Below, piece by piece: positions 1 through 64,000 of a stretch of 64,000 nt of DNA. The first letter of the stretch is position 1. Every line of letters begins with the position of its first letter. The notes beneath the pieces are model-generated. The model did not search any database. It saw nothing but the letters and a program-made list of their open reading frames with translations, and was not told the DNA's origin. The DNA comes from Stella humosa (lineage in GTDB: Bacteria > Pseudomonadota > Alphaproteobacteria > ATCC43930 > Allostellaceae): the NCBI RefSeq assembly GCF_006738645.1, contig NZ_AP019700.1:1314001-1378000 (forward strand), in the 5' to 3' direction. Position numbers and translations under genes: made by a program.

Positions 1-280
1 GGTCGTCGATCCCGAGCCCGCCCAGCGAGGCATCCAGGTCGATCCGCCCCTCGGCCTCGTGGATGCCGATCAGGGCCGAGAGGATGCTCTTGCGGATGGA
101 ATGGGTGTTGAAGCGGTCGGCGACGCGGCCGTGGGACAGCACCACCCGGCCGCGCACCACCAGCAGCAGGGCGGCCGTGTCGATGCCGTCGGCAAAAGCG
201 GTGGCCGCCGACAACTTGTCCGCGCACCAGCCGGCGTCGGCCGGGCCGGCCCAGGCGGGCCAGCTTCCGATATCGGTCAT
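1..280 (-). CDS. Serine hydrolase (beta-lactamase/PBP-like), N-terminal part only
   Basis: The first 93 residues are in the window; the rest lies beyond the left edge. Residues 61-64 read SIRK, an SxxK motif in the setting typical of class C beta-lactamase-like serine hydrolases (THSIRKSILSALIG, then EGRIDLDA). Before it is the usual strand-rich lead-in (ALLLVVRGRVVLSHG). The family acts on beta-lactam-like or ester substrates, and many members are esterases rather than resistance enzymes. No signal peptide is visible at the ATG at 280. The gene starts 10 bp after the stop of the ABC ATPase gene on the same strand, so it is probably the last gene of the peptide-transporter operon and may act on the imported compound. 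That role is inference. Confidence 0.75.
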   Translation of the reverse strand, partial: MTDIGSWPAWAGPADAGWCADKLSAATAFADGIDTAALLLVVRGRVVLSHGRVADRFNTHSIRKSILSALIGIHEAEGRIDLDASLGGLGIDD

Positions 281-290
281 GGTTGCCGGC

Positions 291-2144
<1,854 letters not shown>

Positions 2145-2164
2145 CCGGATGCTAGCCCCTGTCC

Positions 2165-3040
2165 TTACAAGCGCCGCGCGATGCGCGGGTCCAGCGTGTC
2201 GCGCAGCCCGTCGCCGACCAGGTTGATGGCCAGCACGGTGATGGCGAGGCAGACGCCGGGGAAGAAGATGATCCAGGGCGAGATCTGGAAGAAGGTCCGG
2301 CCCAGCGAGATGATGTTGCCCCAGCTCGGGATCTCCGGCGGGGTGCCGGCGCCCAGGAAGGACAGGCCGGCCTCCGCCAGGATCGCCGACGCGCAGACAT
2401 AGGTCGCCTGGACGATCAGCGGCGCCAGCGTGTTGGGCAGGATGTGCCGGTACATGATGACGACGTTGCGCGTTCCGGCGGCAATCGCTGCCTCGATGTA
2501 AGGCATCTCGCGCACGGACAGCACGACCGAGCGCACCAGGCGCACGACGCGCGGGATCTCGGGGATGGAGATGGCGATGATGACGATCGTCAGGCTCGCC
2601 TTCATCAGCGTGATGAGCGCGATCGCCAGCAGGATCGACGGGATCGACATGAGCCCGTCCATGATGCGCATGACGATGGCGTCGACCCGCTTGTAGAAGC
2701 CGCAGAGCACCCCGACCACGAGGCCGATGACGGTGGCCAGTGCGGCCACGCTGATGCCGACGATCAGCGAGATGCGGGTGCCGTAGACGACGCGGCTGTA
2801 GACGTCGCGCCCGAACTGGTCGGTGCCGAACCAGAAGTTCTCGGACGGCCGCTTCAGCCGGTTGGCCGGCTCGAAGCTGAGCGGGTCGTCGGCGATCAGC
2901 GGCGCGATGAAGGCGAAGATGACGAAGACGAGGAGGATGCTGGCGCCCACGACGATCGTCGTGTTGCGCCGCATCCAGGCGACGGGGCCCTTGCGCGAAC
3001 GAACGCGGGGGGCGGCGGCGCCGGCGGTGGTGGTGGCCAT
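2165..3040 (-). CDS. Peptide-type ABC transporter permease, DppC family
   Basis: The 291-residue inner-membrane permease has the DppC/OppC layout: a cytoplasmic N-terminus, one early membrane segment (residues about 28-50), then the conserved periplasmic motif with FGTDQFGRDVYSRVVYGTR at about 73-91, followed by the transmembrane core. The EAA-like loop is EAAIAAGTRNVVIMYRHILPN. The end AINLVGDGLRDTLDPR is diagnostic of the family. It pairs with the DppB-type permease whose gene ends 13 bp upstream; the two form the membrane channel for the fused ATPase. Start chosen at ATG 3040, before a basic N-terminus. Confidence 0.93.
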   Translation of the reverse strand: MATTTAGAAAPRVRSRKGPVAWMRRNTTIVVGASILLVFVIFAFIAPLIADDPLSFEPANRLKRPSENFWFGTDQFGRDVYSRVVYGTRISLIVGISVAALATVIGLVVGVLCGFYKRVDAIVMRIMDGLMSIPSILLAIALITLMKASLTIVIIAISIPEIPRVVRLVRSVVLSVREMPYIEAAIAAGTRNVVIMYRHILPNTLAPLIVQATYVCASAILAEAGLSFLGAGTPPEIPSWGNIISLGRTFFQISPWIIFFPGVCLAITVLAINLVGDGLRDTLDPRIARRL

Positions 3041-3053
3041 CGGACCTGCCTCC

Positions 3054-3995
3054 CTAGTAGCGGATTCGCGGATCGAAGAAGCTGTAGCTGATGTCGATCA
3101 TCAGGTTGATCAGCACCTTGGTCCCCGCGAAGATGATGATCAGGCCCTGGATGATCGGGTAGTCGCGCTTCAGGATCGCGTCCACCGTCAGCCGGCCCAG
3201 CCCCGGGATGTTGAACACCGTCTCGGTGATGACGACGCCGGAAATGAGGGCGGCCATGCCGAGGCCGATGACCGTGACGATCGGCACCGCGGCGTTCTTC
3301 AGCGCATGGCGCAGCAGCACGGACTTGGTGGTGACGCCCTTGGCGTGGGCGGTGCGGATATAGTCCTCCGACAAGACTTCCAGCATCGAGGCGCGCGTGA
3401 TGCGGGCGATCAGCGCCATGTAGCTGGTGCCCAGCGCGACCGCCGGCAGCACGACCGAGCGGAAGGTCTGGTCCACCCCCTGTGACAGCGGGCGATAGCC
3501 CTGCACCGGCAGCCAGCGCAGCTCGATCGAGAAGATGTAGATGAGGATGTAGCCGACCAGGAACACCGGCACGGCGAAGCCCAGCACCGAGAAGCCCATG
3601 ACCACGCGGTCGACGAAGGTGCGGGCCTTCCAGGCGGCGAAGACGCCGAGCGGGATGGCGCATACCACCGCCACCAACAGGGTGGAGGCCGCCAGCACGA
3701 GGGTCGGCTCCAGCCGCTGGGCGACCAGCGTGGTCACCGGCAGGTTGGAGAAGATGGAGGTGCCGAGGTCGCCGCGCAGCAGGCCCCAGGCATAGATGAT
3801 GAACTGTTCCCAGATCGGCAGGTCGAGGCCGAGCCGCTTGCGGACGCCTTCGATCTCCATGGGCGTGGCATCGTCACCGGCGATGATCGCCGCCGGGTCG
3901 CCCGGGGTCAGGTGCAGCAAAAGGAAGACGAACAGGGCGACGACCACCATCACGGGGATCGTCGCGAACAAGCGGCGAATGATGTAGGCGGTCAT
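3054..3995 (-). CDS. Peptide-type ABC transporter permease, DppB family
   Basis: The 313-residue permease opens with MTAYIIRRLFATIPVMVVVALFVF, the classic DppB/OppB first membrane helix, followed by LLHLTPGDPA. The EAA-type loop EDYIRTAHAKGVTTKSVLLRHALKNA contacts the ATPase. Six membrane segments are expected. It is the first gene of the permease-ATPase operon. A 434-bp gap separates it from SBP-1, and that gap holds a stem-loop and its own candidate promoter at 4341-4370, so transporter and receptor levels may be set separately. Confidence 0.93.
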   Translation of the reverse strand: MTAYIIRRLFATIPVMVVVALFVFLLLHLTPGDPAAIIAGDDATPMEIEGVRKRLGLDLPIWEQFIIYAWGLLRGDLGTSIFSNLPVTTLVAQRLEPTLVLAASTLLVAVVCAIPLGVFAAWKARTFVDRVVMGFSVLGFAVPVFLVGYILIYIFSIELRWLPVQGYRPLSQGVDQTFRSVVLPAVALGTSYMALIARITRASMLEVLSEDYIRTAHAKGVTTKSVLLRHALKNAAVPIVTVIGLGMAALISGVVITETVFNIPGLGRLTVDAILKRDYPIIQGLIIIFAGTKVLINLMIDISYSFFDPRIRY

Positions 3996-4340
3996 CGTCC
4001 AACCTTCATTGCGACCTTCATGGCATCGTGCGCTCTCGTTGACGGGGGCGGATTGCTGCTTTTTTCATCGTCTCAGGCGACGGCAACCTGTAACGGAACA
4101 GCCCAGCGCTTGAACAGCGAAAACCATGCCAGCGCGACGAAAAAGCCAATGGCGTCCGCAACTTCGGCAATGATCGCGCAAAGCACCACTATCGCGCGCG
4201 GTGCATTGCCCGCGCGCTTTCCCCGTATTCCGGCGGGTATCGAAGCGGACCCCGCCCGTGCCTCCGGCAGACCTCCGGCGTTCCCTGCCGCTGGCCTTGG
4301 CGCCGCCCTGACGGCGCCTAATTCTTGTCCGGCGGCACGC

Positions 4341-4370
4341 AGTAGAGCGCGCCGGGCCGTGGCAGGGCAA
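4341..4370 (-). promoter_or_regulatory. Candidate promoter for the permease-ATPase operon
   Basis: On the minus strand TTGCCC (4365-4370) is followed after 18 bases by TCTACT (4341-4346). The same pair occurs before SBP-1, SBP-5, SBP-7 and SBP-8, which is the main support. The leader to the DppB start would be about 340 bases. Confidence 0.45.
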
Positions 4371-4386
4371 GCCCCTTGCCTTGGGC

Positions 4387-4417
4387 GGAAGGCCCCGCAA
4401 CCGGCGCGGGACCTTCC
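4387..4417 (-). terminator. Stem-loop after SBP-1
   Basis: GGAAGG at 4387-4392 pairs with CCTTCC at 4412-4417, and the stem continues with CCCGC/GCGGG after one mismatch. It lies 13 bases past the SBP-1 stop. There is no U-tract, so it may be a 3' stabiliser or attenuator between receptor and permease genes rather than a full terminator. Confidence 0.45.
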
Positions 4418-4429
4418 GGTCGCAGGCGG

Positions 4430-6028
4430 CTACTTCACCGACACGTTCCACATCGGCGGCAGGCTGGGCGCCATCAGCAGGCCGCTCAGCTTGTCGGAGC
4501 GATAGGCGGACGGGTTGTTCCACTGCGCGAACGAGATGTAGGGCACCTGCTCGTAGGCCCGCTTGGACAGCTCGACCGCGATCTCGCGCCGCTTCTCGAT
4601 GTCCGGTGCCACCGCCCAGTTCTTGCGCAGCGCCTCGAACTTCTCGTCGCAGGGCCAGCCGAACCAGGCCTTGTCGCAGCCCATGCCGATTGAGACATGG
4701 GTCATCGGGTTGGCGGAGCCGACGATCGAGGTGCCGGTGATGAAGATGTTCCAGCCGCCCTGGGCCGGCGGCTCCTTCTTCGTGCGGCGCGAGACGACCG
4801 TGCCCCAGTCCATCGCCTGCACGTCCAGCTTCAGGAAGCCCGCCTTCCGCATCTGCTGGATCATCACCAGATTGGCCGGGTTGATGTACCAGTGGTCGGT
4901 GGCGTGCAGGATGGTGATGGGCTCGCCCTTGTAGCCCGCCTCCTTGAAGAGCTGCTCGGCCTTCTTGTAGTCGGGCGGCGCCTTGTAGACCTCCGACCCG
5001 GCATCGGTCTCCATCGGCGTGTCGCAGCCGAAATAGGAGTAGCAGAGCGTCTGCAGCTTCTTGTCCGGGATGAAGGTGTTCAGGTAGTCGGGATTCTTCA
5101 GGATGTGCAGCATCGCCTGCCGCGCCTTCACGTTGTTGAAGGGCGGGTGCAGGTGGTTGAGCTGGATGATCCCCATGGAACCCGACGCCGGGTGCCCGAA
5201 CAGCTTCACGCCGGGGGCGGCCTCCAGGATCGGCAGGAAATCGACCTGCGGCGCCTCCAGGAAGTCGATCTCGCCCGCGACCAGGGCCGATTGCTGTGTC
5301 TGCGGATCGGGCAGCCAGACGAACTCCACCCGGTCGACCTTCACCACCTTGGCCCCGGCATGGCCGGACGGGGCCTCCTTGCGCGGGACGTAGTCGGCGA
5401 ACTTGGTATAGACGGTCTTGCTGCCGGGGGCCCACTCGTCACGCTTGAAGACGAAGGGGCCGGAGCCGATCATCTCGGTCACCTGCTGGAAGGGGTCGGT
5501 CAGGGCCTCCTTCTCGCGCATGATGGCGGGCAGGCTGGATGTCGGCTTGGCCAGCGTGTCGATGACGAGGCCATAGGGCTCCTTCAGGCGCCACTCGAAG
5601 GTCTTGTCGTCCTTGGCGACCAGGTCCTCGGTGAAGCCGAACAGCGCCTTGCCGGCGCCGTCGCGCACGCCCCACCGCTTGGTGGACGCGATCACGTCGC
5701 GCGTGGTGACCGGGGTGCCGTCATGGAACTTCAGGCCGTCGCGCAGCGTGAAGGTGTAGACCTTCTTGTCTTCGCTGACGGTCCATTTCTCGACCATCTG
5801 CGGGTGCGGCTCCAGCTTCTCGTCGCTGGCGAACAGCCGGTCGTAGATCATGTTGCCGTGGATGGACGCGATCACCTGCGTCGTCCACATCGGGTCCAGC
5901 GTGCGCACGTCGGCATGCATGGTGGCGCGCAGGACCTTGCCCTGGGCCAGGGCCGCGGTCGATCCGCCGGTCAGCACGCCGGTAAGGGCGGTGCCGGCCA
6001 GCAGCGCCGCTGCGAGCATGGTTTTCAT
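4430..6028 (-). CDS. ABC transporter periplasmic substrate-binding protein, family 5 (SBP-1)
   Basis: The 532-residue protein has a signal peptide (MKTMLAAALLAGTALTGVL, cleavage after ALAQ) and the SBP_bac_5 core: LRATMHADVRTLDP at the mature N-terminus, FTLRDGLKFHDGTPVT, GSGPFVFKRDEW and HPPFNNVKARQAMLHI. This family binds di/oligopeptides, nickel, opines or other solutes in the periplasm. It is the copy closest to the permease genes and is read toward them, so it is the likeliest cognate receptor. All eight paralogues share four cysteines (CYSYFGC and a CX8C in GCDKAWFGWPC), probably two disulfides. Residue 380 in the motif ATDHWYINPA is Trp. A GGGAG ribosome site precedes the start. Confidence 0.92.
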   Translation of the reverse strand: MKTMLAAALLAGTALTGVLTGGSTAALAQGKVLRATMHADVRTLDPMWTTQVIASIHGNMIYDRLFASDEKLEPHPQMVEKWTVSEDKKVYTFTLRDGLKFHDGTPVTTRDVIASTKRWGVRDGAGKALFGFTEDLVAKDDKTFEWRLKEPYGLVIDTLAKPTSSLPAIMREKEALTDPFQQVTEMIGSGPFVFKRDEWAPGSKTVYTKFADYVPRKEAPSGHAGAKVVKVDRVEFVWLPDPQTQQSALVAGEIDFLEAPQVDFLPILEAAPGVKLFGHPASGSMGIIQLNHLHPPFNNVKARQAMLHILKNPDYLNTFIPDKKLQTLCYSYFGCDTPMETDAGSEVYKAPPDYKKAEQLFKEAGYKGEPITILHATDHWYINPANLVMIQQMRKAGFLKLDVQAMDWGTVVSRRTKKEPPAQGGWNIFITGTSIVGSANPMTHVSIGMGCDKAWFGWPCDEKFEALRKNWAVAPDIEKRREIAVELSKRAYEQVPYISFAQWNNPSAYRSDKLSGLLMAPSLPPMWNVSVK

Positions 6029-6122
6029 CGTCGGCTCCCAGAATTGTTGCCATTCCTGTTGGCCGCGCCCGTCTTTGCGACGTTCTGCGCGGCCGGCCCC
6101 GCCGGGTATTTCCCTGGCGATG

Positions 6123-6152
6123 ATTAGAGAATGGCGGGAGTCCGTTGGGCAA
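6123..6152 (-). promoter_or_regulatory. Candidate promoter of SBP-1
   Basis: TTGCCC (6147-6152) and TCTAAT (6123-6128), 18 bases apart, read toward SBP-1. The leader would be about 90 bases. Same form as the other SBP promoters described here. Confidence 0.5.
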
Positions 6153-6202
6153 GCAGGATCGGGGCCAACGAGGGACGCTGCGGCGGCAACGTCATTGCGC
6201 CC

Positions 6203-6227
6203 CCCGCGCCGGGAGCACCGGCGCGGG
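6203..6227 (-). terminator. Stem-loop after SBP-2
   Basis: CCCGCGCCGG and CCGGCGCGGG form a perfect 10-bp stem with a 5-base loop, 12 bases past the SBP-2 stop. No U-tract follows. It separates SBP-2 from the promoter of SBP-1. Confidence 0.55.
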
Positions 6228-6239
6228 AGGCCGCGGTGA

Positions 6240-7829
6240 CTACTTCTTCTCGATGTTCCACATGATGGGGAAGCTCGGCGCCTCGACGATCCCCGACAGA
6301 CGGTCGGAGCGATAGGCGGACGGGTTGCTCCACTGGGCGAACGAGATGTAGGGCACCTGGTCGTAGGCGCGCTTGGACAGGTCGACCGCGACCGCCTTGC
6401 GCTTGGCCAGGTCCGGTGCGGCTACCCAGTCGCGGCGAAGCTGCTCGAACTTGTCGTCGCAGGGCCAGCCGAACCAGGCCTTCTCGCAGCCCATGCCGAT
6501 GGCGACATGGGTCATCGGGTTGGCCGAGGTCACGATCGAGGTGCCGGTGATGTAGAGGTTCCAGCCGCCCTGGGCCGGCGGTTCCTTCTTCGCCCGCCGG
6601 GCGACGACGGAGCCCCAGTCCAGCGCCTGCACGTCGAGCTTCAGGAAGCCCGCCTTCCGCAGTTGCTGGATCATCACCAGGTTGGCCGGGTTGATGTACC
6701 AGTGGTCGGTGGCGTGCAGAATGGTGATCGGCTCGCCGTTGTAGCCGGCCTCCTTGAAGAGCGCTTCGGCCTTCTTGTAGTCCTTCTTGGGCGACTTGTA
6801 GACTTCGGAGCCCGCATCCGTCTCCATCGGCGTGCCGCAGCCGAAATAGGAGTAGCAGAGCTTCTGCAGCTTCTTGTCGGGGATGAAGGTGTTGAGGAAA
6901 TCCGGCATGTGCAGGATGTGGAACAGCGCCTGGCGCGCCTTCACGTTGTTGAAGGGCGGGTGCAGGTGGTTGATGCCGATGATCCCCATCGAGCCGGAAG
7001 CCGGATGGTTGAACAGCTTCACGTCCGGCGTCGCCTCGAGGATCGGCAGGAAGTCGACCTGCGGGGCCTCGAGATAGTCGATCTCGCCCGCGACCAGCGC
7101 CGACTGCTGCGTCTGCGGGTCCGACATCCAGATGAACTCGACGCGGTCGACCTTCACCACCTTGCCACCGGCATGGCCGGACGGCGGCTCCTTGCGTGGC
7201 ACATAGTCGGGGAACTTGGCATAGACGGTCTTGCTGCCAGGCACCCACTCGTCGGTCTTGAACATGAACGGGCCGGACCCGACCATGTCCTTCACCTGCT
7301 GGAAGGGGTCGGTCAGGGCTTCCTTCTCGCGCATGATCGCGGGCAGGCTGGTGCCAGTCTTGGCCAACGTCTCGATGACGAGGCCGTAGGGCTCCTTGAG
7401 TTTCCACTCGAAGGTCTTGTCGTCCTTGGCGACCAGATCCTCGGTATAGCCGAAGAGGATCTTGCCGGCGCCGTCGCGGGCACCCCAGCGCTTCATCGAG
7501 GCGATGACGTCCTTGGTCGTGACGGGGGTGCCGTCATGAAACTTCAGGCCGTCGCGCAGCGTGAAGGTATAGACCTTCTTGTCGTCGCTGACGGTCCACT
7601 TGTCGACCATCTGCGGCTGCGGCTCGAGGTTGCCGTCGCTGGCGAACAGCCGGTCGAAGATCATGTTGCCGTGGATCGACGCGATCGTCTGCGTCGTCCA
7701 GACCGGGTCCAGCGTGCGCACGTCGGCATGCATGGTGGCGCGGATGACCTTCTGCGCCAGGGCGGGGGCGGCGGTCAGGCCGGCCAGGGCGGTGGTCGCC
7801 AGGAACGCTGCGGCGAGCGTCGCTCTCAT
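6240..7829 (-). CDS. ABC transporter periplasmic substrate-binding protein, family 5 (SBP-2)
   Basis: 529 residues with signal peptide MRATLAAAFLATTALAGL (cleavage after ALAQ). It is very close to SBP-1 along its whole length, including the mature start VIRATMHADVRTLDP, HPPFNNVKARQALFHI and the four family cysteines. The ligand-region motif reads ATDHWYINPA with Trp at 377, as in SBP-1, and the late motif is GCEKAWFGWPCD. SBP-1 and SBP-2 therefore look like a recent duplicate pair. The start at 7829 is backed by a GGAGCAG ribosome site. The gene lies just past the RND pump gene and has its own candidate promoter and palindromic operator. Confidence 0.92.
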   Translation of the reverse strand: MRATLAAAFLATTALAGLTAAPALAQKVIRATMHADVRTLDPVWTTQTIASIHGNMIFDRLFASDGNLEPQPQMVDKWTVSDDKKVYTFTLRDGLKFHDGTPVTTKDVIASMKRWGARDGAGKILFGYTEDLVAKDDKTFEWKLKEPYGLVIETLAKTGTSLPAIMREKEALTDPFQQVKDMVGSGPFMFKTDEWVPGSKTVYAKFPDYVPRKEPPSGHAGGKVVKVDRVEFIWMSDPQTQQSALVAGEIDYLEAPQVDFLPILEATPDVKLFNHPASGSMGIIGINHLHPPFNNVKARQALFHILHMPDFLNTFIPDKKLQKLCYSYFGCGTPMETDAGSEVYKSPKKDYKKAEALFKEAGYNGEPITILHATDHWYINPANLVMIQQLRKAGFLKLDVQALDWGSVVARRAKKEPPAQGGWNLYITGTSIVTSANPMTHVAIGMGCEKAWFGWPCDDKFEQLRRDWVAAPDLAKRKAVAVDLSKRAYDQVPYISFAQWSNPSAYRSDRLSGIVEAPSFPIMWNIEKK

Positions 7830-7853
7830 TCAATCTGCTCCGGAATTGGGGAT

Positions 7854-7873
7854 GGTTCAGGACGTCCCGAACC
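7854..7873 (-). promoter_or_regulatory. 20-bp palindrome upstream of SBP-2
   Basis: GGTTC-A-GGACGTCC-C-GAACC is a 20-bp inverted repeat with one mismatched pair (A opposite C). It is centred on the predicted transcription start of SBP-2, if the candidate promoter at 7871-7899 is right, which is where a repressor would sit. It could instead be part of a terminator for the RND gene, but no U-run follows. Confidence 0.4.
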
Positions 7874-7899
7874 TAGTGACCGGGCCGCCCGGCGGGCAA
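7871..7899 (-). promoter_or_regulatory. Weak candidate promoter of SBP-2
   Basis: TTGCCC (7894-7899) and CTAGGT (7871-7876) with a 17-base spacer. The -35 matches the other SBP promoters; the -10 does so only loosely. The -35 almost touches the stop codon of the RND gene. Confidence 0.3.
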
Positions 7900-7901
7900 G
7901 C

Positions 7902-10900
7902 CTATTCCGCAGGCTGGAGGCCGCGCGCCACGCCCGCTTCCTCGGCCGGCCGGCGGCGCATGCGCGACAGATACATGTAGGCGACGGGCACGATGAAGAG
8001 GGTGAGCGGCGTCCCGAAGGTCATACCGCCGACGATGACCCAGCCGATCGACTGCCGGCTTTCGGCCCCCGCACCGGCGGCGATCGCCAGCGGCACCGCG
8101 CCCAGCACCATGGCACCCGTCGTCATCAGGATCGGGCGCAGGCGCAGCACGGCGGCCTCCGTCACCGCGTCGCGCACCGACCGGCCCTCGTCCTGAAGCT
8201 GGTTGGCGAACTGCACGATCAGGATGCCGTGCTTGGTGATGAGGCCGATCAGCGTCACCAGCCCGATCTGGCTGTAGACATTCAGCGTCCCCCCCGTCAG
8301 CCACAGGGCCATCAGCGCGCCGGTGATCGACAGCGGCACGGTCAGCATGATGATGAAGGGGTCGACGAAGCTCTCGAACTGGGCCGACAGCACCAGGAAG
8401 ATGAAGACCAGCGCCAGGGCGAAGATGAAATAGAGGCTGCTGCCGGCCTCGCGGAAGGCGCGCGACTGGCCGCCATAATCGTAGCGGACCGTCTGCGGCA
8501 GGGTGTCCCGGGTGGCGGTCTCTAGTGCGGCCAGGGCCTCGCCCATGGCGTAGCCTGGGGCGAGGTTGGCGGTGATGGTGGCCGAGCGGAGCTGGTTGAA
8601 GCGGTTCAGCTCCTTGGGCGAGATCGTCTCGCGCACGTCGACCAGGTTGGAGAGCTGGATCATCGTCCCGCCCTGGCCGCGGACATAGATGTCGCCGACA
8701 TCGTCCGAGGTCCGGCGCCCTTCCGGGGCGACCTGGACGATGACGTCGTACTGCTCGCCGTTCTGGTTGAAGCGGGTGACCTGGCGCCCGCCCAGCAGGC
8801 TTTCCAGCGTGCGCCCGACATTGACGATGCTGGCGCCGACATCGGCCACCCGGTCGCGATTCACCTCGACCTCGATCTGCGGCTTGTTGAGGCGCAGGTC
8901 GCTGTCCAGGTTGATGAAGCCCGGATAGCGGCCGGCGGCCTCCAGCACCTGGTCGACATAGCCGTCCAGCACGGCATAGCTCTCGGACGTCTGGATGACG
9001 AACTCGATCGGCTTGTTGCGCGCACTCTCCCCGAAGGCGCCCGGATTGTTGGCCGAGGCGCGGACGCCCGCGATCTGCCGCAGGTTCGGCTGCATCTCGG
9101 CCACGATGTCCTGCTGGCGCCGCTCGCGCTGCTCCCACGGCCGCAGGGTGGAGAACGAGATCAGCTCGTTCACCGCGCGCGAGCCCACGATGACGAACTG
9201 GTGGGCGATCTCGGGCACGGCGCCCAGCACCTTCTCCAACTCGCGGCCGTAGCGCGCGGTGTAGTCGACGGTGGCGCCCTCGGGCGCCGAGCCGGAGGTG
9301 AAGATGACGCCCTGGTCCTCCACCGGCGCCAGTTCCGAGCGCAGGTTCAGGAAGAAGAAGGCGCTGGCGCCGGCCACGCCCAGCCCGACCAGGACCACCA
9401 GCGGGCGCACCGTCAGCGAAGCCGAGAGGGCGCGGCGGTAGCCGCGCGTCATGGCATCGAACACCCGTTCCAGCGCCATGTAGACGCGGCCGTGATGGTC
9501 ATGATGGCGCAGCAGCTTGGAGCACATCATCGGCGTCAGCGTCAGCGCCACGAAGCCGGAAACGACGACGGCACCGGCTAGCGTCAGGGCGAACTCCGTG
9601 AAGAGCCGCCCGGTGCGCCCCGGCGTGAAGGCGACGGGGGCATAGACCGCGGCCAGCGTCAGCGTCATGGCGATGACCGGACCCGATATCTCGCGGATGC
9701 CGCGGATGGCGGCCGCCACCGGCTTCATGCCGGATTCCATGTGGCGGTGTACGTTCTCCAGCACGACGATGGCGTCGTCGACGACCAAGCCGATCGCCAG
9801 CACCATCGCCAGCAGGGTCAGCGTGTTGATCGAGAAGCCGAAGGCATAGAGCAGCGTGCAGGCGCCGATCAGCGACACCGGGATGGTGACGAGCGGGATC
9901 AGCGTCGCCCGCAGCGAGCGCAGGAACAGCAGGATCACCAGTACGACCAGCGCCACCGCCTCGCCCACGGTGGTGTATACGGCCGAGATGGAGCGGTCGA
10001 TGAAGACCGACTTGTCGTAGGAGACGACGGCGTTCATCCCGGCCGGCAGGCCCGCCACCAGGTCTGGCATCATCTGGCGCAGGCCGCGCGACACGTCGAG
10101 CGGGTTGGCGGTCGCCTGCTTGACGATGCCGAGGATGACGGCCGTCTTGCCGTTGTAGCGGGTGATGCGGCGCTCGTCGGTCGGCCCCAGCTCGACCCGG
10201 CCGACATCGCCGATGCGTACCGCGAAGCCGCCCGCATCCTTGACGACGATGCGCGAGAACTCGGCCGGGGTGCGCAGGCCCGTGCGCGAAAGCACCGTGA
10301 ACTCCCGGTCCAGGCTCTCGATGCGGCCGGACGGGATCTCGACATTCTGCTGGCTCAGCGCGTTCTCGACATCCTGCACGGTCAGCGCGTAGGCAGCCAG
10401 GCGCGCGCGGTCGAGCCAGATGCGCATGGCATAGCGCCGCTCGCCGAAGATGCGCACCTCCGATACGCCAGGCAGCGTCTGCAAGCGGTCCTTCACGAAG
10501 CGGTCGGCGTAGTCGCTGATCTCGATGGTGGGCTGCCGGTCGCTGGTGAAGGCGACGAAGATGACCGCCTGCGCGTCAGCCTCCACCTTGGCGATGATCG
10601 GCTCCTCGATCTCGTCGGGCAGCCGTCCGCGCACGCGGCCGACCCGGTCGCGCACGTCGTTGGCGGCGACGTCCGGGTCAATGTTCAGCCGGAAGCGCAC
10701 GGTGATGTTGCTGAGCTCTGGCTGGCTCGACGAGGTGATCGTCTCGATCCCCTCGATGCCGGCGATCGAATCCTCCAGCACCTGGGTGACCTGGGTCTCG
10801 ATGATCTCGGCGCTGGCGCCCAGGTAGCTGGTGCGGACCGAGACGATCGGCTCGTCGATGTTGGGGTATTCGCGGACGGTGAGCTGCAGGAAAGAGACGA

Positions 10901-10973
10901 CGCCGATCAGGACGACGATCAGGCTGATGACGGTCGAGAAGACCGGCCGTTCAATGAAGAAGCGATAGTCCAT
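7902..10973 (-). CDS. RND-family multidrug efflux transporter, inner-membrane pump
   Basis: The 1023-residue protein begins MDYRFFIERPVFSTVISLIV, the standard HAE1/AcrB-type first helix. It has the proton-relay pair in GLVVDDAIVVLENV near residue 400, the motif GFSINTLTLLAMVLAIG before it, and a second set of helices after about 850 (YSQIGLVTLIGLITKHGILIV). Such pumps use the proton gradient to export hydrophobic drugs, detergents or metabolites with an adaptor and an outer-membrane channel. The adaptor gene lies 7 bp upstream. No channel gene is present, so a shared TolC/OprM-type partner encoded elsewhere is expected. The pair interrupts the binding-protein array. Confidence 0.93.
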   Translation of the reverse strand: MDYRFFIERPVFSTVISLIVVLIGVVSFLQLTVREYPNIDEPIVSVRTSYLGASAEIIETQVTQVLEDSIAGIEGIETITSSSQPELSNITVRFRLNIDPDVAANDVRDRVGRVRGRLPDEIEEPIIAKVEADAQAVIFVAFTSDRQPTIEISDYADRFVKDRLQTLPGVSEVRIFGERRYAMRIWLDRARLAAYALTVQDVENALSQQNVEIPSGRIESLDREFTVLSRTGLRTPAEFSRIVVKDAGGFAVRIGDVGRVELGPTDERRITRYNGKTAVILGIVKQATANPLDVSRGLRQMMPDLVAGLPAGMNAVVSYDKSVFIDRSISAVYTTVGEAVALVVLVILLFLRSLRATLIPLVTIPVSLIGACTLLYAFGFSINTLTLLAMVLAIGLVVDDAIVVLENVHRHMESGMKPVAAAIRGIREISGPVIAMTLTLAAVYAPVAFTPGRTGRLFTEFALTLAGAVVVSGFVALTLTPMMCSKLLRHHDHHGRVYMALERVFDAMTRGYRRALSASLTVRPLVVLVGLGVAGASAFFFLNLRSELAPVEDQGVIFTSGSAPEGATVDYTARYGRELEKVLGAVPEIAHQFVIVGSRAVNELISFSTLRPWEQRERRQQDIVAEMQPNLRQIAGVRASANNPGAFGESARNKPIEFVIQTSESYAVLDGYVDQVLEAAGRYPGFINLDSDLRLNKPQIEVEVNRDRVADVGASIVNVGRTLESLLGGRQVTRFNQNGEQYDVIVQVAPEGRRTSDDVGDIYVRGQGGTMIQLSNLVDVRETISPKELNRFNQLRSATITANLAPGYAMGEALAALETATRDTLPQTVRYDYGGQSRAFREAGSSLYFIFALALVFIFLVLSAQFESFVDPFIIMLTVPLSITGALMALWLTGGTLNVYSQIGLVTLIGLITKHGILIVQFANQLQDEGRSVRDAVTEAAVLRLRPILMTTGAMVLGAVPLAIAAGAGAESRQSIGWVIVGGMTFGTPLTLFIVPVAYMYLSRMRRRPAEEAGVARGLQPAE

Positions 10974-10980
10974 CGACTGG

Positions 10981-12108
10981 TCAGCCGCCGCGCGCGGCCG
11001 GCTGGCCGACCTTCTCGCGGCCGACGACCTCGCGTCCGACCACTTCGACGGCCGCGCCGTCGCGGAGCTGCGGCTGGCCGGCCGTCACCACTACTGCGTC
11101 GGCGGTGAGGCCGCTGGCGATCTCGACCAGGCCCGGCTGGCGCCGGCCGAGCTGCACTTCGGTCAGGACGGCGCGCCCATTGTCGACCCGGTAGACGTAT
11201 TTCTTCTGGTCCACCGGGAAGACGGCGGATTCCGGCGCCAGGACCGCGTTCGGCCGCTCTTCCACCACGACGCGGATGCGCACGAACAGGCCCGGATGCA
11301 ATGCCCCGTCGGGGTTCGGCAGGGATGCGCGCAGGCGCAGCGCGCGGCCGTTTTCGTCGACGATCGGGTGGAGCGCGTAGATCTCGCCCGCGAAGGTGCG
11401 GCCGGGCAGGGCGTCGGCCAGGACGGCGATACGCTGGCCCGTGCGGATGCTGGTGAGGAAGACCTCCGACACGCGGAAATCGACCCGCACCGGGTCGGTC
11501 GAGGCCAGTTCGACGATGCGGTCGCCGGGACTGACATAGGCGCCGACGCTGAACATGCGCAGGCCGACCGTGCCCGCGAAGGGCGCGCGGATTTCCGCCC
11601 GGTCGAGGCGGGTCTGGGCCAGGTCGAAGTTGGCCTGGGCCGCCTGGAGGACGGCCAGCGCCTCGTCGCGGGCGCGCAGCGTGCCGGTGCCCTGGCTCGC
11701 CAACTGGTTGGCACGTTCGTTGTTGGTGCGCGCCAGGGTCAGGTCCGAGCGCGCCTTGGCCAGTTCCCCCTTCAGCAGGGCGGGGTCCAGCTCGACCAGC
11801 AGGTCACCCTTCTTCACCCGTGCGCCGTCGGCAAAGCCGAAACGCACGATGCGGCCGGGGATCTCCGGCTGGATGACGACCGATTCCGCCGGCTGGAGGG
11901 AGCCGACGACATTGATGTCGTCGGTTACCCGACCGACGGTGACGGCAGCCGTCTCCACCGCGATCGCCCGCACGGGCGGCCTGGCTCCATCCCGTCCGGC
12001 GGCCGCCAGACGCGACGCGCCGTCGCGGAAATGGCTGACGGCGAACACGGCGCCCGCCGCCAATGCCACCAGAATGGCGAGATATCCCAGACGTCGAATG
12101 ACCGTCAT
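10981..12108 (-). CDS. RND efflux periplasmic adaptor (membrane-fusion protein)
   Basis: 375 residues with an N-terminal membrane anchor (YLAILVALAAGAVFAVS, residues about 8-24). The first lipoyl half is PEIPGRIVRFGFADGARVKKGDLLVELDP. A short alpha-helical hairpin follows (KARSDLTLARTNNERANQLA... LAVLQAAQANFDLAQTRLDRAEIRAP). The second lipoyl half and beta-barrel come after FAGTVGLRMFSVGAYVSPGD. It links the RND pump to an outer-membrane channel. It is translated just ahead of the pump gene (7-bp gap), so the two form one operon. No linked TetR/MarR-type regulator is seen. The 107-bp region before the start is notably A+T-rich for this genome and probably holds the promoter. Confidence 0.92.
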   Translation of the reverse strand: MTVIRRLGYLAILVALAAGAVFAVSHFRDGASRLAAAGRDGARPPVRAIAVETAAVTVGRVTDDINVVGSLQPAESVVIQPEIPGRIVRFGFADGARVKKGDLLVELDPALLKGELAKARSDLTLARTNNERANQLASQGTGTLRARDEALAVLQAAQANFDLAQTRLDRAEIRAPFAGTVGLRMFSVGAYVSPGDRIVELASTDPVRVDFRVSEVFLTSIRTGQRIAVLADALPGRTFAGEIYALHPIVDENGRALRLRASLPNPDGALHPGLFVRIRVVVEERPNAVLAPESAVFPVDQKKYVYRVDNGRAVLTEVQLGRRQPGLVEIASGLTADAVVVTAGQPQLRDGAAVEVVGREVVGREKVGQPAARGG

Positions 12109-12215
12109 TCCCCGTGCGCCAGCCCATTATGGTTGTCGTTAGGGGAAACATGGTACCGGAAAACCTAGAAATATAGATGCTGCGACGTGAACTTTCTGAA
12201 ACGGCCTCCGGAAGC

Positions 12216-13808
12216 CTACTTTCGCTCGATGTTCCACATCGGCGGCACCGACGGCACCGGAATGACGCCGCTGATGCGGTCGGCGCGATAGGCGACCGGG
12301 TTCAGCCACTGCGCGAAGGGGACGAACGGCACCTGCTCGTAGATGCGGCGGGACAGGTCGACGGCGATCTTCTTGCGCTCGTCCGCGGTCTGCGCCAGGC
12401 CCCACGACTTGCGGACCTCCTCGAACTCGGCGTTGCAGGGCCAGCCGACATTGGCCTTCTCGCAGCCCATGCCGATCCAGGTGTTGGTGGCGGGGTTGGA
12501 GGAGCCCAGCACGGTGGTGCCGGTGATGAAGATGTTCCAGCCGCCCTGGGCCGGCGGCTCCTTCTTGGCCCGTCTGGCGACCACGGCACCCCAGTCCATC
12601 GCCTGCACGTCGAGCTTCAGGAAGCTGGCCCGCCTGAGCTGCTGGATCAGCACCTGGGTGGCGGGGTTGATGTACTGGTGGTCGGTGGCGTGCAGGATGG
12701 TGATGGGCTCGCCCTTGTAGCCCGCCTCCTTGAAGAGCTGCTCGGCCTTCTTCAGGTCTTTGGGGGCCTTGTAGACCTCGGACCCGGCGTCGGTCTCCAT
12801 CGGTACGTCGCAGCCGAAATAGGAGTAGCAGACCTTCTGCAGCTTCCGGTCGGCGGCCACCGTGTCCAGGTAATCGGGCATGTTGACGATGTGGTACATC
12901 GCCTGCCGCGCCTTGATGGCGTTGAAGGGCGGGTGCAGGTGGTTGAGCTGGATCAGCCCCATCGTGCCCTGGGCCGGGTGGGTCACCAGCTTCACGCCGG
13001 GCGTCGCCTCCAGCATCGGCAGGAAGTCGAGCTGCGGGCTTTCCAGATAGTCGATCTCGCCATTGATGAGCGCCGACTGGGCGGTCTGCGGGTCGGGCAT
13101 CCAGATGAACTCGACGCGGTCGACCTTCACCACCTTGCCGCCGGCATGGCCGGACGCCGGCTCCTTGCGCGGGACGTAGTCGGCGAACTTGGCGTAGACG
13201 GTCTTGCTGCCGGGCACCCACTCGTCGCGCTTGAAGACGAACGGGCCGGAGCCCACGACCTCGGTGATCTGCTGGAAGGGGTCGGTTTTGGCCTCCTTCT
13301 CGCGCATGACGTAGGGGCTGCCGACCTGGGCCAGGGTGTCGATGACGAGGCCATAGGGGGCGTTCAGCTTCCACTCGAAGCGGCGGTCGTCCAGCGCGGT
13401 GATGGAATCGGTGAAGTCCAGCATCAGCTTGCCGGCGTTGCGGCGGGCGGCCCAGCGGCGGAAGGACGCGATCGCGTCGGCGCTGCGGATGGGCGTGCCG
13501 TCGTGGAACTTGGTGCCCTCGCGCAGCGTGAAGACATAGGTCTTCTTGTCGTCGCTGACGGTCCAGGTCTCGACCAACTGCGGCTGGGGCGTCAGGCTGC
13601 TGTCGAGGTTGAAGAGCTGGTCATAGACCATGTTGCCATGGATGCTGGCGATGGTCTGGGTGGTCCAGACCGGGTCCAGCGTGCGCACGTCGGCATGCAT
13701 GGCGACGCGCAGGGTCTTGGGTTGCTGGGCGATTGCGGCATGGCCGACGACCGATGCGGCAAGGGCGGCGACAGACAGCGTGGCGATGGAACGCGGCAGG
13801 CTGGACAT
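12216..13808 (-). CDS. ABC transporter periplasmic substrate-binding protein, family 5 (SBP-3)
   Basis: 530 residues with signal peptide MSSLPRSIATLSVAALAASVVGHAAIA and mature start KTLRVAMHADVRTLDP. It differs from SBP-1/2 in ligand-region motifs: ATDHQYINPA (Gln at 378) and GCEKANVGWPCN instead of AWFGWPCD. SBP-4 and SBP-8 share these changes, so it belongs to a second sub-group, and a different ligand is likely. The four family cysteines are kept. A GAGGAG ribosome site precedes ATG 13808. No promoter of the common form lies upstream, so it may be read through from SBP-4 and SBP-5. Confidence 0.92.
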   Translation of the reverse strand: MSSLPRSIATLSVAALAASVVGHAAIAQQPKTLRVAMHADVRTLDPVWTTQTIASIHGNMVYDQLFNLDSSLTPQPQLVETWTVSDDKKTYVFTLREGTKFHDGTPIRSADAIASFRRWAARRNAGKLMLDFTDSITALDDRRFEWKLNAPYGLVIDTLAQVGSPYVMREKEAKTDPFQQITEVVGSGPFVFKRDEWVPGSKTVYAKFADYVPRKEPASGHAGGKVVKVDRVEFIWMPDPQTAQSALINGEIDYLESPQLDFLPMLEATPGVKLVTHPAQGTMGLIQLNHLHPPFNAIKARQAMYHIVNMPDYLDTVAADRKLQKVCYSYFGCDVPMETDAGSEVYKAPKDLKKAEQLFKEAGYKGEPITILHATDHQYINPATQVLIQQLRRASFLKLDVQAMDWGAVVARRAKKEPPAQGGWNIFITGTTVLGSSNPATNTWIGMGCEKANVGWPCNAEFEEVRKSWGLAQTADERKKIAVDLSRRIYEQVPFVPFAQWLNPVAYRADRISGVIPVPSVPPMWNIERK

Positions 13809-13838
13809 GACGTCTCCTCGTCGGCGTTCGGGCGGATC

Positions 13839-13876
13839 GCAGGCCCCCCGGCCTGCCGACCGGGCCGGGGGGCTGC
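13839..13876 (-). terminator. Strong stem-loop between SBP-4 and SBP-3
   Basis: GCAG plus CCCCCCGGCC pairs with GGCCGGGGGG plus CTGC, 14 bp with a single bulged base. It sits about 24 bases past the SBP-4 stop. No U-tract follows, which suggests an attenuator or 3' stabiliser between two genes that lack a promoter between them. Confidence 0.5.
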
Positions 13877-13899
13877 GCCAGGCTGTCTTCTCGTCGTTG

Positions 13900-15492
13900 C
13901 TACTTCTTCTCGATGTTCCACATGGGCGGCACCGACGGCACCGCGAGCACGCCGGAGATGCGGTCCTCGCGATAGGCGACCGGGTTCACCCACTGGCCGA
14001 AGCTGACATAGGGCACCTCGGCATAGAGGCGCTTCGACAGGTCGACCGCGATCTTCTTGCGGTCCTCGATCGTCCGGGCCAGGCCCCAGGACTTGCGGAC
14101 TTCCTCGAACTCGGCATTGCAGGGCCAGCCGACATTGGCCTTCTCGCAGCTCATGCCGATCCAGCTATGGGTGACCGGGTTGGACAGGCCCAGCACCGGC
14201 GCGGTGGTGAGGAAGATGTTCCACCCGCCCTGGGCCGGCGGGTCCTTCTTGGCCCGGCGTGCCACGACCGCCCCCCAGTCCATCGCCTGCGCGTCGAGCT
14301 TCAGGAAGCCCGCCTTGCGCATCTGCTGGATCATCACCTGGTTGGCGGGGTTGATCGTCTGGTGGTCGGTGGCGTGCAGGATGGTGATGGGCTCGCCCTT
14401 GTAGCCGGCCTCCTTGAAGAGCTGCTCGGCCCGCTTGTAGTCGGGGGCCGCCTTCTGCGGCTCGGCACCGGCATCGGTCTCCATCGGCGTGCCGCAGCCG
14501 AAGTACGAGTAGCAGAGCTTCTGCAGCTTCTTGTCGGCGACGACCGTGTTCAGGTAGTCGGGGATGTTGATCAGCGACAGCATCGCCTGCCGCGCCTTCA
14601 CGTTGTTGAAGGGCGGGTGCAGGTGGTTCAGCACGATCTGGCCCATGGTGCCGTGGGCCGCATGGTTGATCAGCTTCACGCCCGGCGTGGATTCCAGCAT
14701 CGGCAGGAAGTCGATCTGGGGGTTCTCCAGATAGTCGATCTCGCCGTTGATCAGGGCCGACTGCGCGGTCTGCGGGTCGGCCATCCACAGGAACTCGACG
14801 CGGTCGACCTTCACCGTCTTGCCGCCCGCATGGCCGGACGCCGGCTCCTTGCGCGGGATGTAGTTCGGGTTCTTGACATAGACGGTCTTCGAGCCCGGCA
14901 CCCACTCGTCGCGCTTGAAGAGGAACGGGCCGGAGCCGACGACTTCCTGCACCTGCTGGAAGGGGTCGGTCTTGGCCTCCTTCTCGCGCATCACGAAGCC
15001 GGTGCCGGTCTGCGCCAGCGTGTCCAGCACCAAGCCGTAGGGCTGGTTCAGCTTCCACTCGATGCGGCGGTCGTCCAGCGCGTTGATCGAATCGGTGAAG
15101 TCGAGCAGCAGCTTGCCGGCATTGCGCCGGGCCGCCCAGCGGCGGAAGGACGCGATCGCGTCGATGCTGCGCACGGGCGAGCCGTCATGGAACTTCAGCC
15201 CCTCGCGCAGCGTGAAGACATAGGTCTTGCGGTCGTCGCTGACGGTCCAGGTCTCGACCATCTGGGGCTGCGGCTCCAGCTTGGCGTCGAGATTGAAGAG
15301 CTGGTCGTAGATCATGTTGCCGTGGATGGTGGCGATGACCTGCGTGGTCCAGACGGGGTCGAGCGTGCGCACGTCGCCATGCATGGCGACGCGGATGGTC
15401 TTGGGCTGCTGGGCGGATGCGGCGACGCTCCCGATCGCCGCCGCCAGGGCGACGGTGGACAGGGTGGCGATGGCGCGCGGCAGACGGGGCAT
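13900..15492 (-). CDS. ABC transporter periplasmic substrate-binding protein, family 5 (SBP-4)
   Basis: 530 residues; signal peptide MPRLPRAIATLSTVALAAAIGSVAASAQ, mature start KTIRVAMHGDVRTLDP. Its closest relative in the window is SBP-3: both keep RRWAARRNAGKL.LDFTDSI, and the N-terminal leader is nearly the same. The motifs are ATDHQTINPA (Gln at 378; the next residue is Thr where most copies have Tyr) and SCEKANVGWPCN. One histidine of the common HADVR motif is followed by Gly here (HGDVR). Preceded by an AAGGAA ribosome site and by the stem-loop after SBP-5. Confidence 0.92.
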   Translation of the reverse strand: MPRLPRAIATLSTVALAAAIGSVAASAQQPKTIRVAMHGDVRTLDPVWTTQVIATIHGNMIYDQLFNLDAKLEPQPQMVETWTVSDDRKTYVFTLREGLKFHDGSPVRSIDAIASFRRWAARRNAGKLLLDFTDSINALDDRRIEWKLNQPYGLVLDTLAQTGTGFVMREKEAKTDPFQQVQEVVGSGPFLFKRDEWVPGSKTVYVKNPNYIPRKEPASGHAGGKTVKVDRVEFLWMADPQTAQSALINGEIDYLENPQIDFLPMLESTPGVKLINHAAHGTMGQIVLNHLHPPFNNVKARQAMLSLINIPDYLNTVVADKKLQKLCYSYFGCGTPMETDAGAEPQKAAPDYKRAEQLFKEAGYKGEPITILHATDHQTINPANQVMIQQMRKAGFLKLDAQAMDWGAVVARRAKKDPPAQGGWNIFLTTAPVLGLSNPVTHSWIGMSCEKANVGWPCNAEFEEVRKSWGLARTIEDRKKIAVDLSKRLYAEVPYVSFGQWVNPVAYREDRISGVLAVPSVPPMWNIEKK

Positions 15493-15522
15493 GTCGTTTC
15501 CTTTTCGGCGGGGCGGGCGATG

Positions 15523-15556
15523 CGGGTCCCCGGCCTGCCGACCGGCCGGGGACCCG
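15523..15556 (-). terminator. Perfect 13-bp stem-loop between SBP-5 and SBP-4
   Basis: CGGGTCCCCGGCC pairs exactly with GGCCGGGGACCCG around an 8-base loop that has the same sequence (TGCCGACC on the plus strand) as the loop in the SBP-4/SBP-3 hairpin. It lies 11 bases past the SBP-5 stop and has no U-tract. Confidence 0.55.
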
Positions 15557-15567
15557 GGGAGAGGCGG

Positions 15568-17145
15568 CTATTTCTTGACGATGTTCCACATCGCCGGCAC
15601 CGACGGCACCGGGATCACGCCGGTGATCTTGTCCTCGCGATAGGCGACCGGGTTCACCCACTGGGCGAACGAGATGTAGGGCACGGTCTCATAGGCCCGC
15701 TTGGAGATGTCGACCGCCAGCTTCTTGCGGTCCGCCACCTCGGGCGCCAGGCTCCAGGCCTGCCGCAGCTCTTCCATCTTGCTGTCGCACGGCCAGCCGA
15801 ACCATGCCTTCTCGCAGCCCATGCCGAGCGAGACGTGCGAGATGGGCGAGGACGAGCCCAGCACGGTGGTGCCGGTGATGAAGATGTTCCAGCCGCCCTG
15901 GGCCGGTAGTTCCTTCTTCGTCCGGCGCGAGACGACCGTGCCCCAGTCCATCGCCTGTACGTCGAGGTTCAGGCCGGCCTTGCGCATCTGCTGCACCAGC
16001 ACGAGGCTGGCCGGGTTGATGTAGGCGTGGTCGGTGGCGTGCAGGATGGTGATCGGCTCGCCCTTGTAGCCGGCCTCCTTGAAGAGCTCGGCCGCCTTCT
16101 TGTAGTCGGGCTGGGCCTTGTAGACCTCGGCGCCGGCATCCGTCTCCATCGGCACGCTGCAGCCGAAGTAGGAATAGCAGAGGGTCTGCAGCTTCTTGTC
16201 GGGCGAGATGGTGTTCAGGTAGTCGGGCATGTGGACGATGTTCAGCATCGCCTGCCGCGCCTTCACGTTGTTGAAGGGCGGGTGCAGGTGATTGAGCTGG
16301 ATGATCCCCATGGTGCCCTGGGCGGGGTGGGTGATCAGCTTCACGCCGGGGGTCCCTTCCAGGATCGGCAGGAAGTCCGGCTGCGGATTCTCCAGATAGT
16401 CGATCTCGCCCGCGACCAGGGCCGCCTGGGCGGTCTGCGGGTCGGGCAGCCACACGAACTCCACCCGGTCGACCTTGGCGACCTTGCCGCCGGCATGGGC
16501 CGACGACGGCTCCTTGCGCGGCACATAGTCCTTGAACTTGGTGTAGACGGTCTTGCTGCCGGGCACCCACTCGTCGCGCTTCAGCATGAACGGACCGGAG
16601 CCGATCGCTTCGGTGATCTGCTGCATCGGATCGACCGTGGCTTCCTTCTCGCGCATGATGAAGACGGCGCCGATCTGGGCCAGCGTGTCGATGACGAGGC
16701 CGAAGGGCTCCTTCAGCTTCCACTCGAAGGTCTTGTCGTCCTTTGCGGTGATCGAATCGGTGAAGCCCAGCAGGATCTTGCCGGCGTTGCGGCGGGCGGC
16801 CCAGCGATTGATCGAGGGCAGCACGTCCTTGGTCGTGACCGGCGTGCCGTCGTGGAACTTCAGCCCGTCGCGGAGCGTGAAGACGTAGGTCTTCCGGTCC
16901 TCGCTGACCGTCCACTTGTCCACCATCTGGGGTTGCGGCTCCAGGTTGGTGTCCAGGTTGAAGAGCTGGTCATAGATCATGTTGCCGTGGATGGTCGCGA
17001 TGGTCTGCGTCGTCCACACCGGGTCGAGCGAGCGCACGTCGGCGTGCATGGTGGCCCGCAGGACCTTTTCCTGCGCCATGGCCGGGGTCGACACCCCGGC
17101 CATGATCGTCGTGGCGAGCAGGGCCCGCGCGATCGTCCCGTTCAT
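15568..17145 (-). CDS. ABC transporter periplasmic substrate-binding protein, family 5 (SBP-5)
   Basis: 525 residues from ATG 17145 (MNGTIARALLATTIMAGVSTPAMAQ). This start gives a clean signal peptide; a start 21 bases upstream would add seven residues before it. The mature N-terminus is KVLRATMHADVRSLDP. Ligand-region motifs are ATDHAYINPA (Ala at 374) and GCEKAWFGWPCD, a combination shared with SBP-7 and, less exactly, SBP-6, which marks a third specificity type. One residue is missing in the helix AGLNLDVQAMDWG compared with AGFLKLDVQAMDWG in the others. It probably heads a three-gene receptor operon SBP-5, SBP-4, SBP-3. Confidence 0.92.
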   Translation of the reverse strand: MNGTIARALLATTIMAGVSTPAMAQEKVLRATMHADVRSLDPVWTTQTIATIHGNMIYDQLFNLDTNLEPQPQMVDKWTVSEDRKTYVFTLRDGLKFHDGTPVTTKDVLPSINRWAARRNAGKILLGFTDSITAKDDKTFEWKLKEPFGLVIDTLAQIGAVFIMREKEATVDPMQQITEAIGSGPFMLKRDEWVPGSKTVYTKFKDYVPRKEPSSAHAGGKVAKVDRVEFVWLPDPQTAQAALVAGEIDYLENPQPDFLPILEGTPGVKLITHPAQGTMGIIQLNHLHPPFNNVKARQAMLNIVHMPDYLNTISPDKKLQTLCYSYFGCSVPMETDAGAEVYKAQPDYKKAAELFKEAGYKGEPITILHATDHAYINPASLVLVQQMRKAGLNLDVQAMDWGTVVSRRTKKELPAQGGWNIFITGTTVLGSSSPISHVSLGMGCEKAWFGWPCDSKMEELRQAWSLAPEVADRKKLAVDISKRAYETVPYISFAQWVNPVAYREDKITGVIPVPSVPAMWNIVKK

Positions 17146-17255
17146 CGTCCTAGATCTCCCATCCAAATTGCTCGAAGCCGATCCCGATCGGAACGCCCGG
17201 CCGATCGGCCACCCCGGTGGGTGGTCCGCGCAGCCTTATTGCGTTCCCGGCCGGC

Positions 17256-17284
17256 AGTAGAACCGCGCGCGCCGTCGACGGCAA
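17256..17284 (-). promoter_or_regulatory. Candidate promoter of SBP-5
   Basis: TTGCCG (17279-17284), 17-base spacer, TCTACT (17256-17261), reading toward SBP-5. The leader is about 105 bases. Same form as those for SBP-7 and SBP-8. Confidence 0.5.
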
Positions 17285-17368
17285 GGAAAACGGACAGGAT
17301 CGCGCGAGATCGAGCAGTCCCGACCGTGCCAAAAACGATGGAGCAGGCAGATATGGCGGGAAAATGCG

Positions 17369-17390
17369 GGCGCCGCCGGGGTGCGGCGCC
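17369..17390 (-). terminator. Stem-loop after SBP-6
   Basis: GGCGCCGC and GCGGCGCC form a perfect 8-bp stem with a 6-base loop, about 34 bases past the SBP-6 stop; further pairing of flanking GCG/CGC is possible. Confidence 0.4.
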
Positions 17391-17423
17391 GCCCGCTTCT
17401 CGATCGTGCGATCGGCCTTTCGG

Positions 17424-19019
17424 CTACTGCTTCCGCTCGATGTTCCACATGGCCGGAATCGACGACACGTTGATGACGCCGGTGATGCGGTCCTCGCGAT
17501 AGGCGAACGGCGTCACCCACTGCCCGTAGGGGATGAAGGGCACGGTCTCGTAGGCCCGCTTCGAGATGTCGACCGCGATCGCCTTGCGGGCGGCCGTGTC
17601 GGGGGCAAGGCTCCAGGCCCGCCGCAGGTCTTCCATCCGGGCGTCGCAGGGCCAGCCGAACCAGGCTTTCTCGCAGCTCATGCCGAGCGCCACATGGGTG
17701 ATGGGCGAGGACGAGCCCAGCACCGTGGTGCCGGTCAGGAAGATGTTCCAGCCGCCCTGGGCCGGCGGCTCCTTCTTCGTCCGGCGGGAGACGACCGTGC
17801 CCCAGTCCATCGCCTGCACGTCGAGCTTCAGGAAGCCGGTCCGGCGCATGTGCTGGATCAGCACCTGGGTCCCGGGGTTGATGTGGGCGTGGTCGGTGGC
17901 GTGCAGGATGGTGATGGGCTCGCCCTTGTAGCCGGCTTCCTTGAAGAGCTGCTCGGCCTTCCGATGGTCTGGGGCGGCCTTGTAGGCCTCCGACCCGGCA
18001 TCGGTTTCCATCGGCGTCTCGCAGCCGAGATAGGAGTAGCAGAGCTTCTTGAAGCGCGGGTCGGGGGCGATGGTGTCGATGATGTCGGGCATGCGCACGA
18101 CATGCAGCATCGCCTGGCGCGCCTTCACCTTGTCGAAGGGCGGGTGCAGGTGGTTGAGCTGCAGCACGCCGGTGGTGCCCTTGGCCGGGTGGGCCATCAG
18201 CTTGACCCCCGGCGTCGCCTCCAGGATCGACATGAAGTCGGGCTGCGGGTTCTCCAGGAAGTCGATCTCGCCCGAGACCAGGGCCGCCTGGGCGGTCTGC
18301 GGGTCGGGCAGCCAGATGAACTCCACCCGGTCGACCTTCACCACCTTGCCGCCGGCATGGCCGGACGGCGGGTCCCGGCGCGGCACATAGTCGGCGAACT
18401 TCGTGTAGACCGCCTTGGCGCCCGGGACCCATTCGTCGCGCTTGAAGGTGAACGGGCCGGAGCCGATCGCCTCGGTCACCTGCTGGAAGGGGTCCGTCAG
18501 GGCCTCCTTCTCGCGCATCATGACCAGCCCGTTGGCCCGTGCCAGCGTGTCGAGGACGAGGCCGTAGGGCTCCTTCAGCTTCCACTCGAAGGTCCGGTCG
18601 TCGACGGCCGACACGGCGTCGGTGAAGGTCATCAGCGTCTTGCCCGCGCTGTTGCGGGTGGCCCAGCGGCGGATCGACGGCAGCACGTCCTTGGTCGTCA
18701 CCGGCGTGCCGTCGTGAAACTTCAGCCCGTCGCGCAGCGTGAAGCGATAGGTCTTGCGATCCTCGCTGACCGACCAGTCCCCCACCATCTGCGGCTGGGG
18801 CTCCAGCTTCTCGTCATAGGCGAACAGGTGGTCGTAGATCATGTTGCCGTGGATGGTGGCGATCGTCTGCGTCGTCCACACGGGATCGAGCGAGCGGACG
18901 TCGGCATGCATCGACACGCGCAGGACCTTGGGCTGCTGGGCCTGGGCCGCCGGCATGGTTGCGCCCAGCAGGGCCAGCACGGCCGCGGGTAGCCACCTTC
19001 GGGAATGGGGACAATTCAT
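17424..19019 (-). CDS. ABC transporter periplasmic substrate-binding protein, family 5 (SBP-6)
   Basis: 531 residues from ATG 19019 (MNCPHSRRWLPAAVLALLGATMPAAQAQ). The start is fixed by a GAGGAG ribosome site four bases upstream of it and by the signal peptide; the frame stays open for 23 codons further up without a better signal. The mature start is KVLRVSMHADVRSLDP. It is the most divergent of the eight: the conserved cysteine motif reads CYSYLGC, and the ligand motif reads ATDHAHINPG, with Ala at 378 and His and Gly at sites that are otherwise Tyr and Ala. The late motif is SCEKAWFGWPCD. No common-form promoter was found before it. Confidence 0.92.
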   Translation of the reverse strand: MNCPHSRRWLPAAVLALLGATMPAAQAQQPKVLRVSMHADVRSLDPVWTTQTIATIHGNMIYDHLFAYDEKLEPQPQMVGDWSVSEDRKTYRFTLRDGLKFHDGTPVTTKDVLPSIRRWATRNSAGKTLMTFTDAVSAVDDRTFEWKLKEPYGLVLDTLARANGLVMMREKEALTDPFQQVTEAIGSGPFTFKRDEWVPGAKAVYTKFADYVPRRDPPSGHAGGKVVKVDRVEFIWLPDPQTAQAALVSGEIDFLENPQPDFMSILEATPGVKLMAHPAKGTTGVLQLNHLHPPFDKVKARQAMLHVVRMPDIIDTIAPDPRFKKLCYSYLGCETPMETDAGSEAYKAAPDHRKAEQLFKEAGYKGEPITILHATDHAHINPGTQVLIQHMRRTGFLKLDVQAMDWGTVVSRRTKKEPPAQGGWNIFLTGTTVLGSSSPITHVALGMSCEKAWFGWPCDARMEDLRRAWSLAPDTAARKAIAVDISKRAYETVPFIPYGQWVTPFAYREDRITGVINVSSIPAMWNIERKQ

Positions 19020-19109
19020 GGTCTCTCCTCTGTCGGGCGCCCAGGCACGGTACAGCGAAGAGCCGAGGCGACGGAGCGGCATGTGCACCCCGCCCGCCGT
19101 CGCAAGAAA

Positions 19110-19139
19110 GGTGCCGGCCGGAACGTCCCGGCCGGCACC
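19110..19139 (-). terminator. Rho-independent-type terminator after SBP-7
   Basis: GGTGCCGGCCGG and CCGGCCGGCACC make a perfect 12-bp stem with a 6-base loop, 9 bases past the SBP-7 stop. On the minus strand it runs into CTTTCTTG, the most T-rich tail among these hairpins. Confidence 0.65.
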
Positions 19140-19148
19140 CGTAGAGGC

Positions 19149-20753
19149 CTACTTCTTCTCGATGTTCCACATCGGCGGCACCGACGGGACCGTGATCACG
19201 CCGCTGATCTTGTCGGAACGATAGGCGACCGGGTTCACCCACTGGCCGAACGAGATGAACGGCACCTTCTCGTAGGCGGCCTTGCTGATGTCGATGGCGA
19301 TCTTCTTGCGGGCCGCCACGTCCGGGGCCAGCGCCCAGGTGCCGCGCAGCTTCTCGAAGTCCGCATCGCAGGGCCAGCCGAACCAGCTCTTCTCGCACGC
19401 CATCGGCAGCGCAGTGTTGGTCAGCGGGCTGGAAGCGCCCAGGGCCGAGCCGCCGGTGATGAAGATGTTCCAGCCACCCTGGGCCGGCGGCTCCTTCTTG
19501 GCGCGGCGAGAGACGACCGTGCCCCAGTCCATCGCCTGCACGTCGAGCTTCAGGAAGCCCGCCTTGCGCATCTGCTGGATGAGGACGAGGTTGGCCGGGT
19601 TGATGTAGGCGTGGTCGGTGGCGTGCAGCAGCGTGATCGGCTCACCCTTGTAGCCGGCCTCCTTGAAGAGCTGCTCGGCCTTCTTGTAGTCCTTGGGCGC
19701 CTTGTAGGGCTCAGAGCCCGCATCCGTCTCCATCGGCGTGCCGCAGCCGAAGTACGAGAAGCAGGGGCGCTGCAGCTTCTTGTCGGCCGCGATGGTGTCC
19801 AGGAAATCCTGGTTGTTGACGATGTGCAGCATCGCCTGCCGCGCCTTCACGTTGTTGAAGGGCGGGTGCAGGTGGTTGAGCTGCAGGATGCCGAGCGTGC
19901 CCTGGGCCGGGTGGGTCGCCAGCGTGACGCCGGGGGTGCCTTCCAGGATCGGCAGGAAGTCCGGCTGCGGGTTCTCCAGATAGTCGATCTCGCCCGCGGC
20001 CAGGGCTGCCTGGGCGGTCTGCGGATCGGGCATCCACAGCAGCTCGACGCGGTCGACCTTCACCACCTTGCCGCCGGCATGGCCGGATGCCGGCTCCTTG
20101 CGCGGGATGTAGTTGGGGTTCTTGATGTAGACGGTCTTGCTGCCCGGCACCCACTCGTCGCGCTTCAGGATGAAGGGACCGGACCCGACCACCTCGGTGA
20201 TCTGCTGCATCGGGTCGGTCAGGGCCTCCTTCTCGCGCATGATGAAGGGCATCGACGTGTCAGGCTTGCCCAGCAGGTCGACGAGCAGGCTGTAGGGCTC
20301 CTTCAGCTTCCACTCGAAGGTCTTGTCGTCGAGACCGTTGATGGCGTCCGTGTACAGCATGAGCTGGCGGCCGCCGCCGTCGCGCGCAGCCCAGCGCTTG
20401 ACGGACGCGATCACGTCCTTGGGCGTCACGGGGGTGCCGTCGGTGAACTTCAGCCCGTCGCGCAGCGTGAAGACATAGGTCTTCTTGTCCTCGCTGACGG
20501 TGAACTTCTCCACCATCTGCGGCTGCGTCTCGAGCTTCTCGTTCGGCGCGAACAGCATGTCGTAGACCATCATGCCGTGGATGCCGGCGATGACCTGCGT
20601 CGTCCAGATGGGGTCCAGCGTGCGCACGTCGGCGTGCATGGTGGCGCGCAGAACCTTCTGCTGCGCCAGGGCCGGCGTGGCGGGCAGTGCGGCCGCACCG
20701 GCGAGAAGAAGGGCGGCGAGCCAGCGAGCCGGCCGTTCCTGAACAGTTTTCAT
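19149..20753 (-). CDS. ABC transporter periplasmic substrate-binding protein, family 5 (SBP-7)
   Basis: 534 residues from ATG 20753 (MKTVQERPARWLAALLLAGAAALPATPALAQ), supported by a GGAGG ribosome site; an ATG 24 bases upstream lacks one. Mature start KVLRATMHADVRTLDP. Differences from the set include PCFSYFGC (the other copies read CYSYFGC or CYSYLGC), MACEKSWFGWPCD, and LLHATDHAYINPA (Ala at 382). It has a candidate promoter at 20837-20865 that overlaps the SBP-8 hairpin, and a terminator with a T-rich tail, so it is probably a single-gene unit. Confidence 0.92.
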   Translation of the reverse strand: MKTVQERPARWLAALLLAGAAALPATPALAQQKVLRATMHADVRTLDPIWTTQVIAGIHGMMVYDMLFAPNEKLETQPQMVEKFTVSEDKKTYVFTLRDGLKFTDGTPVTPKDVIASVKRWAARDGGGRQLMLYTDAINGLDDKTFEWKLKEPYSLLVDLLGKPDTSMPFIMREKEALTDPMQQITEVVGSGPFILKRDEWVPGSKTVYIKNPNYIPRKEPASGHAGGKVVKVDRVELLWMPDPQTAQAALAAGEIDYLENPQPDFLPILEGTPGVTLATHPAQGTLGILQLNHLHPPFNNVKARQAMLHIVNNQDFLDTIAADKKLQRPCFSYFGCGTPMETDAGSEPYKAPKDYKKAEQLFKEAGYKGEPITLLHATDHAYINPANLVLIQQMRKAGFLKLDVQAMDWGTVVSRRAKKEPPAQGGWNIFITGGSALGASSPLTNTALPMACEKSWFGWPCDADFEKLRGTWALAPDVAARKKIAIDISKAAYEKVPFISFGQWVNPVAYRSDKISGVITVPSVPPMWNIEKK

Positions 20754-20836
20754 GATGCCTCCAAGACGAGCGGCCACGCGGGGCGCCGCCTCTGATCCGG
20801 AGGGACGGGGGCGTTGGTCGGGCCGCGACGGCCCTC

Positions 20837-20865
20837 AGTAGAATGCCGCCGCCCCGCCCCGGCAA
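20837..20865 (-). promoter_or_regulatory. Candidate promoter of SBP-7, inside the SBP-8 stem-loop
   Basis: TTGCCG (20860-20865), 17-base spacer, TCTACT (20837-20842). The -35 box and spacer fall within the hairpin at 20848-20887, so the end of one receptor gene and the start of the next are interlocked. Confidence 0.5.
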
Positions 20866-20887
20866 GCGATTTCCGGGGCGGGGCGGC
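20848..20887 (-). terminator. Perfect 15-bp stem-loop after SBP-8
   Basis: GCCGCCCCGCCCCGG pairs exactly with CCGGGGCGGGGCGGC around a 10-base loop, starting 7 bases past the SBP-8 stop. It is the strongest hairpin in the array and is followed on the minus strand by CATTCTACTG rather than a U-tract. Confidence 0.55.
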
Positions 20888-20893
20888 CGGGCG

Positions 20894-22513
20894 CTATTTC
20901 TTCTCGATATTCCACATCGCCGGGATGGAGGGCGTGGAGATGACGCCGGACAGCTTGTCCGAGCGGTACGCGACCGGGCTCGTCCACTGCGCGAACGAGA
21001 CGAACGGCACCTGGTCGTAGAGTCGCTTGGACAGGTCGACCGCCAGCTTCTGGCGGGTCTCCAGGTCGGGCGCCAGGCCCCAGGCGCGCCGGGCCGCTTC
21101 GAACTCGGCGTTGCAGGGCCAGCCGACATTGGCTTTCTCGCAGCCCATGCCGATCCAGGTGTTGGTGACCGGGTTGGCCGAACTCAGCACCGTCGTGCCG
21201 GTGATGAAGATGTTCCAGCCGCCCTGGGCCGGCGTCTCGCGCTTGGCGCGGCGCGATACCACCGTGCCCCAGTCCATCGCCTGCACGTCGAGCTTCAGGA
21301 AGCTGGCGCGCCTGAGCTGCTGGATCATCACCAGGTTGGCGGGGTTGATGTACTGGTGGTCGGTGGCGTGCAGGATGGTGATGGGCTCGCCCTTGTAGCC
21401 CGCCTCCTTGAAGAGCTGCTCGGCCTTCTTCAGGTCCTTCGCCGCCTTGTAGGGCTCCGAACCGGCATCGGTCTCCATCGGCACGCCGCAGCCGAAATAG
21501 GAGTAGCAGAGCTTCTGCAGCTTCTTGTCGGCGGCGATGGTGTTGAGGAAGTCCTGGGGGTTGATGATGTGCAGCATCGCCTGCCGCGCCTTCACGTTGT
21601 TGAAGGGCGGGTGCAGGTGGTTGAGCTGGATCAGGCCCATGGTGCCCTGGGCTGGGTTGGTCTCCAGCTTGATGCCGGGGGTCGATTCCAGCATCGGCAG
21701 GAAGTCGATCTGCGGGTTCTCCAGATAGTCGATCTCGCCCGCGACCAGGGCCGACTGCGCGGTCTGCGGGTCGGGCATCCAGATGAACTCGACGCGGTCG
21801 ACCTTCACCACCTTGCCGCCGGCATGGCCCGATGCCGGCTCCTTGCGCGGCACGTAGTCGGCGAACTTGGCGTATATGGTCTTCGAGCCCGGCACCCACT
21901 CGTCGCGCTTGAAGACGAACGGGCCGGAGCCCACGACCTCGGTGATCTGCTGGAAGGGGTCGACCATCGCCTCCTTCTCGCGCATCACGAAGGGCAGGTT
22001 GGTGCCCTGCTTGGCCAGCGTGTCGAGGACGAGGCCGTAGGGCTCCTTCAGCTTCCACTCGAAGGTCTTGTCGCCGGTGGCCGTGATCGAATCGGTGAAG
22101 CCCATGAGCTGCTTGCCGGCACCGTCGCGCGCACCCCAGCGCTTCATCGAGGCGACGGCGTCCTTGGCCATGACCGGCGTGCCGTCATGGAACTTCAGCC
22201 CGTCGCGCAGGGTGAAGACATAGGTCTTGCGGTCCTCGCTGACGGTCCATTTCTCGACCATCTGCGGCTGCGGCTGCAGGTTGGCGTCGCTGGAGAACAG
22301 CGTGTCGTAGACCATGGCGCCGTGGATGCCGACGATCGTCTGGGTGGTCCAGAACGGGTCGAGCTGGCGCACGTCGGCATGCATGGTGGCGCGCAGCGTC
22401 TTGGGCTGCTGGGCCAGGGCCGGCAGGCTGGCGGCGGCCAGCACCGCGGTCGACACACCGGCCACGACCAGGGTCGCAAGGCGCAGCGGCGCCTGCGTCG
22501 AACGGATATCCAT
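20894..22513 (-). CDS. ABC transporter periplasmic substrate-binding protein, family 5 (SBP-8)
   Basis: 539 residues from ATG 22513 (MDIRSTQAPLRLATLVVAGVSTAVLAAASLPALAQ). The open frame runs far upstream, but only this ATG has a ribosome site (GGGAGG) and a signal peptide. Mature start KTLRATMHADVRQLDPFW; the Thr/Ser before LDP in the others is Gln. It joins the SBP-3/SBP-4 sub-group: ATDHQYINPA (Gln at 387) and GCEKANVGWPCN. It is the outermost copy, divergent from the ATP-grasp genes, with which it shares a 186-bp intergenic region. Confidence 0.92.
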   Translation of the reverse strand: MDIRSTQAPLRLATLVVAGVSTAVLAAASLPALAQQPKTLRATMHADVRQLDPFWTTQTIVGIHGAMVYDTLFSSDANLQPQPQMVEKWTVSEDRKTYVFTLRDGLKFHDGTPVMAKDAVASMKRWGARDGAGKQLMGFTDSITATGDKTFEWKLKEPYGLVLDTLAKQGTNLPFVMREKEAMVDPFQQITEVVGSGPFVFKRDEWVPGSKTIYAKFADYVPRKEPASGHAGGKVVKVDRVEFIWMPDPQTAQSALVAGEIDYLENPQIDFLPMLESTPGIKLETNPAQGTMGLIQLNHLHPPFNNVKARQAMLHIINPQDFLNTIAADKKLQKLCYSYFGCGVPMETDAGSEPYKAAKDLKKAEQLFKEAGYKGEPITILHATDHQYINPANLVMIQQLRRASFLKLDVQAMDWGTVVSRRAKRETPAQGGWNIFITGTTVLSSANPVTNTWIGMGCEKANVGWPCNAEFEAARRAWGLAPDLETRQKLAVDLSKRLYDQVPFVSFAQWTSPVAYRSDKLSGVISTPSIPAMWNIEKK

Positions 22514-22594
22514 TGTCCCTCCCGAAAATACGGCAGCGTTGTCGCCGGGCCGTTTCCCAATGGGCGGGAGGCCCCGGCGAACTGCTCTGCCACC

Positions 22595-22623
22595 AGTAGA
22601 CGGCCAAGCCCGCACGCCTGCAA
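22595..22623 (-). promoter_or_regulatory. Candidate promoter of SBP-8
   Basis: TTGCAG (22618-22623), 17-base spacer, TCTACT (22595-22600). The leader is about 75 bases. On the plus strand of the same gap, TTGACA stands at about 22656 but without a convincing -10 box. Confidence 0.45.
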
Positions 22624-22699
22624 CCGCTTTCGTTGCGCGTCCGGCGCGGCGCGCGTTGACAGGTCCCATCGACCACATGAACCTGCCGGGGCAGGCCGG

Positions 22700-24637
22700 A
22701 TGGGCGTTGGGGGGCGCACGGAATTGGCGACAGATCCGGCCGGGCAGGGAAGCAAGGACAGCGTCGACGACGGCACCGCCGCGGCGCCGCTGCGCATCCT
22801 GTCGCACTGGCCGATGGCCGCCGGCAACAAGCTGGGCGTGCGGCCGGGCATCGCGGTCGCGATCGAGATCGCGCCCGGTTTCGTCTGCGATCCCGAGGCC
22901 GTGCCGCGCCTGCTGTCGGCCCTGGCGCCGGACCTGGAGGACGAGTTCCGCCTGGCGCGGATCGAGGGACCGGCGGCGCCGCTGCCACGTGCCTTCGCCG
23001 GCCTGCTGGTGGCGCTCCTGGCCGAGGGCCGCGACCTTGCCGCACGGGTGGGCCGGCTGCACATGGAGGCGGGGCTGCGCTGGTACGTCCTGGTGGAGGA
23101 CGGCATCAGCACCCGGGCCGGGAGCGTGATCGGACTGGCGGCCGCCCTGTTCGGCCAAGCGATCGCCGGCGGGACCGCCAGCCCGGATCAGGTCCGGCGG
23201 CTGGCGGCCCTGTGCGGCAGCGCCACCGATCGCCTGCTGCATGGCGAGCGCGCCATGCTGGCGGTTGCCATCGAGGCCCGTTGCCCCGGCTGGCGCGGTG
23301 GGCGCCATGGCGGCACCATCGGGGCGATGGGCGAAGGCCGCGAGGGCGTACGGCTTCGCCACACCAGTACCATGCGCATGACGAGCCTGGGTGCCGACAT
23401 GGCCGAGCGCAAGGATCGGACGCAGATCCGCCTGGCCCGGGCCGGCCTGCCGGTGCCGCGCCAGGTCCGCGTGGCCGATGCCGCCGCGGCCTGTGCGGCG
23501 GCGTTGGAAATAGGCTATCCGGTCGTGGTCAAGCCGGTGGACGCCAGCAACGCCCGCGGCGTCTCGACGGGCCTGTCGACACCGGAGGCGGTGACGGCGG
23601 CCTTCGGCCTTGCGCGCGGCCACTCGTCCAGCATCGTCGTCGAATCGCAGCTTCCGGGCGAAGCATTCCGCCTGCTGGTCATCGGCGGGAAACTGGTCGC
23701 AACCGTGCTGAGCGCGCCGGCCCGCCTCGTCGGCGACGGCGTCCGGACCCTGGGCGAACTGGTCGAGGCGGCCAACCGGATTCCCGCCCGCCAGCGGCCG
23801 CGACCAATCCAGCGCCGGATCGAGTGGACGGCAGAGATCCTGGACTATCTGGGCCAGCGCGGCATGGGGCCAGAGACGGTCCCGGACGCCGGCGCGATCG
23901 TCGCCCTCCACTGGAGCGGGCATGGCGGGCGCGGCGGCTCGGCCATCGCAGTCACCGGTCCGGTCCATCCCGACAACCGCCGCGCCGCCTGCCAGGCGGC
24001 CGAGGTGATCGGCGTCGACGTCTGCGGCATCGACATGGTCCTGCCCGATATCGCCCGTTCCTGGCGCGAGACGGGGGGCGGCATCTGCGAGGTCAACCGC
24101 GCGCCCGGCATGCGCTATCACATCGTGGCCGATGGCCCGGATACGCCGGTGCTGGGCCGGTATGTCGACTATCTGCTGGCCCGGCCCGGCCAGCCGGATA
24201 GGGCCATGCCGCGCACCATTCCGATCCTGGTGTTCGTCGGCGGGGACGAACTGGAACAGCCGGCGCTCGCTTGTGCCCGCCGGCTCGAAAGCGGCGGGCT
24301 GGCCGTGGGGATCGCCACGGCCGGCAGCTATGCGGCGGCCGGGCTGCCCCTGGCCGATCCCGGGATCGGGTCGCCGCTGCGCCTGGCGCGCCTGGTCGAC
24401 GACCCGGCCGTCGCCGCGGTGGTGGCCGTCGTGCCGGCGGCGGCACTGCTGGCGGACGGCCTGGGCCATGGGCGCGTCGACCTGGCGATCTTTGCCGATG
24501 CCCGCCCGCCGCCCGCGGTCGCCAGCCTGCTGGGAAGGCTTGGGGCCGCGATCCTCTCGGTGGCGGACCTGGCGGATGGCAGGATCGTCGCCGACCTGCT
24601 CGCCCGGCATCCGGCCGGCGAGAGGTACGGCCGTTGA
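22700..24637 (+). CDS. Cyanophycin-synthetase-like ATP-grasp protein with a dead Mur-ligase remnant (copy A)
   Basis: 645 residues from ATG 22700 (start uncertain, weak ribosome site). Order matches CphA: N-terminal domain (about 30-160); the pre-grasp segment ending ERKDRTQIRLARAGLPVP (about 236-253); ATP-grasp with VVVKPVDASNARGV (276-288), SIVVESQLPGEAFRLLV, ARLVGDGVRT, VHPDN (422-426) and the metal/ATP end motif ICEVNRAPG (462-470). The remainder (505-600) follows the start of the CphA Mur-ligase domain (IPI..., VGIATAGSY, GLGHGRVDLAIFAD), but the P-loop GTNGKTT is replaced by GGDELEQ and the catalytic remainder is absent. The ATP-grasp half should still activate a carboxylate for amide ligation; the substrate is unknown. 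First of three tandem paralogues. Confidence 0.8.
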   Translation: MGVGGRTELATDPAGQGSKDSVDDGTAAAPLRILSHWPMAAGNKLGVRPGIAVAIEIAPGFVCDPEAVPRLLSALAPDLEDEFRLARIEGPAAPLPRAFAGLLVALLAEGRDLAARVGRLHMEAGLRWYVLVEDGISTRAGSVIGLAAALFGQAIAGGTASPDQVRRLAALCGSATDRLLHGERAMLAVAIEARCPGWRGGRHGGTIGAMGEGREGVRLRHTSTMRMTSLGADMAERKDRTQIRLARAGLPVPRQVRVADAAAACAAALEIGYPVVVKPVDASNARGVSTGLSTPEAVTAAFGLARGHSSSIVVESQLPGEAFRLLVIGGKLVATVLSAPARLVGDGVRTLGELVEAANRIPARQRPRPIQRRIEWTAEILDYLGQRGMGPETVPDAGAIVALHWSGHGGRGGSAIAVTGPVHPDNRRAACQAAEVIGVDVCGIDMVLPDIARSWRETGGGICEVNRAPGMRYHIVADGPDTPVLGRYVDYLLARPGQPDRAMPRTIPILVFVGGDELEQPALACARRLESGGLAVGIATAGSYAAAGLPLADPGIGSPLRLARLVDDPAVAAVVAVVPAAALLADGLGHGRVDLAIFADARPPPAVASLLGRLGAAILSVADLADGRIVADLLARHPAGERYGR

Positions 24638-24648
24638 CAGCCGGCCGC

Positions 24649-26649
24649 ATGCCCCTCGACCTTACCAGCCTGGAACCGCATGGAGAGGGGCGCGGGGTGC
24701 CAACAGGCCGGGAGGACGATGGAGGGAACGCCGGGGCCGGTGCGGCCGGCCCGCTGACCGTCATCGGCCACCTGTCGGTTGCGGCGGGCAACAGCCTCGG
24801 CCGCCGCCCGGCCCTGGCCGTCACGATCGAGACCGCCCCCGACGCTGCCTGCGACCATCAAGTGGTCGGCGCCCTTCTGTCGACCCTGGGCAGCGATCTG
24901 GAGGATGAGTTCCGGATGGCGCGGGTCACGGGATCGCCGGCCCCGCTGCCACGCGCCTTCGCCGGCATCATGGTGGCGCTGCTGGCCCAGGGCAGCGATC
25001 TCGCCGCCCGGGTGCACGCCCTGCCGCCCGCGGGGCGCCCGCGCTGGCTGGTCCTGATCGAGAACGGCGTGGCGCTGCGGGCCGAGGCGGTGCTGGGCCT
25101 GGCGGTGGAACTGCTGCGTTGCGCGATCGCCGGGCAGGTGGCGGACCAGCCCGTCGAGCGGTGGCTGGAGGCCCACTGCGGCACGGCCTCCGACCGCTTC
25201 GGGCGTCTGGAACGGGCGGCCACGGTCCGCGCGGTCGAGGCGCGCGGCCATGTCTGGCGGGGCGGGCCGCGCGGGCCGGTCGGCGTGATCGGCGAAGGGC
25301 GCCGGGCCGTCCGCCTGCGCCATACCGTCACCATGCGCACAATGTATCCGGGCGCGATATTGGGGGAGCGCAAGGACCGGACCGTGCAGCGGCTGGCGCG
25401 CGCCGGCCTGCCGGTCGCGCGACAGGTTCGCGTGGCCGATGCCGCCGCGGCCCGGGCGGCGGCGGCCGAGATCGGTTTCCCGGTCGTGGTGAAGCCACTC
25501 GACCGGAGCAATGCCCGCGGCGTCACCATCGGCCTGACGACGCCGGAGGACGTGAGCGCGGCGTATGCCGCGGCTAGTGCGTACTCGCCCGATATCGCGG
25601 TGGAGGCGCAGTTGCCGGGCCTTGCCTATCGCCTCCTGACGATCGACGGTCGGTTCGTGGCGGCGGTCGTCAGCACGCCGGGACGCCTCGTCGGCGACGG
25701 GCGGCGCTCGCTGCGCGAACTGGTGGACGAGGCCAATCGCATACCCCGGCGCCAGCGGCCGCGGCCGATCCAGCGCCCGATCGCCTGGACGCCGGAGATC
25801 ATCGAGCACCTCGCCCGGCACGGCCTGGAGCCGGACGGGGTGCCGGCCGCCGGATCGGTCGTGTCGCTGCACTGGAGCGAGCAGGGGCGTCATGGCGGCT
25901 CCATCCTGGGGGTCGATGGCCCTATCCACCCCGACAACCGCATGGCCGCCTGCCAGGCGGCCGACCTGGTCGGCATCGACGTCTGCGGCATCGACATGGT
26001 CCTGCCCGACATCGCCCGTTCCTGGCGCGAGACGGGGGGCGGCATCTGCGAGGTCAATCGTTCGCCGGGCCTGCGCTATCACATGGTGGCCGATGGCGCC
26101 GAAACGCCCGTGCTGGGCCGCTACCTCGACCATCTGCTCGATTGTCCGTGCCCGTGCCCGTTCGGCCCGTCCGGCGCGGATGGCCCGGGCGGGCCCCGCA
26201 CCATCCCGATCCTGGTCTTCGTCGGCGGCGGCGAAATGGAAGCGCCGGCGCTGGCCGCCGCCGCCCGGCTGGAGCGGCACGGCCTGGCCCCGGGCCTGGC
26301 GACGGCCAGCCGCTACATGGCGGCGGGGCTGCCGCTGGTCGATCCAGGACGCAACCAGGCGGGCCGGGTGCGCCGGCTGGTCGACGACCCCGCGATCGGT
26401 GCCGTGGTGGTGGTGGTCGAGCCGGCCGCCCTGCTGGCGCAGGGGTTCGGTCACGAGCGGGCCGATCTGGCGATCCTCGCTGACCGGCCGGGGGCGCTGG
26501 CCGAGCGGGCGGCGGCCGTGCTGGCCGGCATCGGGGCCGCGCGGGCTTCGCTCGCCATGGCGGCGGACGGTATCGTGATCGACCGGATTGCCGTGGCGCA
26601 TCAGGGTGGGAACCATGGCGACGTCAGGTGGACCGATGGTGGGTACTGA
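24649..26649 (+). CDS. Cyanophycin-synthetase-like ATP-grasp protein with a dead Mur-ligase remnant (copy B)
   Basis: 666 residues from ATG 24649, 11 bases after copy A stops. A GTG at 24697 with GGAGAGG upstream is an alternative and would give 650 residues. It is collinear with copy A: ERKDRTVQRLARAGLPV, VVVKPLDRSNARGV, DIAVEAQLPGLAYRLL, GRLVGDGRRSLREL, IHPDN, CGIDMVLPDIARSWRETGGG and ICEVNRSPGLRYH all remain. The Mur-like tail has VGGGEMEAPAL where CphA has its GTNGKTT P-loop, and it ends after FGHERADLAILAD plus a short tail. So the ATP-grasp active site is intact and the second ligase site lost, as in copy A. Identity to A is high in the ATP-grasp part and lower at both ends, which argues for an old duplication. 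Confidence 0.8.
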   Translation: MPLDLTSLEPHGEGRGVPTGREDDGGNAGAGAAGPLTVIGHLSVAAGNSLGRRPALAVTIETAPDAACDHQVVGALLSTLGSDLEDEFRMARVTGSPAPLPRAFAGIMVALLAQGSDLAARVHALPPAGRPRWLVLIENGVALRAEAVLGLAVELLRCAIAGQVADQPVERWLEAHCGTASDRFGRLERAATVRAVEARGHVWRGGPRGPVGVIGEGRRAVRLRHTVTMRTMYPGAILGERKDRTVQRLARAGLPVARQVRVADAAAARAAAAEIGFPVVVKPLDRSNARGVTIGLTTPEDVSAAYAAASAYSPDIAVEAQLPGLAYRLLTIDGRFVAAVVSTPGRLVGDGRRSLRELVDEANRIPRRQRPRPIQRPIAWTPEIIEHLARHGLEPDGVPAAGSVVSLHWSEQGRHGGSILGVDGPIHPDNRMAACQAADLVGIDVCGIDMVLPDIARSWRETGGGICEVNRSPGLRYHMVADGAETPVLGRYLDHLLDCPCPCPFGPSGADGPGGPRTIPILVFVGGGEMEAPALAAAARLERHGLAPGLATASRYMAAGLPLVDPGRNQAGRVRRLVDDPAIGAVVVVVEPAALLAQGFGHERADLAILADRPGALAERAAAVLAGIGAARASLAMAADGIVIDRIAVAHQGGNHGDVRWTDGGY

Positions 26650-27856
26650 GGCCGCCGGCCGCCATGCCGGCTGGGACAGGGTGCCGGCGATGCAGGCGAT
26701 CCTGCGCCAGGCGGCCTTGCGCGGGCTGTCGCCGCGGGACGGCGGCGACGGCCTCTGGCATGTCGGCGAGGGGCGGCACCTTTGCCGCTTCGACCACCAG
26801 TTCAGCGACCGCACGCCGTTCCTGGCGGCCCAGCTCTGCCACAGCCGGTGGCTGACCCATGAAGCCCTGACCCAGGCGGGGCTGCCCGTGCCGCAGAGCG
26901 CGGCCGCCGCCTCCGTGGCGGACGCGGTCGCCCGGGCGGCCGTCGTCGACGGGCCCGTCGTCCTGCGGCCGATCCGCTCGGGCGCCTTGTCGCGGCCATC
27001 GGGTGCCGCCGATGGCGCGGCTGCCGTTGCTGCCGCCTATGCCGCCCTGCCACCCGGCGGGGTCCTGGTGTCCGCCGCCGTTCGCGGCCAGGCGTACCGC
27101 TTCATCGTCCTCGACGGCGTCGCGGTCCAGGGGCCGCCCGCGGCCCATCCCCTCAACGTCCGCCTGGTCGAGCGCGCGGCGGCGGTCTGCCAGATCGAGC
27201 TGGCGGTCGTCGAGCTGACCATCGCCGATGTCCGACAGCCCTTCCCGGCGGCGGGCGGAATGCTGACCGCGCTCGATCCCGGGCTGCTGCCCGCGGCCCT
27301 GGCGGCCCATGGCGACGGGGCGGCGCTGGCCGCCCGGTATCTCGACCATCTCTATCCGCCGCCGGCGAACGGGCGCATCCCGATCCTTGCCGTCATCGGC
27401 GGCAATGGCGACGCCGTGGCGGCCATCCTTGGCACCGCGCTCGCGGCGGTCGGCAGGTCGGTCGGCATCGCGACGCGGCACGGCCTGTCGGTCGGCGGGC
27501 TCACCCTCTTCCTCGACGACCGGCGGGGTTCCGATGCCCTGGCCCTGCTGGTCGACCACCAGTCGGTCGATGCCGCCGTGGTCGAGATTGAGGCGGCAGG
27601 CCTGCCCCGGCGCGGCCTTGGCCATCCGGCCGTCGACCTGGTCCTGTTCGGCGACGGGCCTGTCGATGCGGACACGGTCGCCTGGCTGGCCGACCGCACG
27701 CGCCTGGGCTTCATCGCCCCGGCCGGCCGCCTGCCGGACGGCCGTATGCTGGACGGGGCGTCCAAGGCCGGCCTGGTGCACTTTCCCGCCGCCGACCGCC
27801 GGCCGGACAGCCTGGCGGCGGCGGCGATCGCCGCCCTTGCCGTGACGCACCGGTAG
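26615..27856 (+). CDS. Degenerate ATP-grasp/Mur-like protein (copy C), probable pseudoenzyme
   Basis: 413 residues from ATG 26615 (GGTGGG upstream); this overlaps the copy B stop by 35 bases, a sign of coupled translation. ATG 26636 is an alternative. It lacks the N-terminal CphA domain. The ATP-grasp part is shortened: VVLRPIRSGALSRPSG stands where A and B have VVVKP(V/L)D.SNARGV (Lys replaced by Arg, glycine loop changed), and the EVN end motif is replaced by MLTALDPG. The Mur-like tail is best preserved here: RIPILAVIGGNGDAVAAIL still resembles the P-loop frame of GTNGKTTTTRLI but lacks the Lys-Thr. Binding or regulation of A and B fits better than catalysis; that is inference. Confidence 0.7.
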   Translation: MATSGGPMVGTEAAGRHAGWDRVPAMQAILRQAALRGLSPRDGGDGLWHVGEGRHLCRFDHQFSDRTPFLAAQLCHSRWLTHEALTQAGLPVPQSAAAASVADAVARAAVVDGPVVLRPIRSGALSRPSGAADGAAAVAAAYAALPPGGVLVSAAVRGQAYRFIVLDGVAVQGPPAAHPLNVRLVERAAAVCQIELAVVELTIADVRQPFPAAGGMLTALDPGLLPAALAAHGDGAALAARYLDHLYPPPANGRIPILAVIGGNGDAVAAILGTALAAVGRSVGIATRHGLSVGGLTLFLDDRRGSDALALLVDHQSVDAAVVEIEAAGLPRRGLGHPAVDLVLFGDGPVDADTVAWLADRTRLGFIAPAGRLPDGRMLDGASKAGLVHFPAADRRPDSLAAAAIAALAVTHR

Positions 27857-27880
27857 AACCGCACCCGGCGCCTCGCGGCG

Positions 27881-27909
27881 TTGACTTGGCGCCGACCCGG
27901 CCGCTAACT
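27881..27909 (+). promoter_or_regulatory. Candidate promoter of the thiamine-diphosphate enzyme gene
   Basis: TTGACT (27881-27886), 17-base spacer, CTAACT (27904-27909). It lies in the 103-bp gap after copy C, with a leader of about 45 bases. Confidence 0.45.
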
Positions 27910-27959
27910 GCCGCCATCCGTTTCGACCCCATCCAGAACCCATCAGGGAGACGACAGGA

Positions 27960-29639
27960 ATGACGCGCGCCAACGCCCGCACCGGCGGGCAGCTGCTGGT
28001 CGACACGCTCAAGGTGAACGGCGTCGACACGGTGTTCCAGGTGGCGGGCGAGAGCTTCCTCGCCGTGCTCGATGCGCTCTACGACGCGCGCGACGACATT
28101 CGCTGCATCACCTGCCGGCAGGAGGGCGGGGCCGCCTTCATGGCCGAGGCCTATGGCAAGCTGACCGGCAAGCCCGGCGTGCTGCTGGTGACGCGCGGGC
28201 CGGGCGCCTGCAACGCCTCGATCGGCGTCCATACCGCGCACCAGGATTCGACGCCGATGGTCGTCCTGATCGGCCAGGTGGCGCGCGACCAGGCCGAGCG
28301 CGAGGCCTTCCAGGAGGTCGATTTCCGCCGCATGTACGGCCAGCTCGCCAAGTGGGTGGGCCAGATCGAGAGCGCCGACCGGGTGCCGGAATATGTCAGC
28401 CGGGCCTTCCACATCGCCACCTCCGGCCGCCCCGGCCCCGTCGTGCTGGCCCTGCCCGAGGACATGCTGCGCGACCTGTCCGAGGCGACCGTGCCCGGCC
28501 CCCATCGTCCGGCCAAGGCCCATCCCGGCCCCGACGACATGGCCCGCCTGCGCGCGATGCTGGCTGCCGCCAAGCGGCCGCTGCTGCTGGTGGGCGGCGG
28601 CGACTGGACGGACCGCTCGGGTGCCGCCATCCAGGCCTGGGCCGAGGCGAACGGCGTGCCGACGGCCTGCTCGTTCCGCCGCTTCGACGTGGTCGACAAC
28701 CAGAGCCCGATCTATGTCGGCGACCTCGGCACGGGTGCAGCCAAGGACCTGACGAAGCTGACCAAGGACGCCGACCTGCTGATCGCGGTGGGCGCGCGCC
28801 TGGGCGAGATCACGACCCAGGGCTACGACCTGCTGGATTCGCCGGAGCCGCGCCAGACGCTGATCCACGTCCATCCCTCGGCCGAGGAACTGGGCCGCGT
28901 GTTCCGCCCGACCTTGGGCATCCAGTCCGGCGTCGAGGGATTCGCCGCCGCCGTCTCGGCGCTGCCCCCGGTCGATGGCAGCGCCTGGGCCGGCTGGCTG
29001 AAGGGTGCGCGCGCGGCCTATGAGGGGCAGCTTACGCCCGGCGCCTATGGCGGGCCGATGCATGTCGGCGAGGCGATGGTGGCGCTGCGGGCGATGCTGC
29101 CGCGGGACGCGATCATCGCGACGGACGCCGGCAACGCCAGCGGTTGGCCGCAGCGCTTCCTGCAATTCGGCCGGCCCGGCCGTTTCCTCGGCCCGACCTC
29201 GGGTGCCATGGGTTATGCGGTGCCGGCCGCCGTCGCGGCCGCCATCACCCATCCCGGCCGCCGGGTGGTGGGCTTTGCCGGCGACGGCGCCTTCATGATG
29301 TCGGGGCAGGAGATCGCGACCGCCATCCAGTATGGCGCCACGCCGATCATCGTCATCCTCAACAACAACATGTACGGCACGATCCGCATGCACCAGGAGC
29401 GCGATTTCCCCGCCCGCGTGCACGGCACCCAGTTGACCAACCCCGACTTCGCGGCACTGGCCCGGGCCTATGGCGCCCATGGCGAGACGGTGGAGCGCAC
29501 GGCCGACTTCGCGCCGGCGTTCCAGCGGGCCTGCGATTCCGGCAAGCTGGCGGTGATCGAGGTGAAGACCGATCCCGACCTGATCACCACCCGCACGACG
29601 CTGACGGCGCTCCGCGAGGGGGCGCTGGCAAAGCAGTAG
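27960..29639 (+). CDS. Thiamine-diphosphate-dependent enzyme, acetolactate-synthase-like
   Basis: 559 residues with the three-domain fold of the IlvB/POX/decarboxylase family. The catalytic glutamate is E55 in CRQEGGAAFMAEAYGKLTG. The central domain begins near 200 (AKRPLLLVGGGDW). The C-terminal cofactor domain carries GFAGDGAFMMS and, after the usual gap, NNNMYGT (about 438-475), the Mg-ThDP motif. No regulatory small subunit gene is adjacent. Catabolic members of this group cleave or condense 2-keto acids; whether this one is a true acetolactate synthase cannot be told from sequence. A GGGAGACGA ribosome site precedes ATG 27960. Confidence 0.85.
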   Translation: MTRANARTGGQLLVDTLKVNGVDTVFQVAGESFLAVLDALYDARDDIRCITCRQEGGAAFMAEAYGKLTGKPGVLLVTRGPGACNASIGVHTAHQDSTPMVVLIGQVARDQAEREAFQEVDFRRMYGQLAKWVGQIESADRVPEYVSRAFHIATSGRPGPVVLALPEDMLRDLSEATVPGPHRPAKAHPGPDDMARLRAMLAAAKRPLLLVGGGDWTDRSGAAIQAWAEANGVPTACSFRRFDVVDNQSPIYVGDLGTGAAKDLTKLTKDADLLIAVGARLGEITTQGYDLLDSPEPRQTLIHVHPSAEELGRVFRPTLGIQSGVEGFAAAVSALPPVDGSAWAGWLKGARAAYEGQLTPGAYGGPMHVGEAMVALRAMLPRDAIIATDAGNASGWPQRFLQFGRPGRFLGPTSGAMGYAVPAAVAAAITHPGRRVVGFAGDGAFMMSGQEIATAIQYGATPIIVILNNNMYGTIRMHQERDFPARVHGTQLTNPDFAALARAYGAHGETVERTADFAPAFQRACDSGKLAVIEVKTDPDLITTRTTLTALREGALAKQ

Positions 29640-29714
29640 GGGCGGCCGGTCCGCCGCCCTCGACGGGCTGCCTGCCAGCATGACATGGTGGCCGGGCAGT
29701 CGAGGACGGCGGAC

Positions 29715-32700
29715 ATGCCCGTGGCCAAGACCCCACCTCTGGCAGGAATGACGCTGCTCCGCGGCTGGCGCGCGCCCTTGCGCGTGCAGATCGGCGCGCT
29801 GTTCCTGACGCTGCTGGCGGCCGTCTCGCTCGCGCTGGGCGTCGTCGCCAGCCGGCAGTCGCGCGCCTTGGTCGACGAGGCGACCATGGCGTCCTTCGCC
29901 GGCGCGGCCGACCTGGCCCTGCAGGAACTGCGGCGGCTGGAGGGGACGGCGCGCAATGCGGCCGAGGCGCTGGCGGCCGACCCAATCGCCCAAGCCGCCA
30001 CGGCCGAAGAAAGCCGCGTGGGGCTGCACGCACCCATGGGGGACAGCCGTGCCGACCTGCATTCACTGGCGGCGATCCTGCGCGCCGGCAGCGACATCTC
30101 GGCCGCTTATGTCGGCTGGCCGAACGGCGATTTCGTCCTGCTGCGCCCGGTCGGGCCGCTGGCCGGGCGCCAGCCGGACGTCCTGGCCCGCCTGCTCAGC
30201 CTGCCGGCCGGCGCCATCTGGCTGGCGCAATGGTCGAGCGAGGGCGGCCAGCGGTTCGACTATCTCGATGGCGATCTCGGCCTGATCGAGACCCGGCGCC
30301 GGCCGGAGTTCCACTTCGACCCGCGCCTGCGTCCCTGGTTCGTCGATGCATCGGCCGCCGACGGCACCATCGTCACCCATCCTTACCGCTTCTTCACCAC
30401 CGGCTCGCCCGGGATCAGTGCTGCCAAGCGCAGCACCTCGGGCGCGGTGGCCGGGGTCGACCTGTCGCTGTGGGACCTTTCCCTCCGCCTGCCGGCCGGA
30501 CGCCCGGTGCCGTCGACCCAGGCCGTGGTGGTCGACCGCGCGGGCGTGGTGCTGGCGGACGCCGACGCGGAGCGGCTACGGCGCATCGTCGTGTCGCGGC
30601 CGGGCAACGGCCCGGTCGACCACAGCAAGCTGCCGATGGCGTCCGAACTGAACTCGCCGGTGGTGACCGCCCTGGCCGAGCGCTGGCGGGCCGATCCGCA
30701 GTCTTTCTCGGGCCTGGTGGAAGTCGGCGGCCGAGAATGGCGGGCGGCGCTCGCCCCCCTGGATACCCATGGGCTGGCCCTGGCCATCGCGGCTGCGACC
30801 GACGAACTGGGCGCCGGGCCCAACGCCATCCGCGACCGGCTGCTGCTGGTCTGCGCGCTGGCCCTGGCACTGGCCGTGCCGATCGTCTGGCTGGCGGCGC
30901 GCCTGGTGGCCCGCCCGGTCGAGGCCTTTGCCCGCGAGGCCGAGGCGGTGGCGCGGCTGGACTTCTCGGCCCGGCCGCCGCTGGCGACGCCGGTGGCCGA
31001 ACTGGCGCGGCTCGACGAATCGGTGGCGTCGATGCGCGGTGCGCTCCGCAGCTTCGACGCGGTGTCGCGCGGCTTTGCCGAAGAGCAGGACAGCCACGGC
31101 GTTCTGGCCTCGACATTGGACGCGCTGATGACGGCGGGCGAGGCCACGCGCGGTGTCGCCTGGGTCGGCGACGGGCGGGACGGCCCGCCGGACGTGGTGG
31201 TGGTCCGCGGCGACTGGCCGGCGCTGCCACAGGCAGGCGCGGTGTCCGCCGTGCCCGAACTGGTCCGCCGCATCGCCGCCGCCGATGGCCCGTTCGCCGC
31301 GGTCGCGGCGGCGGACGACCCCGCCCTGGGCGAACTTGCAGGCGGCAGCGGCCGCCTGGCGCTGCTGTGCGTGCCGCTGCGGGCCGGCGGCGAGCGGGTG
31401 ATCGGCGTGCTGGCCGTGGCAAGGCCGGCGGATGACGGCCGCGATTTCTCGGCGTCGGTGCTGTCGCTGTCGCAGGCGATCGCGCGGCCCGTGGCGTTGG
31501 CGGTCGACCGCTGCCGCCTGATCGCCAGCCAGCGTGCGGCACTGGAGCAGCTTCGCCTGCTGGAGACGGCCGTCTCGCGCCTGAACGACCTTATCCTGAT
31601 TACCGAGGCCGAGCCGATCGAGGCGCCGGACGGGCCGCGCATCGTTTATGTCAACGCCGCATTCGAGCGCCGCACCGGCTTCACCCGGGCGGAGGCGATC
31701 GGCGCCACGCCGCGCATCCTGCAGGGGCCGAAGACCGACCGCGCGGAGCTCGCCCGGATCCACGAGGCGATGCGCCACTGGCAGCCGGTGCGCAGCGAGT
31801 TGGTGAACTACACCAAGGACGGCCGCGAGATGTGGCTGGAGCTGGACATCGTGCCTATTGCCGATGCCACCGGCTGGTTCACCAACTGGGTCGCGGTCGA
31901 GCGCGACGTGACCGAGCGCAAGAAGGTGGAGGCCGCGGCGCGCGTCAGCCAGGAGCGCTTCCAGCTCGTCGCCCAGGCGACCAGCGACGTCATCTGGGAC
32001 TGGGAGATGGCGTCGGACGCGATCTGGTGGAACGACGGACTGCTGACGATCTTCGGGCATGATCCGGCGAAAGTGCAGCCCTGCTCGGAATCCTGGACGA
32101 GCCGCATCCATCCCGACGACCGCGACCGCGTGGTCGGGGGCATCCACGCCATCATCGACGGCGATGGGCGAAGCTGGATGGACGAGTACCGCTTCGTCCG
32201 TGGCGACGGCAGCTTCGCCATGGTCATCGACCGCGGCTTCGTCATCCGTGACGCGACGGGCGCGGCGTTGCGCATGCTGGGCAGCATGACCGACGTGACC
32301 GAGCGCCGGGAGCTGGACGAGCGCCTGCGCCAGTCGCAGAAGCTGGAGGCGGTGGGTCAGCTCACGGGTGGCGTCGCCCATGATTTCAACAACCTGCTGA
32401 CCGTCATCATCGGCAATGCCGAGGTGCTGGTGGAAGGACTTGCCGACGATCCCGCCCTGCTGCCCCTGGCCGAGATGACGGCGACGGCCGGCGAGCGCGC
32501 GGCCGAGCTGACCGGGCGCCTGCTCGCCTTTGCCCGCCGCCAGGCGCTGGAGCCGCGGATCGTCGACCTCGCGGCCCTGCTGCCGGGCATGGAAGCGCTG
32601 CTGCGCCGCACGCTTTCGGGCAACATCGATTTCTCCATCGCCGTGGCCGAGGGGCTGTGGCCGGCGATGGTCGACCCGGGCCAGCTCGAGGTGGCGATCC

Positions 32701-33464
32701 TCAACCTGGCGCTCAATGCCCGCGATGCCATGCCCGACGGCGGACGCCTGACCATCGCGGCCGAGAACGTCGTGCTCGACCCCGACTATGCCCGCGCCCA
32801 CCAGGAGGTGACCCCCGGCAGCTACGTCATGCTGTTCGTGGCCGATACCGGCACCGGCATGCCGCCTGACGTGGCCGACCGCGCGTTCGATCCCTTCTTC
32901 ACCACCAAGGAAGTGGGCAAGGGCTCCGGCCTCGGCCTCAGCATGGTCTATGGCTTCGTCAAGCAGTCGCGCGGCCATGCCATCATCGAGACCGGGGTCG
33001 GGGTCGGCACGACGGTGCGGCTCTACCTGCCGCGCGCCAATGCCGCCCGGCCGGCGGCCCCGGTCGCGGCGCCGACGCGCCCACCGACGGGCGCGGCCGA
33101 ACATATCCTGCTGGTCGAGGACCACCAGTTGGTGCGCGAGAACGCGCTCGGCCAACTGCTCGCGCTGGGCTATCGCGTGACCGCGGTCGCCACCGGGCCG
33201 GAGGGCCTGGCGGTGGTCGAGGGGCCGGCCGACATCGATCTGCTCTTTACCGACGTCATCATGCCGGGCGGCATGAACGGCCGCCAGTTGGCCGACGCCG
33301 CGCGCCGCCTGCGCCCCGGGCTGCCGGTGCTGCTGACGTCCGGCTACGCCGACCAGGGCGTGATCGAAGGCGGGCCGGAGGATGCCGGCTACCCGCTGCT
33401 GAGCAAGCCCTATCGCCGCGACGGCCTGGCGGCCAAGGTGCGGGCCGTCCTGGATGGACGATAG
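29715..33464 (+). CDS. Membrane-bound hybrid sensor histidine kinase with Cache, GAF, PAS and receiver domains
   Basis: 1249 residues from ATG 29715, chosen for GAGG nine bases upstream; an ATG at 29685 is possible. Order: membrane helix at about 27-47; a large periplasmic Cache-type sensor region up to about 375; a second helix LLLVCALALALAVPIVWLAARL; a HAMP-like stretch; a GAF-like region at about 460-600; two PAS domains (VYVNAAFERRTGFTRAEAIG and DVIWDWEMASDAIWW); HisKA with the phosphorylated His at about 889 in GGVAHDFNNLL; a HATPase with NLALNARDAMPDGG; and a C-terminal receiver with Asp at about 1180 in LLFTDVIMPGG. It should signal an extracytoplasmic small molecule. No separate response regulator gene follows, so the output partner is unknown. 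Confidence 0.9.
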   Translation: MPVAKTPPLAGMTLLRGWRAPLRVQIGALFLTLLAAVSLALGVVASRQSRALVDEATMASFAGAADLALQELRRLEGTARNAAEALAADPIAQAATAEESRVGLHAPMGDSRADLHSLAAILRAGSDISAAYVGWPNGDFVLLRPVGPLAGRQPDVLARLLSLPAGAIWLAQWSSEGGQRFDYLDGDLGLIETRRRPEFHFDPRLRPWFVDASAADGTIVTHPYRFFTTGSPGISAAKRSTSGAVAGVDLSLWDLSLRLPAGRPVPSTQAVVVDRAGVVLADADAERLRRIVVSRPGNGPVDHSKLPMASELNSPVVTALAERWRADPQSFSGLVEVGGREWRAALAPLDTHGLALAIAAATDELGAGPNAIRDRLLLVCALALALAVPIVWLAARLVARPVEAFAREAEAVARLDFSARPPLATPVAELARLDESVASMRGALRSFDAVSRGFAEEQDSHGVLASTLDALMTAGEATRGVAWVGDGRDGPPDVVVVRGDWPALPQAGAVSAVPELVRRIAAADGPFAAVAAADDPALGELAGGSGRLALLCVPLRAGGERVIGVLAVARPADDGRDFSASVLSLSQAIARPVALAVDRCRLIASQRAALEQLRLLETAVSRLNDLILITEAEPIEAPDGPRIVYVNAAFERRTGFTRAEAIGATPRILQGPKTDRAELARIHEAMRHWQPVRSELVNYTKDGREMWLELDIVPIADATGWFTNWVAVERDVTERKKVEAAARVSQERFQLVAQATSDVIWDWEMASDAIWWNDGLLTIFGHDPAKVQPCSESWTSRIHPDDRDRVVGGIHAIIDGDGRSWMDEYRFVRGDGSFAMVIDRGFVIRDATGAALRMLGSMTDVTERRELDERLRQSQKLEAVGQLTGGVAHDFNNLLTVIIGNAEVLVEGLADDPALLPLAEMTATAGERAAELTGRLLAFARRQALEPRIVDLAALLPGMEALLRRTLSGNIDFSIAVAEGLWPAMVDPGQLEVAILNLALNARDAMPDGGRLTIAAENVVLDPDYARAHQEVTPGSYVMLFVADTGTGMPPDVADRAFDPFFTTKEVGKGSGLGLSMVYGFVKQSRGHAIIETGVGVGTTVRLYLPRANAARPAAPVAAPTRPPTGAAEHILLVEDHQLVRENALGQLLALGYRVTAVATGPEGLAVVEGPADIDLLFTDVIMPGGMNGRQLADAARRLRPGLPVLLTSGYADQGVIEGGPEDAGYPLLSKPYRRDGLAAKVRAVLDGR

Positions 33465-33506
33465 GCCGAGAATCTTCTGAACCATCCGGCGGCTTCGCGC
33501 GACCGA

Positions 33507-33533
33507 GGGGGACAACGGTTTTCAACCGCCCCC
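33507..33533 (+). terminator. Stem-loop between the kinase and the small secreted-protein gene
   Basis: CGGTT-TTC-AACCG forms the tip and GGGGG/CCCCC the base, with four unpaired bases on the 5' side. It lies about 40 bases past the kinase stop and ends 16 bases before the next start. No U-tract follows, so it may act as a leader element instead. Confidence 0.35.
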
Positions 33534-33549
33534 ATCGGAAGCCCGGACC

Positions 33550-33993
33550 ATGAACCGCCCCCTCCAGACCGCCCTTCGCGCCGCCGCCTTCCTCGTCGCC
33601 ATCGCCTCCGGGATCGGCGCCTTCGCCGCCACCGAGACGCGCGGCCAGGCCGCCGTCGCCGAGGAAGCCGGCCTGATGGCGCATTTCGCCGACGACGTCC
33701 GCACGCTGAACCCGGTCGGCCAGGCGCCGCGCGCCGACCTGTCCTTCTGCCGCGGCTCGGTCGTGGCCGTGTCCTACCGCGTTGCCGCCACGCCCGACCA
33801 GGTGCGCCGGCTGCACGAGGCGGCGATGCGCAAGTACGGCGCGCCGATCGCCGCCCCGATCGCCATCAGCCATGGCGCGGTCGCCCCCCTGGTCTATCGC
33901 ATGGGCGATGTCTCGCTCACCGTCGAGAGCACCATCGACGAGGTCATGACCCACCACCGGCGCCGCAGCGCCTGCACCCTTCGGGCGAGCTGA
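33550..33993 (+). CDS. Hypothetical small secreted protein
   Basis: 147 residues with a clear signal peptide (MNRPLQTALRAAAFLVAIASGIGAFA). The mature part has one cysteine in LSFCRGSVV and another in RRSACTL near the C-terminus. I do not recognise the family. The middle (VSYRVAATPDQVRRLHEAAMRKYGAP... TVESTIDEVM) is a mixed helix/strand segment with no repeats, like small periplasmic proteins of unknown role. It stands alone, downstream of the kinase and convergent with the nitroreductase gene. Codon use matches the neighbours, so it is likely real. Confidence 0.65.
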   Translation: MNRPLQTALRAAAFLVAIASGIGAFAATETRGQAAVAEEAGLMAHFADDVRTLNPVGQAPRADLSFCRGSVVAVSYRVAATPDQVRRLHEAAMRKYGAPIAAPIAISHGAVAPLVYRMGDVSLTVESTIDEVMTHHRRRSACTLRAS

Positions 33994-34071
33994 TACGGAC
34001 CCGATCAGCCCGTCCGGGGCTGGGCCCGTTCGCCGCGCGGCGAGCGGGCCCGAGCCATTTCCGCGCCCGCC

Positions 34072-34926
34072 TCAGCCGAGCGCGATCGCGTGCCGCGCCA
34101 GGAAGTCGCGAAAGCCCGCCCGCTCCGGCACCGATAGCTGGCGGGCCACGTTCTCCGACCAGGGGCAATAGTCGACGATGCCGTAGCGTTCGCCATGGCG
34201 CTGCGAGGCCGGTGCCACCGGGGCGCGGGCATGGCGCCGGCGGTCATAGGCCTCGATCAGCTCGGGCAGTGCCGCGTCGTCGTAGCGGTCGACATGGACG
34301 ACGGCCGCCGGCGGCAGCCGCATCGACACCCGGCCCTCGGCGGCCGGCCAGCCCAGGCAGAAGCCGGCGATCGGGAAGACGCCATCCGGCAGCTCCAGCA
34401 GGGCCGCCAGGTCGTCGATGCGGTTGCGCACCATGCTGATGCAGCAGCAGCCCAGCCCCGCCGCCTCCGATGCCAGCAGGAACGTCTCCATCGCCAGCCC
34501 GGCGTCGACCGCCGCATTCATGAAGCTGTCGGCATTGTCGTTGGCATTGGGCCGGCCGCGCAGCTCGCCCATCCGCCGCCCGCGCCGCATGTCGCCCAGG
34601 AAGACCAGGAACACAGGGGCCTCGGCCACCCAGGGCTGCGCCGGCAGCCAGGAGGCGATCGCCGCCCGGCGGGCCGGGTCCTTCACCACCAGGATCGAAT
34701 ACTGCTGCAGGTCGGACTTGGCCGGCGCCGACTGCGCGCAGGCCAGCAGCAATGCCAGCAGGCCGTCCGGGATGGGGTCGGGCTTCAGGCGGCGGATGGT
34801 GCGGCGGCCGAGGATGCGCGCCAGGGCCGGCGGCACCGCTTCCGGCACGCCATCCGGCGGGGCCAGGCCGAAGCGGGCATCCCAGAGCTGGGCGGTGGTC
34901 GGGGCAGGCGGCGGGTCGTCGGCCAT
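34072..34926 (-). CDS. Nitroreductase-family flavoprotein
   Basis: 284 residues from ATG 34926, set by GGAGG upstream. RRTIRRLKPDPIPDGLLALLLACAQSAPAKSDLQQYSILVVKD is the FMN-binding start of the NfsA/FRP-type family. AVDAGLAMETFLLASEAAGLGCCCISMVRN is the conserved dimer helix, followed by PIAGFCLGWPA. The C-terminal 70 residues form the extra arm seen in larger members. Such enzymes reduce nitro-compounds, quinones or flavins with NAD(P)H. It is read divergently from the cupin-XRE regulator with 75 bp between the starts, so control by that regulator is likely. Confidence 0.88.
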   Translation of the reverse strand: MADDPPPAPTTAQLWDARFGLAPPDGVPEAVPPALARILGRRTIRRLKPDPIPDGLLALLLACAQSAPAKSDLQQYSILVVKDPARRAAIASWLPAQPWVAEAPVFLVFLGDMRRGRRMGELRGRPNANDNADSFMNAAVDAGLAMETFLLASEAAGLGCCCISMVRNRIDDLAALLELPDGVFPIAGFCLGWPAAEGRVSMRLPPAAVVHVDRYDDAALPELIEAYDRRRHARAPVAPASQRHGERYGIVDYCPWSENVARQLSVPERAGFRDFLARHAIALG

Positions 34927-34965
34927 GGCGTTCCTCCGGTCTTCGTTGCCCGCACTATGCCGCTC

Positions 34966-34994
34966 TTGACGGACGCGACGTTGTGAGAAAATAT
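34966..34994 (+). promoter_or_regulatory. Candidate promoter of the XRE regulator
   Basis: TTGACG (34966-34971), 17-base spacer, then A+T-rich AAATAT (34989-34994) in an otherwise GC-rich gap. The predicted start of transcription falls on or next to the ATG at 35002, so the message may be leaderless. Confidence 0.4.
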
Positions 34995-35001
34995 CCCGAA
35001 T

Positions 35002-35580
35002 ATGAGAATGCCGGTGGCCGACGATCGCAACCTGGATGACCGGCTGGCCGCGCGCCTGGCCGCGCTGCGCCAGGACCATGGCTGGTCGCTGGACGACCTT
35101 GCCCGTGAGAGTGGGATCAGCCGGGCCACCCTGTCGCGCCTGGAGCGGGGCGAGACGAGCCCGACGGCGGCCCTGCTGGGTCGCCTTTGCACCGCCTACG
35201 GCCGCACCATGTCGCGCCTGCTGGCGGAGGTCGAGACGCGGCCGGCAGACCGGCTGGCCGCCGCCGACCAGCCGGTCTGGACCGACCCGGAGACCGGCTT
35301 CCGCCGTCGCGGCCTGTCGCCGCCCGCCGCCGGTTTCCAGGCCGAGATGATCCTGGGCGAACTGCCGGCGGGTGCTGCCATCGGTTACGACGCGCCGCCT
35401 GTGGCCGGGCTCGAACATCACCTGTGGATGCTGGAAGGCGCGCTGGAACTGGCCGTGGAGGGACGGGCGCACCGGCTGGATGCGGGCGACAGCCTGCGCT
35501 ACCGGCTGTTCGGCGCCACGCGCTTCGCCTGTCCCGGGCCGGCGGCGGCGCGCTATGTGCTGGCGATCTGCCGGCCATGA
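35002..35580 (+). CDS. XRE-family transcriptional regulator with C-terminal cupin domain
   Basis: 192 residues. Residues about 14-72 form a helix-turn-helix (LDDLARESGISRATLSRLERGETSPTAALLGRL). The rest is a small cupin sensor domain, GLEHHLWMLEGALELAVEGRAHRLDAGDSLRYRL. This MerR/XRE-cupin architecture usually represses genes for small-molecule or amine metabolism and senses the ligand through the cupin. The start at 35002 has no ribosome site but lies at the predicted transcription start; ATG 35008 is the alternative. Divergent from the nitroreductase and translationally coupled to the acetyltransferase (ATGA overlap). Confidence 0.9.
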   Translation: MRMPVADDRNLDDRLAARLAALRQDHGWSLDDLARESGISRATLSRLERGETSPTAALLGRLCTAYGRTMSRLLAEVETRPADRLAAADQPVWTDPETGFRRRGLSPPAAGFQAEMILGELPAGAAIGYDAPPVAGLEHHLWMLEGALELAVEGRAHRLDAGDSLRYRLFGATRFACPGPAAARYVLAICRP

Positions 35581-36107
35581 CGGCGGGCCTTGCAATCTTG
35601 CAGCCCGCCCCGGCGGACCTGCCGGCGCTGCTGCCCGACCTGGCGGCGATCCTGCTTGCCGCGGTCGAGGACGGGGCCAGCGTCGGCTTCGTGCTGCCGT
35701 TCGCCCAGTCGGAGGCGCTGGCGTTCTGGCAGGGCATGGCGCCGGCGATCGCGGCGGGCGACCGCCTGCTCCTCGTCGCCCATCTCGACGGGCGGCCGGT
35801 CGGCACCGTGCAGCTCGTGCTGGCGATGCCGCCCAACGGCCGCCACCGGGCGGAGATCGCCAAGCTGCTGGTCCACCCGGCCGCGCGCCGCCGCGGCATC
35901 GCGCGCGCCCTGATGCTGGCGGCCGAGGCCGAGGCCCGCCGCCACTGCCGCACGCTGCTGGTGCTCGACACCCGAACGGGCGACGGGGCCGAGGCGCTCT
36001 ATGCCGGCCTCGGCTACGCGCTCGCCGGCAGCGTGCCGGACTACGCCCAGGCGACGGACGGGCGCTTGGCGGCCACCAGCTTCATGTACAAGGTGTTGGT
36101 GGAATAG
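35577..36107 (+). CDS. GNAT-family N-acetyltransferase
   Basis: 176 residues starting at the ATGA overlap with the regulator stop, so the pair is co-transcribed and coupled. The acetyl-CoA-binding motif is AEIAKLLVHPAARRRGIARALMLAAEAEARR (Q/R-x-x-G-x-G/A pattern as RRRGIA), followed by LLVLDTRTGDGAEALYAGLGYALAG, the motif B strand and the YxxLGY signature. The acyl acceptor is unknown. Pairing with a cupin-XRE regulator resembles amine or antibiotic-detoxifying acetyltransferase units. Confidence 0.88.
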   Translation: MTAGLAILQPAPADLPALLPDLAAILLAAVEDGASVGFVLPFAQSEALAFWQGMAPAIAAGDRLLLVAHLDGRPVGTVQLVLAMPPNGRHRAEIAKLLVHPAARRRGIARALMLAAEAEARRHCRTLLVLDTRTGDGAEALYAGLGYALAGSVPDYAQATDGRLAATSFMYKVLVE

Positions 36108-36153
36108 GGGGCAGGCCGGGCTTGCCGGCCGTCGATGTTCCGGATACGTTTCT

Positions 36154-36172
36154 GTTGCGAACCAGTCGCAAC
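36154..36172 (+). promoter_or_regulatory. Inverted repeat upstream of the 36185 methyltransferase
   Basis: GTTGCGA, five bases, TCGCAAC: a perfect 7-5-7 repeat, 12 bases before the start codon and touching the GAGAGG ribosome site. It could be an operator or an RNA hairpin that hides the ribosome site. Confidence 0.4.
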
Positions 36173-36184
36173 GAGAGGTCTCCC

Positions 36185-36871
36185 ATGGCGGACAGCGGCA
36201 CCATTCCCACCTGGCACAAGGACACGATCCGCGAGAACGCGATGGGGCCGGCCCACTCGCCGGTTTGGCGCCACCTCATCGGCCTGGTGCCGGAGCGCGA
36301 CCTGACGGCCCATGCCGTGCTCGATTTCGGCTGCAACCAGGGCGGCTTCCTGCGGATGCTGCACGCCATGCGCCCGTTCCGCTTCGGCCTCGGGGTCGAC
36401 ATCGCGGCGGACTCGGTCGCCCGGGCCGAGGCGCTGAAGGGCGACCTGCCGCTCGAATACGCGCTGACCTCGGCCTTGCCGGACTATCCTGGCCGCTTCG
36501 ACACCGCCTTCAGCCACGAGGTCATCTATCTCGTGCCGGACATTGCCGGGCATGCCCGGGCACTCCACGCGGCGCTGCGGCCGGGCGGCGTCTACTATGC
36601 CGTGACCGGCTGCCACACCGGCAGCCGCCTGTGGCCGAAATGGCGGGACGTCATCGGCGGCATGACCAACGTCCAGGTCCAGGACCGCGCGGTCGACGAC
36701 TATGCCGAGGCCTTCCGCGCCGCCGGCTTCGATGTCGGCTACCGCCGCTTCGGGTTCGAGGGGTTCGTGCCGTTCGCCGGTCCCAGCCCGTACTACGACA
36801 CCGCCGACGACCGGCTCTACTACCTGGCGGAGGCCAAGACGGTGTTCCGGCTGGTCCGCCGCGGGCACTGA
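36185..36871 (+). CDS. Class I SAM-dependent methyltransferase
   Basis: 228 residues from ATG 36185 (GAGAGG upstream). Motif I is VLDFGCNQGGFLRMLHAM; the acidic end of strand 2 is GLGVDIAADSVARAEAL. The post-I strand FDTAFSHEVIYLVPDIAGHARALHAALRPGGVYYAV follows, as in methyltransferase 11/25-type enzymes. The substrate is unknown; it resembles small-molecule methyltransferases rather than rRNA or protein ones. It has its own upstream palindrome and precedes the aldehyde dehydrogenase by 60 bp. Confidence 0.85.
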   Translation: MADSGTIPTWHKDTIRENAMGPAHSPVWRHLIGLVPERDLTAHAVLDFGCNQGGFLRMLHAMRPFRFGLGVDIAADSVARAEALKGDLPLEYALTSALPDYPGRFDTAFSHEVIYLVPDIAGHARALHAALRPGGVYYAVTGCHTGSRLWPKWRDVIGGMTNVQVQDRAVDDYAEAFRAAGFDVGYRRFGFEGFVPFAGPSPYYDTADDRLYYLAEAKTVFRLVRRGH

Positions 36872-36931
36872 CGCTATATCCAGCCGGGCATATCCATTCC
36901 TCTTCCCCACCCGACCCGAGCCCGAAAGGCC

Positions 36932-38371
36932 ATGGAACCCATGCAGAACATCCAGCTCTTCATCGACGGCGTCTGGCGCGACGGTACCGGCGGCGGCGAG
37001 GATATCGTCAACCCCGCCACCGGTGCGGCCATCGGCTCGGTCACCCACGCCTCGCCGGCCGACCTCGACGAGGCGCTGCATGCGGCCAAGCGCGGCTTCG
37101 AGGTGTGGCGCCACACGTCGGCCTACGATCGCTCCGCCATCCTGCGCAAGGCGGCCCAGCTGCTGCGCGAGCGGGCCGACCAGATCGCCCGCGGCATGAC
37201 GACCGAGCAGGGCAAGGTCCTGGCCGAATCCAAGATCGAGGTCATGGTCTCGGCCGACATCATGGACTGGTATGCCGAGGAAGGCCGGCGCGCCTATGGC
37301 CGCATCATCCCCGGCCGCGCGCCCGGTTCCCGCCAGATGGTGCTGCGTGAGCCGGTCGGCGTCGCCGCCGCCTTCACGCCCTGGAACTTCCCGGCGCTGA
37401 CGCCGATGCGCAAGATCGCGGGCGCGCTGGCGGCCGGTTGCTCGCTCGTCATCAAGCCGTCGGAAGAGACGCCGGCCACCTGCGTCGAGATCGCCCGCGC
37501 GCTGGCCGAGGCCGGCCTGCCCAAGGGCGTGCTGAACCTCGTCTTCGGCGTGCCGGCCAAGGTGTCCGAGCAGGTGATCGGCTCGCCCATCGTACGCAAG
37601 ATCTCGTTCACCGGCTCGACCGCCGTGGGCAAGCTGCTGATGGCCCAGGCCGCGCGCGGCGCCAAGCGCTCTACGATGGAGCTGGGCGGCCATTCGCCGG
37701 TCATCGTGTTCGACGACGTCGACGCGGTGAAGGTCGCGACGATGGCGGCCGGCGGCAAGTACCGCAATGCCGGCCAGGTCTGCGTCTCGCCCACCCGCTT
37801 CTTCGTGCATGAGAGCAAGTACAAGTCCTTCGTCGAGACCTTCGCGGCGGTGGCCAAAGGCCTGAAGCTGGGCGACGGCCTGGCGGCCGACACCAAGATG
37901 GGCCCGCTTGCCAATGCGCGCCGCGTCGAGGCCATCGAGGGCTTCGTGCGCGACGCCGTCGATCGTGGCGCCAAGCTCGAGACGGGCGGCCAGCGCCAGG
38001 GCAATACCGGCTTCTTCTTCGAGCCGACCGTGCTGTCCGACGTGCCCGAGGACGCCCGCATCATGAACGAGGAGCCGTTCGGCCCGGTCGCCCCGATCGT
38101 GTCGTTCAAGTCCTTCGACGAGGTGATCGAGCGCGCCAACCGGCTGGACTACGGTCTGGCCGCCTATGCCTTCACGGCGTCCGAGAAGACCGCGACGGCG
38201 GTGGCCGACGCGCTGGAGAGCGGCATGGTCGGCGTCAACAGCCTGGCCGTCTCGACGCCCGAGACGCCGTTCGGCGGCGTCAAGGATTCGGGCCATGGCT
38301 CCGAAGGCGGCAGCGAAGGACTGGACGCCTATCTCAACACCAAGTTCGTGGCCCAGTTCGCCCCGCTCTGA
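36932..38371 (+). CDS. NAD(P)-dependent aldehyde dehydrogenase (succinate-semialdehyde dehydrogenase-like)
   Basis: 479 residues, the normal length for GabD-type enzymes. Catalytic Glu250 lies in STMELGGHSPVIVF and catalytic Cys284 in NAGQVCVSPTRFF. The cofactor motifs are TPWNFPALTP (149-158), IKPSEETP and FTGSTAVGK. The end motif is EPFGPVAPIVSF. It oxidises an aldehyde to its acid in the cytoplasm; succinate semialdehyde or a similar short aldehyde is likely but not proven. ATG 36941 is an alternative start. A hairpin terminator follows. Confidence 0.92.
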   Translation: MEPMQNIQLFIDGVWRDGTGGGEDIVNPATGAAIGSVTHASPADLDEALHAAKRGFEVWRHTSAYDRSAILRKAAQLLRERADQIARGMTTEQGKVLAESKIEVMVSADIMDWYAEEGRRAYGRIIPGRAPGSRQMVLREPVGVAAAFTPWNFPALTPMRKIAGALAAGCSLVIKPSEETPATCVEIARALAEAGLPKGVLNLVFGVPAKVSEQVIGSPIVRKISFTGSTAVGKLLMAQAARGAKRSTMELGGHSPVIVFDDVDAVKVATMAAGGKYRNAGQVCVSPTRFFVHESKYKSFVETFAAVAKGLKLGDGLAADTKMGPLANARRVEAIEGFVRDAVDRGAKLETGGQRQGNTGFFFEPTVLSDVPEDARIMNEEPFGPVAPIVSFKSFDEVIERANRLDYGLAAYAFTASEKTATAVADALESGMVGVNSLAVSTPETPFGGVKDSGHGSEGGSEGLDAYLNTKFVAQFAPL

Positions 38372-38394
38372 GACTATTCTGATAAGACGCGACC

Positions 38395-38424
38395 GCCGCC
38401 GCCGGGGATCTTCTCGGCGGCGGC
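38395..38424 (+). terminator. Terminator after the aldehyde dehydrogenase
   Basis: GCCGCCGCCG and CGGCGGCGGC form a perfect 10-bp stem with a 10-base loop, then TTCCGCTTTCT. It lies 24 bases past the stop and separates this gene from the ligase pair. Confidence 0.6.
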
Positions 38425-38460
38425 TTCCGCTTTCTCCCGCGGCCTGCTACGCAGCAGTCC

Positions 38461-39930
38461 GTGGCCAACTATCTTGAAGGCATTCTCGACCATGCCGCGC
38501 GGCGGCCCCGGGCGCCGGCGCTGATCCTGCCGGATCGCACCATCGACTTCGCGGGCCTCGCCCGGTCGATGGCGGGGGTATCGATCGGGCTGGCCGCCCA
38601 CGGCCTCCCGCCCGGCGCCGTGGTCGCCATCGCCACCCGCTCACCGGCCGCCACCTTCCGCGCGATCCTCGGCACGATCCTGGGCGGCCATGTCGCCATG
38701 CCGCTCGATCTCAAGGCCGGCCCGGCCGCGCTGTTCGAGATCGCGGCGCGGACGGGCGCCAGTGCCGCGCTGGTGGAGGGGCAGGGCGGCACTCTGGCCG
38801 GCCGGCCGGCGATCGACCTCGACAGCCTGCCCGCGTCCGGCGATGCCGAGGCCTGCCGCCATCCGGGCGGCGCGCATCTGGCGCAGGTCACGATCACATC
38901 GGGCACCACCGGCCCGTCCAAGGCCGCACCCGCCACCCATGCCCAGATGCTGGAGCGCACGCGATCGCTGGAAGGCCTGCTGGCCCTTGGCCCCGACGAT
39001 CGCTTCCTGCCCGTCATCGACCTGTCCTTCGGCCTGAGCCGGCATGCCGCCATCCGCATGCTGGATGTCGGGGGCGCGGTCGTCCTGCATCCTCTGCCGG
39101 GTTCGGCGGCGGACCTGATGGCGCTGCTGCGCGACCAGCGGGTGACCTACATGGCGATCACGCCCGGCCATGCGCATGTGATGCTGGAGGCTGTGGAGGC
39201 TCTAGGGCCGGGCGACGGGCCGGCCTTGCCCGGCGTGCGCGTGCTGTCCATCAGCGGCGCCCATGTTCCGGCGGACATGCGGGCCGAGATCCGCCGTCGC
39301 CTGACGCCGGGCCTGCATGTGAGCTATGGCAGCAACGAGACCGGCCACGTCGCCCATGCCGGCCCCGCGGAACTGGACCGGGCGCCCGACACCGTCGGCC
39401 GTCCCCTGCCGGGAATCGCGGTCGAGGTCGTCGACGACCGCGGTCGCCCGCTGCCCGCCGGGACGATCGGGGAGATCCGCGTCCGCAGCCGGCAGATCTC
39501 CCAGGCCTATCTGGGCGATGCCGCGGCGACCGCGCGCGGCTTCCGGGCGGATGGCTTCCACATGGGCGACACCGGGCACTTCGATGCGGGCGGACACCTG
39601 TTCCTGACTGGACGGGTCGACGACCGCATCAATGTCGGCGGCCAGAAGGTCTATCCGTTCGAGGTGGAGGCGGTCCTGCGGTCGCATCCCGCGGTGGCCG
39701 ATGCCGTGGTCTTCGGCATGCCGGCGCCGCGGTACAGCGAGATCGTCGTGGCCGTCGTCGTGCTGCGGGGGGACGTGGCGGTGGCGGACCTGCACGCCTA
39801 CTGCCGCGGCCGGCTGCCGCGCGCCAAGGTGCCGCGCCGGATATTCAAGTTCGCCGAACTGCCGCGCAACGAGACCGGGAAGGTGATGGTGCGGGCCCTG
39901 CGCGACCGCCTTGCCCTGCCCGGGGGATGA
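38461..39930 (+). CDS. Stand-alone AMP-forming acyl/aryl ligase (ANL superfamily), copy 1
   Basis: 489 residues from GTG 38461; ribosome site weak. Adenylation motifs are complete: ITSGTTGPSKAAPATHAQ (ATP loop), ISGAHVPADM, HVSYGSNETGHVA, GFHMGDTGHFD plus GRVDDRINVGGQKVYPFEVE (hinge), and the catalytic lysine in PRNETGKVM near the end. No carrier or condensation domain is attached. Such enzymes make acyl-AMP and then an acyl-CoA or acyl-carrier thioester. The adjacent gene is a paralogue, 15 bp downstream, which suggests a two-substrate pathway or a heteromeric unit. Confidence 0.85.
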   Translation: MANYLEGILDHAARRPRAPALILPDRTIDFAGLARSMAGVSIGLAAHGLPPGAVVAIATRSPAATFRAILGTILGGHVAMPLDLKAGPAALFEIAARTGASAALVEGQGGTLAGRPAIDLDSLPASGDAEACRHPGGAHLAQVTITSGTTGPSKAAPATHAQMLERTRSLEGLLALGPDDRFLPVIDLSFGLSRHAAIRMLDVGGAVVLHPLPGSAADLMALLRDQRVTYMAITPGHAHVMLEAVEALGPGDGPALPGVRVLSISGAHVPADMRAEIRRRLTPGLHVSYGSNETGHVAHAGPAELDRAPDTVGRPLPGIAVEVVDDRGRPLPAGTIGEIRVRSRQISQAYLGDAAATARGFRADGFHMGDTGHFDAGGHLFLTGRVDDRINVGGQKVYPFEVEAVLRSHPAVADAVVFGMPAPRYSEIVVAVVVLRGDVAVADLHAYCRGRLPRAKVPRRIFKFAELPRNETGKVMVRALRDRLALPGG

Positions 39931-39945
39931 GGGAGGGCTGGGGTC

Positions 39946-41448
39946 GTGCCTGACGAGAAGCGGTCCTTGGAAAATCTGGTCGATCCGATCCTGGCGCTGG
40001 CGGCGGCCGGCCCCGACCGCCCGGCGATCGAGACGGAAGTCGAGACCTTGTCCTATGCCGGGCTGGTGGATCGGATGGCGGCATTCGCCGCCGGCCTGGC
40101 CGCGGCGGGGCTGGTGCCGGGCGACGTCGTGGCGCTGGCGATCCGCGAGCCGGCAGCGATGCTGGTCGCCCTCAGCGGGGCGATGCTGGGGGGCTTCGCG
40201 CCGATCCAGCTCGATCCCGACAGCCCGGCCGGGGAAGCCAACCGCCTGTTCGACCTGGCCCAGGCCGGCCTGCTGGTGGGCGACTGGCCGGGCGGGGACC
40301 GGGCCCGGCCGGCCACCCCGTTCGCCCAGGTGCTGGCGGCGGGTGCGGGGGCCGTCGCGGCCGACATGCGCCAGCCGGGCGGCGAGCGGCCGGCCCAGAT
40401 CAACCTGTCGTCCGGCACCACCGGCCTGCGCAAGGCGGTGCCGATCGCCCATGCCCAGCAGCTCGGCCGCTCGCGCGGCGTCATCGGTGCCCTGGGGCAG
40501 GGGCCGGGTGACCGCCACCTGCCGCTGTTGCAGCTCCACTTCGCCTTCGGCCGCCAGGCGGCGATGCGCGTCCTGCTGTCGGGCGGCACGGTGGTGGCGC
40601 TGCGGCTGCCGACCGACATCGCGGGCTTCGTGCGGTTGGTCGAGCGGCACGCGATCACCCACCTGGAGGCGACGCCCGGCCACCTGCGCTACCTGCTGGA
40701 CGGGATCGCGCCGGACGGGCCGCTGCTGCTGCCCGGCATACGCTGCCTGGCGGTGTCGACCGCGATGCTGCGCGTGGGCGAACGCAAGACGGTGCGCCGC
40801 CGCCTGACCCCTAACCTCTACATCACCTATGGCAGCAACGAGATGGGGGTCAGCGCCTGTGCCCGGCCCGAAGACCTCGACCGGGCCCTGGCGACGATCG
40901 GGCGGGCGATGCCGGGATGCGAGATCGCCATCTTCGACGAGACCGGCCTGGAGGTGCCGGCGGGGGCCGTCGGCGAAATCCGCGTGCGTACCGCCAATGC
41001 CGCCACCCGCTACCTCGGCGACGCGGCCGCCAGCGACCGCAGCTTCCGCGAGGGCTGGTTCCGGACGGGCGATGCCGGCCGCTTCGATGGCGACGGCCTG
41101 CTGTTCCTGACCGGGCGCCTCGACGACCGGATCAACTTCGGCGGCGTGAAGATCTATCCCGTCGAGATCGAGGACGTGCTGCGCGAGCATGCCGGCGTGG
41201 CCGACGTGGCGGTCGTGGCCCTCCCCTCGGTGCGCTCCCAGCAGATGCCGGCGGCAGCGATCATCGGCCGCGGCGCGGTCGACGTGGCGGCCCTGAAGGA
41301 TCATTGCCGGGCCCGCCTGGGCCCCCGGCGCAGCCCGCAGCATATCGTCCTCGTCGAGGCCTTTCCGCTGACGGGCACCGGCAAGGTCGATGGCCCGGCC
41401 CTGCGCCAACTGTTGACGGAACGGATCAACGGCCCGGGCGGGGCCTGA
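39946..41448 (+). CDS. Stand-alone AMP-forming acyl/aryl ligase (ANL superfamily), copy 2
   Basis: 500 residues from GTG 39946 (GAGGG upstream). Motifs are LSSGTTGLRKAVPIAHAQQ, YITYGSNEMGVSA, GWFRTGDAGRFD with GRLDDRINFGGVKIYPVEIE, and the lysine in PLTGTGKVD. The invariant E of the usual Y-G-x-T/S-E motif is kept as SNE. It is clearly homologous to copy 1 throughout (RRRLTPNLYITYGSNE against RRRLTPGLHVSYGSNE) but divergent, so probably specific for another acid. It is convergent with the ATP-grasp-like gene, 30 bp apart. Confidence 0.85.
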   Translation: MPDEKRSLENLVDPILALAAAGPDRPAIETEVETLSYAGLVDRMAAFAAGLAAAGLVPGDVVALAIREPAAMLVALSGAMLGGFAPIQLDPDSPAGEANRLFDLAQAGLLVGDWPGGDRARPATPFAQVLAAGAGAVAADMRQPGGERPAQINLSSGTTGLRKAVPIAHAQQLGRSRGVIGALGQGPGDRHLPLLQLHFAFGRQAAMRVLLSGGTVVALRLPTDIAGFVRLVERHAITHLEATPGHLRYLLDGIAPDGPLLLPGIRCLAVSTAMLRVGERKTVRRRLTPNLYITYGSNEMGVSACARPEDLDRALATIGRAMPGCEIAIFDETGLEVPAGAVGEIRVRTANAATRYLGDAAASDRSFREGWFRTGDAGRFDGDGLLFLTGRLDDRINFGGVKIYPVEIEDVLREHAGVADVAVVALPSVRSQQMPAAAIIGRGAVDVAALKDHCRARLGPRRSPQHIVLVEAFPLTGTGKVDGPALRQLLTERINGPGGA

Positions 41449-41478
41449 CGGCGTGACCACGGGCCGGCCGGCCCGCGG

Positions 41479-42369
41479 TCAGGCCCCGTCGAGCGCCTCG
41501 AAGGCGGTGGCGATCTGGGGGAACAGGCGCTGGGCCACCGGCGCGCGATCGGGCCGCAGGCTGGCGGGGCTGGCGATCAGCGGGTTGGTGTTGATCTCCC
41601 AGACGATGAAACGGCCGTCCGGGCGTACGCTGAAGTCGATCCGGCCATAGTCGATCCGCGCCAGCTCGAAGATGCGGCGGATGTCGGCCTCCCACGGGTT
41701 GTCGTCGAGGAAGCGCAGCTCGCGCGCGCGTTCTTCGGGCCAGTCCAGGTCGGCATCCTTCACCGACCAGCCGCGGCTGGTGTCCATGTGGCCGGGGACG
41801 ATGGCCTCGCCGATGCGGAAGGCGCCGTACTTGCGATAAAGGCCCAGCGAATCGGCCGTGTCCGAGAACTCGACGATGATGGCCTTCTGCCGCGGCCAGC
41901 CGCGCTCGTGCAGTTCGCCGATCGCATGGCGCAGGTCCGGGGCGTCGCCGATGAGGGCGCTGACCGGGCCGGAGTGGTTGTCGTCGCGCCGCAGGAAGAC
42001 CGGATAGCGGCGCGGCAGGCGCCGGTCGGTAACGCGGCAGACGTCGAAGTCGTTCATGCCGCGGTCATGGAGCACGCGCAGCATCTCGTAGCGCCGCAGG
42101 CCGCGGGTGGGATGGTTCAACAGGCGGCAGCCGGCGGCTTCCAGGTGCCGCCACAGGCCGGCCGCGCGCGTCGCCAGCGGCGGCAGCAGCCGCTCCAGGT
42201 CCGAGAAGATCCACGTCGCCGGCACCATCCCGGCCAGCCCGGCCGTGCCGGCGCCCAGGATGTCGACATAGGTGCGATGGACGATGCGGCCGGCCTGATG
42301 GGCGCCCGGCCCCTCGAGATAGTCGCCGATCGTATAGGCATGGTCGGTCGTGGACAGATAGACGATCAC
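41479..42369 (-). CDS. ATP-grasp-like protein of unknown substrate
   Basis: 296 residues from GTG 42369, chosen because GGGGAG lies upstream and the protein then begins VIVYLSTTDHAYTIGDYLEG, a typical first strand. The end motif RIDYGRIDFSVRPDGRFIVWEINTNP is the metal- and ATP-binding finish of the ATP-grasp fold, and PVFLRRDDNHSGP looks like the nucleotide-binding lysine/arginine strand. Middle residues (HERGWPRQKAIIVEFSD) fit a shortened grasp domain. It would couple ATP to ligation of a carboxylate. It converges with two AMP-forming ligases, so all three may belong to one amide-forming route; that is inference. Confidence 0.65.
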   Translation of the reverse strand: MIVYLSTTDHAYTIGDYLEGPGAHQAGRIVHRTYVDILGAGTAGLAGMVPATWIFSDLERLLPPLATRAAGLWRHLEAAGCRLLNHPTRGLRRYEMLRVLHDRGMNDFDVCRVTDRRLPRRYPVFLRRDDNHSGPVSALIGDAPDLRHAIGELHERGWPRQKAIIVEFSDTADSLGLYRKYGAFRIGEAIVPGHMDTSRGWSVKDADLDWPEERARELRFLDDNPWEADIRRIFELARIDYGRIDFSVRPDGRFIVWEINTNPLIASPASLRPDRAPVAQRLFPQIATAFEALDGA

Positions 42370-42439
42370 CGAAGATGCTCCCCGCGCGCGATGCGACCCG
42401 GTGCCGGCCCGCCATGCATAGCGCAAATCGCGGCCGCCG

Positions 42440-42484
42440 CCCCACGCGCAGTTGCCCCACGCGCGGTTGCCTCACGCGCAGTTG
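42440..42484. repeat. Three tandem copies of a 15-bp repeat
   Basis: The unit is CC(C/T)CACGCGC(A/G)GTTG, at 42440-42454, 42455-42469 and 42470-42484, with one to two differences per copy. It lies about 70-115 bases upstream of the ATP-grasp-like start. It could be an array of protein-binding sites. Confidence 0.7.
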
Positions 42485-42494
42485 AACAGGCGCC

Positions 42495-42674
42495 GCCTTG
42501 GTCGGTGCCGGCCCATCCCCATCTCTGGTAGCGAGAGGGCCGGCGCCCCACAAGGCAGCCGCCCTTCAGGCTCCGATGTCGGGGATCATGCGGCGGACGT
42601 CCCTCCCGTCCGCCATGCCGGCCCTGCCGGAGCCGGTGGGCCGGGGCGAGAGTCCCGGCCCACTTTCTTTTGGC
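42495..42674 (+). ncRNA. Candidate structured small RNA with intrinsic terminator
   Basis: Three nested helices are visible. Helix 1 is GCCTTG (42495-42500)/CAAGGC (42551-42556) enclosing GGTGCCGGCCC (42504-42514)/GGGCCGGCGCC (42537-42547), with a small TCTC/GAGA tip. Helix 2 is GGCTCCG (42569-42575)/CGGAGCC (42629-42635) enclosing GGCGGACG/CGTCCGCC (42592-42599/42608-42615). Helix 3 is the terminator. The plus-strand orientation is set by the U-rich tail. No upstream plus-strand gene exists that this could end. It matches no RNA family I recognise. It may be a trans-acting small RNA or a leader that stops before bfd. Confidence 0.4.
42637..42674 (+). terminator. Intrinsic terminator of the candidate small RNA
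   Basis: GTGGGCCGGG and CCCGGCCCAC form a perfect 10-bp stem with an 8-base loop, followed at once by TTTCTTTT. This is the cleanest rho-independent terminator in the window. Confidence 0.65.
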
Positions 42675-42765
42675 ATCAGCCCGGCCTTTGGCATCCGCCC
42701 GGCACCGCCAGCAGGAATCGCTCGCATTCGCACTTGATCTTGCCCAGGCGTCCGCGTAATATCTT

Positions 42766-42782
42766 CTGCGAATGGTTCGCAG
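42766..42782 (+). promoter_or_regulatory. Palindrome before bfd, iron-regulator-like
   Basis: CTGCGAA-TGG-TTCGCAG is a perfect 7-3-7 repeat ending 12 bases before the bfd ATG. TGCGAAT...TTCGCA is reminiscent of alphaproteobacterial Fur-type sites, and bfd genes are commonly iron-repressed. The regulator (Fur, Irr or RirA) cannot be named from this alone. Confidence 0.45.
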
Positions 42783-42794
42783 TTGCTGGGTGTC

Positions 42795-42986
42795 ATGATC
42801 GTTTGCAGTTGCCGCGTCATCTCCGATCGCGAAATCCGCGCCGCCGCGGCGGCCGGTGCCCGGCGATGTGGGGAAGTGTTCCGCCGCTGCGGGAATGCTC
42901 CGCAATGCGGCACCTGCCTTCCCACGATCCGCGAGATGCTGGCCTCTGCCTGCGCCGACCGGCCGATGCTGGCCGGCGCCGACTAG
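42795..42986 (+). CDS. bfd: Bacterioferritin-associated ferredoxin, [2Fe-2S]
   Basis: 63 residues from ATG 42795 (MIVCSCRVISDREIRAAAAAGA...). Cysteines C4-x-C6 and the later CGTC pair (QCGTCLPTI) are the four ligands of the Bfd-type [2Fe-2S] cluster. Length and spacing match the E. coli protein of about 64 residues. Bfd docks on bacterioferritin and passes electrons to the core so that stored iron is released. The bfr gene ends 4 bp away on the opposite strand. A TTG 12 bases upstream is a possible but less likely start. Confidence 0.9.
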   Translation: MIVCSCRVISDREIRAAAAAGARRCGEVFRRCGNAPQCGTCLPTIREMLASACADRPMLAGAD

Positions 42987-42990
42987 GGGA

Positions 42991-43470
42991 TCAGGCGGAA
43001 TGATCCCCCATCTGGCTCTGCAGGTAGTTGGGCAGGCCGACCTTCTCGACCAGGCCAAGCTCGGTCTCGAGGAAGTCGATATGCTCCTCGGTGTCCTCGA
43101 GGATCGCCACGACGATCTCACGCGAGACATAGTCCTGCACCCGCTCGCAGTGGGCGACGGCGGCCAGCACGTCGCGCCGGGCGGTGCTCTCCAGCCGCAG
43201 GTCGGATTCGAGGCACTCGACCACGTTCTCGCCGATCAGCAGCTTGCCCAGATCCTGCAGGTTGGGGTGGCCGTCGATCATCAGGATGCGCTGGATCAGC
43301 CGGTCGGCATGGCGCATCTCGCCGATGGATTCCTCGTAGACTTTCTTCCCCAGCCGCTCGAAGCCCCAATGCTTCAGGGTGCGGGCATGCAGGAAGTACT
43401 GGTTGATCGCCGTCAGTTCGTTCTTGAGCAGGCGATTGAGGTGGACGATGACCTCGGCGTCAGTCTTCAC
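42991..43470 (-). CDS. bfr: Bacterioferritin
   Basis: 159 residues from GTG 43470 with AAGGAGA upstream, giving the usual start VKTDAEVIVHLNRLLKNELTAINQYFLHAR. The ferroxidase residues (ELTAINQYF, ESIGEMRHADR, ATARRDVLAAVAHCE, DTEEHIDFLE) are all in place. The haem-ligating methionine sits in GEMRHAD, matching Met52 of E. coli Bfr. It forms a 24-subunit iron store in the cytoplasm. It is convergent with bfd. An upstream open stretch to 43563 has no ribosome site and is not counted. Confidence 0.95.
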   Translation of the reverse strand: MKTDAEVIVHLNRLLKNELTAINQYFLHARTLKHWGFERLGKKVYEESIGEMRHADRLIQRILMIDGHPNLQDLGKLLIGENVVECLESDLRLESTARRDVLAAVAHCERVQDYVSREIVVAILEDTEEHIDFLETELGLVEKVGLPNYLQSQMGDHSA

Positions 43471-43562
43471 GATGCCGTCTCCTTGAAAGCTGGTGGCGCC
43501 CACGCGGCCGGGCGCGCCGATGACTGGAACATACGCCGCGGCGGCGGATTCTGTCCTCTGCA

Positions 43563-43580
43563 AATGACTCGTAAGTCATT
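43563..43580 (-). promoter_or_regulatory. Inverted repeat in the bfr promoter region
   Basis: AATGACT-CGTA-AGTCATT is a perfect 7-4-7 repeat about 95 bases upstream of the bfr start, with a further partial half-site (GACATTC) next to it. It lies in a short A+T-rich stretch and may be the binding site of an iron regulator. It is not the same sequence as the bfd palindrome. Confidence 0.4.
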
Positions 43581-43709
43581 GATGACATTCGTTCCTATTC
43601 GCGTGGCGACGGGCTCCCTTCGGGGGGAGGGGGTGTCCCCGCGATAAGACGGCCGGTCCCGGGAAGCGCGGCACAGGTCGCGCATTCCGGGGTGGGCTGG
43701 ATACCCGGG

Positions 43710-44155
43710 CGCCATCGCTCCGGACGGGCCGTCCCCAGGACGATCCCCGTCGACCCAGCGGATGTGGTGGAGGTTCGGGCGGTGCCGCGGCAGGGCGGGT
43801 GGTCGGCAGGGGTCGTCCGTCCGGCCGCGGTACCAAAATTGAGGCTTTCGCATCCGGGCGATGATCGCTCCGGCCGGGGTTCGCGGTTTCGCGACAGGGA
43901 ACCCCGGCGGACCCAGCGGGTCGGTCATCGTGCGGCGGTGCCGCGACAGGGCGTGCGGTCGGCAGGGGTCGCCCGTCCGGTCGCGGCACCAAACCATCCA
44001 GATCGTTCCCGGACGATCGTCGCTCCGGCGGGGGTTCGCGGTTTCGCGACAGGGAAACCCCGCATGACCCAGCGGATCGGCGATCGAACGGTGGTGTCGC
44101 GGCCGGCGGCCGATCGGCAGGGGTCGTCCGCCCGGCCGCGACACCAAATCCACGA
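43710..44155. repeat. Three imperfect copies of an about 156-bp hairpin-bearing repeat
   Basis: Landmark GGCAGGGGTCG recurs at 43805, 43961 and 44116, and GACCCAGCGG at 43752, 43910 and 44066. Each copy has a hairpin: arms at 43781-43791/43824-43834, 43937-43947/43980-43990 and 44093-44104/44134-44145. Copies 2 and 3 have a second hairpin before it (43873-43882/43899-43908; 44028-44037/44054-44063). Several arm changes are compensated in the partner arm. No coding use is supported on either strand. Nothing else is seen between 43581 and 43709. Confidence 0.7.
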
Positions 44156-44170
44156 CACCAGATACCAGGG

Positions 44171-44521
44171 CTATTTTTGCCTGGCCCGGCCCTGCCATGC
44201 AAGCAGAAGCCAGCCCAGGATCATCAGAACCCCGCCCGCCGGGGCCGCCATGGGCAGCAGCCGCTGCCCCAGCCAGACGCGCAGGACCAGGTCGCCGCAG
44301 AATACCGCGGTGCCCAGCGCCATGACGCCGCCCGCCCAGGCGGCGCCCAGCGCCGCGGCCGCCGCGATCGCGGCCCCATGCACCATCAGGAACAGCGAGG
44401 CGGTGCGCAGCAGCTCCGAGCCGCCGCCATGGGCGGCCAGGGCCGCGGTGGCAACGCCGCCGGCGCCGAACAGGCCGGCCAGCACGACGAGAAGACGGAG
44501 GAGGCGGGGACCCTTTGGCAT
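44171..44521 (-). CDS. DUF423-family small inner-membrane protein
   Basis: 116 residues from ATG 44521 (AAAGGG upstream). About four membrane helices: LLRLLVVLAGLFGAGGVATAALAAHG, LFLMVHGAAIAAAAALGAAWAGG, VMALGTAVFCGDLVLRVWLG and APAGGVLMILGWLLLAW. The AAHG motif after helix 1, the HxxA helix and GTxxFxGDL are the hallmarks of DUF423 (YgdD-like). Function unknown. A 6-codon tandem duplication gives a second start at 44539 (MLKGPRMPKGPR). Confidence 0.85.
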   Translation of the reverse strand: MPKGPRLLRLLVVLAGLFGAGGVATAALAAHGGGSELLRTASLFLMVHGAAIAAAAALGAAWAGGVMALGTAVFCGDLVLRVWLGQRLLPMAAPAGGVLMILGWLLLAWQGRARQK

Positions 44522-44539
44522 GCGGGGACCCTTTAGCAT
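44503..44539 (-). repeat. 18-bp tandem duplication over the DUF423 start
   Basis: GGGGACCCTTTGGCATGC is followed by GGGGACCCTTTAGCATGA. The duplicated block holds both the start codon and the AAAGGG ribosome site, so two in-frame starts with the same signal exist in tandem. Confidence 0.75.
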
Positions 44540-44675
44540 GATTGGCCGGATGGCGCCCGATGGCGACGGCGGCAATCGCCGTGGCGTGCGTTCCGCGACC
44601 TTTCGCGCCGCTGCCGGCTCGTGGCATGCTTGCGCCGATGAGAGCCAAGCCTGCATTGCGCGCGGGCGACCGGTC

Positions 44676-45503
44676 GTGACCGCGCCGGCCCGCCCCGTCA
44701 ACGACCTGGACGACCGCGTCGTCGGCTACCTGGCCGAGGACATCGCCAATCCCGATCTCGCCAACCGCCAGCGTCTGGGCAAGGCGCTGCCGATGCTGTC
44801 GCGCTGGCGGGCGACGCTGCTCCGCGATCGCCTGCTGCAGGAATTCCGCGGCACGGTGCAGGGGGGGCCGTTCGCCGGTCTCGTCGGCCTGATCGAGGTG
44901 CTGGAGGGTTGCCACGTGCCCAAGCTGCTCGGCTCCTACGAGCGCGAACTGCACGACATCGTCGAGCGCATCGTCGCCGCGCCCTATGACGTGGTGGTCA
45001 ATATCGGCTGCGCGGAGGGCTACTACACGGTCGGCATGGCCCGGCGCATGCCGGCCACGCGCATCCTGGCCTTCGACACCAACCCGTTGGCCCAGGCCGC
45101 CTGCCGCCGTCTGGCCGAGCGCAACGGGATGGCCGGCCGCATCACCATCGGCGGCACCCTGTCGGGCGCGGACTTCGCGCGCTGGCAGGGCCAGCGGGTG
45201 CTGGTCGTCTGCGACATCGAGGGGGCCGAGGACGCGCTGCTCGACCCTGCCGCCTACCCGGCGCTGGACGGCATGGATGTGCTGGTCGAAGCGCATGACT
45301 GCTTCAAGCGCGGCATGTCCGACCTGCTGGTCGAGCGGTTTCGCGGGACGCACCGCATCGAGATGCGCCGCCAGCAGTTCATGCCCTTCGACCTGCCCGC
45401 CGGGATGGACCGGTCGCCCGAGCTGGACCGCATCTTGGCCTTGTGGGAATGGCGGTCGGGGCCGACGCCCTGGCTGTTCCTGACCGCCGGCGGCGGCGGG
45501 TAG
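44676..45503 (+). CDS. SAM-dependent methyltransferase, FkbM-like
   Basis: 275 residues from GTG 44676; no in-frame ATG with a ribosome site is seen upstream, so the start is uncertain. Motif I is VVVNIGCAEGYYTVGMARRMP (asparagine in place of the usual aspartate), then ILAFDTNPLAQAACRRLAERNG. CDIEGAEDALLDP is the post-motif typical of FkbM-type enzymes. The N-terminal 90 residues are helical. The substrate is unknown, probably a sugar or glycan. Divergent from DUF423. Confidence 0.75.
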   Translation: MTAPARPVNDLDDRVVGYLAEDIANPDLANRQRLGKALPMLSRWRATLLRDRLLQEFRGTVQGGPFAGLVGLIEVLEGCHVPKLLGSYERELHDIVERIVAAPYDVVVNIGCAEGYYTVGMARRMPATRILAFDTNPLAQAACRRLAERNGMAGRITIGGTLSGADFARWQGQRVLVVCDIEGAEDALLDPAAYPALDGMDVLVEAHDCFKRGMSDLLVERFRGTHRIEMRRQQFMPFDLPAGMDRSPELDRILALWEWRSGPTPWLFLTAGGGG

Positions 45504-45639
45504 CGGCGGGGTCCAGCGCCAGGGCCAGCGCTAGGGGGAGACAAGCGGCCCGGCTTGCCGCTAGAGTCGCGGTCGGCGGGCGCGCCCACCAGGGCCGCGT
45601 CGGGTCGCCTTCCCCCAAACCGCCCCCGAATTCGCAACG

Positions 45640-45969
45640 ATGATCGAACGCCAGGCCAAATATCCGCTCGGACAGGTGGTCCGCCACCGCTACTACCCGT
45701 TTCGCGGGGTGATCTTCGACGTCGATCCGGAATTCTCCAATACCGACGAGTGGTACCAGTCGATCCCGGCCCACCTGCGGCCGCGCAAGGACCAGCCCTT
45801 CTACCACCTGCTGGCCGAGAACGAGCAGTCGACCTACGTGGCCTACGTCTCAGAGCAGAACCTGCTGCCGGACGAGACCGGGCGGCCGGTCAACCACCCG
45901 CAGGTGCGGGAGCTTTTCGGCGAGCTGGCCGATGGCCGCTATCGGCCGCGGCCCGGCCTCGGTCACTGA
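45640..45969 (+). CDS. hspQ: Heat-shock protein HspQ (YccV-like, hemimethylated-DNA-binding fold)
   Basis: 109 residues, normal length for the family: KYPLGQVVRHRYYPFRGVIFDVDPEFSNTDEWY, then RPRKDQPFYHLLAENEQSTYVAYVSEQNLLPDETG and a short tail. In enterobacteria HspQ is a Lon substrate and allosteric activator and binds hemimethylated oriC DNA in vitro. In alphaproteobacteria its role is less clear. No heat-shock promoter is obvious. It is followed closely (18 bp) by the CopD-like gene. Confidence 0.92.
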   Translation: MIERQAKYPLGQVVRHRYYPFRGVIFDVDPEFSNTDEWYQSIPAHLRPRKDQPFYHLLAENEQSTYVAYVSEQNLLPDETGRPVNHPQVRELFGELADGRYRPRPGLGH

Positions 45970-45987
45970 TGGCGGGGAGATAGGACG

Positions 45988-46443
45988 ATGGGTACGGTCG
46001 GCACGCTGGTGGCCCTGCACGCGGTTTCCGCCTGCGTCTGGCTGGGCGGAATGGTATTCGCGCATTACTGCCTGCGGCCGGCGGCCCGCGCCTTCGACCC
46101 GCCGATCCGGCTGCCATTCATGGCCGATGTGCTGGGCCGCTTCTTTCGCTTCGTATGGGGTGCGATCCTGCTGCTCGTCATCAGCGGATATGGCATACTA
46201 AGCGTGCAAGGCTTCGGCTCCTTCGGGGTCCACGTCCATCTGATGCAGGCGAGCGGCATCGTCATGATGCTGCTTTTCGCGCATCTCTGGTTCGCCCCCC
46301 GGCGCCGGCTGGAGCGTGCCGTGGCGAACAAGGACTGGCCGGCTGCCGCGCGCAGCCTGGACCAGATCCGCGTGATCGTGACGATCAACATGTGGCTGGG
46401 CACATTCACGGTTCTGATCGGGGCCGGCGGACGCTGGCTCTAG
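45988..46443 (+). CDS. CopD-family integral membrane protein
   Basis: 151 residues with four helices. The first is TLVALHAVSACVWLGGMVFAHYCLRP with the HxxxxxxWxGG signature; FFRFVWGAILLLVISGYGIL, QASGIVMMLLFAHLWF and VTINMWLGTFTVLIGAGGRWL follow. Histidines at the ends of helices 1 and 3 and W-x-A-AR-LDQIR match the CopD/DUF2269-type proteins, which are linked to copper or haem in the inner membrane. No copper genes are adjacent. Co-transcribed with the following regulator (11-bp gap). Confidence 0.8.
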   Translation: MGTVGTLVALHAVSACVWLGGMVFAHYCLRPAARAFDPPIRLPFMADVLGRFFRFVWGAILLLVISGYGILSVQGFGSFGVHVHLMQASGIVMMLLFAHLWFAPRRRLERAVANKDWPAAARSLDQIRVIVTINMWLGTFTVLIGAGGRWL

Positions 46444-46454
46444 GGCGGTGCAGT

Positions 46455-46805
46455 ATGGAACTCAAGAAGACCCTGTTCGCGCTGCATAACATCATTGCGG
46501 CGGCGGAAGGCAGAAGCCAGTTGCGGGAACTCTCGCCCGAGGAGCGGCGGGTGCTGGTCGCCATCGGCGGCGTCATCGCCTCGGGCACGGCGGTGCATAT
46601 TTCGGACGTCGTGCGCAACCGCGACCTGGGCGCGCCGATGACGGTGGCCAAGCGGCTGCGCCATCTCGAGCACAATGACTGGGTCGAGATCCGCTATGCC
46701 GACGGCAGTCGCGTCCGCAAGGAAGTGCGCCTGACCGAGAAGGCGCAGCGCAACCTCAACCTCGTCTCCTGGTCGCTGGACACCCACCTCGCGTCGGGCA
46801 GCTAG
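46455..46805 (+). CDS. Small winged-helix transcriptional regulator, MarR-like
   Basis: 116 residues. Helix-turn-helix at about 45-75 (AVHISDVVRNRDLGAPMTVAKRLRHLEHNDWVEIRYAD), followed by the beta wing GSRVRKEVRLTEKAQ. No metal or ligand site is recognised. It starts 12 bases after the CopD-like stop and probably controls that unit. The next gene starts 8 bases later, so three genes 45988-47388 look like one operon. Confidence 0.8.
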   Translation: MELKKTLFALHNIIAAAEGRSQLRELSPEERRVLVAIGGVIASGTAVHISDVVRNRDLGAPMTVAKRLRHLEHNDWVEIRYADGSRVRKEVRLTEKAQRNLNLVSWSLDTHLASGS

Positions 46806-46812
46806 ACGGCCG

Positions 46813-47388
46813 ATGGGGGTCGACCGCGTCGGTCGGACGCACCCTACGGCGGTCGATGCGGGGCTTGTCGTCCTGTCGGCGGTGATCTGGGCCATATCAG
46901 TCTACCTCAATAACGAGGTCTTCTTTCCCTGGACCCATGACGAGGACTATCTGCACTGGATCTTCGTGCCCGGCGGGATCAAGGTCCTGCTGGTCATGCT
47001 GCTCGGCTGGCGGGCGGTGGTCGGCATGGCCTTCGGTGCCATTCCGGGGGTGCTGACCGCATTGCCGGGGATCGGCCCTCTGGCGCTGGCCCTGGTGGCG
47101 GGCGCGGTCGGCGTCATGCCGTGGCTGTCGATCCGGCTGTTCTCGTACGTGACGGGGGTGCGCCACCCCTGGCATGACTTGGTCTGGTGGCACCTGCCGG
47201 CCATTGCCGCGCTGTCTGCCTTCGCCAATTCTGCCTTCCTGAACAGCCAGTTGATCCTGCTGGGCCTGGAGCCGCCGCGCGACCTGCCGGTCAATCTGCT
47301 TTCGGTGATGATAAGCGATTTCGCGGGCGCGCTGATCCTGCTGCTGGTGTCCGTGGCACTCGTCCGGTTACTGCGCACGATCCGTTAG
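46813..47388 (+). CDS. Integral membrane protein, MASE1-like, unknown role
   Basis: 191 residues with about six helices (AGLVVLSAVIWAISVYL, GIKVLLVMLLGWRAVVGMAF, LALALVAGAVGVMPWLSI, LPAIAALSAFANSAFL, LLSVMISDFAGALILLLVSVALVRLL). The pattern of a W-R-pair loop (LGWRAVVGMAFGAIPGVL) and a D-x-x-G near the last helix recalls sensory MASE1 domains, but no output domain is attached. It starts 8 bases after the MarR-like gene. Homology is uncertain. Confidence 0.65.
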   Translation: MGVDRVGRTHPTAVDAGLVVLSAVIWAISVYLNNEVFFPWTHDEDYLHWIFVPGGIKVLLVMLLGWRAVVGMAFGAIPGVLTALPGIGPLALALVAGAVGVMPWLSIRLFSYVTGVRHPWHDLVWWHLPAIAALSAFANSAFLNSQLILLGLEPPRDLPVNLLSVMISDFAGALILLLVSVALVRLLRTIR

Positions 47389-47567
47389 GACGGCCACTGC
47401 AGCCACGTGATTGCACCAGCTTGGTGTTATTAATTGGTCCAAGTTGGAACTTTCTCCCCCCTTCTCCTCCAAATGGGGGATAAACTTAGCCATTCGCGCC
47501 GCTAATCTCGTGACGGTTGCACGGGTGCCGGCGATTCTGCGGCTGTTACCGGCCCGGGGGGGAATTT
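47389..47567. promoter_or_regulatory. A+T-rich leader region of the giant surface protein
   Basis: This 179-base gap is unusually A+T-rich for the window and lies before the ATG at 47568. It has several short inverted repeats, including CCAAGTTGGAA, the palindrome CCAGCTTGG and a CCCCC...GGGGG pair spaced by about 14 bases. A run of seven or more G precedes the start codon as the ribosome site. No named binding site is recognised. Confidence 0.35.
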
Positions 47568-50500
47568 ATGGCGACAATTCTGGTCGACGCCAATGGCGGC
47601 GGGGCATTCACGACGATTTCGGCGGCAATTGCCGCGGCCGAAGCCAACGACACGATCCAGATCGCCGCTGGCACCTATGCCGAGAATGTCGTCGTCAGCA
47701 AGTCCCTGACTATCGTCGGCCTGGGCGAGCCGGGCGGCGTGGTCATCCAGGGCACGATCGCCGCCGACAATTCCATCCCCGAGGGCACCAGCCTTTTCGA
47801 GTGGATCAAGACCCAGACCGCCTATACGGGCAGTGCGGGCGCCGGGATCACCGTCGCCGCCAACGACGTCACGATCGAGAACCTGTCCATTGACGGCTTC
47901 CTGCACGGCATCGCCCTGCAGACGAATTCGGGGCTGACGGTCGAAGACGTCGACATCACCAACGCGATCATCGGCATCCATCGCGACACCACGTTCGAGG
48001 TCACCGACTTCGACCTGATCGGCGGCTCGATCTCCGATGGGGTGATCGGCATCAACGTGGCCGCGGCCAGCGACGACGGCAGCTTCGACGACATCCTGAT
48101 CGACGGCACGTCCTTCGACCGGCTGGCCTACAAGGGCATCTATTTCGAGCAGCTCAGCAATGCCGTCATCGAGAATATCTCGATGGAGGATGTGGGCGAT
48201 TTCGGGCGCCCGCGCCCCTTCGGCAACCCGGCTGGCCCGTCCGGCGTCGCCGTCGACTTCAACATGAAGTACGGCGACTACGAGAACATCACGCTGCGCG
48301 ACTTCGACCTGACGAATGTCGGCGACAGCGACCGCGACGGCCAGGATTCGGTGCCGAACGCGTTCGGCGGCGCCATCGTCATCCGCGCGCGCATCGACGG
48401 CTCCTATGCCAGCGACCCGGCCAGCCTCGATGGCGTGACCGTCGAAGGCGGCAGCATCGACGGCACCAGCGTCGCTTTCCGCATCGGCGAGCCCACCAAG
48501 CCCGACGACGGGTCGGAGAACATCTACGTCAACAACGTCACCATCTCCGGTGCCACCATCGCGGAATATGCCAACGTCACGGACCAGCCGCTGACGGTCG
48601 ACGGCACGCCCGACGCCGACACCATCACCACCTCGCCGGATTCGACCGGCATGTTCGTCATCGACGGCAAGGGCGGCCATGACAGCATTGAGGGCGGGCC
48701 GGCCGCCGACACGCTGAAGGGCGACGCCGGCGCGGACTCCCTCTTCGGCGGCAACGGTGCTGACCGGCTGGAAGGCGGTGCCGGTTCCGACCTGCTGAGC
48801 GGCGACGACGGGATCGACACCGCCGTTTTCGGCGCCGGGGCCACGATCACCTTCTCCGGCGGGCAGTGGCTGGTCACCGACAGCGGCGGCACGGACACGC
48901 TGAGCGGCGTCGAGAAGGTCGAGGTCGACGGCAAGACCTTCATCCTGGTCGACACGATGGGGGCGGCGATCCAGTCGGTCGGGGCGGCCCTGTCGATGGC
49001 GGGCGGCGGCGAGACGCTGCTGCTGGCCGACGGCAGCTATACCGGCATCCTGAACCTCGTCGTCGACAAGTCCGTCACCATCGAGGGCGCGGGCGCCGGC
49101 GCGATCATCGACGGCCAGCTTAGCGAGCTGAACGATTCCTATACCAGTTCGACCTTCGACCTGTTCGAGACCGACTCCTCGATCGTTGCGGCGGGCGACG
49201 CATTCCGCATCAGCGCGGACAACGTCACCCTGCGCGACATCACCATCCGCGAATACACCAACGCGGTGGCGCTCAGCGGGGGCGACAGCATCCGCCTGGA
49301 AGACGTCATCCTGGAAGACAACTTCCAGGGCATCCGCAAGGGCACGCAGGTCGAATCGACGGGCTTCGCCATGGTTGGCGGCGAGATCCGCGACGGCGGC
49401 GCCGGCATGACGATCTTCTCGGATTCGGCGGCAGGGTCCTTCACCAACGTCCTGATCCAGGACGTCAAGGTGACCGACATGCTCTCGAAGGGCTTCTATT
49501 TCGAGGAGCTGTCGCAGGCCACGATCAGCGGCGTGGAGATGGACAATGTCGGCGAATTCGGCCGCGGCCCGGATACCGCGCTGTTCAATGCCGGCCTCGG
49601 CCAGTTCGGCACCGGCATCGACATCAACCTGAAGTACGGCGCCTATTCCGACATCCTGATCGAGGATTTCACCTTCACCGATGTCGGCACCAGCTCGGGC
49701 GGCGGCACCCCGCACGCCGGCGGCGGTGCCATCCAGGTCAAGGCGCGCGACGACGCGTCCTCCTACAACACCAACCCGGCCACGCTCGATGGCGTGACGA
49801 TCCGGAACGGCTCGATCGACGGCACCAGCACGGCCATCCGCCTGGGCGAGCCCGGCAAGGTGAACAACACGCCGACCGACGTGCTGGTGCAGAACGTCAC
49901 GATCTCGGGCGCGGTATCGGGCGCGCTCGACAATCGCACGCTGGCCACGCTTACGGTGCAGGGGACGGTCGGCAGCGACACGCTCGACGTGAACAGCGCC
50001 GCCACGGGCAAGTTCAATGTCGACGGCAGCAACGGGCCGGACAACCTGGAAGGCGGCCCCGGCAACGATACCCTGGCCGGCGGGCCCGGCGCGGACACGG
50101 TCACGGCATCGCTCGGCAGCGACCAGTTCACCGGCGGCGCCGGCAGCGACCTGGTCTTCATCGACCCGGCCCAGCTCGCGGCCGGACCCAAGGCCGCCCT
50201 GACGTTCCTGGATCTCACGACCGGCGAAGGCATCGACCTGTCCGCCGTGACCGACCCGACCGAGGTCGCCTCGTCGACCCTCGCGACGACGCTGGCTCAG
50301 GGGCAGTACACCGTCAACGTCACCCAGGTGGGCGATGACTGGCACCATGTCGTCGAGCTCGGCCTCGACACGGTGGCGGGCGCGGACATCGCGATCACGC
50401 TGGTGGCCGAGGAGTCGATGGCGGGCACCCTGGCCGACGACCGCCTGACTTTCGCGCCCGACGTGCCGGCGGTGCCGAGCTACACCGACTATCTCTTCTC

Positions 50501-52478
50501 GTGGTCGCCCCGGCATATCGTGGCCCTGGCCGAGGGCACCGAGGACGGCTTCACCAACACCACCATCGTCAGCTCGCCCGGCGCCGGCTGGGTCCTGGCC
50601 GGGACCGGCGACTTCGACGATGACGGCGACGACGACCTGCTGTGGTGGAACGGCTCGCTCGGCGGTGCGGCCTGGTCGGAGGTCGATGGCGTGTCGGCCG
50701 GTGCCGCCAACTGGATCGGTGCACCGGGCGCGGGATTCTCCGTCGCTGAGATCGTCGACGTCGATGGCGACGGCACCGACGACGTGGTCTGGACGAACGG
50801 CGACCGCACCCAGGCCGTCGTCGGCGACGGCGTCACCCTGTCCTTCACGTCGGTCACGCTGACGAACCCGAATTGGAAGTTTGCCGGCGTCGGCAGCCTC
50901 GACGGCGGCGGCAACCGGCTGGTCTGGGTCAATGACGACCCGGACGAGTTCGGCGTCGTGACGACGCCGACCACGACCCATGTCGGGGCCACCTTCTACG
51001 GTGTCCATCCCGGTGCCGGCTGGACCTTGAGCGACATCGACGACCTGGGCGGCGATGGCCGCGACGATCTCATCTGGCTCAAGAACGGCGACACGGACGT
51101 CGCGGTCACCGCCTTCAACGGCATCGCCACCAGTGGTTACACGGCGGCGGTCGGCGATCCGGGCGGCGCCTGGACCTATCTCGGCCATGGCGATTTCGGC
51201 GGCTCGGTCGATGGCATGCTGTGGTTCGACGAGGCCAGTTCGGCCGCGATCATCAAGCCGCTGACCACAAACGGCACGACCGGCGCGCTCGAGGCCGGCG
51301 CCAACGACTGGCTCGGCGGCCCGGGCGACGGCTGGACGTTCGATCGCATCTTCAACGCCGACGGCATCGGCGGCGACGAGATCCTGTGGTTCAACGAGGC
51401 CTTCGGCGGCTATGCCATCCAGCGCGACCCGCTCGACTTCGGCAGCGCCGACTGGATCGGCAACGTCGTGGCGACGGACCCCGAGCGTGTCGCCTTCCAG
51501 GTCGATCTGTCGCCCGGGGTGGGTTGGTCGTTCGCCGGCTATGGCGATTTCGACGGCGACATGGAGGACGACATCCTGTGGTGGAACGCCACCGCCCAGG
51601 GTGCCGCCTGGAGCCCGGTCACCGATGGCCAGGTCGGGTCGGCAGCCTGGATCGGCGCGCCGGCCTTCGGCTACACCATCGACGGGATCATGGATGTCGA
51701 CGGCGACGACACCGACGACATCGTCTGGGTCAATGCCAGCCGCAGCACCGCGCTCGTCTCGGACGGGGCGAGCATCACCGGCAACGCGGTCACGATGGGG
51801 GCGAACTACACCTTCTCCGGCGTGGCCGACGTCGATGGCGGCGGCAACAAGCTGGTCTGGGCCTACGAGCTGGGCGGCACGGTCGGCATGGCCTTGTCGC
51901 CGATCGGCACGAGTACCGGTGCCACCTGGTATGCCGGCCATCCCGGCGTCGGCTGGGACCTGATCGAGGTCGCCGATTTCCTGGGCGACGGCAATGCCGA
52001 TTTCCTGTGGTTCAACGACAGCCTGAACGCGGCCGCCTTCACGGCCCACCCGGGCGCCGTCACCCAGTGGTTCGGCGCCCCGGGCTCCACCTGGAGCCTG
52101 GAGGAGACGGGCGACCTGAACGGCGACGGCACGATCGACCTGCTGTGGCAGAACTCCGTCGACAGCGCGATTGCGATCACCACGCTGCAGGAAGACACGG
52201 CCACCGGCGGCATCGAGCACGACTCGGAGACCTGGATCGGCTCCTACGGCAGCGGCTGGGCGATCGACCGGCTGGTCGACATCGACGGTGACGGCGCCAA
52301 CGAGGTGCTGTGGTTCAACGCCGGCCTCGCTGGGTATGCGATCCAGCACGACGCGTTCTCTCTGGGTTCGCTGTCCTGGCTCGGCGCGCTCACGCCGCAG
52401 CAGGCAGCCAACATCGAGACCTGGCAACTGGATAGCTGGAAAGTCCAGGCGACGGCGGACTTCGTCCTCGACGTCTAG
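47568..52478 (+). CDS. Giant secreted beta-helix/RTX/FG-GAP surface protein
   Basis: 1636 residues. Beta-helix half 1 (about 3-345) starts MATILVDANGGGAFTTISAAI and is followed by an RTX block at 364-424 (DSLFGGNGADRLEGGAGSDLL). Beta-helix half 2 (465-795) is a clear paralogue of half 1 (FEQLSNAVIENI/FEELSQATISGV; GSIDGTSVAFRIGEP/GSIDGTSTAIRLGEP) and is followed by a second RTX block (about 817-875). The rest (about 975-1625) is FG-GAP/VCBS-like blades with D-x-D/N-x-D-x-x-D calcium loops. There is no N-terminal signal peptide, as expected for type I secretion, but no HlyB/D/TolC genes are nearby. A role in adhesion or carbohydrate binding is likely. Start set by the G-rich site before ATG 47568. 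Confidence 0.85.
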   Translation: MATILVDANGGGAFTTISAAIAAAEANDTIQIAAGTYAENVVVSKSLTIVGLGEPGGVVIQGTIAADNSIPEGTSLFEWIKTQTAYTGSAGAGITVAANDVTIENLSIDGFLHGIALQTNSGLTVEDVDITNAIIGIHRDTTFEVTDFDLIGGSISDGVIGINVAAASDDGSFDDILIDGTSFDRLAYKGIYFEQLSNAVIENISMEDVGDFGRPRPFGNPAGPSGVAVDFNMKYGDYENITLRDFDLTNVGDSDRDGQDSVPNAFGGAIVIRARIDGSYASDPASLDGVTVEGGSIDGTSVAFRIGEPTKPDDGSENIYVNNVTISGATIAEYANVTDQPLTVDGTPDADTITTSPDSTGMFVIDGKGGHDSIEGGPAADTLKGDAGADSLFGGNGADRLEGGAGSDLLSGDDGIDTAVFGAGATITFSGGQWLVTDSGGTDTLSGVEKVEVDGKTFILVDTMGAAIQSVGAALSMAGGGETLLLADGSYTGILNLVVDKSVTIEGAGAGAIIDGQLSELNDSYTSSTFDLFETDSSIVAAGDAFRISADNVTLRDITIREYTNAVALSGGDSIRLEDVILEDNFQGIRKGTQVESTGFAMVGGEIRDGGAGMTIFSDSAAGSFTNVLIQDVKVTDMLSKGFYFEELSQATISGVEMDNVGEFGRGPDTALFNAGLGQFGTGIDINLKYGAYSDILIEDFTFTDVGTSSGGGTPHAGGGAIQVKARDDASSYNTNPATLDGVTIRNGSIDGTSTAIRLGEPGKVNNTPTDVLVQNVTISGAVSGALDNRTLATLTVQGTVGSDTLDVNSAATGKFNVDGSNGPDNLEGGPGNDTLAGGPGADTVTASLGSDQFTGGAGSDLVFIDPAQLAAGPKAALTFLDLTTGEGIDLSAVTDPTEVASSTLATTLAQGQYTVNVTQVGDDWHHVVELGLDTVAGADIAITLVAEESMAGTLADDRLTFAPDVPAVPSYTDYLFSWSPRHIVALAEGTEDGFTNTTIVSSPGAGWVLAGTGDFDDDGDDDLLWWNGSLGGAAWSEVDGVSAGAANWIGAPGAGFSVAEIVDVDGDGTDDVVWTNGDRTQAVVGDGVTLSFTSVTLTNPNWKFAGVGSLDGGGNRLVWVNDDPDEFGVVTTPTTTHVGATFYGVHPGAGWTLSDIDDLGGDGRDDLIWLKNGDTDVAVTAFNGIATSGYTAAVGDPGGAWTYLGHGDFGGSVDGMLWFDEASSAAIIKPLTTNGTTGALEAGANDWLGGPGDGWTFDRIFNADGIGGDEILWFNEAFGGYAIQRDPLDFGSADWIGNVVATDPERVAFQVDLSPGVGWSFAGYGDFDGDMEDDILWWNATAQGAAWSPVTDGQVGSAAWIGAPAFGYTIDGIMDVDGDDTDDIVWVNASRSTALVSDGASITGNAVTMGANYTFSGVADVDGGGNKLVWAYELGGTVGMALSPIGTSTGATWYAGHPGVGWDLIEVADFLGDGNADFLWFNDSLNAAAFTAHPGAVTQWFGAPGSTWSLEETGDLNGDGTIDLLWQNSVDSAIAITTLQEDTATGGIEHDSETWIGSYGSGWAIDRLVDIDGDGANEVLWFNAGLAGYAIQHDAFSLGSLSWLGALTPQQAANIETWQLDSWKVQATADFVLDV

Positions 52479-52555
52479 TCGGGGCGCGCGGTGCGCGTCT
52501 TTCTTCTCGGCAAGGATCGGGGCGGCCGGCGGCGACGCCCCCTGGAGGCAGACTG

Positions 52556-53671
52556 ATGGCGACCATTCCGGGCGGGATCTTCGATGACGGCGTGCGCAGC
52601 GTCGTCGAGCGGCAGCTCATTCAGGGCTTCCTCGACGTGAACGCGCTCACGGGCGACGATTTCGTCACCGCCACCGAGAACGTCATCCTCGACGGCCCGT
52701 TCGACAACGTGGTGTTGAACGGGCCGTTCGCCACCACCGCCATCGGCAACGATCGCGAGAACATCCTCGTCGGCAATGAGGCCGCCAACTTCCTCAGCGG
52801 CGGCGGCGACAACGACACGATGATGGCGTCCGGCGGCAACGACACGGTCGAGGGCGGAGAGGGCGACGACGCGGCGATGGGCTGGGACGGCGACGACGTG
52901 GTCCGCGGCCAGGGCGGCAACGACGTGCTGTGGCTGAATGCCGGCAACGACATCGGCGAGGGCGGCTCCGGCGACGACTGGATCTTCGCCGGCCAGGGTG
53001 CCGACTTCGTGTCCGGCGGCGAGGGCAACGACAGTGCTTTCGGCGATGCCGGCAACGATACCGTCATCGGCGAAGGCGGCGACGACTGGGTTTTCGGCGC
53101 GACCGGCAACGACCTGCTGCTGGGCGGCAAGGGCAACGACACCGGCTATGCGGGGCAGGGCGACGACTCCCTGTCGGGCGGCCAGGGCAACGACAAGCTG
53201 TTCGGCGATGGCGGCAACGACCTGGTCGCGGGCGACATAGGCGACGACCTGGTCTATGGCGGTGCCGGCAACGACTCCCTGCTTGGCGGCCAGGGCGGCG
53301 ATGCCCTGCTCGGCGGCGCCGGGGCCGACACGCTGGCGGGCGGTGCCGGGGCCGACACCCTGTCGGGCGATCGCGGCGACGACACCATGCTGGGCGGTCT
53401 CGACGGCGATGCCTTCTTCTTCGCAGGGGACGGCGGCGACGACGTCATCCTGGATTTCGGCGACGATGACCGCCTGCTGTTCCTGAGCGAGATGAACGGC
53501 TTGGCCTTCGCCAGCGCGGCCGACGTTCTGGCCCGCGCCACGGCGGCGGGCGACGCGGTGACGATCGACCTGGGCGGCGGCAACAGCGTCACGATCATGG
53601 GCATCACCCTGGCCCAGCTCCAGGCGCAGCCCGGCAAGTTCATCGGCATCCTGGACCAGTTCGAGATCTAG
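52556..53671 (+). CDS. RTX calcium-binding secreted protein
   Basis: 371 residues. About 60 N-terminal residues without signal peptide are followed by roughly 18 glycine-rich nonapeptide repeats (GGxGxDxhx pattern) from about 78 to 290, which fold as a calcium beta-roll. The C-terminal cap (LLFLSEMNGLAFASAADVLARA... FIGILDQFEI) resembles type I secretion targeting ends. It is preceded by GGAGG and lies 77 bp after the giant protein gene; both begin MATI. It may be a partner or a satellite of the giant protein. Confidence 0.88.
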   Translation: MATIPGGIFDDGVRSVVERQLIQGFLDVNALTGDDFVTATENVILDGPFDNVVLNGPFATTAIGNDRENILVGNEAANFLSGGGDNDTMMASGGNDTVEGGEGDDAAMGWDGDDVVRGQGGNDVLWLNAGNDIGEGGSGDDWIFAGQGADFVSGGEGNDSAFGDAGNDTVIGEGGDDWVFGATGNDLLLGGKGNDTGYAGQGDDSLSGGQGNDKLFGDGGNDLVAGDIGDDLVYGGAGNDSLLGGQGGDALLGGAGADTLAGGAGADTLSGDRGDDTMLGGLDGDAFFFAGDGGDDVILDFGDDDRLLFLSEMNGLAFASAADVLARATAAGDAVTIDLGGGNSVTIMGITLAQLQAQPGKFIGILDQFEI

Positions 53672-53689
53672 GCCTTCGAGATCTAGGCC
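53660..53689 (+). repeat. 15-bp tandem duplication over the RTX stop codon
   Basis: TTCGAGATCTAGGCC occurs twice back to back (53660-53674 and 53675-53689). The first copy holds the stop. An earlier copy of the frame would end at the same residues (FEI), so the duplication does not alter the protein. Confidence 0.75.
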
Positions 53690-53747
53690 GTTGCAGCTAT
53701 CGCCGCCATTCGGCGTATAAGGATGGCAACGCAGCAGGGGCCAGCGC

Positions 53748-54704
53748 TTGCCATCCGTCTGTCTGATCTTCGGTGCGACCGGCCAGGACGGCCGGTTGCT
53801 CGCCCGACGTTTTGCCCGCGACGGCTTTCGCGTCATCGGGGTCAGCCGGCGTCCGGCTGCCGAGATGGCCGTGGGGCTCGGCGACTACGCGGCTGATTTC
53901 GAGCGGCTGATCGGCGATTTCGCCATCACGGCGCCGGCGACCGACGCGCTGGTGCGGGCGGTCGCGCCCGCGGTCATCGTCAATGTCGCCGGCCTGTCGT
54001 CGGTCGGGGCGTCGTTCCGCCACCCGATGGAGACGCTGCTCGACAACGGCCAGCTCAACCTCTTCATCCTGGAGACGCTGCGGGTGGCCCGCCTGCCGGC
54101 GCGCTACATCTTCGCATCGTCGGGCGAGCTGTTCGGCGAGACGCCGCCCGGCGGGGCGGACACCGCCTCCCTCTACGCGCCGAAGAGCCCCTATGCGGTG
54201 TCGAAGGCGTCCGCCTCGATGATCCTGCGCAACTATCGCGAGGTGTTCGCGGTCAACGCGGCACTCGCCTACCTCTTCCCGCACGAATCGCCCCTGCGCT
54301 CGCCGGATTTCGTCCTGCCGAAGATCGCGCGCTCGCTGCTCGACCTGAAGGCCGGCCGCATTAGCGAACTGCGCTTCGGCCCGCTCGACGTGGTCCGCGA
54401 CTGGGGCTGGGCGGAAGAGTACATGGACGCCATCTTCCGCCAGGCGCAGCTACCCCAGCCGGTCGACCTGATCCTGGCCAGCGGCACCGGCACGTCGCTG
54501 CGCGCCATGGTGCAGCATGGCATGCGCAAGCTCGGCCTCGAAGGCCATGGCCCGCTCCAGGTCGACCCGACCCTGGTCCGGCCCGCTGACCTTGCCCGGT
54601 CGGTCGGCAACCCCGCCGCCACCGAGCAGGCGATCGGATGGCGCGCCACCTGCTCGGGCACGGCGGTGCTGGAACGGCTGATCGACCTGGCCGCCGCCGG
54701 CTAG
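53748..54704 (+). CDS. NAD-dependent epimerase/dehydratase, GDP-mannose-4,6-dehydratase-like
   Basis: 318 residues from TTG 53748 (GGGG upstream; no in-frame ATG with a better site). Rossmann start FGATGQDGRLLARRFARDG, then VNVAGLSSVGASFRHP, catalytic YAVSK (PKSPYAVSKASASMILRNY) with the tyrosine and lysine of the SDR family, and FASSGELFGE. It resembles Gmd/RmlB-type enzymes that make deoxy- or 4-keto-sugar nucleotides. It sits between surface-protein genes and a glycosyltransferase, which fits surface glycan assembly. It is convergent with the glycosyltransferase gene, 1 bp apart. Confidence 0.88.
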   Translation: MPSVCLIFGATGQDGRLLARRFARDGFRVIGVSRRPAAEMAVGLGDYAADFERLIGDFAITAPATDALVRAVAPAVIVNVAGLSSVGASFRHPMETLLDNGQLNLFILETLRVARLPARYIFASSGELFGETPPGGADTASLYAPKSPYAVSKASASMILRNYREVFAVNAALAYLFPHESPLRSPDFVLPKIARSLLDLKAGRISELRFGPLDVVRDWGWAEEYMDAIFRQAQLPQPVDLILASGTGTSLRAMVQHGMRKLGLEGHGPLQVDPTLVRPADLARSVGNPAATEQAIGWRATCSGTAVLERLIDLAAAG

Positions 54705-54705
54705 T

Positions 54706-57700
54706 TTAGGCGGCTCCCCGGGACAGGGGCGGCGGCGCGGCGGGCCCGGGTATCTGCCCCAGGATGCGGGCGGGCGAGAAGAAGCGTTCCGCCGCCGGCC
54801 GCGCCCGGTCGCCCAGCGCACGGCCGGCCGCCGGGTTGCGCACGAGTTCCTTCATGTAGACGGCAGCCGCCCGTTCGTCCGGCTCGGCCCATTCCTGCCC
54901 GAGCCAGTCGGGATAGGCGTCGCGCTCGACCGGCACCATGCGGAACGGCACCAGGAAGGCGGTGCGGGTGGACAGGAAATCCATCGGACCGCCATAGCCG
55001 GTGGCGATCACCGCCTTGCCGCGCATCATCGCCTGGGCGATCCCCAGCCCCAGCCCCTCGGAGCGATGCAGGGACACGAAGCAATCGGCCGATTCGTAGA
55101 GGTCGTTCATCTCGATGTCGGTGAAATGCCCATCGAGGACGCGGACCCGGCGGTCGGCCGCGGCCATGTCGCGCAGGTTTGCCAGCCCCTGGTCGGCACC
55201 GTGCCCGTTGCTGAGCTTGACCAGCAGTTCGGCCGGCTCGTCGCCTTCGGGGAAAGCCTGGAGGAAAGCGCCAACGACGCCGGCGGGGTTCTTGCGCGCG
55301 AGGAAGGATCGCGCGTCCAGCACGGTCAGGAAGCGGTAGCCCCGGCGACTGGCACCGAAGCTGCCGCCGCCGGGGCTGCTTGGCGTGAAATCGGCCGGCT
55401 GCAGCACCGGCGGGCGCACCCGCACGGGGATGGCGACCTGCGGCGCGACCGAGCGGCGCACGAACTCCGTGGCGACCCATATCTCGTCCAGCAGCATGGC
55501 GGGTGCGGCCATGCGCCCGGTCATCGCCGGCAGCTCCCAGTACCAGTAGCCGACCCGCCGGGCCGCGCGCCGCCAGAGCGGTTCGAACTTGGCGATGGCG
55601 TCCAGCGTCACGTCGGCATTGGCGTGCAGGACCAGCAGCGGCAGCGGCCGGTCGGTCGGCCAGCCGTCACCGCCTGCCGCGTCGGGCCGATCGGCCGGCG
55701 CCAGCAGGTCGATCGAGGCCGGCCGCCGGCCGGCGGCGCGCAACAGGGTGCGCAATCCGCGGGCGGCATGGCCCACCCCCGAAACCGATGCGAATGGCCC
55801 GACGATGGCGCAGTCGGAGGCGACGTCGTCCGGCACGGGCAGCCGACGGCGTGCCAATGGCGGTGGCGGCGGATGCCGGCCCAGATCGGCCAGGCCGATG
55901 GCCGACAGGGCTTCGTCCACCGCCTCGACCGTGATGCGGCGCGTCGTATGCGATCCGAGCAGGCGGCCACGCAGGCGCGCGCTGGCGGCCAGCAGCCGCA
56001 GGATCTTCGGCGTGGCGCCGCCTTCGCGATGCCATAGCCAGGTCCGCAGCACGTGGGCGACCGCGGGCTTGATCGGTCCGTTGCGCGCGCCCGACAGCAA
56101 GGCCTCCAGCGCCAGCACCCCGGCAGGCGCGGGCGGTCCTTCATGCCGGGTTGCCGGGGCGAAGACATGCAGGATGGCGGCATCCAGCAGGCTGCCCTCG
56201 GTCACGCCCAGGTCGGCCGGCGCCGGCAGCGGGACCTGGTCGAGGGCGGTGACGACGTCGCCGATCGTCTCGGCGCGCGCCTTCCAGCTCTCCTGCCCGA
56301 TCGCCAGGAACCAGGCGAGGTAGCCGATCAACCCCTCGGCGGTATCGAGGTCGAAGCTCTCCATCAGGTCCGGGCGCGCGGAGTGCAGCAGGAAGGGCAG
56401 GGCTGGCAGGCGGACGATCTGGCGCCAGCCTTCGATGCCGAGGTCGGCCGGCCAGGTCAGCCGGGTGATGCGCCCGCCATCGGCCTCCGCCGGTGGCGCC
56501 GGGGAATGCCGGGCGCCCGCTATCGCCTCGGCCGTGCCGGCATCGACGGCGCCCAGGCGATGCAGCGCCATGAGCAGGGGGATGACGGCCTTGTGGCGCC
56601 GGGCATGGTCGGCGGCAAGGTAGCCGTCGAACGGCTGCCGCAGCTCTTCGGGCAGGTCGGCGAAGCCGGCGATCAGCGCCAGGATGCGCGGCACCGCGCC
56701 GCCATACCGGGCGGGTGCGACGGCCGGCACCGGCGCCAGCAGGAAGCCGGGGCGCAGGATGTCACCCGCGGCGATCGCCTCTGCCCGGATGGCGCGATGC
56801 AGGGCCTGGCGCAGCAGGGCCGAAGACCGGGTGCCGTCGGGAAAGCGGTCATAGTCATAAGGCGCCAGCGAGAGCGCCAGGTCGTTGCCGGCAACGAGCC
56901 GCCGCCCATAGTCGCGCAGGATCGTCTCGACCGCGCCGTCACCCGCCCGCGCCAGGGCGGTATGGCGGCTGACGCCCGCCCCGAACATCTCGAAGCCCGA
57001 AAAATGGAAGAACGCCAGCGGCAGGCCCGCGGTGGCATAGCGCCCCCCGGTCCGGGTCATCTCCCGCTCGTGCAGGTTCCAGTAGGCGACGTTGTAGCCG
57101 GGATGGCGGATGACATGCACGGCCGCCGACAGGGCGGGGAAGTGATCGACCACCTTTTGGTCGACGAAGGTGCCGTTGCCCGCATCCTCGATGCAGTTCC
57201 AGGCGATCTGCGCGCGCCACCACTCGACCAGTCGGCGCGCCTCGGGCCGGTTGCGCACGGCGATGAAGCCGAGGTTGAACTGGCCGCTGAGGTTGACCGC
57301 GCGCATGACCCATCCGGGGTGGTCGGTTGCGGTCGCAAGATGGGGCGTGAGCGCCACCTCGGCACCGGCCGCCCAGGCTCGCCCGATCTCGTCGGGGCGG
57401 TCGAACAGGACGATGTCGGGGTCGAAATAGACGACCTCGTCATAGCCCTGCCGCCACAGCCACTGGATGATGTCCGGCTTGATGGCCGTGCAGAACTCGG
57501 TGACGTTGTAGAGGCGTCGGCGGACATCGAGGTCGGGAACCGCCGCATCTCCGGGGGTGACGAGACGGGTTGCCGGTGGCAGGCTTGCCTGCTCGGATTG
57601 GCCGATCCGCTCGGTGGCCAGCACCACCCATCGCTCATGGTCGGGCAGGTGCGTGGCCGCGCTGGCCATCAGGGCTGCGACGCGGGCCGCATAGTTCGGC

Positions 57701-57732
57701 CCGCAAACAGAAAAGACCGCCCGTTTCACCAT
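54706..57732 (-). CDS. Two-domain glycosyltransferase (GT-A fused to GT4-like GT-B)
   Basis: 1008 residues. Residues 1-300 form a GT-A-type domain with a DPD motif at 104-106 (VVYFDPDIVLF), followed by SGQFNLGFIAVRNRPEARRLVEWW and GTFVDQKVVDHFPAL, similar to nucleotide-sugar transferases of the GT8/DUF family. A middle region (about 300-650) is helical and unrecognised. The C-terminal 350 residues are a GT-B/GT4 domain: SGVGHAARGLRTLL, FLTVLDARSFLARKNPAGVVGAF, and the EX7E region LHRSEGLGLGIAQAMMRGK. It likely adds two sugars to a surface glycan or protein. Its start lies 16 bp from the divergent methyltransferase start. Confidence 0.85.
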   Translation of the reverse strand: MVKRAVFSVCGPNYAARVAALMASAATHLPDHERWVVLATERIGQSEQASLPPATRLVTPGDAAVPDLDVRRRLYNVTEFCTAIKPDIIQWLWRQGYDEVVYFDPDIVLFDRPDEIGRAWAAGAEVALTPHLATATDHPGWVMRAVNLSGQFNLGFIAVRNRPEARRLVEWWRAQIAWNCIEDAGNGTFVDQKVVDHFPALSAAVHVIRHPGYNVAYWNLHEREMTRTGGRYATAGLPLAFFHFSGFEMFGAGVSRHTALARAGDGAVETILRDYGRRLVAGNDLALSLAPYDYDRFPDGTRSSALLRQALHRAIRAEAIAAGDILRPGFLLAPVPAVAPARYGGAVPRILALIAGFADLPEELRQPFDGYLAADHARRHKAVIPLLMALHRLGAVDAGTAEAIAGARHSPAPPAEADGGRITRLTWPADLGIEGWRQIVRLPALPFLLHSARPDLMESFDLDTAEGLIGYLAWFLAIGQESWKARAETIGDVVTALDQVPLPAPADLGVTEGSLLDAAILHVFAPATRHEGPPAPAGVLALEALLSGARNGPIKPAVAHVLRTWLWHREGGATPKILRLLAASARLRGRLLGSHTTRRITVEAVDEALSAIGLADLGRHPPPPPLARRRLPVPDDVASDCAIVGPFASVSGVGHAARGLRTLLRAAGRRPASIDLLAPADRPDAAGGDGWPTDRPLPLLVLHANADVTLDAIAKFEPLWRRAARRVGYWYWELPAMTGRMAAPAMLLDEIWVATEFVRRSVAPQVAIPVRVRPPVLQPADFTPSSPGGGSFGASRRGYRFLTVLDARSFLARKNPAGVVGAFLQAFPEGDEPAELLVKLSNGHGADQGLANLRDMAAADRRVRVLDGHFTDIEMNDLYESADCFVSLHRSEGLGLGIAQAMMRGKAVIATGYGGPMDFLSTRTAFLVPFRMVPVERDAYPDWLGQEWAEPDERAAAVYMKELVRNPAAGRALGDRARPAAERFFSPARILGQIPGPAAPPPLSRGAA

Positions 57733-57748
57733 TTATCGAGACGAGGCC

Positions 57749-58540
57749 ATGGAGGGGATTCCATTGAGCAGCATGAACATAATTGGCGAAGACGATATTC
57801 CAGTGCCGCCCATGGAGCTGATGCGCACGGTCGGTCCGGTCGACGATCGATTCTACCGCAATCCGGATCGGGTCAACATATTCGACTATGAGCATTCGGG
57901 CATCGACTATGATGGCGTCTTCGATTTCGGCTGCGGCTGCGGCCGGATCGCCCGCCAGATGATGCTGCAGGCGCAGGCCCCGTCGCGCTATCTCGGCATC
58001 GACCTCAATGCCGCGGCCATCGCCTGGTGCCAGGCAAACCTGGCGCCCCATCGCCCGGGCATGGCCTTCCGGCACATCGACATCTACAACCGCGGCCTCA
58101 ATCCGGCCGGGTCGCCCGCCGCCGTGGCCTTTCCCGCGTTCGATGGCGGTGCCAGCCTGGTGATCGCGCACTCGGTCTTCACCCACATCCTGGAGCGCGA
58201 CCTGGCCTTCTATGTCGGGCAGTGCGCGCGCGCCCTGCGGCCGGAGGGAGGGCTGTTCCGGTCGACGTGGTTCCTGTTCGACAAGCGCCTGTTCCCGATG
58301 ATGCAGGACTTCCAGAACGGCCTCTACATCAACCTCGACGACCCCACCAACGCGGTGGTCTATGACTTCGCCTTCGTGCGCGCGACCTTCGCGGCCGCCG
58401 GGTTGAAGATGGTGCGCATCATCCCGCCGGAGGTCCGCGGTTTCCAATGGGTCATCTATGCCAGCCGGGGCGGGCCGGGCGAGGCGGTCGACTTCCCCGA
58501 CGACGTGGCCCCGCTCGGCCGCATGGTGCCGCCGCAGTGA
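57749..58540 (+). CDS. SAM-dependent methyltransferase, glycan-cluster
   Basis: 263 residues from ATG 57749; a TTG at 57764 with an ideally placed GGAGGGG, or ATG 57773, may be the true start. Motif I is VFDFGCGCGRIARQMM, with IDLNAAAIAWCQANLAPHRPG after it and LVIAHSVFTHILERDLAFYVGQCARALRPEGG. It is probably a small-molecule or sugar methyltransferase. It is paralogous in plan to the protein at 61370-62140 (VLDIGCGTGRIA... VFTHLDG), which suggests a pair acting on the same glycan. Confidence 0.82.
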   Translation: MEGIPLSSMNIIGEDDIPVPPMELMRTVGPVDDRFYRNPDRVNIFDYEHSGIDYDGVFDFGCGCGRIARQMMLQAQAPSRYLGIDLNAAAIAWCQANLAPHRPGMAFRHIDIYNRGLNPAGSPAAVAFPAFDGGASLVIAHSVFTHILERDLAFYVGQCARALRPEGGLFRSTWFLFDKRLFPMMQDFQNGLYINLDDPTNAVVYDFAFVRATFAAAGLKMVRIIPPEVRGFQWVIYASRGGPGEAVDFPDDVAPLGRMVPPQ

Positions 58541-58563
58541 CGCCAACGATGCAGGGAGCGCCG

Positions 58564-60108
58564 ATGAAGCTCGAATGCTACGCGACCGGGCGGATCGCGT
58601 GTGAACTGGTGCCGGCGCCGCAGGACCGGGCCTGGATGGACGCCTCGCCGTCGCGCTATCCCTATCGTTGCCTGCCGCTCAACATCGCCAACGCTTTCGG
58701 CTGGCACCTGCTGATGCCCTGTACCGTCGACGTCGACTATACCGGCGGGCCGGACAAGGAGGACATCCAGGTCAGCTCGCCCGACCCGGTGGCCGAGCTG
58801 GAGCATCTGGTCGTGTCGCACTTCAATCGCGGCATCCTGACCTTTCATCCGGGCTATCTGTTCCGCACCGACCCCGGCTGGCAGCTCTTGGCGACGGGGC
58901 CGTTCAACTGGCCCAAGGACGGCATCCAGCCGCTGACCGGCCTGGTCGAGACCGACTGGCTGCCCTTTCCCTTCACCATGAACTGGCAGATGACGCGGCC
59001 GGGCCGGGTGCGCTTCGAGAAGGGTGAGCCCTTTTGCCAGATCGTGCCGGTGCCGGCCGGCGGGCTCGACCGGCTGGTGCCGCAGATCCGCAGCATCGAC
59101 GACGAGCCCGACCTGAAGGCGGAGTACGAGGCCTATCGCGACCACCGGACCGACTTCCTGAAGCGCCTGGCCGAAGGCGAGGCCGAGGCCGTGGGCGAGG
59201 CCTGGCAGAAATACTATTTCCGCGGCCGCCTGCCGACCGGGACCAAGGCCCCGGCCAGCCACGCCTCCAAGCTGCGGTTGCCGGACCCGGTCGATACCCG
59301 GGCGGATGCCGGCGCGAAGGCGGCAGCACCGCCCCCGCCGGCCGCTGCCGCCCCGCCCGCCGCTCCCGTACGCGGCGTGCTGGACACGCTCTCCGTCCGG
59401 CCGGTGCCGATCAGCCGCAGCCGGCATGACGGGCTGGGCGTGGCGCGCATGGACTACGCGTTTGCCGCCGGCGCCCATCTGATCGGGCTCGGCACCGTCG
59501 AGCTGGAGCAGGCCGCGAACCACTACCCGACCGTCTTCACCGCCGACCCGCCCGGCATCGCGGCCGTCCTGTCGGGCGAGCCGGGCCGGAACCTGTTCGT
59601 CGCCGAGGGCCGATGGGCCGGCGGCACCTATGTTCCGGCCGCGGTCCGGCAGTATCCCTTCTCGATCCGCCGCGACGGGACGGCCGATCGCTGGATGCTG
59701 TGCATCGACGAGGCCTGCCCCTGGCTCGACCGGGCTGCGCCATCCAAGCTGCTGGATGGCGGCCAACTGACGGAGCTCGGCCGCGGTGGGGCTGCCATCG
59801 CCGACGCCCTGCTGCGCGACGCCGCCCTGGTGGCGCCGTTCGTGGCTGCCCTCCAGGCGCACGACCTGCTGGTCCCGGCCGCCGCCAACCAGTCCCATCC
59901 ATTGGCGGGCCGGGCGGGACTGGCCGGGCTGCTGGTGGTGGACCATGTGCGCTACGGCGCCCTGGCGGCCGAGATCGCCGAGGACTGGCGCCGGCGCGGC
60001 TGGAGCGCGCTCGTATCCCACCATGTCCGCTCGCAAGGGCAATGGCGCCGCCTGGCCGCGCGCGAGGCGCCGCCGGCCGGCCGTGCCACGACGAAGGAGA
60101 CCGCATGA
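58564..60108 (+). CDS. DUF6065-SapC fusion protein
   Basis: 514 residues from ATG 58564 (GGGAG upstream). Residues about 1-230 look like DUF6065 (MKLECYATGRIACELVPAP, RYPYRCLPLNIANAFGWHLL, MNWQMTRPGRVRFEKGEPFCQIVPVP). A Pro/Ala-rich linker of about 45 residues follows. Residues about 290-490 are SapC-like (LFVAEGRWAGGTYVPAAVRQYPFSI, WMLCIDEACPWLD), as in the family named after the Campylobacter S-layer cluster gene. The fusion supports a shared role, perhaps in modifying or retaining S-layer-type proteins. The DUF6065 name is from memory of the motif and should be checked. Confidence 0.7.
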   Translation: MKLECYATGRIACELVPAPQDRAWMDASPSRYPYRCLPLNIANAFGWHLLMPCTVDVDYTGGPDKEDIQVSSPDPVAELEHLVVSHFNRGILTFHPGYLFRTDPGWQLLATGPFNWPKDGIQPLTGLVETDWLPFPFTMNWQMTRPGRVRFEKGEPFCQIVPVPAGGLDRLVPQIRSIDDEPDLKAEYEAYRDHRTDFLKRLAEGEAEAVGEAWQKYYFRGRLPTGTKAPASHASKLRLPDPVDTRADAGAKAAAPPPPAAAAPPAAPVRGVLDTLSVRPVPISRSRHDGLGVARMDYAFAAGAHLIGLGTVELEQAANHYPTVFTADPPGIAAVLSGEPGRNLFVAEGRWAGGTYVPAAVRQYPFSIRRDGTADRWMLCIDEACPWLDRAAPSKLLDGGQLTELGRGGAAIADALLRDAALVAPFVAALQAHDLLVPAAANQSHPLAGRAGLAGLLVVDHVRYGALAAEIAEDWRRRGWSALVSHHVRSQGQWRRLAAREAPPAGRATTKETA

Positions 60109-60596
60109 CCACAGACCATGGCGCCCGCCTGGGCGAGATGGCCCGGGCCTTCACCGCCGCCGTCATGGCCGGCGACGGGCCGGCGCTGGCCGCGCTCTTC
60201 ACCCCCGACGGCACCTATGTCGACGGCTTCTACGGCCCCTTCACCGGGCGGGCGGCCATCGCCGGCATGCTGCACGAGCATTTCCATGGCGCCGGCCGGG
60301 ATTTCCGCTGGGACATGGTCGACCCGGTGTCGGACGGGCGCATCGGCTATGTCCGCTACCTCTTCAGCTATACCTCGACCATGCCGGAGGCGGCGGGACG
60401 GCGCGTCGTCTTTGCCGGCATGGGCTGCTTCGAACTGGTCGACGGCGCCATCGCCCGCTACTCGGAGGTGTTCGAGCGCGGCTCGGCCCTGGCCCAGCTC
60501 GACTTCGCGCCGGAGCGGATCAAGAAGGCGCTGCTGCGCTGGGCCGCGGCCGATGCGGGCCGGCCCGATGCCGCCCCCCATCGCGCGGTCGGCTGA
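60105..60596 (+). CDS. SnoaL/NTF2-like protein
   Basis: 163 residues starting at an ATGA overlap with the fusion-protein stop, so the two are translationally coupled. The pattern is a cone-shaped NTF2 fold: helical start GEMARAFTAAVMAGDGPALAALFTPDGTYVDGFYGPFTGRAAIAGMLHEHFHG, then strands (FRWDMVDPVSDGRIGYVRYLFSYTST, GCFELVDGAIARYSEVFERGSAL). Such proteins are isomerases, cyclases or binding proteins. The reaction is unknown. Confidence 0.82.
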   Translation: MTTDHGARLGEMARAFTAAVMAGDGPALAALFTPDGTYVDGFYGPFTGRAAIAGMLHEHFHGAGRDFRWDMVDPVSDGRIGYVRYLFSYTSTMPEAAGRRVVFAGMGCFELVDGAIARYSEVFERGSALAQLDFAPERIKKALLRWAAADAGRPDAAPHRAVG

Positions 60597-60609
60597 AGGC
60601 GCGCCGGCC

Positions 60610-61287
60610 ATGTGCGCCCGCTACAGCATCACCACCGCGCCCGAGGCGATCGCCCGGCTGTTCCGTACCGCCGGACCGCTGCCCAACCTGCCGCCGCGCT
60701 ACAACCTGGCGCCGACCCAGTCCGCCCCGGTGGTGCGGCCGGGCGGCGAGGGGCGGCGGCTCGACCTGCTGCGCTGGGGCCTGATCCCGTCCTGGTCGAA
60801 GGGGCCGGACGCGCGCTTCTCGATGATCAATGCCCGCGCCGACACGCTGGCCGTGAAGCCCGCCTATCGCAACGCGCTGCGCGAGCGGCGCTGCCTCGTG
60901 CCGGCCGACGGCTTCTACGAGTGGCAGGGGGCCGGCAAGGCCAAGCGGCCGATGCGCATGGTCCGTCCCGACCGCGCGCCGTTCGCCTTCGCCGGGCTGT
61001 GGGAGCGCTGGCAGCCGGCGGACGGATCGCCCGCGGTCGAGAGCTTCACCATCGTCACCACCGATGCCAACGACCGGCTGCGACCGATCCATGACCGCAT
61101 GCCCGTCATCCTCGACGAGGCCGACTGGGACCGCTGGCTGGCCGGCCCCGCCGATGCCGTGACGGGGCTGCTGCGGCCGGCGCCGGATGCGGCCCTGGTC
61201 GCCTATCCGGTGTCGCAGCGGGTCGGCAATGTGCGCAACGATGACCCCGACCTGCTGCTGGAGGCGCCGGAAACGCTTTTGCTGTAG
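60610..61287 (+). CDS. SOS-response-associated peptidase (SRAP/HMCES family)
   Basis: 225 residues from ATG 60610. The active cysteine is Cys2 after the initiator methionine (MCARYSIT), which crosslinks abasic DNA in this family. Also present: FSMINARADTLAVKPAYRNALRERRCLVPADGFYEW and HDRMPVIL with the catalytic histidine. It protects stalled forks from abasic-site breakage. No LexA box is recognised nearby. It begins 13 bases after the SnoaL-like stop; its place in this cluster is probably incidental. Confidence 0.92.
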   Translation: MCARYSITTAPEAIARLFRTAGPLPNLPPRYNLAPTQSAPVVRPGGEGRRLDLLRWGLIPSWSKGPDARFSMINARADTLAVKPAYRNALRERRCLVPADGFYEWQGAGKAKRPMRMVRPDRAPFAFAGLWERWQPADGSPAVESFTIVTTDANDRLRPIHDRMPVILDEADWDRWLAGPADAVTGLLRPAPDAALVAYPVSQRVGNVRNDDPDLLLEAPETLLL

Positions 61288-61369
61288 GCGCTTATGGGGT
61301 GTTTTTCGCGCGTGCATAGGCTAGCCTCCGCCCCGGGGGAGCAGCACAGCGCACATTGGATTTGACCGC

Positions 61370-62140
61370 ATGGCTGCGGAAAACGGAACTTTCGACCTGC
61401 CGCCGGCCGGTCACCTGCAATGGATCGGCAGCACCGGGCCCGACCAGTTCAAACGCGTCGGCCATCGCTACCGCGAGCTTCTGGTAGAAGATACCGAACT
61501 CGAGCCCCACCATATGGTTCTCGACATCGGCTGCGGCACCGGGCGCATCGCCATCGCGCTGGCAGACCTGCTGCGGCCGCCGGGCGGCTATGTCGGCTTC
61601 GACGTGTGGCGGGAGGGCATCGAGTGGTGCCGGCGGAACATCGCGGCGCGGCGCCCGGAATTCACCTTCGTCCATGCCGACATCGACGAGCCACACCTGA
61701 ACCCGCGCGGCCGCGTGCCGGTCGGGGCGTGGCGCTTTCCCGCGGCCGACGCCTCGATCGACCGCGCCCTGTCGCTGTCGGTCTTCACCCACCTGGACGG
61801 ACCCACCGCCCGCCACTACCTGGCAGAACTTGCCCGCGTGCTGAAGCCGGGCGGGCGCGGATTGCTGACCTTCTTCCTGCTGGATGCGGCCGGGACGGCC
61901 AGGGTGGCCGACTGGCCATCGGGGCGGACGCTGCTGGCCGGCCCGCGGGACCCCCTGCTGACCCGCTTCGGCAAGGACCTGTTCGCCGCGTGGGATCCCG
62001 ACCAGCTCGATGGCGCGGTGGCGGCGGCGGGGCTGGTCGTCGGCGGGCGCGAGCCGGGTGACTGGTGCGGCCGCCCGCTGGTCCGCGCCGACCGGCCCCA
62101 CCACCAGGACCACCTGATCGTCACCCGGCCCCTGGCATGA
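61370..62140 (+). CDS. Class I SAM-dependent methyltransferase
   Basis: 256 residues. The SAM site is MVLDIGCGTGRIAIALADLLRPPGGYVGFDVW, then LSLSVFTHLDGPTARHYLAELARVLKPGGRGLLTFFLL, typical of methyltransferase 11/25. The N-terminus begins MAAENGTFDLPPAGHLQWIGSTGPDQFKRVGHRY, which may bind the acceptor. It lies after the glycan cluster and resembles the 57749 protein in layout. Start ATG 61370; a weak ribosome site precedes it. Confidence 0.85.
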   Translation: MAAENGTFDLPPAGHLQWIGSTGPDQFKRVGHRYRELLVEDTELEPHHMVLDIGCGTGRIAIALADLLRPPGGYVGFDVWREGIEWCRRNIAARRPEFTFVHADIDEPHLNPRGRVPVGAWRFPAADASIDRALSLSVFTHLDGPTARHYLAELARVLKPGGRGLLTFFLLDAAGTARVADWPSGRTLLAGPRDPLLTRFGKDLFAAWDPDQLDGAVAAAGLVVGGREPGDWCGRPLVRADRPHHQDHLIVTRPLA

Positions 62141-62285
62141 AGCGCGGCACGCCGCGATCGGCGATCCGCCGGACCCTTCCGCAACCGATGCCCAGCGGGT
62201 AGAAGGGCTGTCGGACGAGGGGGCAGGCGCCGCCAATGGCGGTGCCGGAAGATCCGGGCGAGCCTGGGGGCGGGCGTTGGGAGGG

Positions 62286-62777
62286 ATGATGACTGAGGGG
62301 ATGGCCGGGTCGGCCGACAGCGGCCCGTTGCAGGCCCGCATATGCTCGCGCGACGTGCTGGCCGGGATCATGTTCCTGGGCCTGGGGCTGGCCGGCCTCT
62401 GGCTGAACGAGTACCGCATCGGCCTGGCGGCCCGCATGGGGCCCGGCTACATGCCGATGCTGGTCTTCGGCGCGCTCGCCTTCATGGGCGGGCTGGTGCT
62501 CCTGAAGGGGCTGGTCCAGCCCGGGCCGCCGGTGGAGCGCATGGCGATCGTCGCCACCATCTGGATCCTGGCCGCCCTGCTGGCCTTCGCGCTGACCATC
62601 GAGCGGCTGGGCCTCGTGGTCGCCACCATCGTCCTGGTCGGCGTCGCCAGCCTCGCCGGCAATGTCGGCCAGCCCCTGCGGGTGCTGGCCCTGGCGGTCG
62701 GCATGGCGGCTTTCTCGGTCGCGATCTTCGTCTGGGGTCTCGGCGTTACCATGAAGGTCTGGCCATGGACGTTCTGA
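62286..62777 (+). CDS. Tripartite tricarboxylate transporter, small membrane subunit TctB
   Basis: 163 residues from ATG 62286 (GGGAGG directly before; ATG 62289 and 62301 also possible). Four helices: DVLAGIMFLGLGLAGLWL, MPMLVFGALAFMGGLVLL, IVATIWILAALLAFALTI and VLALAVGMAAFSVAIFVWGLGV. The length and layout fit TctB. It couples with TctA, whose start overlaps this stop by 13 bases. Solute is a carboxylate, typically citrate or a related acid. Confidence 0.85.
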   Translation: MMTEGMAGSADSGPLQARICSRDVLAGIMFLGLGLAGLWLNEYRIGLAARMGPGYMPMLVFGALAFMGGLVLLKGLVQPGPPVERMAIVATIWILAALLAFALTIERLGLVVATIVLVGVASLAGNVGQPLRVLALAVGMAAFSVAIFVWGLGVTMKVWPWTF

Positions 62778-64000
62778 GCGGTCTCTGGTTCGGCCTCGGC
62801 GTCGCGCTGGAGCCGACCAACATCGGCTTCTGCTTCATCGGCGCCCTGCTCGGCACCCTGATCGGCGTGCTGCCCGGGGTGGGCCCGGTCGCCACCATCG
62901 CGCTGCTGCTGCCGATCACCTTCGGCCTGCCGGCGACCTCGGCCATCATCATGCTGGCCGGCATCTTCTACGGCGCCCAGTATGGCGGCTCGACCACGGC
63001 CATCCTGATCAAGCTGCCGGGCGAGACCTCGTCGGTCGTCACCACGCTGGACGGCTATGCCATGGCCCAGCAGGGCCGCGGCGGGGCCGCCCTTGCGACG
63101 GCGGCCCTGGGCTCGTTCTTCGCCGGCACGGTGGCGACGCTGTTCATCGCCGTGGCCGGGCCGCTGCTCACGACGGTCGCGCTGAAGTTCAGCTCGGCCG
63201 AGTATTTCTCGCTGATGGTGCTGGGCCTGATCGCCTCGGTCGTGCTGGCGCATGGCTCGGTGCCGAAGGCGATCGCCATGATCTTCGTCGGGCTGGGGCT
63301 GGGGCTGGTCGGCACCGACGTGAATTCGGGCGAGATGCGCTACGCCTTCGACATCCAGGAGCTGTCCGACGGCATCGGCTTCGTGCCGGTCGTGCTGGGC
63401 CTCTTCGGCGTGTCGGAGGTGATCCGCAACCTCGAGACGGCCGACTGGCGCACCGCGCGCATCGGCGCCATCAGCCGCCTGTGGCTGACGCGCGAGGATT
63501 TCCGCCGGGCGGCGCCCGCCGCCATCCGCGGCACGGCGCTGGGCTCGTTCCTGGGCGTGCTGCCGGGCGGCGGGGCGGCCCTGGCCAGCTTCGCCTCCTA
63601 CGGGCTCGAGAAGAAGATCTCCCGCAACCCCGGCGAATTCGGCAAGGGCGCGATCGAGGGCGTGGCGGGGCCGGAATCGGCCAACAACGCCGCCGCCCAG
63701 ACCTCGTTCATCCCGTTGCTGACGCTGGGCCTGCCGACCAATGCCGTGATGGCGCTGATGGTGGGCGCCCTCATCATCCAGGGCATCCAGCCCGGGCCGC
63801 TGATGATGTCACGCCAGCCCGACCTGTTCTGGGGGCTGGTTGCCAGCATGTGGGTCGGCAACATCATGCTGCTGGTCATCAACCTGCCGTTGGTCGGCAT
63901 CTGGGTGAAGCTGCTGAAGGTGCCCTACGACCTGCTCTACCCGGCGATCCTCGTGTTCTCGGCGATCGGCGTGTACAGCCTGAACAACAGTGCCTTCGAC
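62765..64000 (+). CDS. Tripartite tricarboxylate transporter, large membrane subunit TctA (partial)
   Basis: 412 residues present of about 500; the gene continues past the right edge. MDVLSGLWFGLGVALEPTN is the usual start, followed by GALLGTLIGVLPGVGPVATIALLLP, FYGAQYGGSTTAILIKLPGETSSVVT, YFSLMVLGLIASVVLAHGS, GSFLGVLPGGGAALASFASYGLEKK, GVAGPESANNAAAQTSFIPLLTLGLPTNAVMALM. These are the TctA hallmarks. It forms the channel with TctB and a periplasmic TctC receptor, not in the window. Confidence 0.93.
   Translation, partial: MDVLSGLWFGLGVALEPTNIGFCFIGALLGTLIGVLPGVGPVATIALLLPITFGLPATSAIIMLAGIFYGAQYGGSTTAILIKLPGETSSVVTTLDGYAMAQQGRGGAALATAALGSFFAGTVATLFIAVAGPLLTTVALKFSSAEYFSLMVLGLIASVVLAHGSVPKAIAMIFVGLGLGLVGTDVNSGEMRYAFDIQELSDGIGFVPVVLGLFGVSEVIRNLETADWRTARIGAISRLWLTREDFRRAAPAAIRGTALGSFLGVLPGGGAALASFASYGLEKKISRNPGEFGKGAIEGVAGPESANNAAAQTSFIPLLTLGLPTNAVMALMVGALIIQGIQPGPLMMSRQPDLFWGLVASMWVGNIMLLVINLPLVGIWVKLLKVPYDLLYPAILVFSAIGVYSLNNSAFD

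Follow-up and report, generated by a model that had tools for sequence, protein, structure and literature searches.

A candidate small RNA with an invariant, proposed anti-Shine-Dalgarno loop, conserved upstream of bfd in Stella

The region upstream of bfd, the gene of bacterioferritin-associated ferredoxin, in Stella (Allostella) humosa ATCC 43930, a bacterium with star-shaped cells, raises the question of whether a structured RNA is encoded there, and whether such an RNA would serve bfd or act on other genes. The analysed DNA, here called the window, is a stretch of 64,000 nucleotides from this genome (5,832,650 bases in one contig, G000). An initial annotation, made from the letters of the window, had proposed a new structured RNA of three successive helices at 42495-42674 and had considered it either an iron-linked small RNA or a terminated leader of bfd. 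The three helices are present, at 42495-42556, at 42569-42634 with an inner hairpin, and at 42635-42664. The plus strand of 42495-42674 folds at -108.9 kcal/mol, compared with -86.5 +/- 4.5 kcal/mol for dinucleotide shuffles (z -5.0; 0/200 shuffles as low), and the minus strand gives a z of -2.7 by the same measure. The third helix, with 13 pairs and the tail TTCTTTT, is the sole terminator-like site within 42300-42830. As also described before, no plus-strand gene closely precedes the RNA, the nearest upstream gene (41479-42369) being divergent from it, and the distance of about 90 bases from the terminator to the palindrome at bfd was found to be 95 bases, from the end of the tail at 42671 to 42767.

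The locus is flanked by bfd (42795-42986, plus strand; Pfam Fer2_BFD, 3.2e-11), by a convergent bacterioferritin gene (Ferritin) and by the divergent upstream gene. We compared it among four genomes of the Stella family, namely S. humosa, Stella sp. ATCC 35155 (G001), S. vacuolata ATCC 43931 (G003) and a fragmented fourth genome of the same genus (G002). The intergenic regions upstream of bfd could be aligned in all four, with an identity of 64-71% in the RNA. In each of them the RNA lies just upstream of bfd, despite a differing gene on the other flank: judged by reading the translations, the same divergent gene is found in S. humosa and ATCC 35155, an aldehyde dehydrogenase-like gene in S. 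vacuolata and an oxidoreductase-like gene in G002. Further upstream in the window, the plus strand of 38461-41448 holds two tandem, mutually similar open frames resembling AMP-dependent acyl ligases, and a direct repeat, TTTGGCATCMGCCC, with copies 18 bp apart, lies at 42669-42700 immediately after the terminator. The minimum conserved extent of the proposed RNA, which covaries in the four genomes and ends with the terminator-like stem, is 42513-42671 on the plus strand, and its 5' end could reach about 42473.

Within this extent, a 5' region beginning with CCATCCCCATCTC (42513-42534) is near-invariant in the alignment and partly paired in predictions, and it is a possible second seed. It is followed by hairpin A (42535-42566; 12 pairs with one bulge per side), in which two pairs are exchanged on both sides in relatives, and by stem B (42569-42634), whose outer part consists of seven pairs (42569-42575/42628-42634) and whose inner part consists of eight (42592-42599/42607-42614). 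Six pairs of stem B, spread over both parts, changed on both sides. The inner part carries the seven-base apical loop UCCCUCC (42600-42606), identical in the four genomes, and the terminator-like stem with its tail (42635-42671) abuts and stacks on stem B. Hairpin A and stem B were recovered by individual folds in all four species. Of the three helices seen in the window, those at 42569-42634 and 42635-42664 are kept in relatives. The two-part first helix (42495-42556) is found in the window alone, since relatives can form only 12-14 of its 23 pairs and the sequence of its 3' arm joins hairpin A in them. On the predicted folds, a transcript that begins early enough to include this helix may, in the window, form it at the expense of hairpin A.

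The covariation of these stems in relatives, proposed earlier as a check, was evaluated in an N-padded alignment of only four sequences. MAFFT had put gaps in the wrong places in both stem B and hairpin A, and the alignment was therefore edited manually to follow the fold. In this alignment, which by its construction favours the fold, 146 of the 150 cells pair (97%), nine pairs changed on both sides, and 0/500 shuffles were as good; when the partner was slid by one to three columns, pairing fell to 36-56%. Unadjusted MAFFT alignments gave RNAalifold column-shuffle z scores of -5.6 to -6.9 for the plus strand versus about -4.4 for the minus strand. Thirteen G-U cells on the plus strand turn into mismatches on the minus strand (133/150 pair), and therefore the plus strand is the RNA. 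Accordingly, the proposal of a structured RNA gains support from covariation. Judged from the sequence comparison, the plus strand of 42513-42671 encodes a structured RNA with a conserved secondary structure and compensatory changes.

On the one hand, the folding of the minus strand beyond chance (z about -4.4) and a T-tract after the terminator stem that is good only in the window, and weak or absent in three relatives, are what one would expect if there were no RNA gene here, and the GC-rich intergenic DNA contained instead an element conserved as DNA, or paired terminators serving the flanking genes. On the other hand, the compensatory changes fall in two hairpins other than the terminator, the G-U bias favours the plus strand, the element occurs once in the genome, and three of the four genomes lack any convergent or upstream plus-strand gene that would need a terminator. 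We consider the absence of an RNA gene very improbable.

The RNA appears to be confined to Stella. A covariance model built from the four Stella copies found these same copies, at 132, 114, 112 and 84 bits, as the only strong match in each genome, with the next best at 19.5 bits or less. A repeat element was rejected because the sequence is single-copy in the S. humosa genome, and a conserved small protein was rejected on the basis of indels of 1, 2, 4, 5 and 7 bases between species and the lack of a conserved start. With 386 genomes sampled from the class and 43 from the order, the next model matches reached at most 25 bits, and those inspected outside the Stella family lacked the loop or the helices or consisted of a bare terminator stem; since only a few candidates per genome are scored in searches of this size, distant relatives may have escaped them. 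In the sister family, the 450 bases preceding bfd showed no C-rich hairpin loop, and model matches were weak (19.5 bits or less). Rfam gave no match at the gathering score and nothing credible at E up to 10, which agrees with the earlier description of the RNA as new. Weak partial matches over the 3' part of the RNA to ar35 (RF02346; 18.8 bits) and BjrC68 (RF02353; 19.0 bits) are far under the gathering scores of 45 and 39, and we treated them as chance. We found no small RNA of Stella described in the literature.

The start of the RNA was sought in the sequence before it. Three 15-bp tandem repeats, CACGCGCAGTTG, lie at 42443-42484 on the plus strand, the last of which is kept in the four genomes as CACGnnCnGTTGA; the spacing is 15-17 bp, ATCC 35155 has two repeats (L012, 2677-2705) and each of the other two species has one diverged copy. 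The block CACGCGCAGTTG/CACGnnCnGTTGA may serve the RNA gene as a promoter or operator. A search of the sequence preceding the RNA gave no sigma-70-like promoter, and no -10 element could be recognised to go with the conserved CACGnnCnGTTGA block. As an operator used genome-wide, CACGCGCAGTTG was rejected, since five exact copies versus two for a reversed control, two of the five being at the RNA locus, is near chance.

Downstream, the elements before bfd bear on the two roles that had first been suggested. A promoter, TTGATC-N17-TAATAT (42734-42762, plus strand), precedes bfd with the same spacing in the four genomes, in the form TTGATC-N17-TAnnnT 60-90 bases past the terminator stem. It is followed by the 15-bp palindrome TGCGAATGGTTCGCA (42767-42781), a Fur-type operator of bfd that is invariant in the four Stella genomes and lies 13 bases before the bfd ATG. 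Both are among the invariant runs of the four-genome alignment, together with the loop block GUCCCUCCCG, parts of the 5' CCAUCCCCAUCUC stretch and most of the terminator stem. Close variants of the TGCGAATGGTTCGCA palindrome precede bfd in the sister family; Fur-type palindromes of the form TGCGAAYnATTCGCA were observed before bfd in several of its genomes (L042, L047, L048, L055).

A cis-acting leader of bfd would start upstream and use the terminator stem to gate the access of polymerase to bfd, in the manner of an attenuator or riboswitch, and the constant position of the RNA directly upstream of bfd in four genomes, with a terminator-like stem preceding the gene, would suit it. However, in each of the four genomes a conserved promoter and a palindromic operator of bfd's own separate the terminator from the gene, and therefore a terminated leader is unlikely. 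No conserved alternative pairing that could act as an antiterminator was found across the four genomes, and helix 42495-42556, which alone competes with hairpin A in the window, is not kept in relatives.

Iron control of bfd itself is likely, considering its palindrome together with the repression of bfd by Fe-Fur in Caulobacter, as cited in PMC11475020. An iron-sparing or iron-storage small RNA (RyhB/IsrR-like), co-regulated with bfd and bfr, would be consistent with the RNA adjoining these genes in four species. However, no Fur-type palindrome was found before the RNA at the four loci, the 15-bp palindrome occurring once per locus, at bfd, and the targets predicted from loop complementarity are transporters and metabolic enzymes rather than iron proteins. 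Beyond its address, the RNA shows nothing that supports the iron-linked role first suggested, and we regard this role as quite unlikely. Iron control of the RNA has no support in the sequence; because the RNA stays beside bfd in four species, a link is still possible.

We consider it probable that the locus encodes an independent small RNA of about 160 nt, present in one copy and restricted to the Stella (Allostella) lineage, which acts in trans through its loop on Shine-Dalgarno sites. Transcription of the RNA would begin at a dedicated promoter in the region of 42473-42512 and stop at the terminator-like stem. The rigid stem B would expose the loop UCCCUCC, which stays constant while the stems diverge in sequence and which has an unpaired probability of at least 0.97 in all four species for both assumed 5' ends. 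The proposed seed would pair with G-rich Shine-Dalgarno sequences of other mRNAs, and this pairing would block ribosome-binding sites and stop the translation of the targets. The complement of the loop is the Shine-Dalgarno sequence CGGGAGGGA, with the core GGAGGGA. Alternatively, the repeated stem and the C-rich loop might bind a protein or titrate another RNA, which would fit a strong, rigid fold whose invariant residues are limited to the loop, its closing pairs and the 5' CAUCCCCAUCU stretch. Since the loop is an exact Shine-Dalgarno complement, a trans-acting RNA is the simplest reading, and such a protein-binding or decoy function seems improbable to us.

For the trans-acting RNA, the likeliest targets would be genes for the solute-binding proteins of transporters, and thus nutrient uptake. 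Each genome has 9-11 sites at which CGGGAGGGA lies 3-9 bases ahead of an ATG, and 11 of the 34 open frames of useful length behind these sites encode solute-binding proteins of the families DctP, TctC, TAXI/NMT1_3, SBP_bac_3 and Peripla_BP_6; one pair of DctP genes and one of SBP_bac_3 genes appear to be orthologues, each between two species. The background, counted by phmmer from the same solute-binding families in a 400-kb sample, is 9 of 330 genes (p 9e-8 versus 11/34). A generic Shine-Dalgarno control, CAGGAGGA, also exceeded this background (4/28; p 0.013), indicating that strong Shine-Dalgarno sites are common to solute-binding genes at large; the difference between 11/34 and 4/28 is not significant (p 0.09). 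Because of this control, we regard as suggestive the enrichment of solute-binding proteins among the candidate targets, which agrees with the validated targets of NfeR1 and AbcR1/2. In the window, CGGGAGGGAC (22516-22524, minus strand), a perfect complement of the loop, lies directly before the ATG of a gene resembling those of peptide-type solute-binding proteins. Hfq (PF17209) was not found in the single-contig S. humosa genome and is present in the three other Stella genomes, which may reflect a real loss, or sequence that is unavailable or unassembled in S. humosa. Anti-Shine-Dalgarno small RNAs such as NfeR1 do not need Hfq. Given the exact seed and the target list, the proposal is directly testable.

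Among known systems, the RNA resembles ar14/NfeR1 and the 'cuckoo' RNAs of alphaproteobacteria, which carry C-rich invariant anti-Shine-Dalgarno hairpin loops on sequence-divergent stems (PMC3927594, PMC10746234, PMC8844928), in having a C-rich invariant loop on a diverging stem. The validated targets of NfeR1 are solute-binding proteins, and both NfeR1 and AbcR silence solute-binding mRNAs through anti-Shine-Dalgarno loops (PMC8844928, PMC10746234). However, the ar14 and cuckoo RNAs have two to four hairpins, each with CCUCCUCCC, whereas the Stella RNA has one C-rich loop, UCCCUCC, and ar14 gave no match to it in Rfam even at E up to 10. Membership in ar14/cuckoo was thus rejected by motif number, motif sequence and Rfam score. 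With AbcR1/2 (ar15) the RNA would share anti-Shine-Dalgarno pairing with transporter mRNAs (PMC8844928). The AbcR motifs lie in single-stranded regions and bind Hfq, whereas the Stella motif is a hairpin loop, with no Rfam ar15 match and no lsrB neighbour. In summary, the sequence evidence points to a previously undescribed, lineage-specific small RNA family of Stella (Allostella) of a known type, the anti-Shine-Dalgarno RNAs, with putative targets and presumed expression. More speculatively, and with considerable doubt, its loop may have evolved independently of ar14/cuckoo and AbcR to govern a nutrient-uptake regulon, free of Hfq in S. humosa and tied to the bfd-bfr iron-storage locus. Finding an anti-Shine-Dalgarno RNA with a single loop in a family so far removed among the alphaproteobacteria would point to more than one origin for the silencing of uptake genes through C-rich loops.
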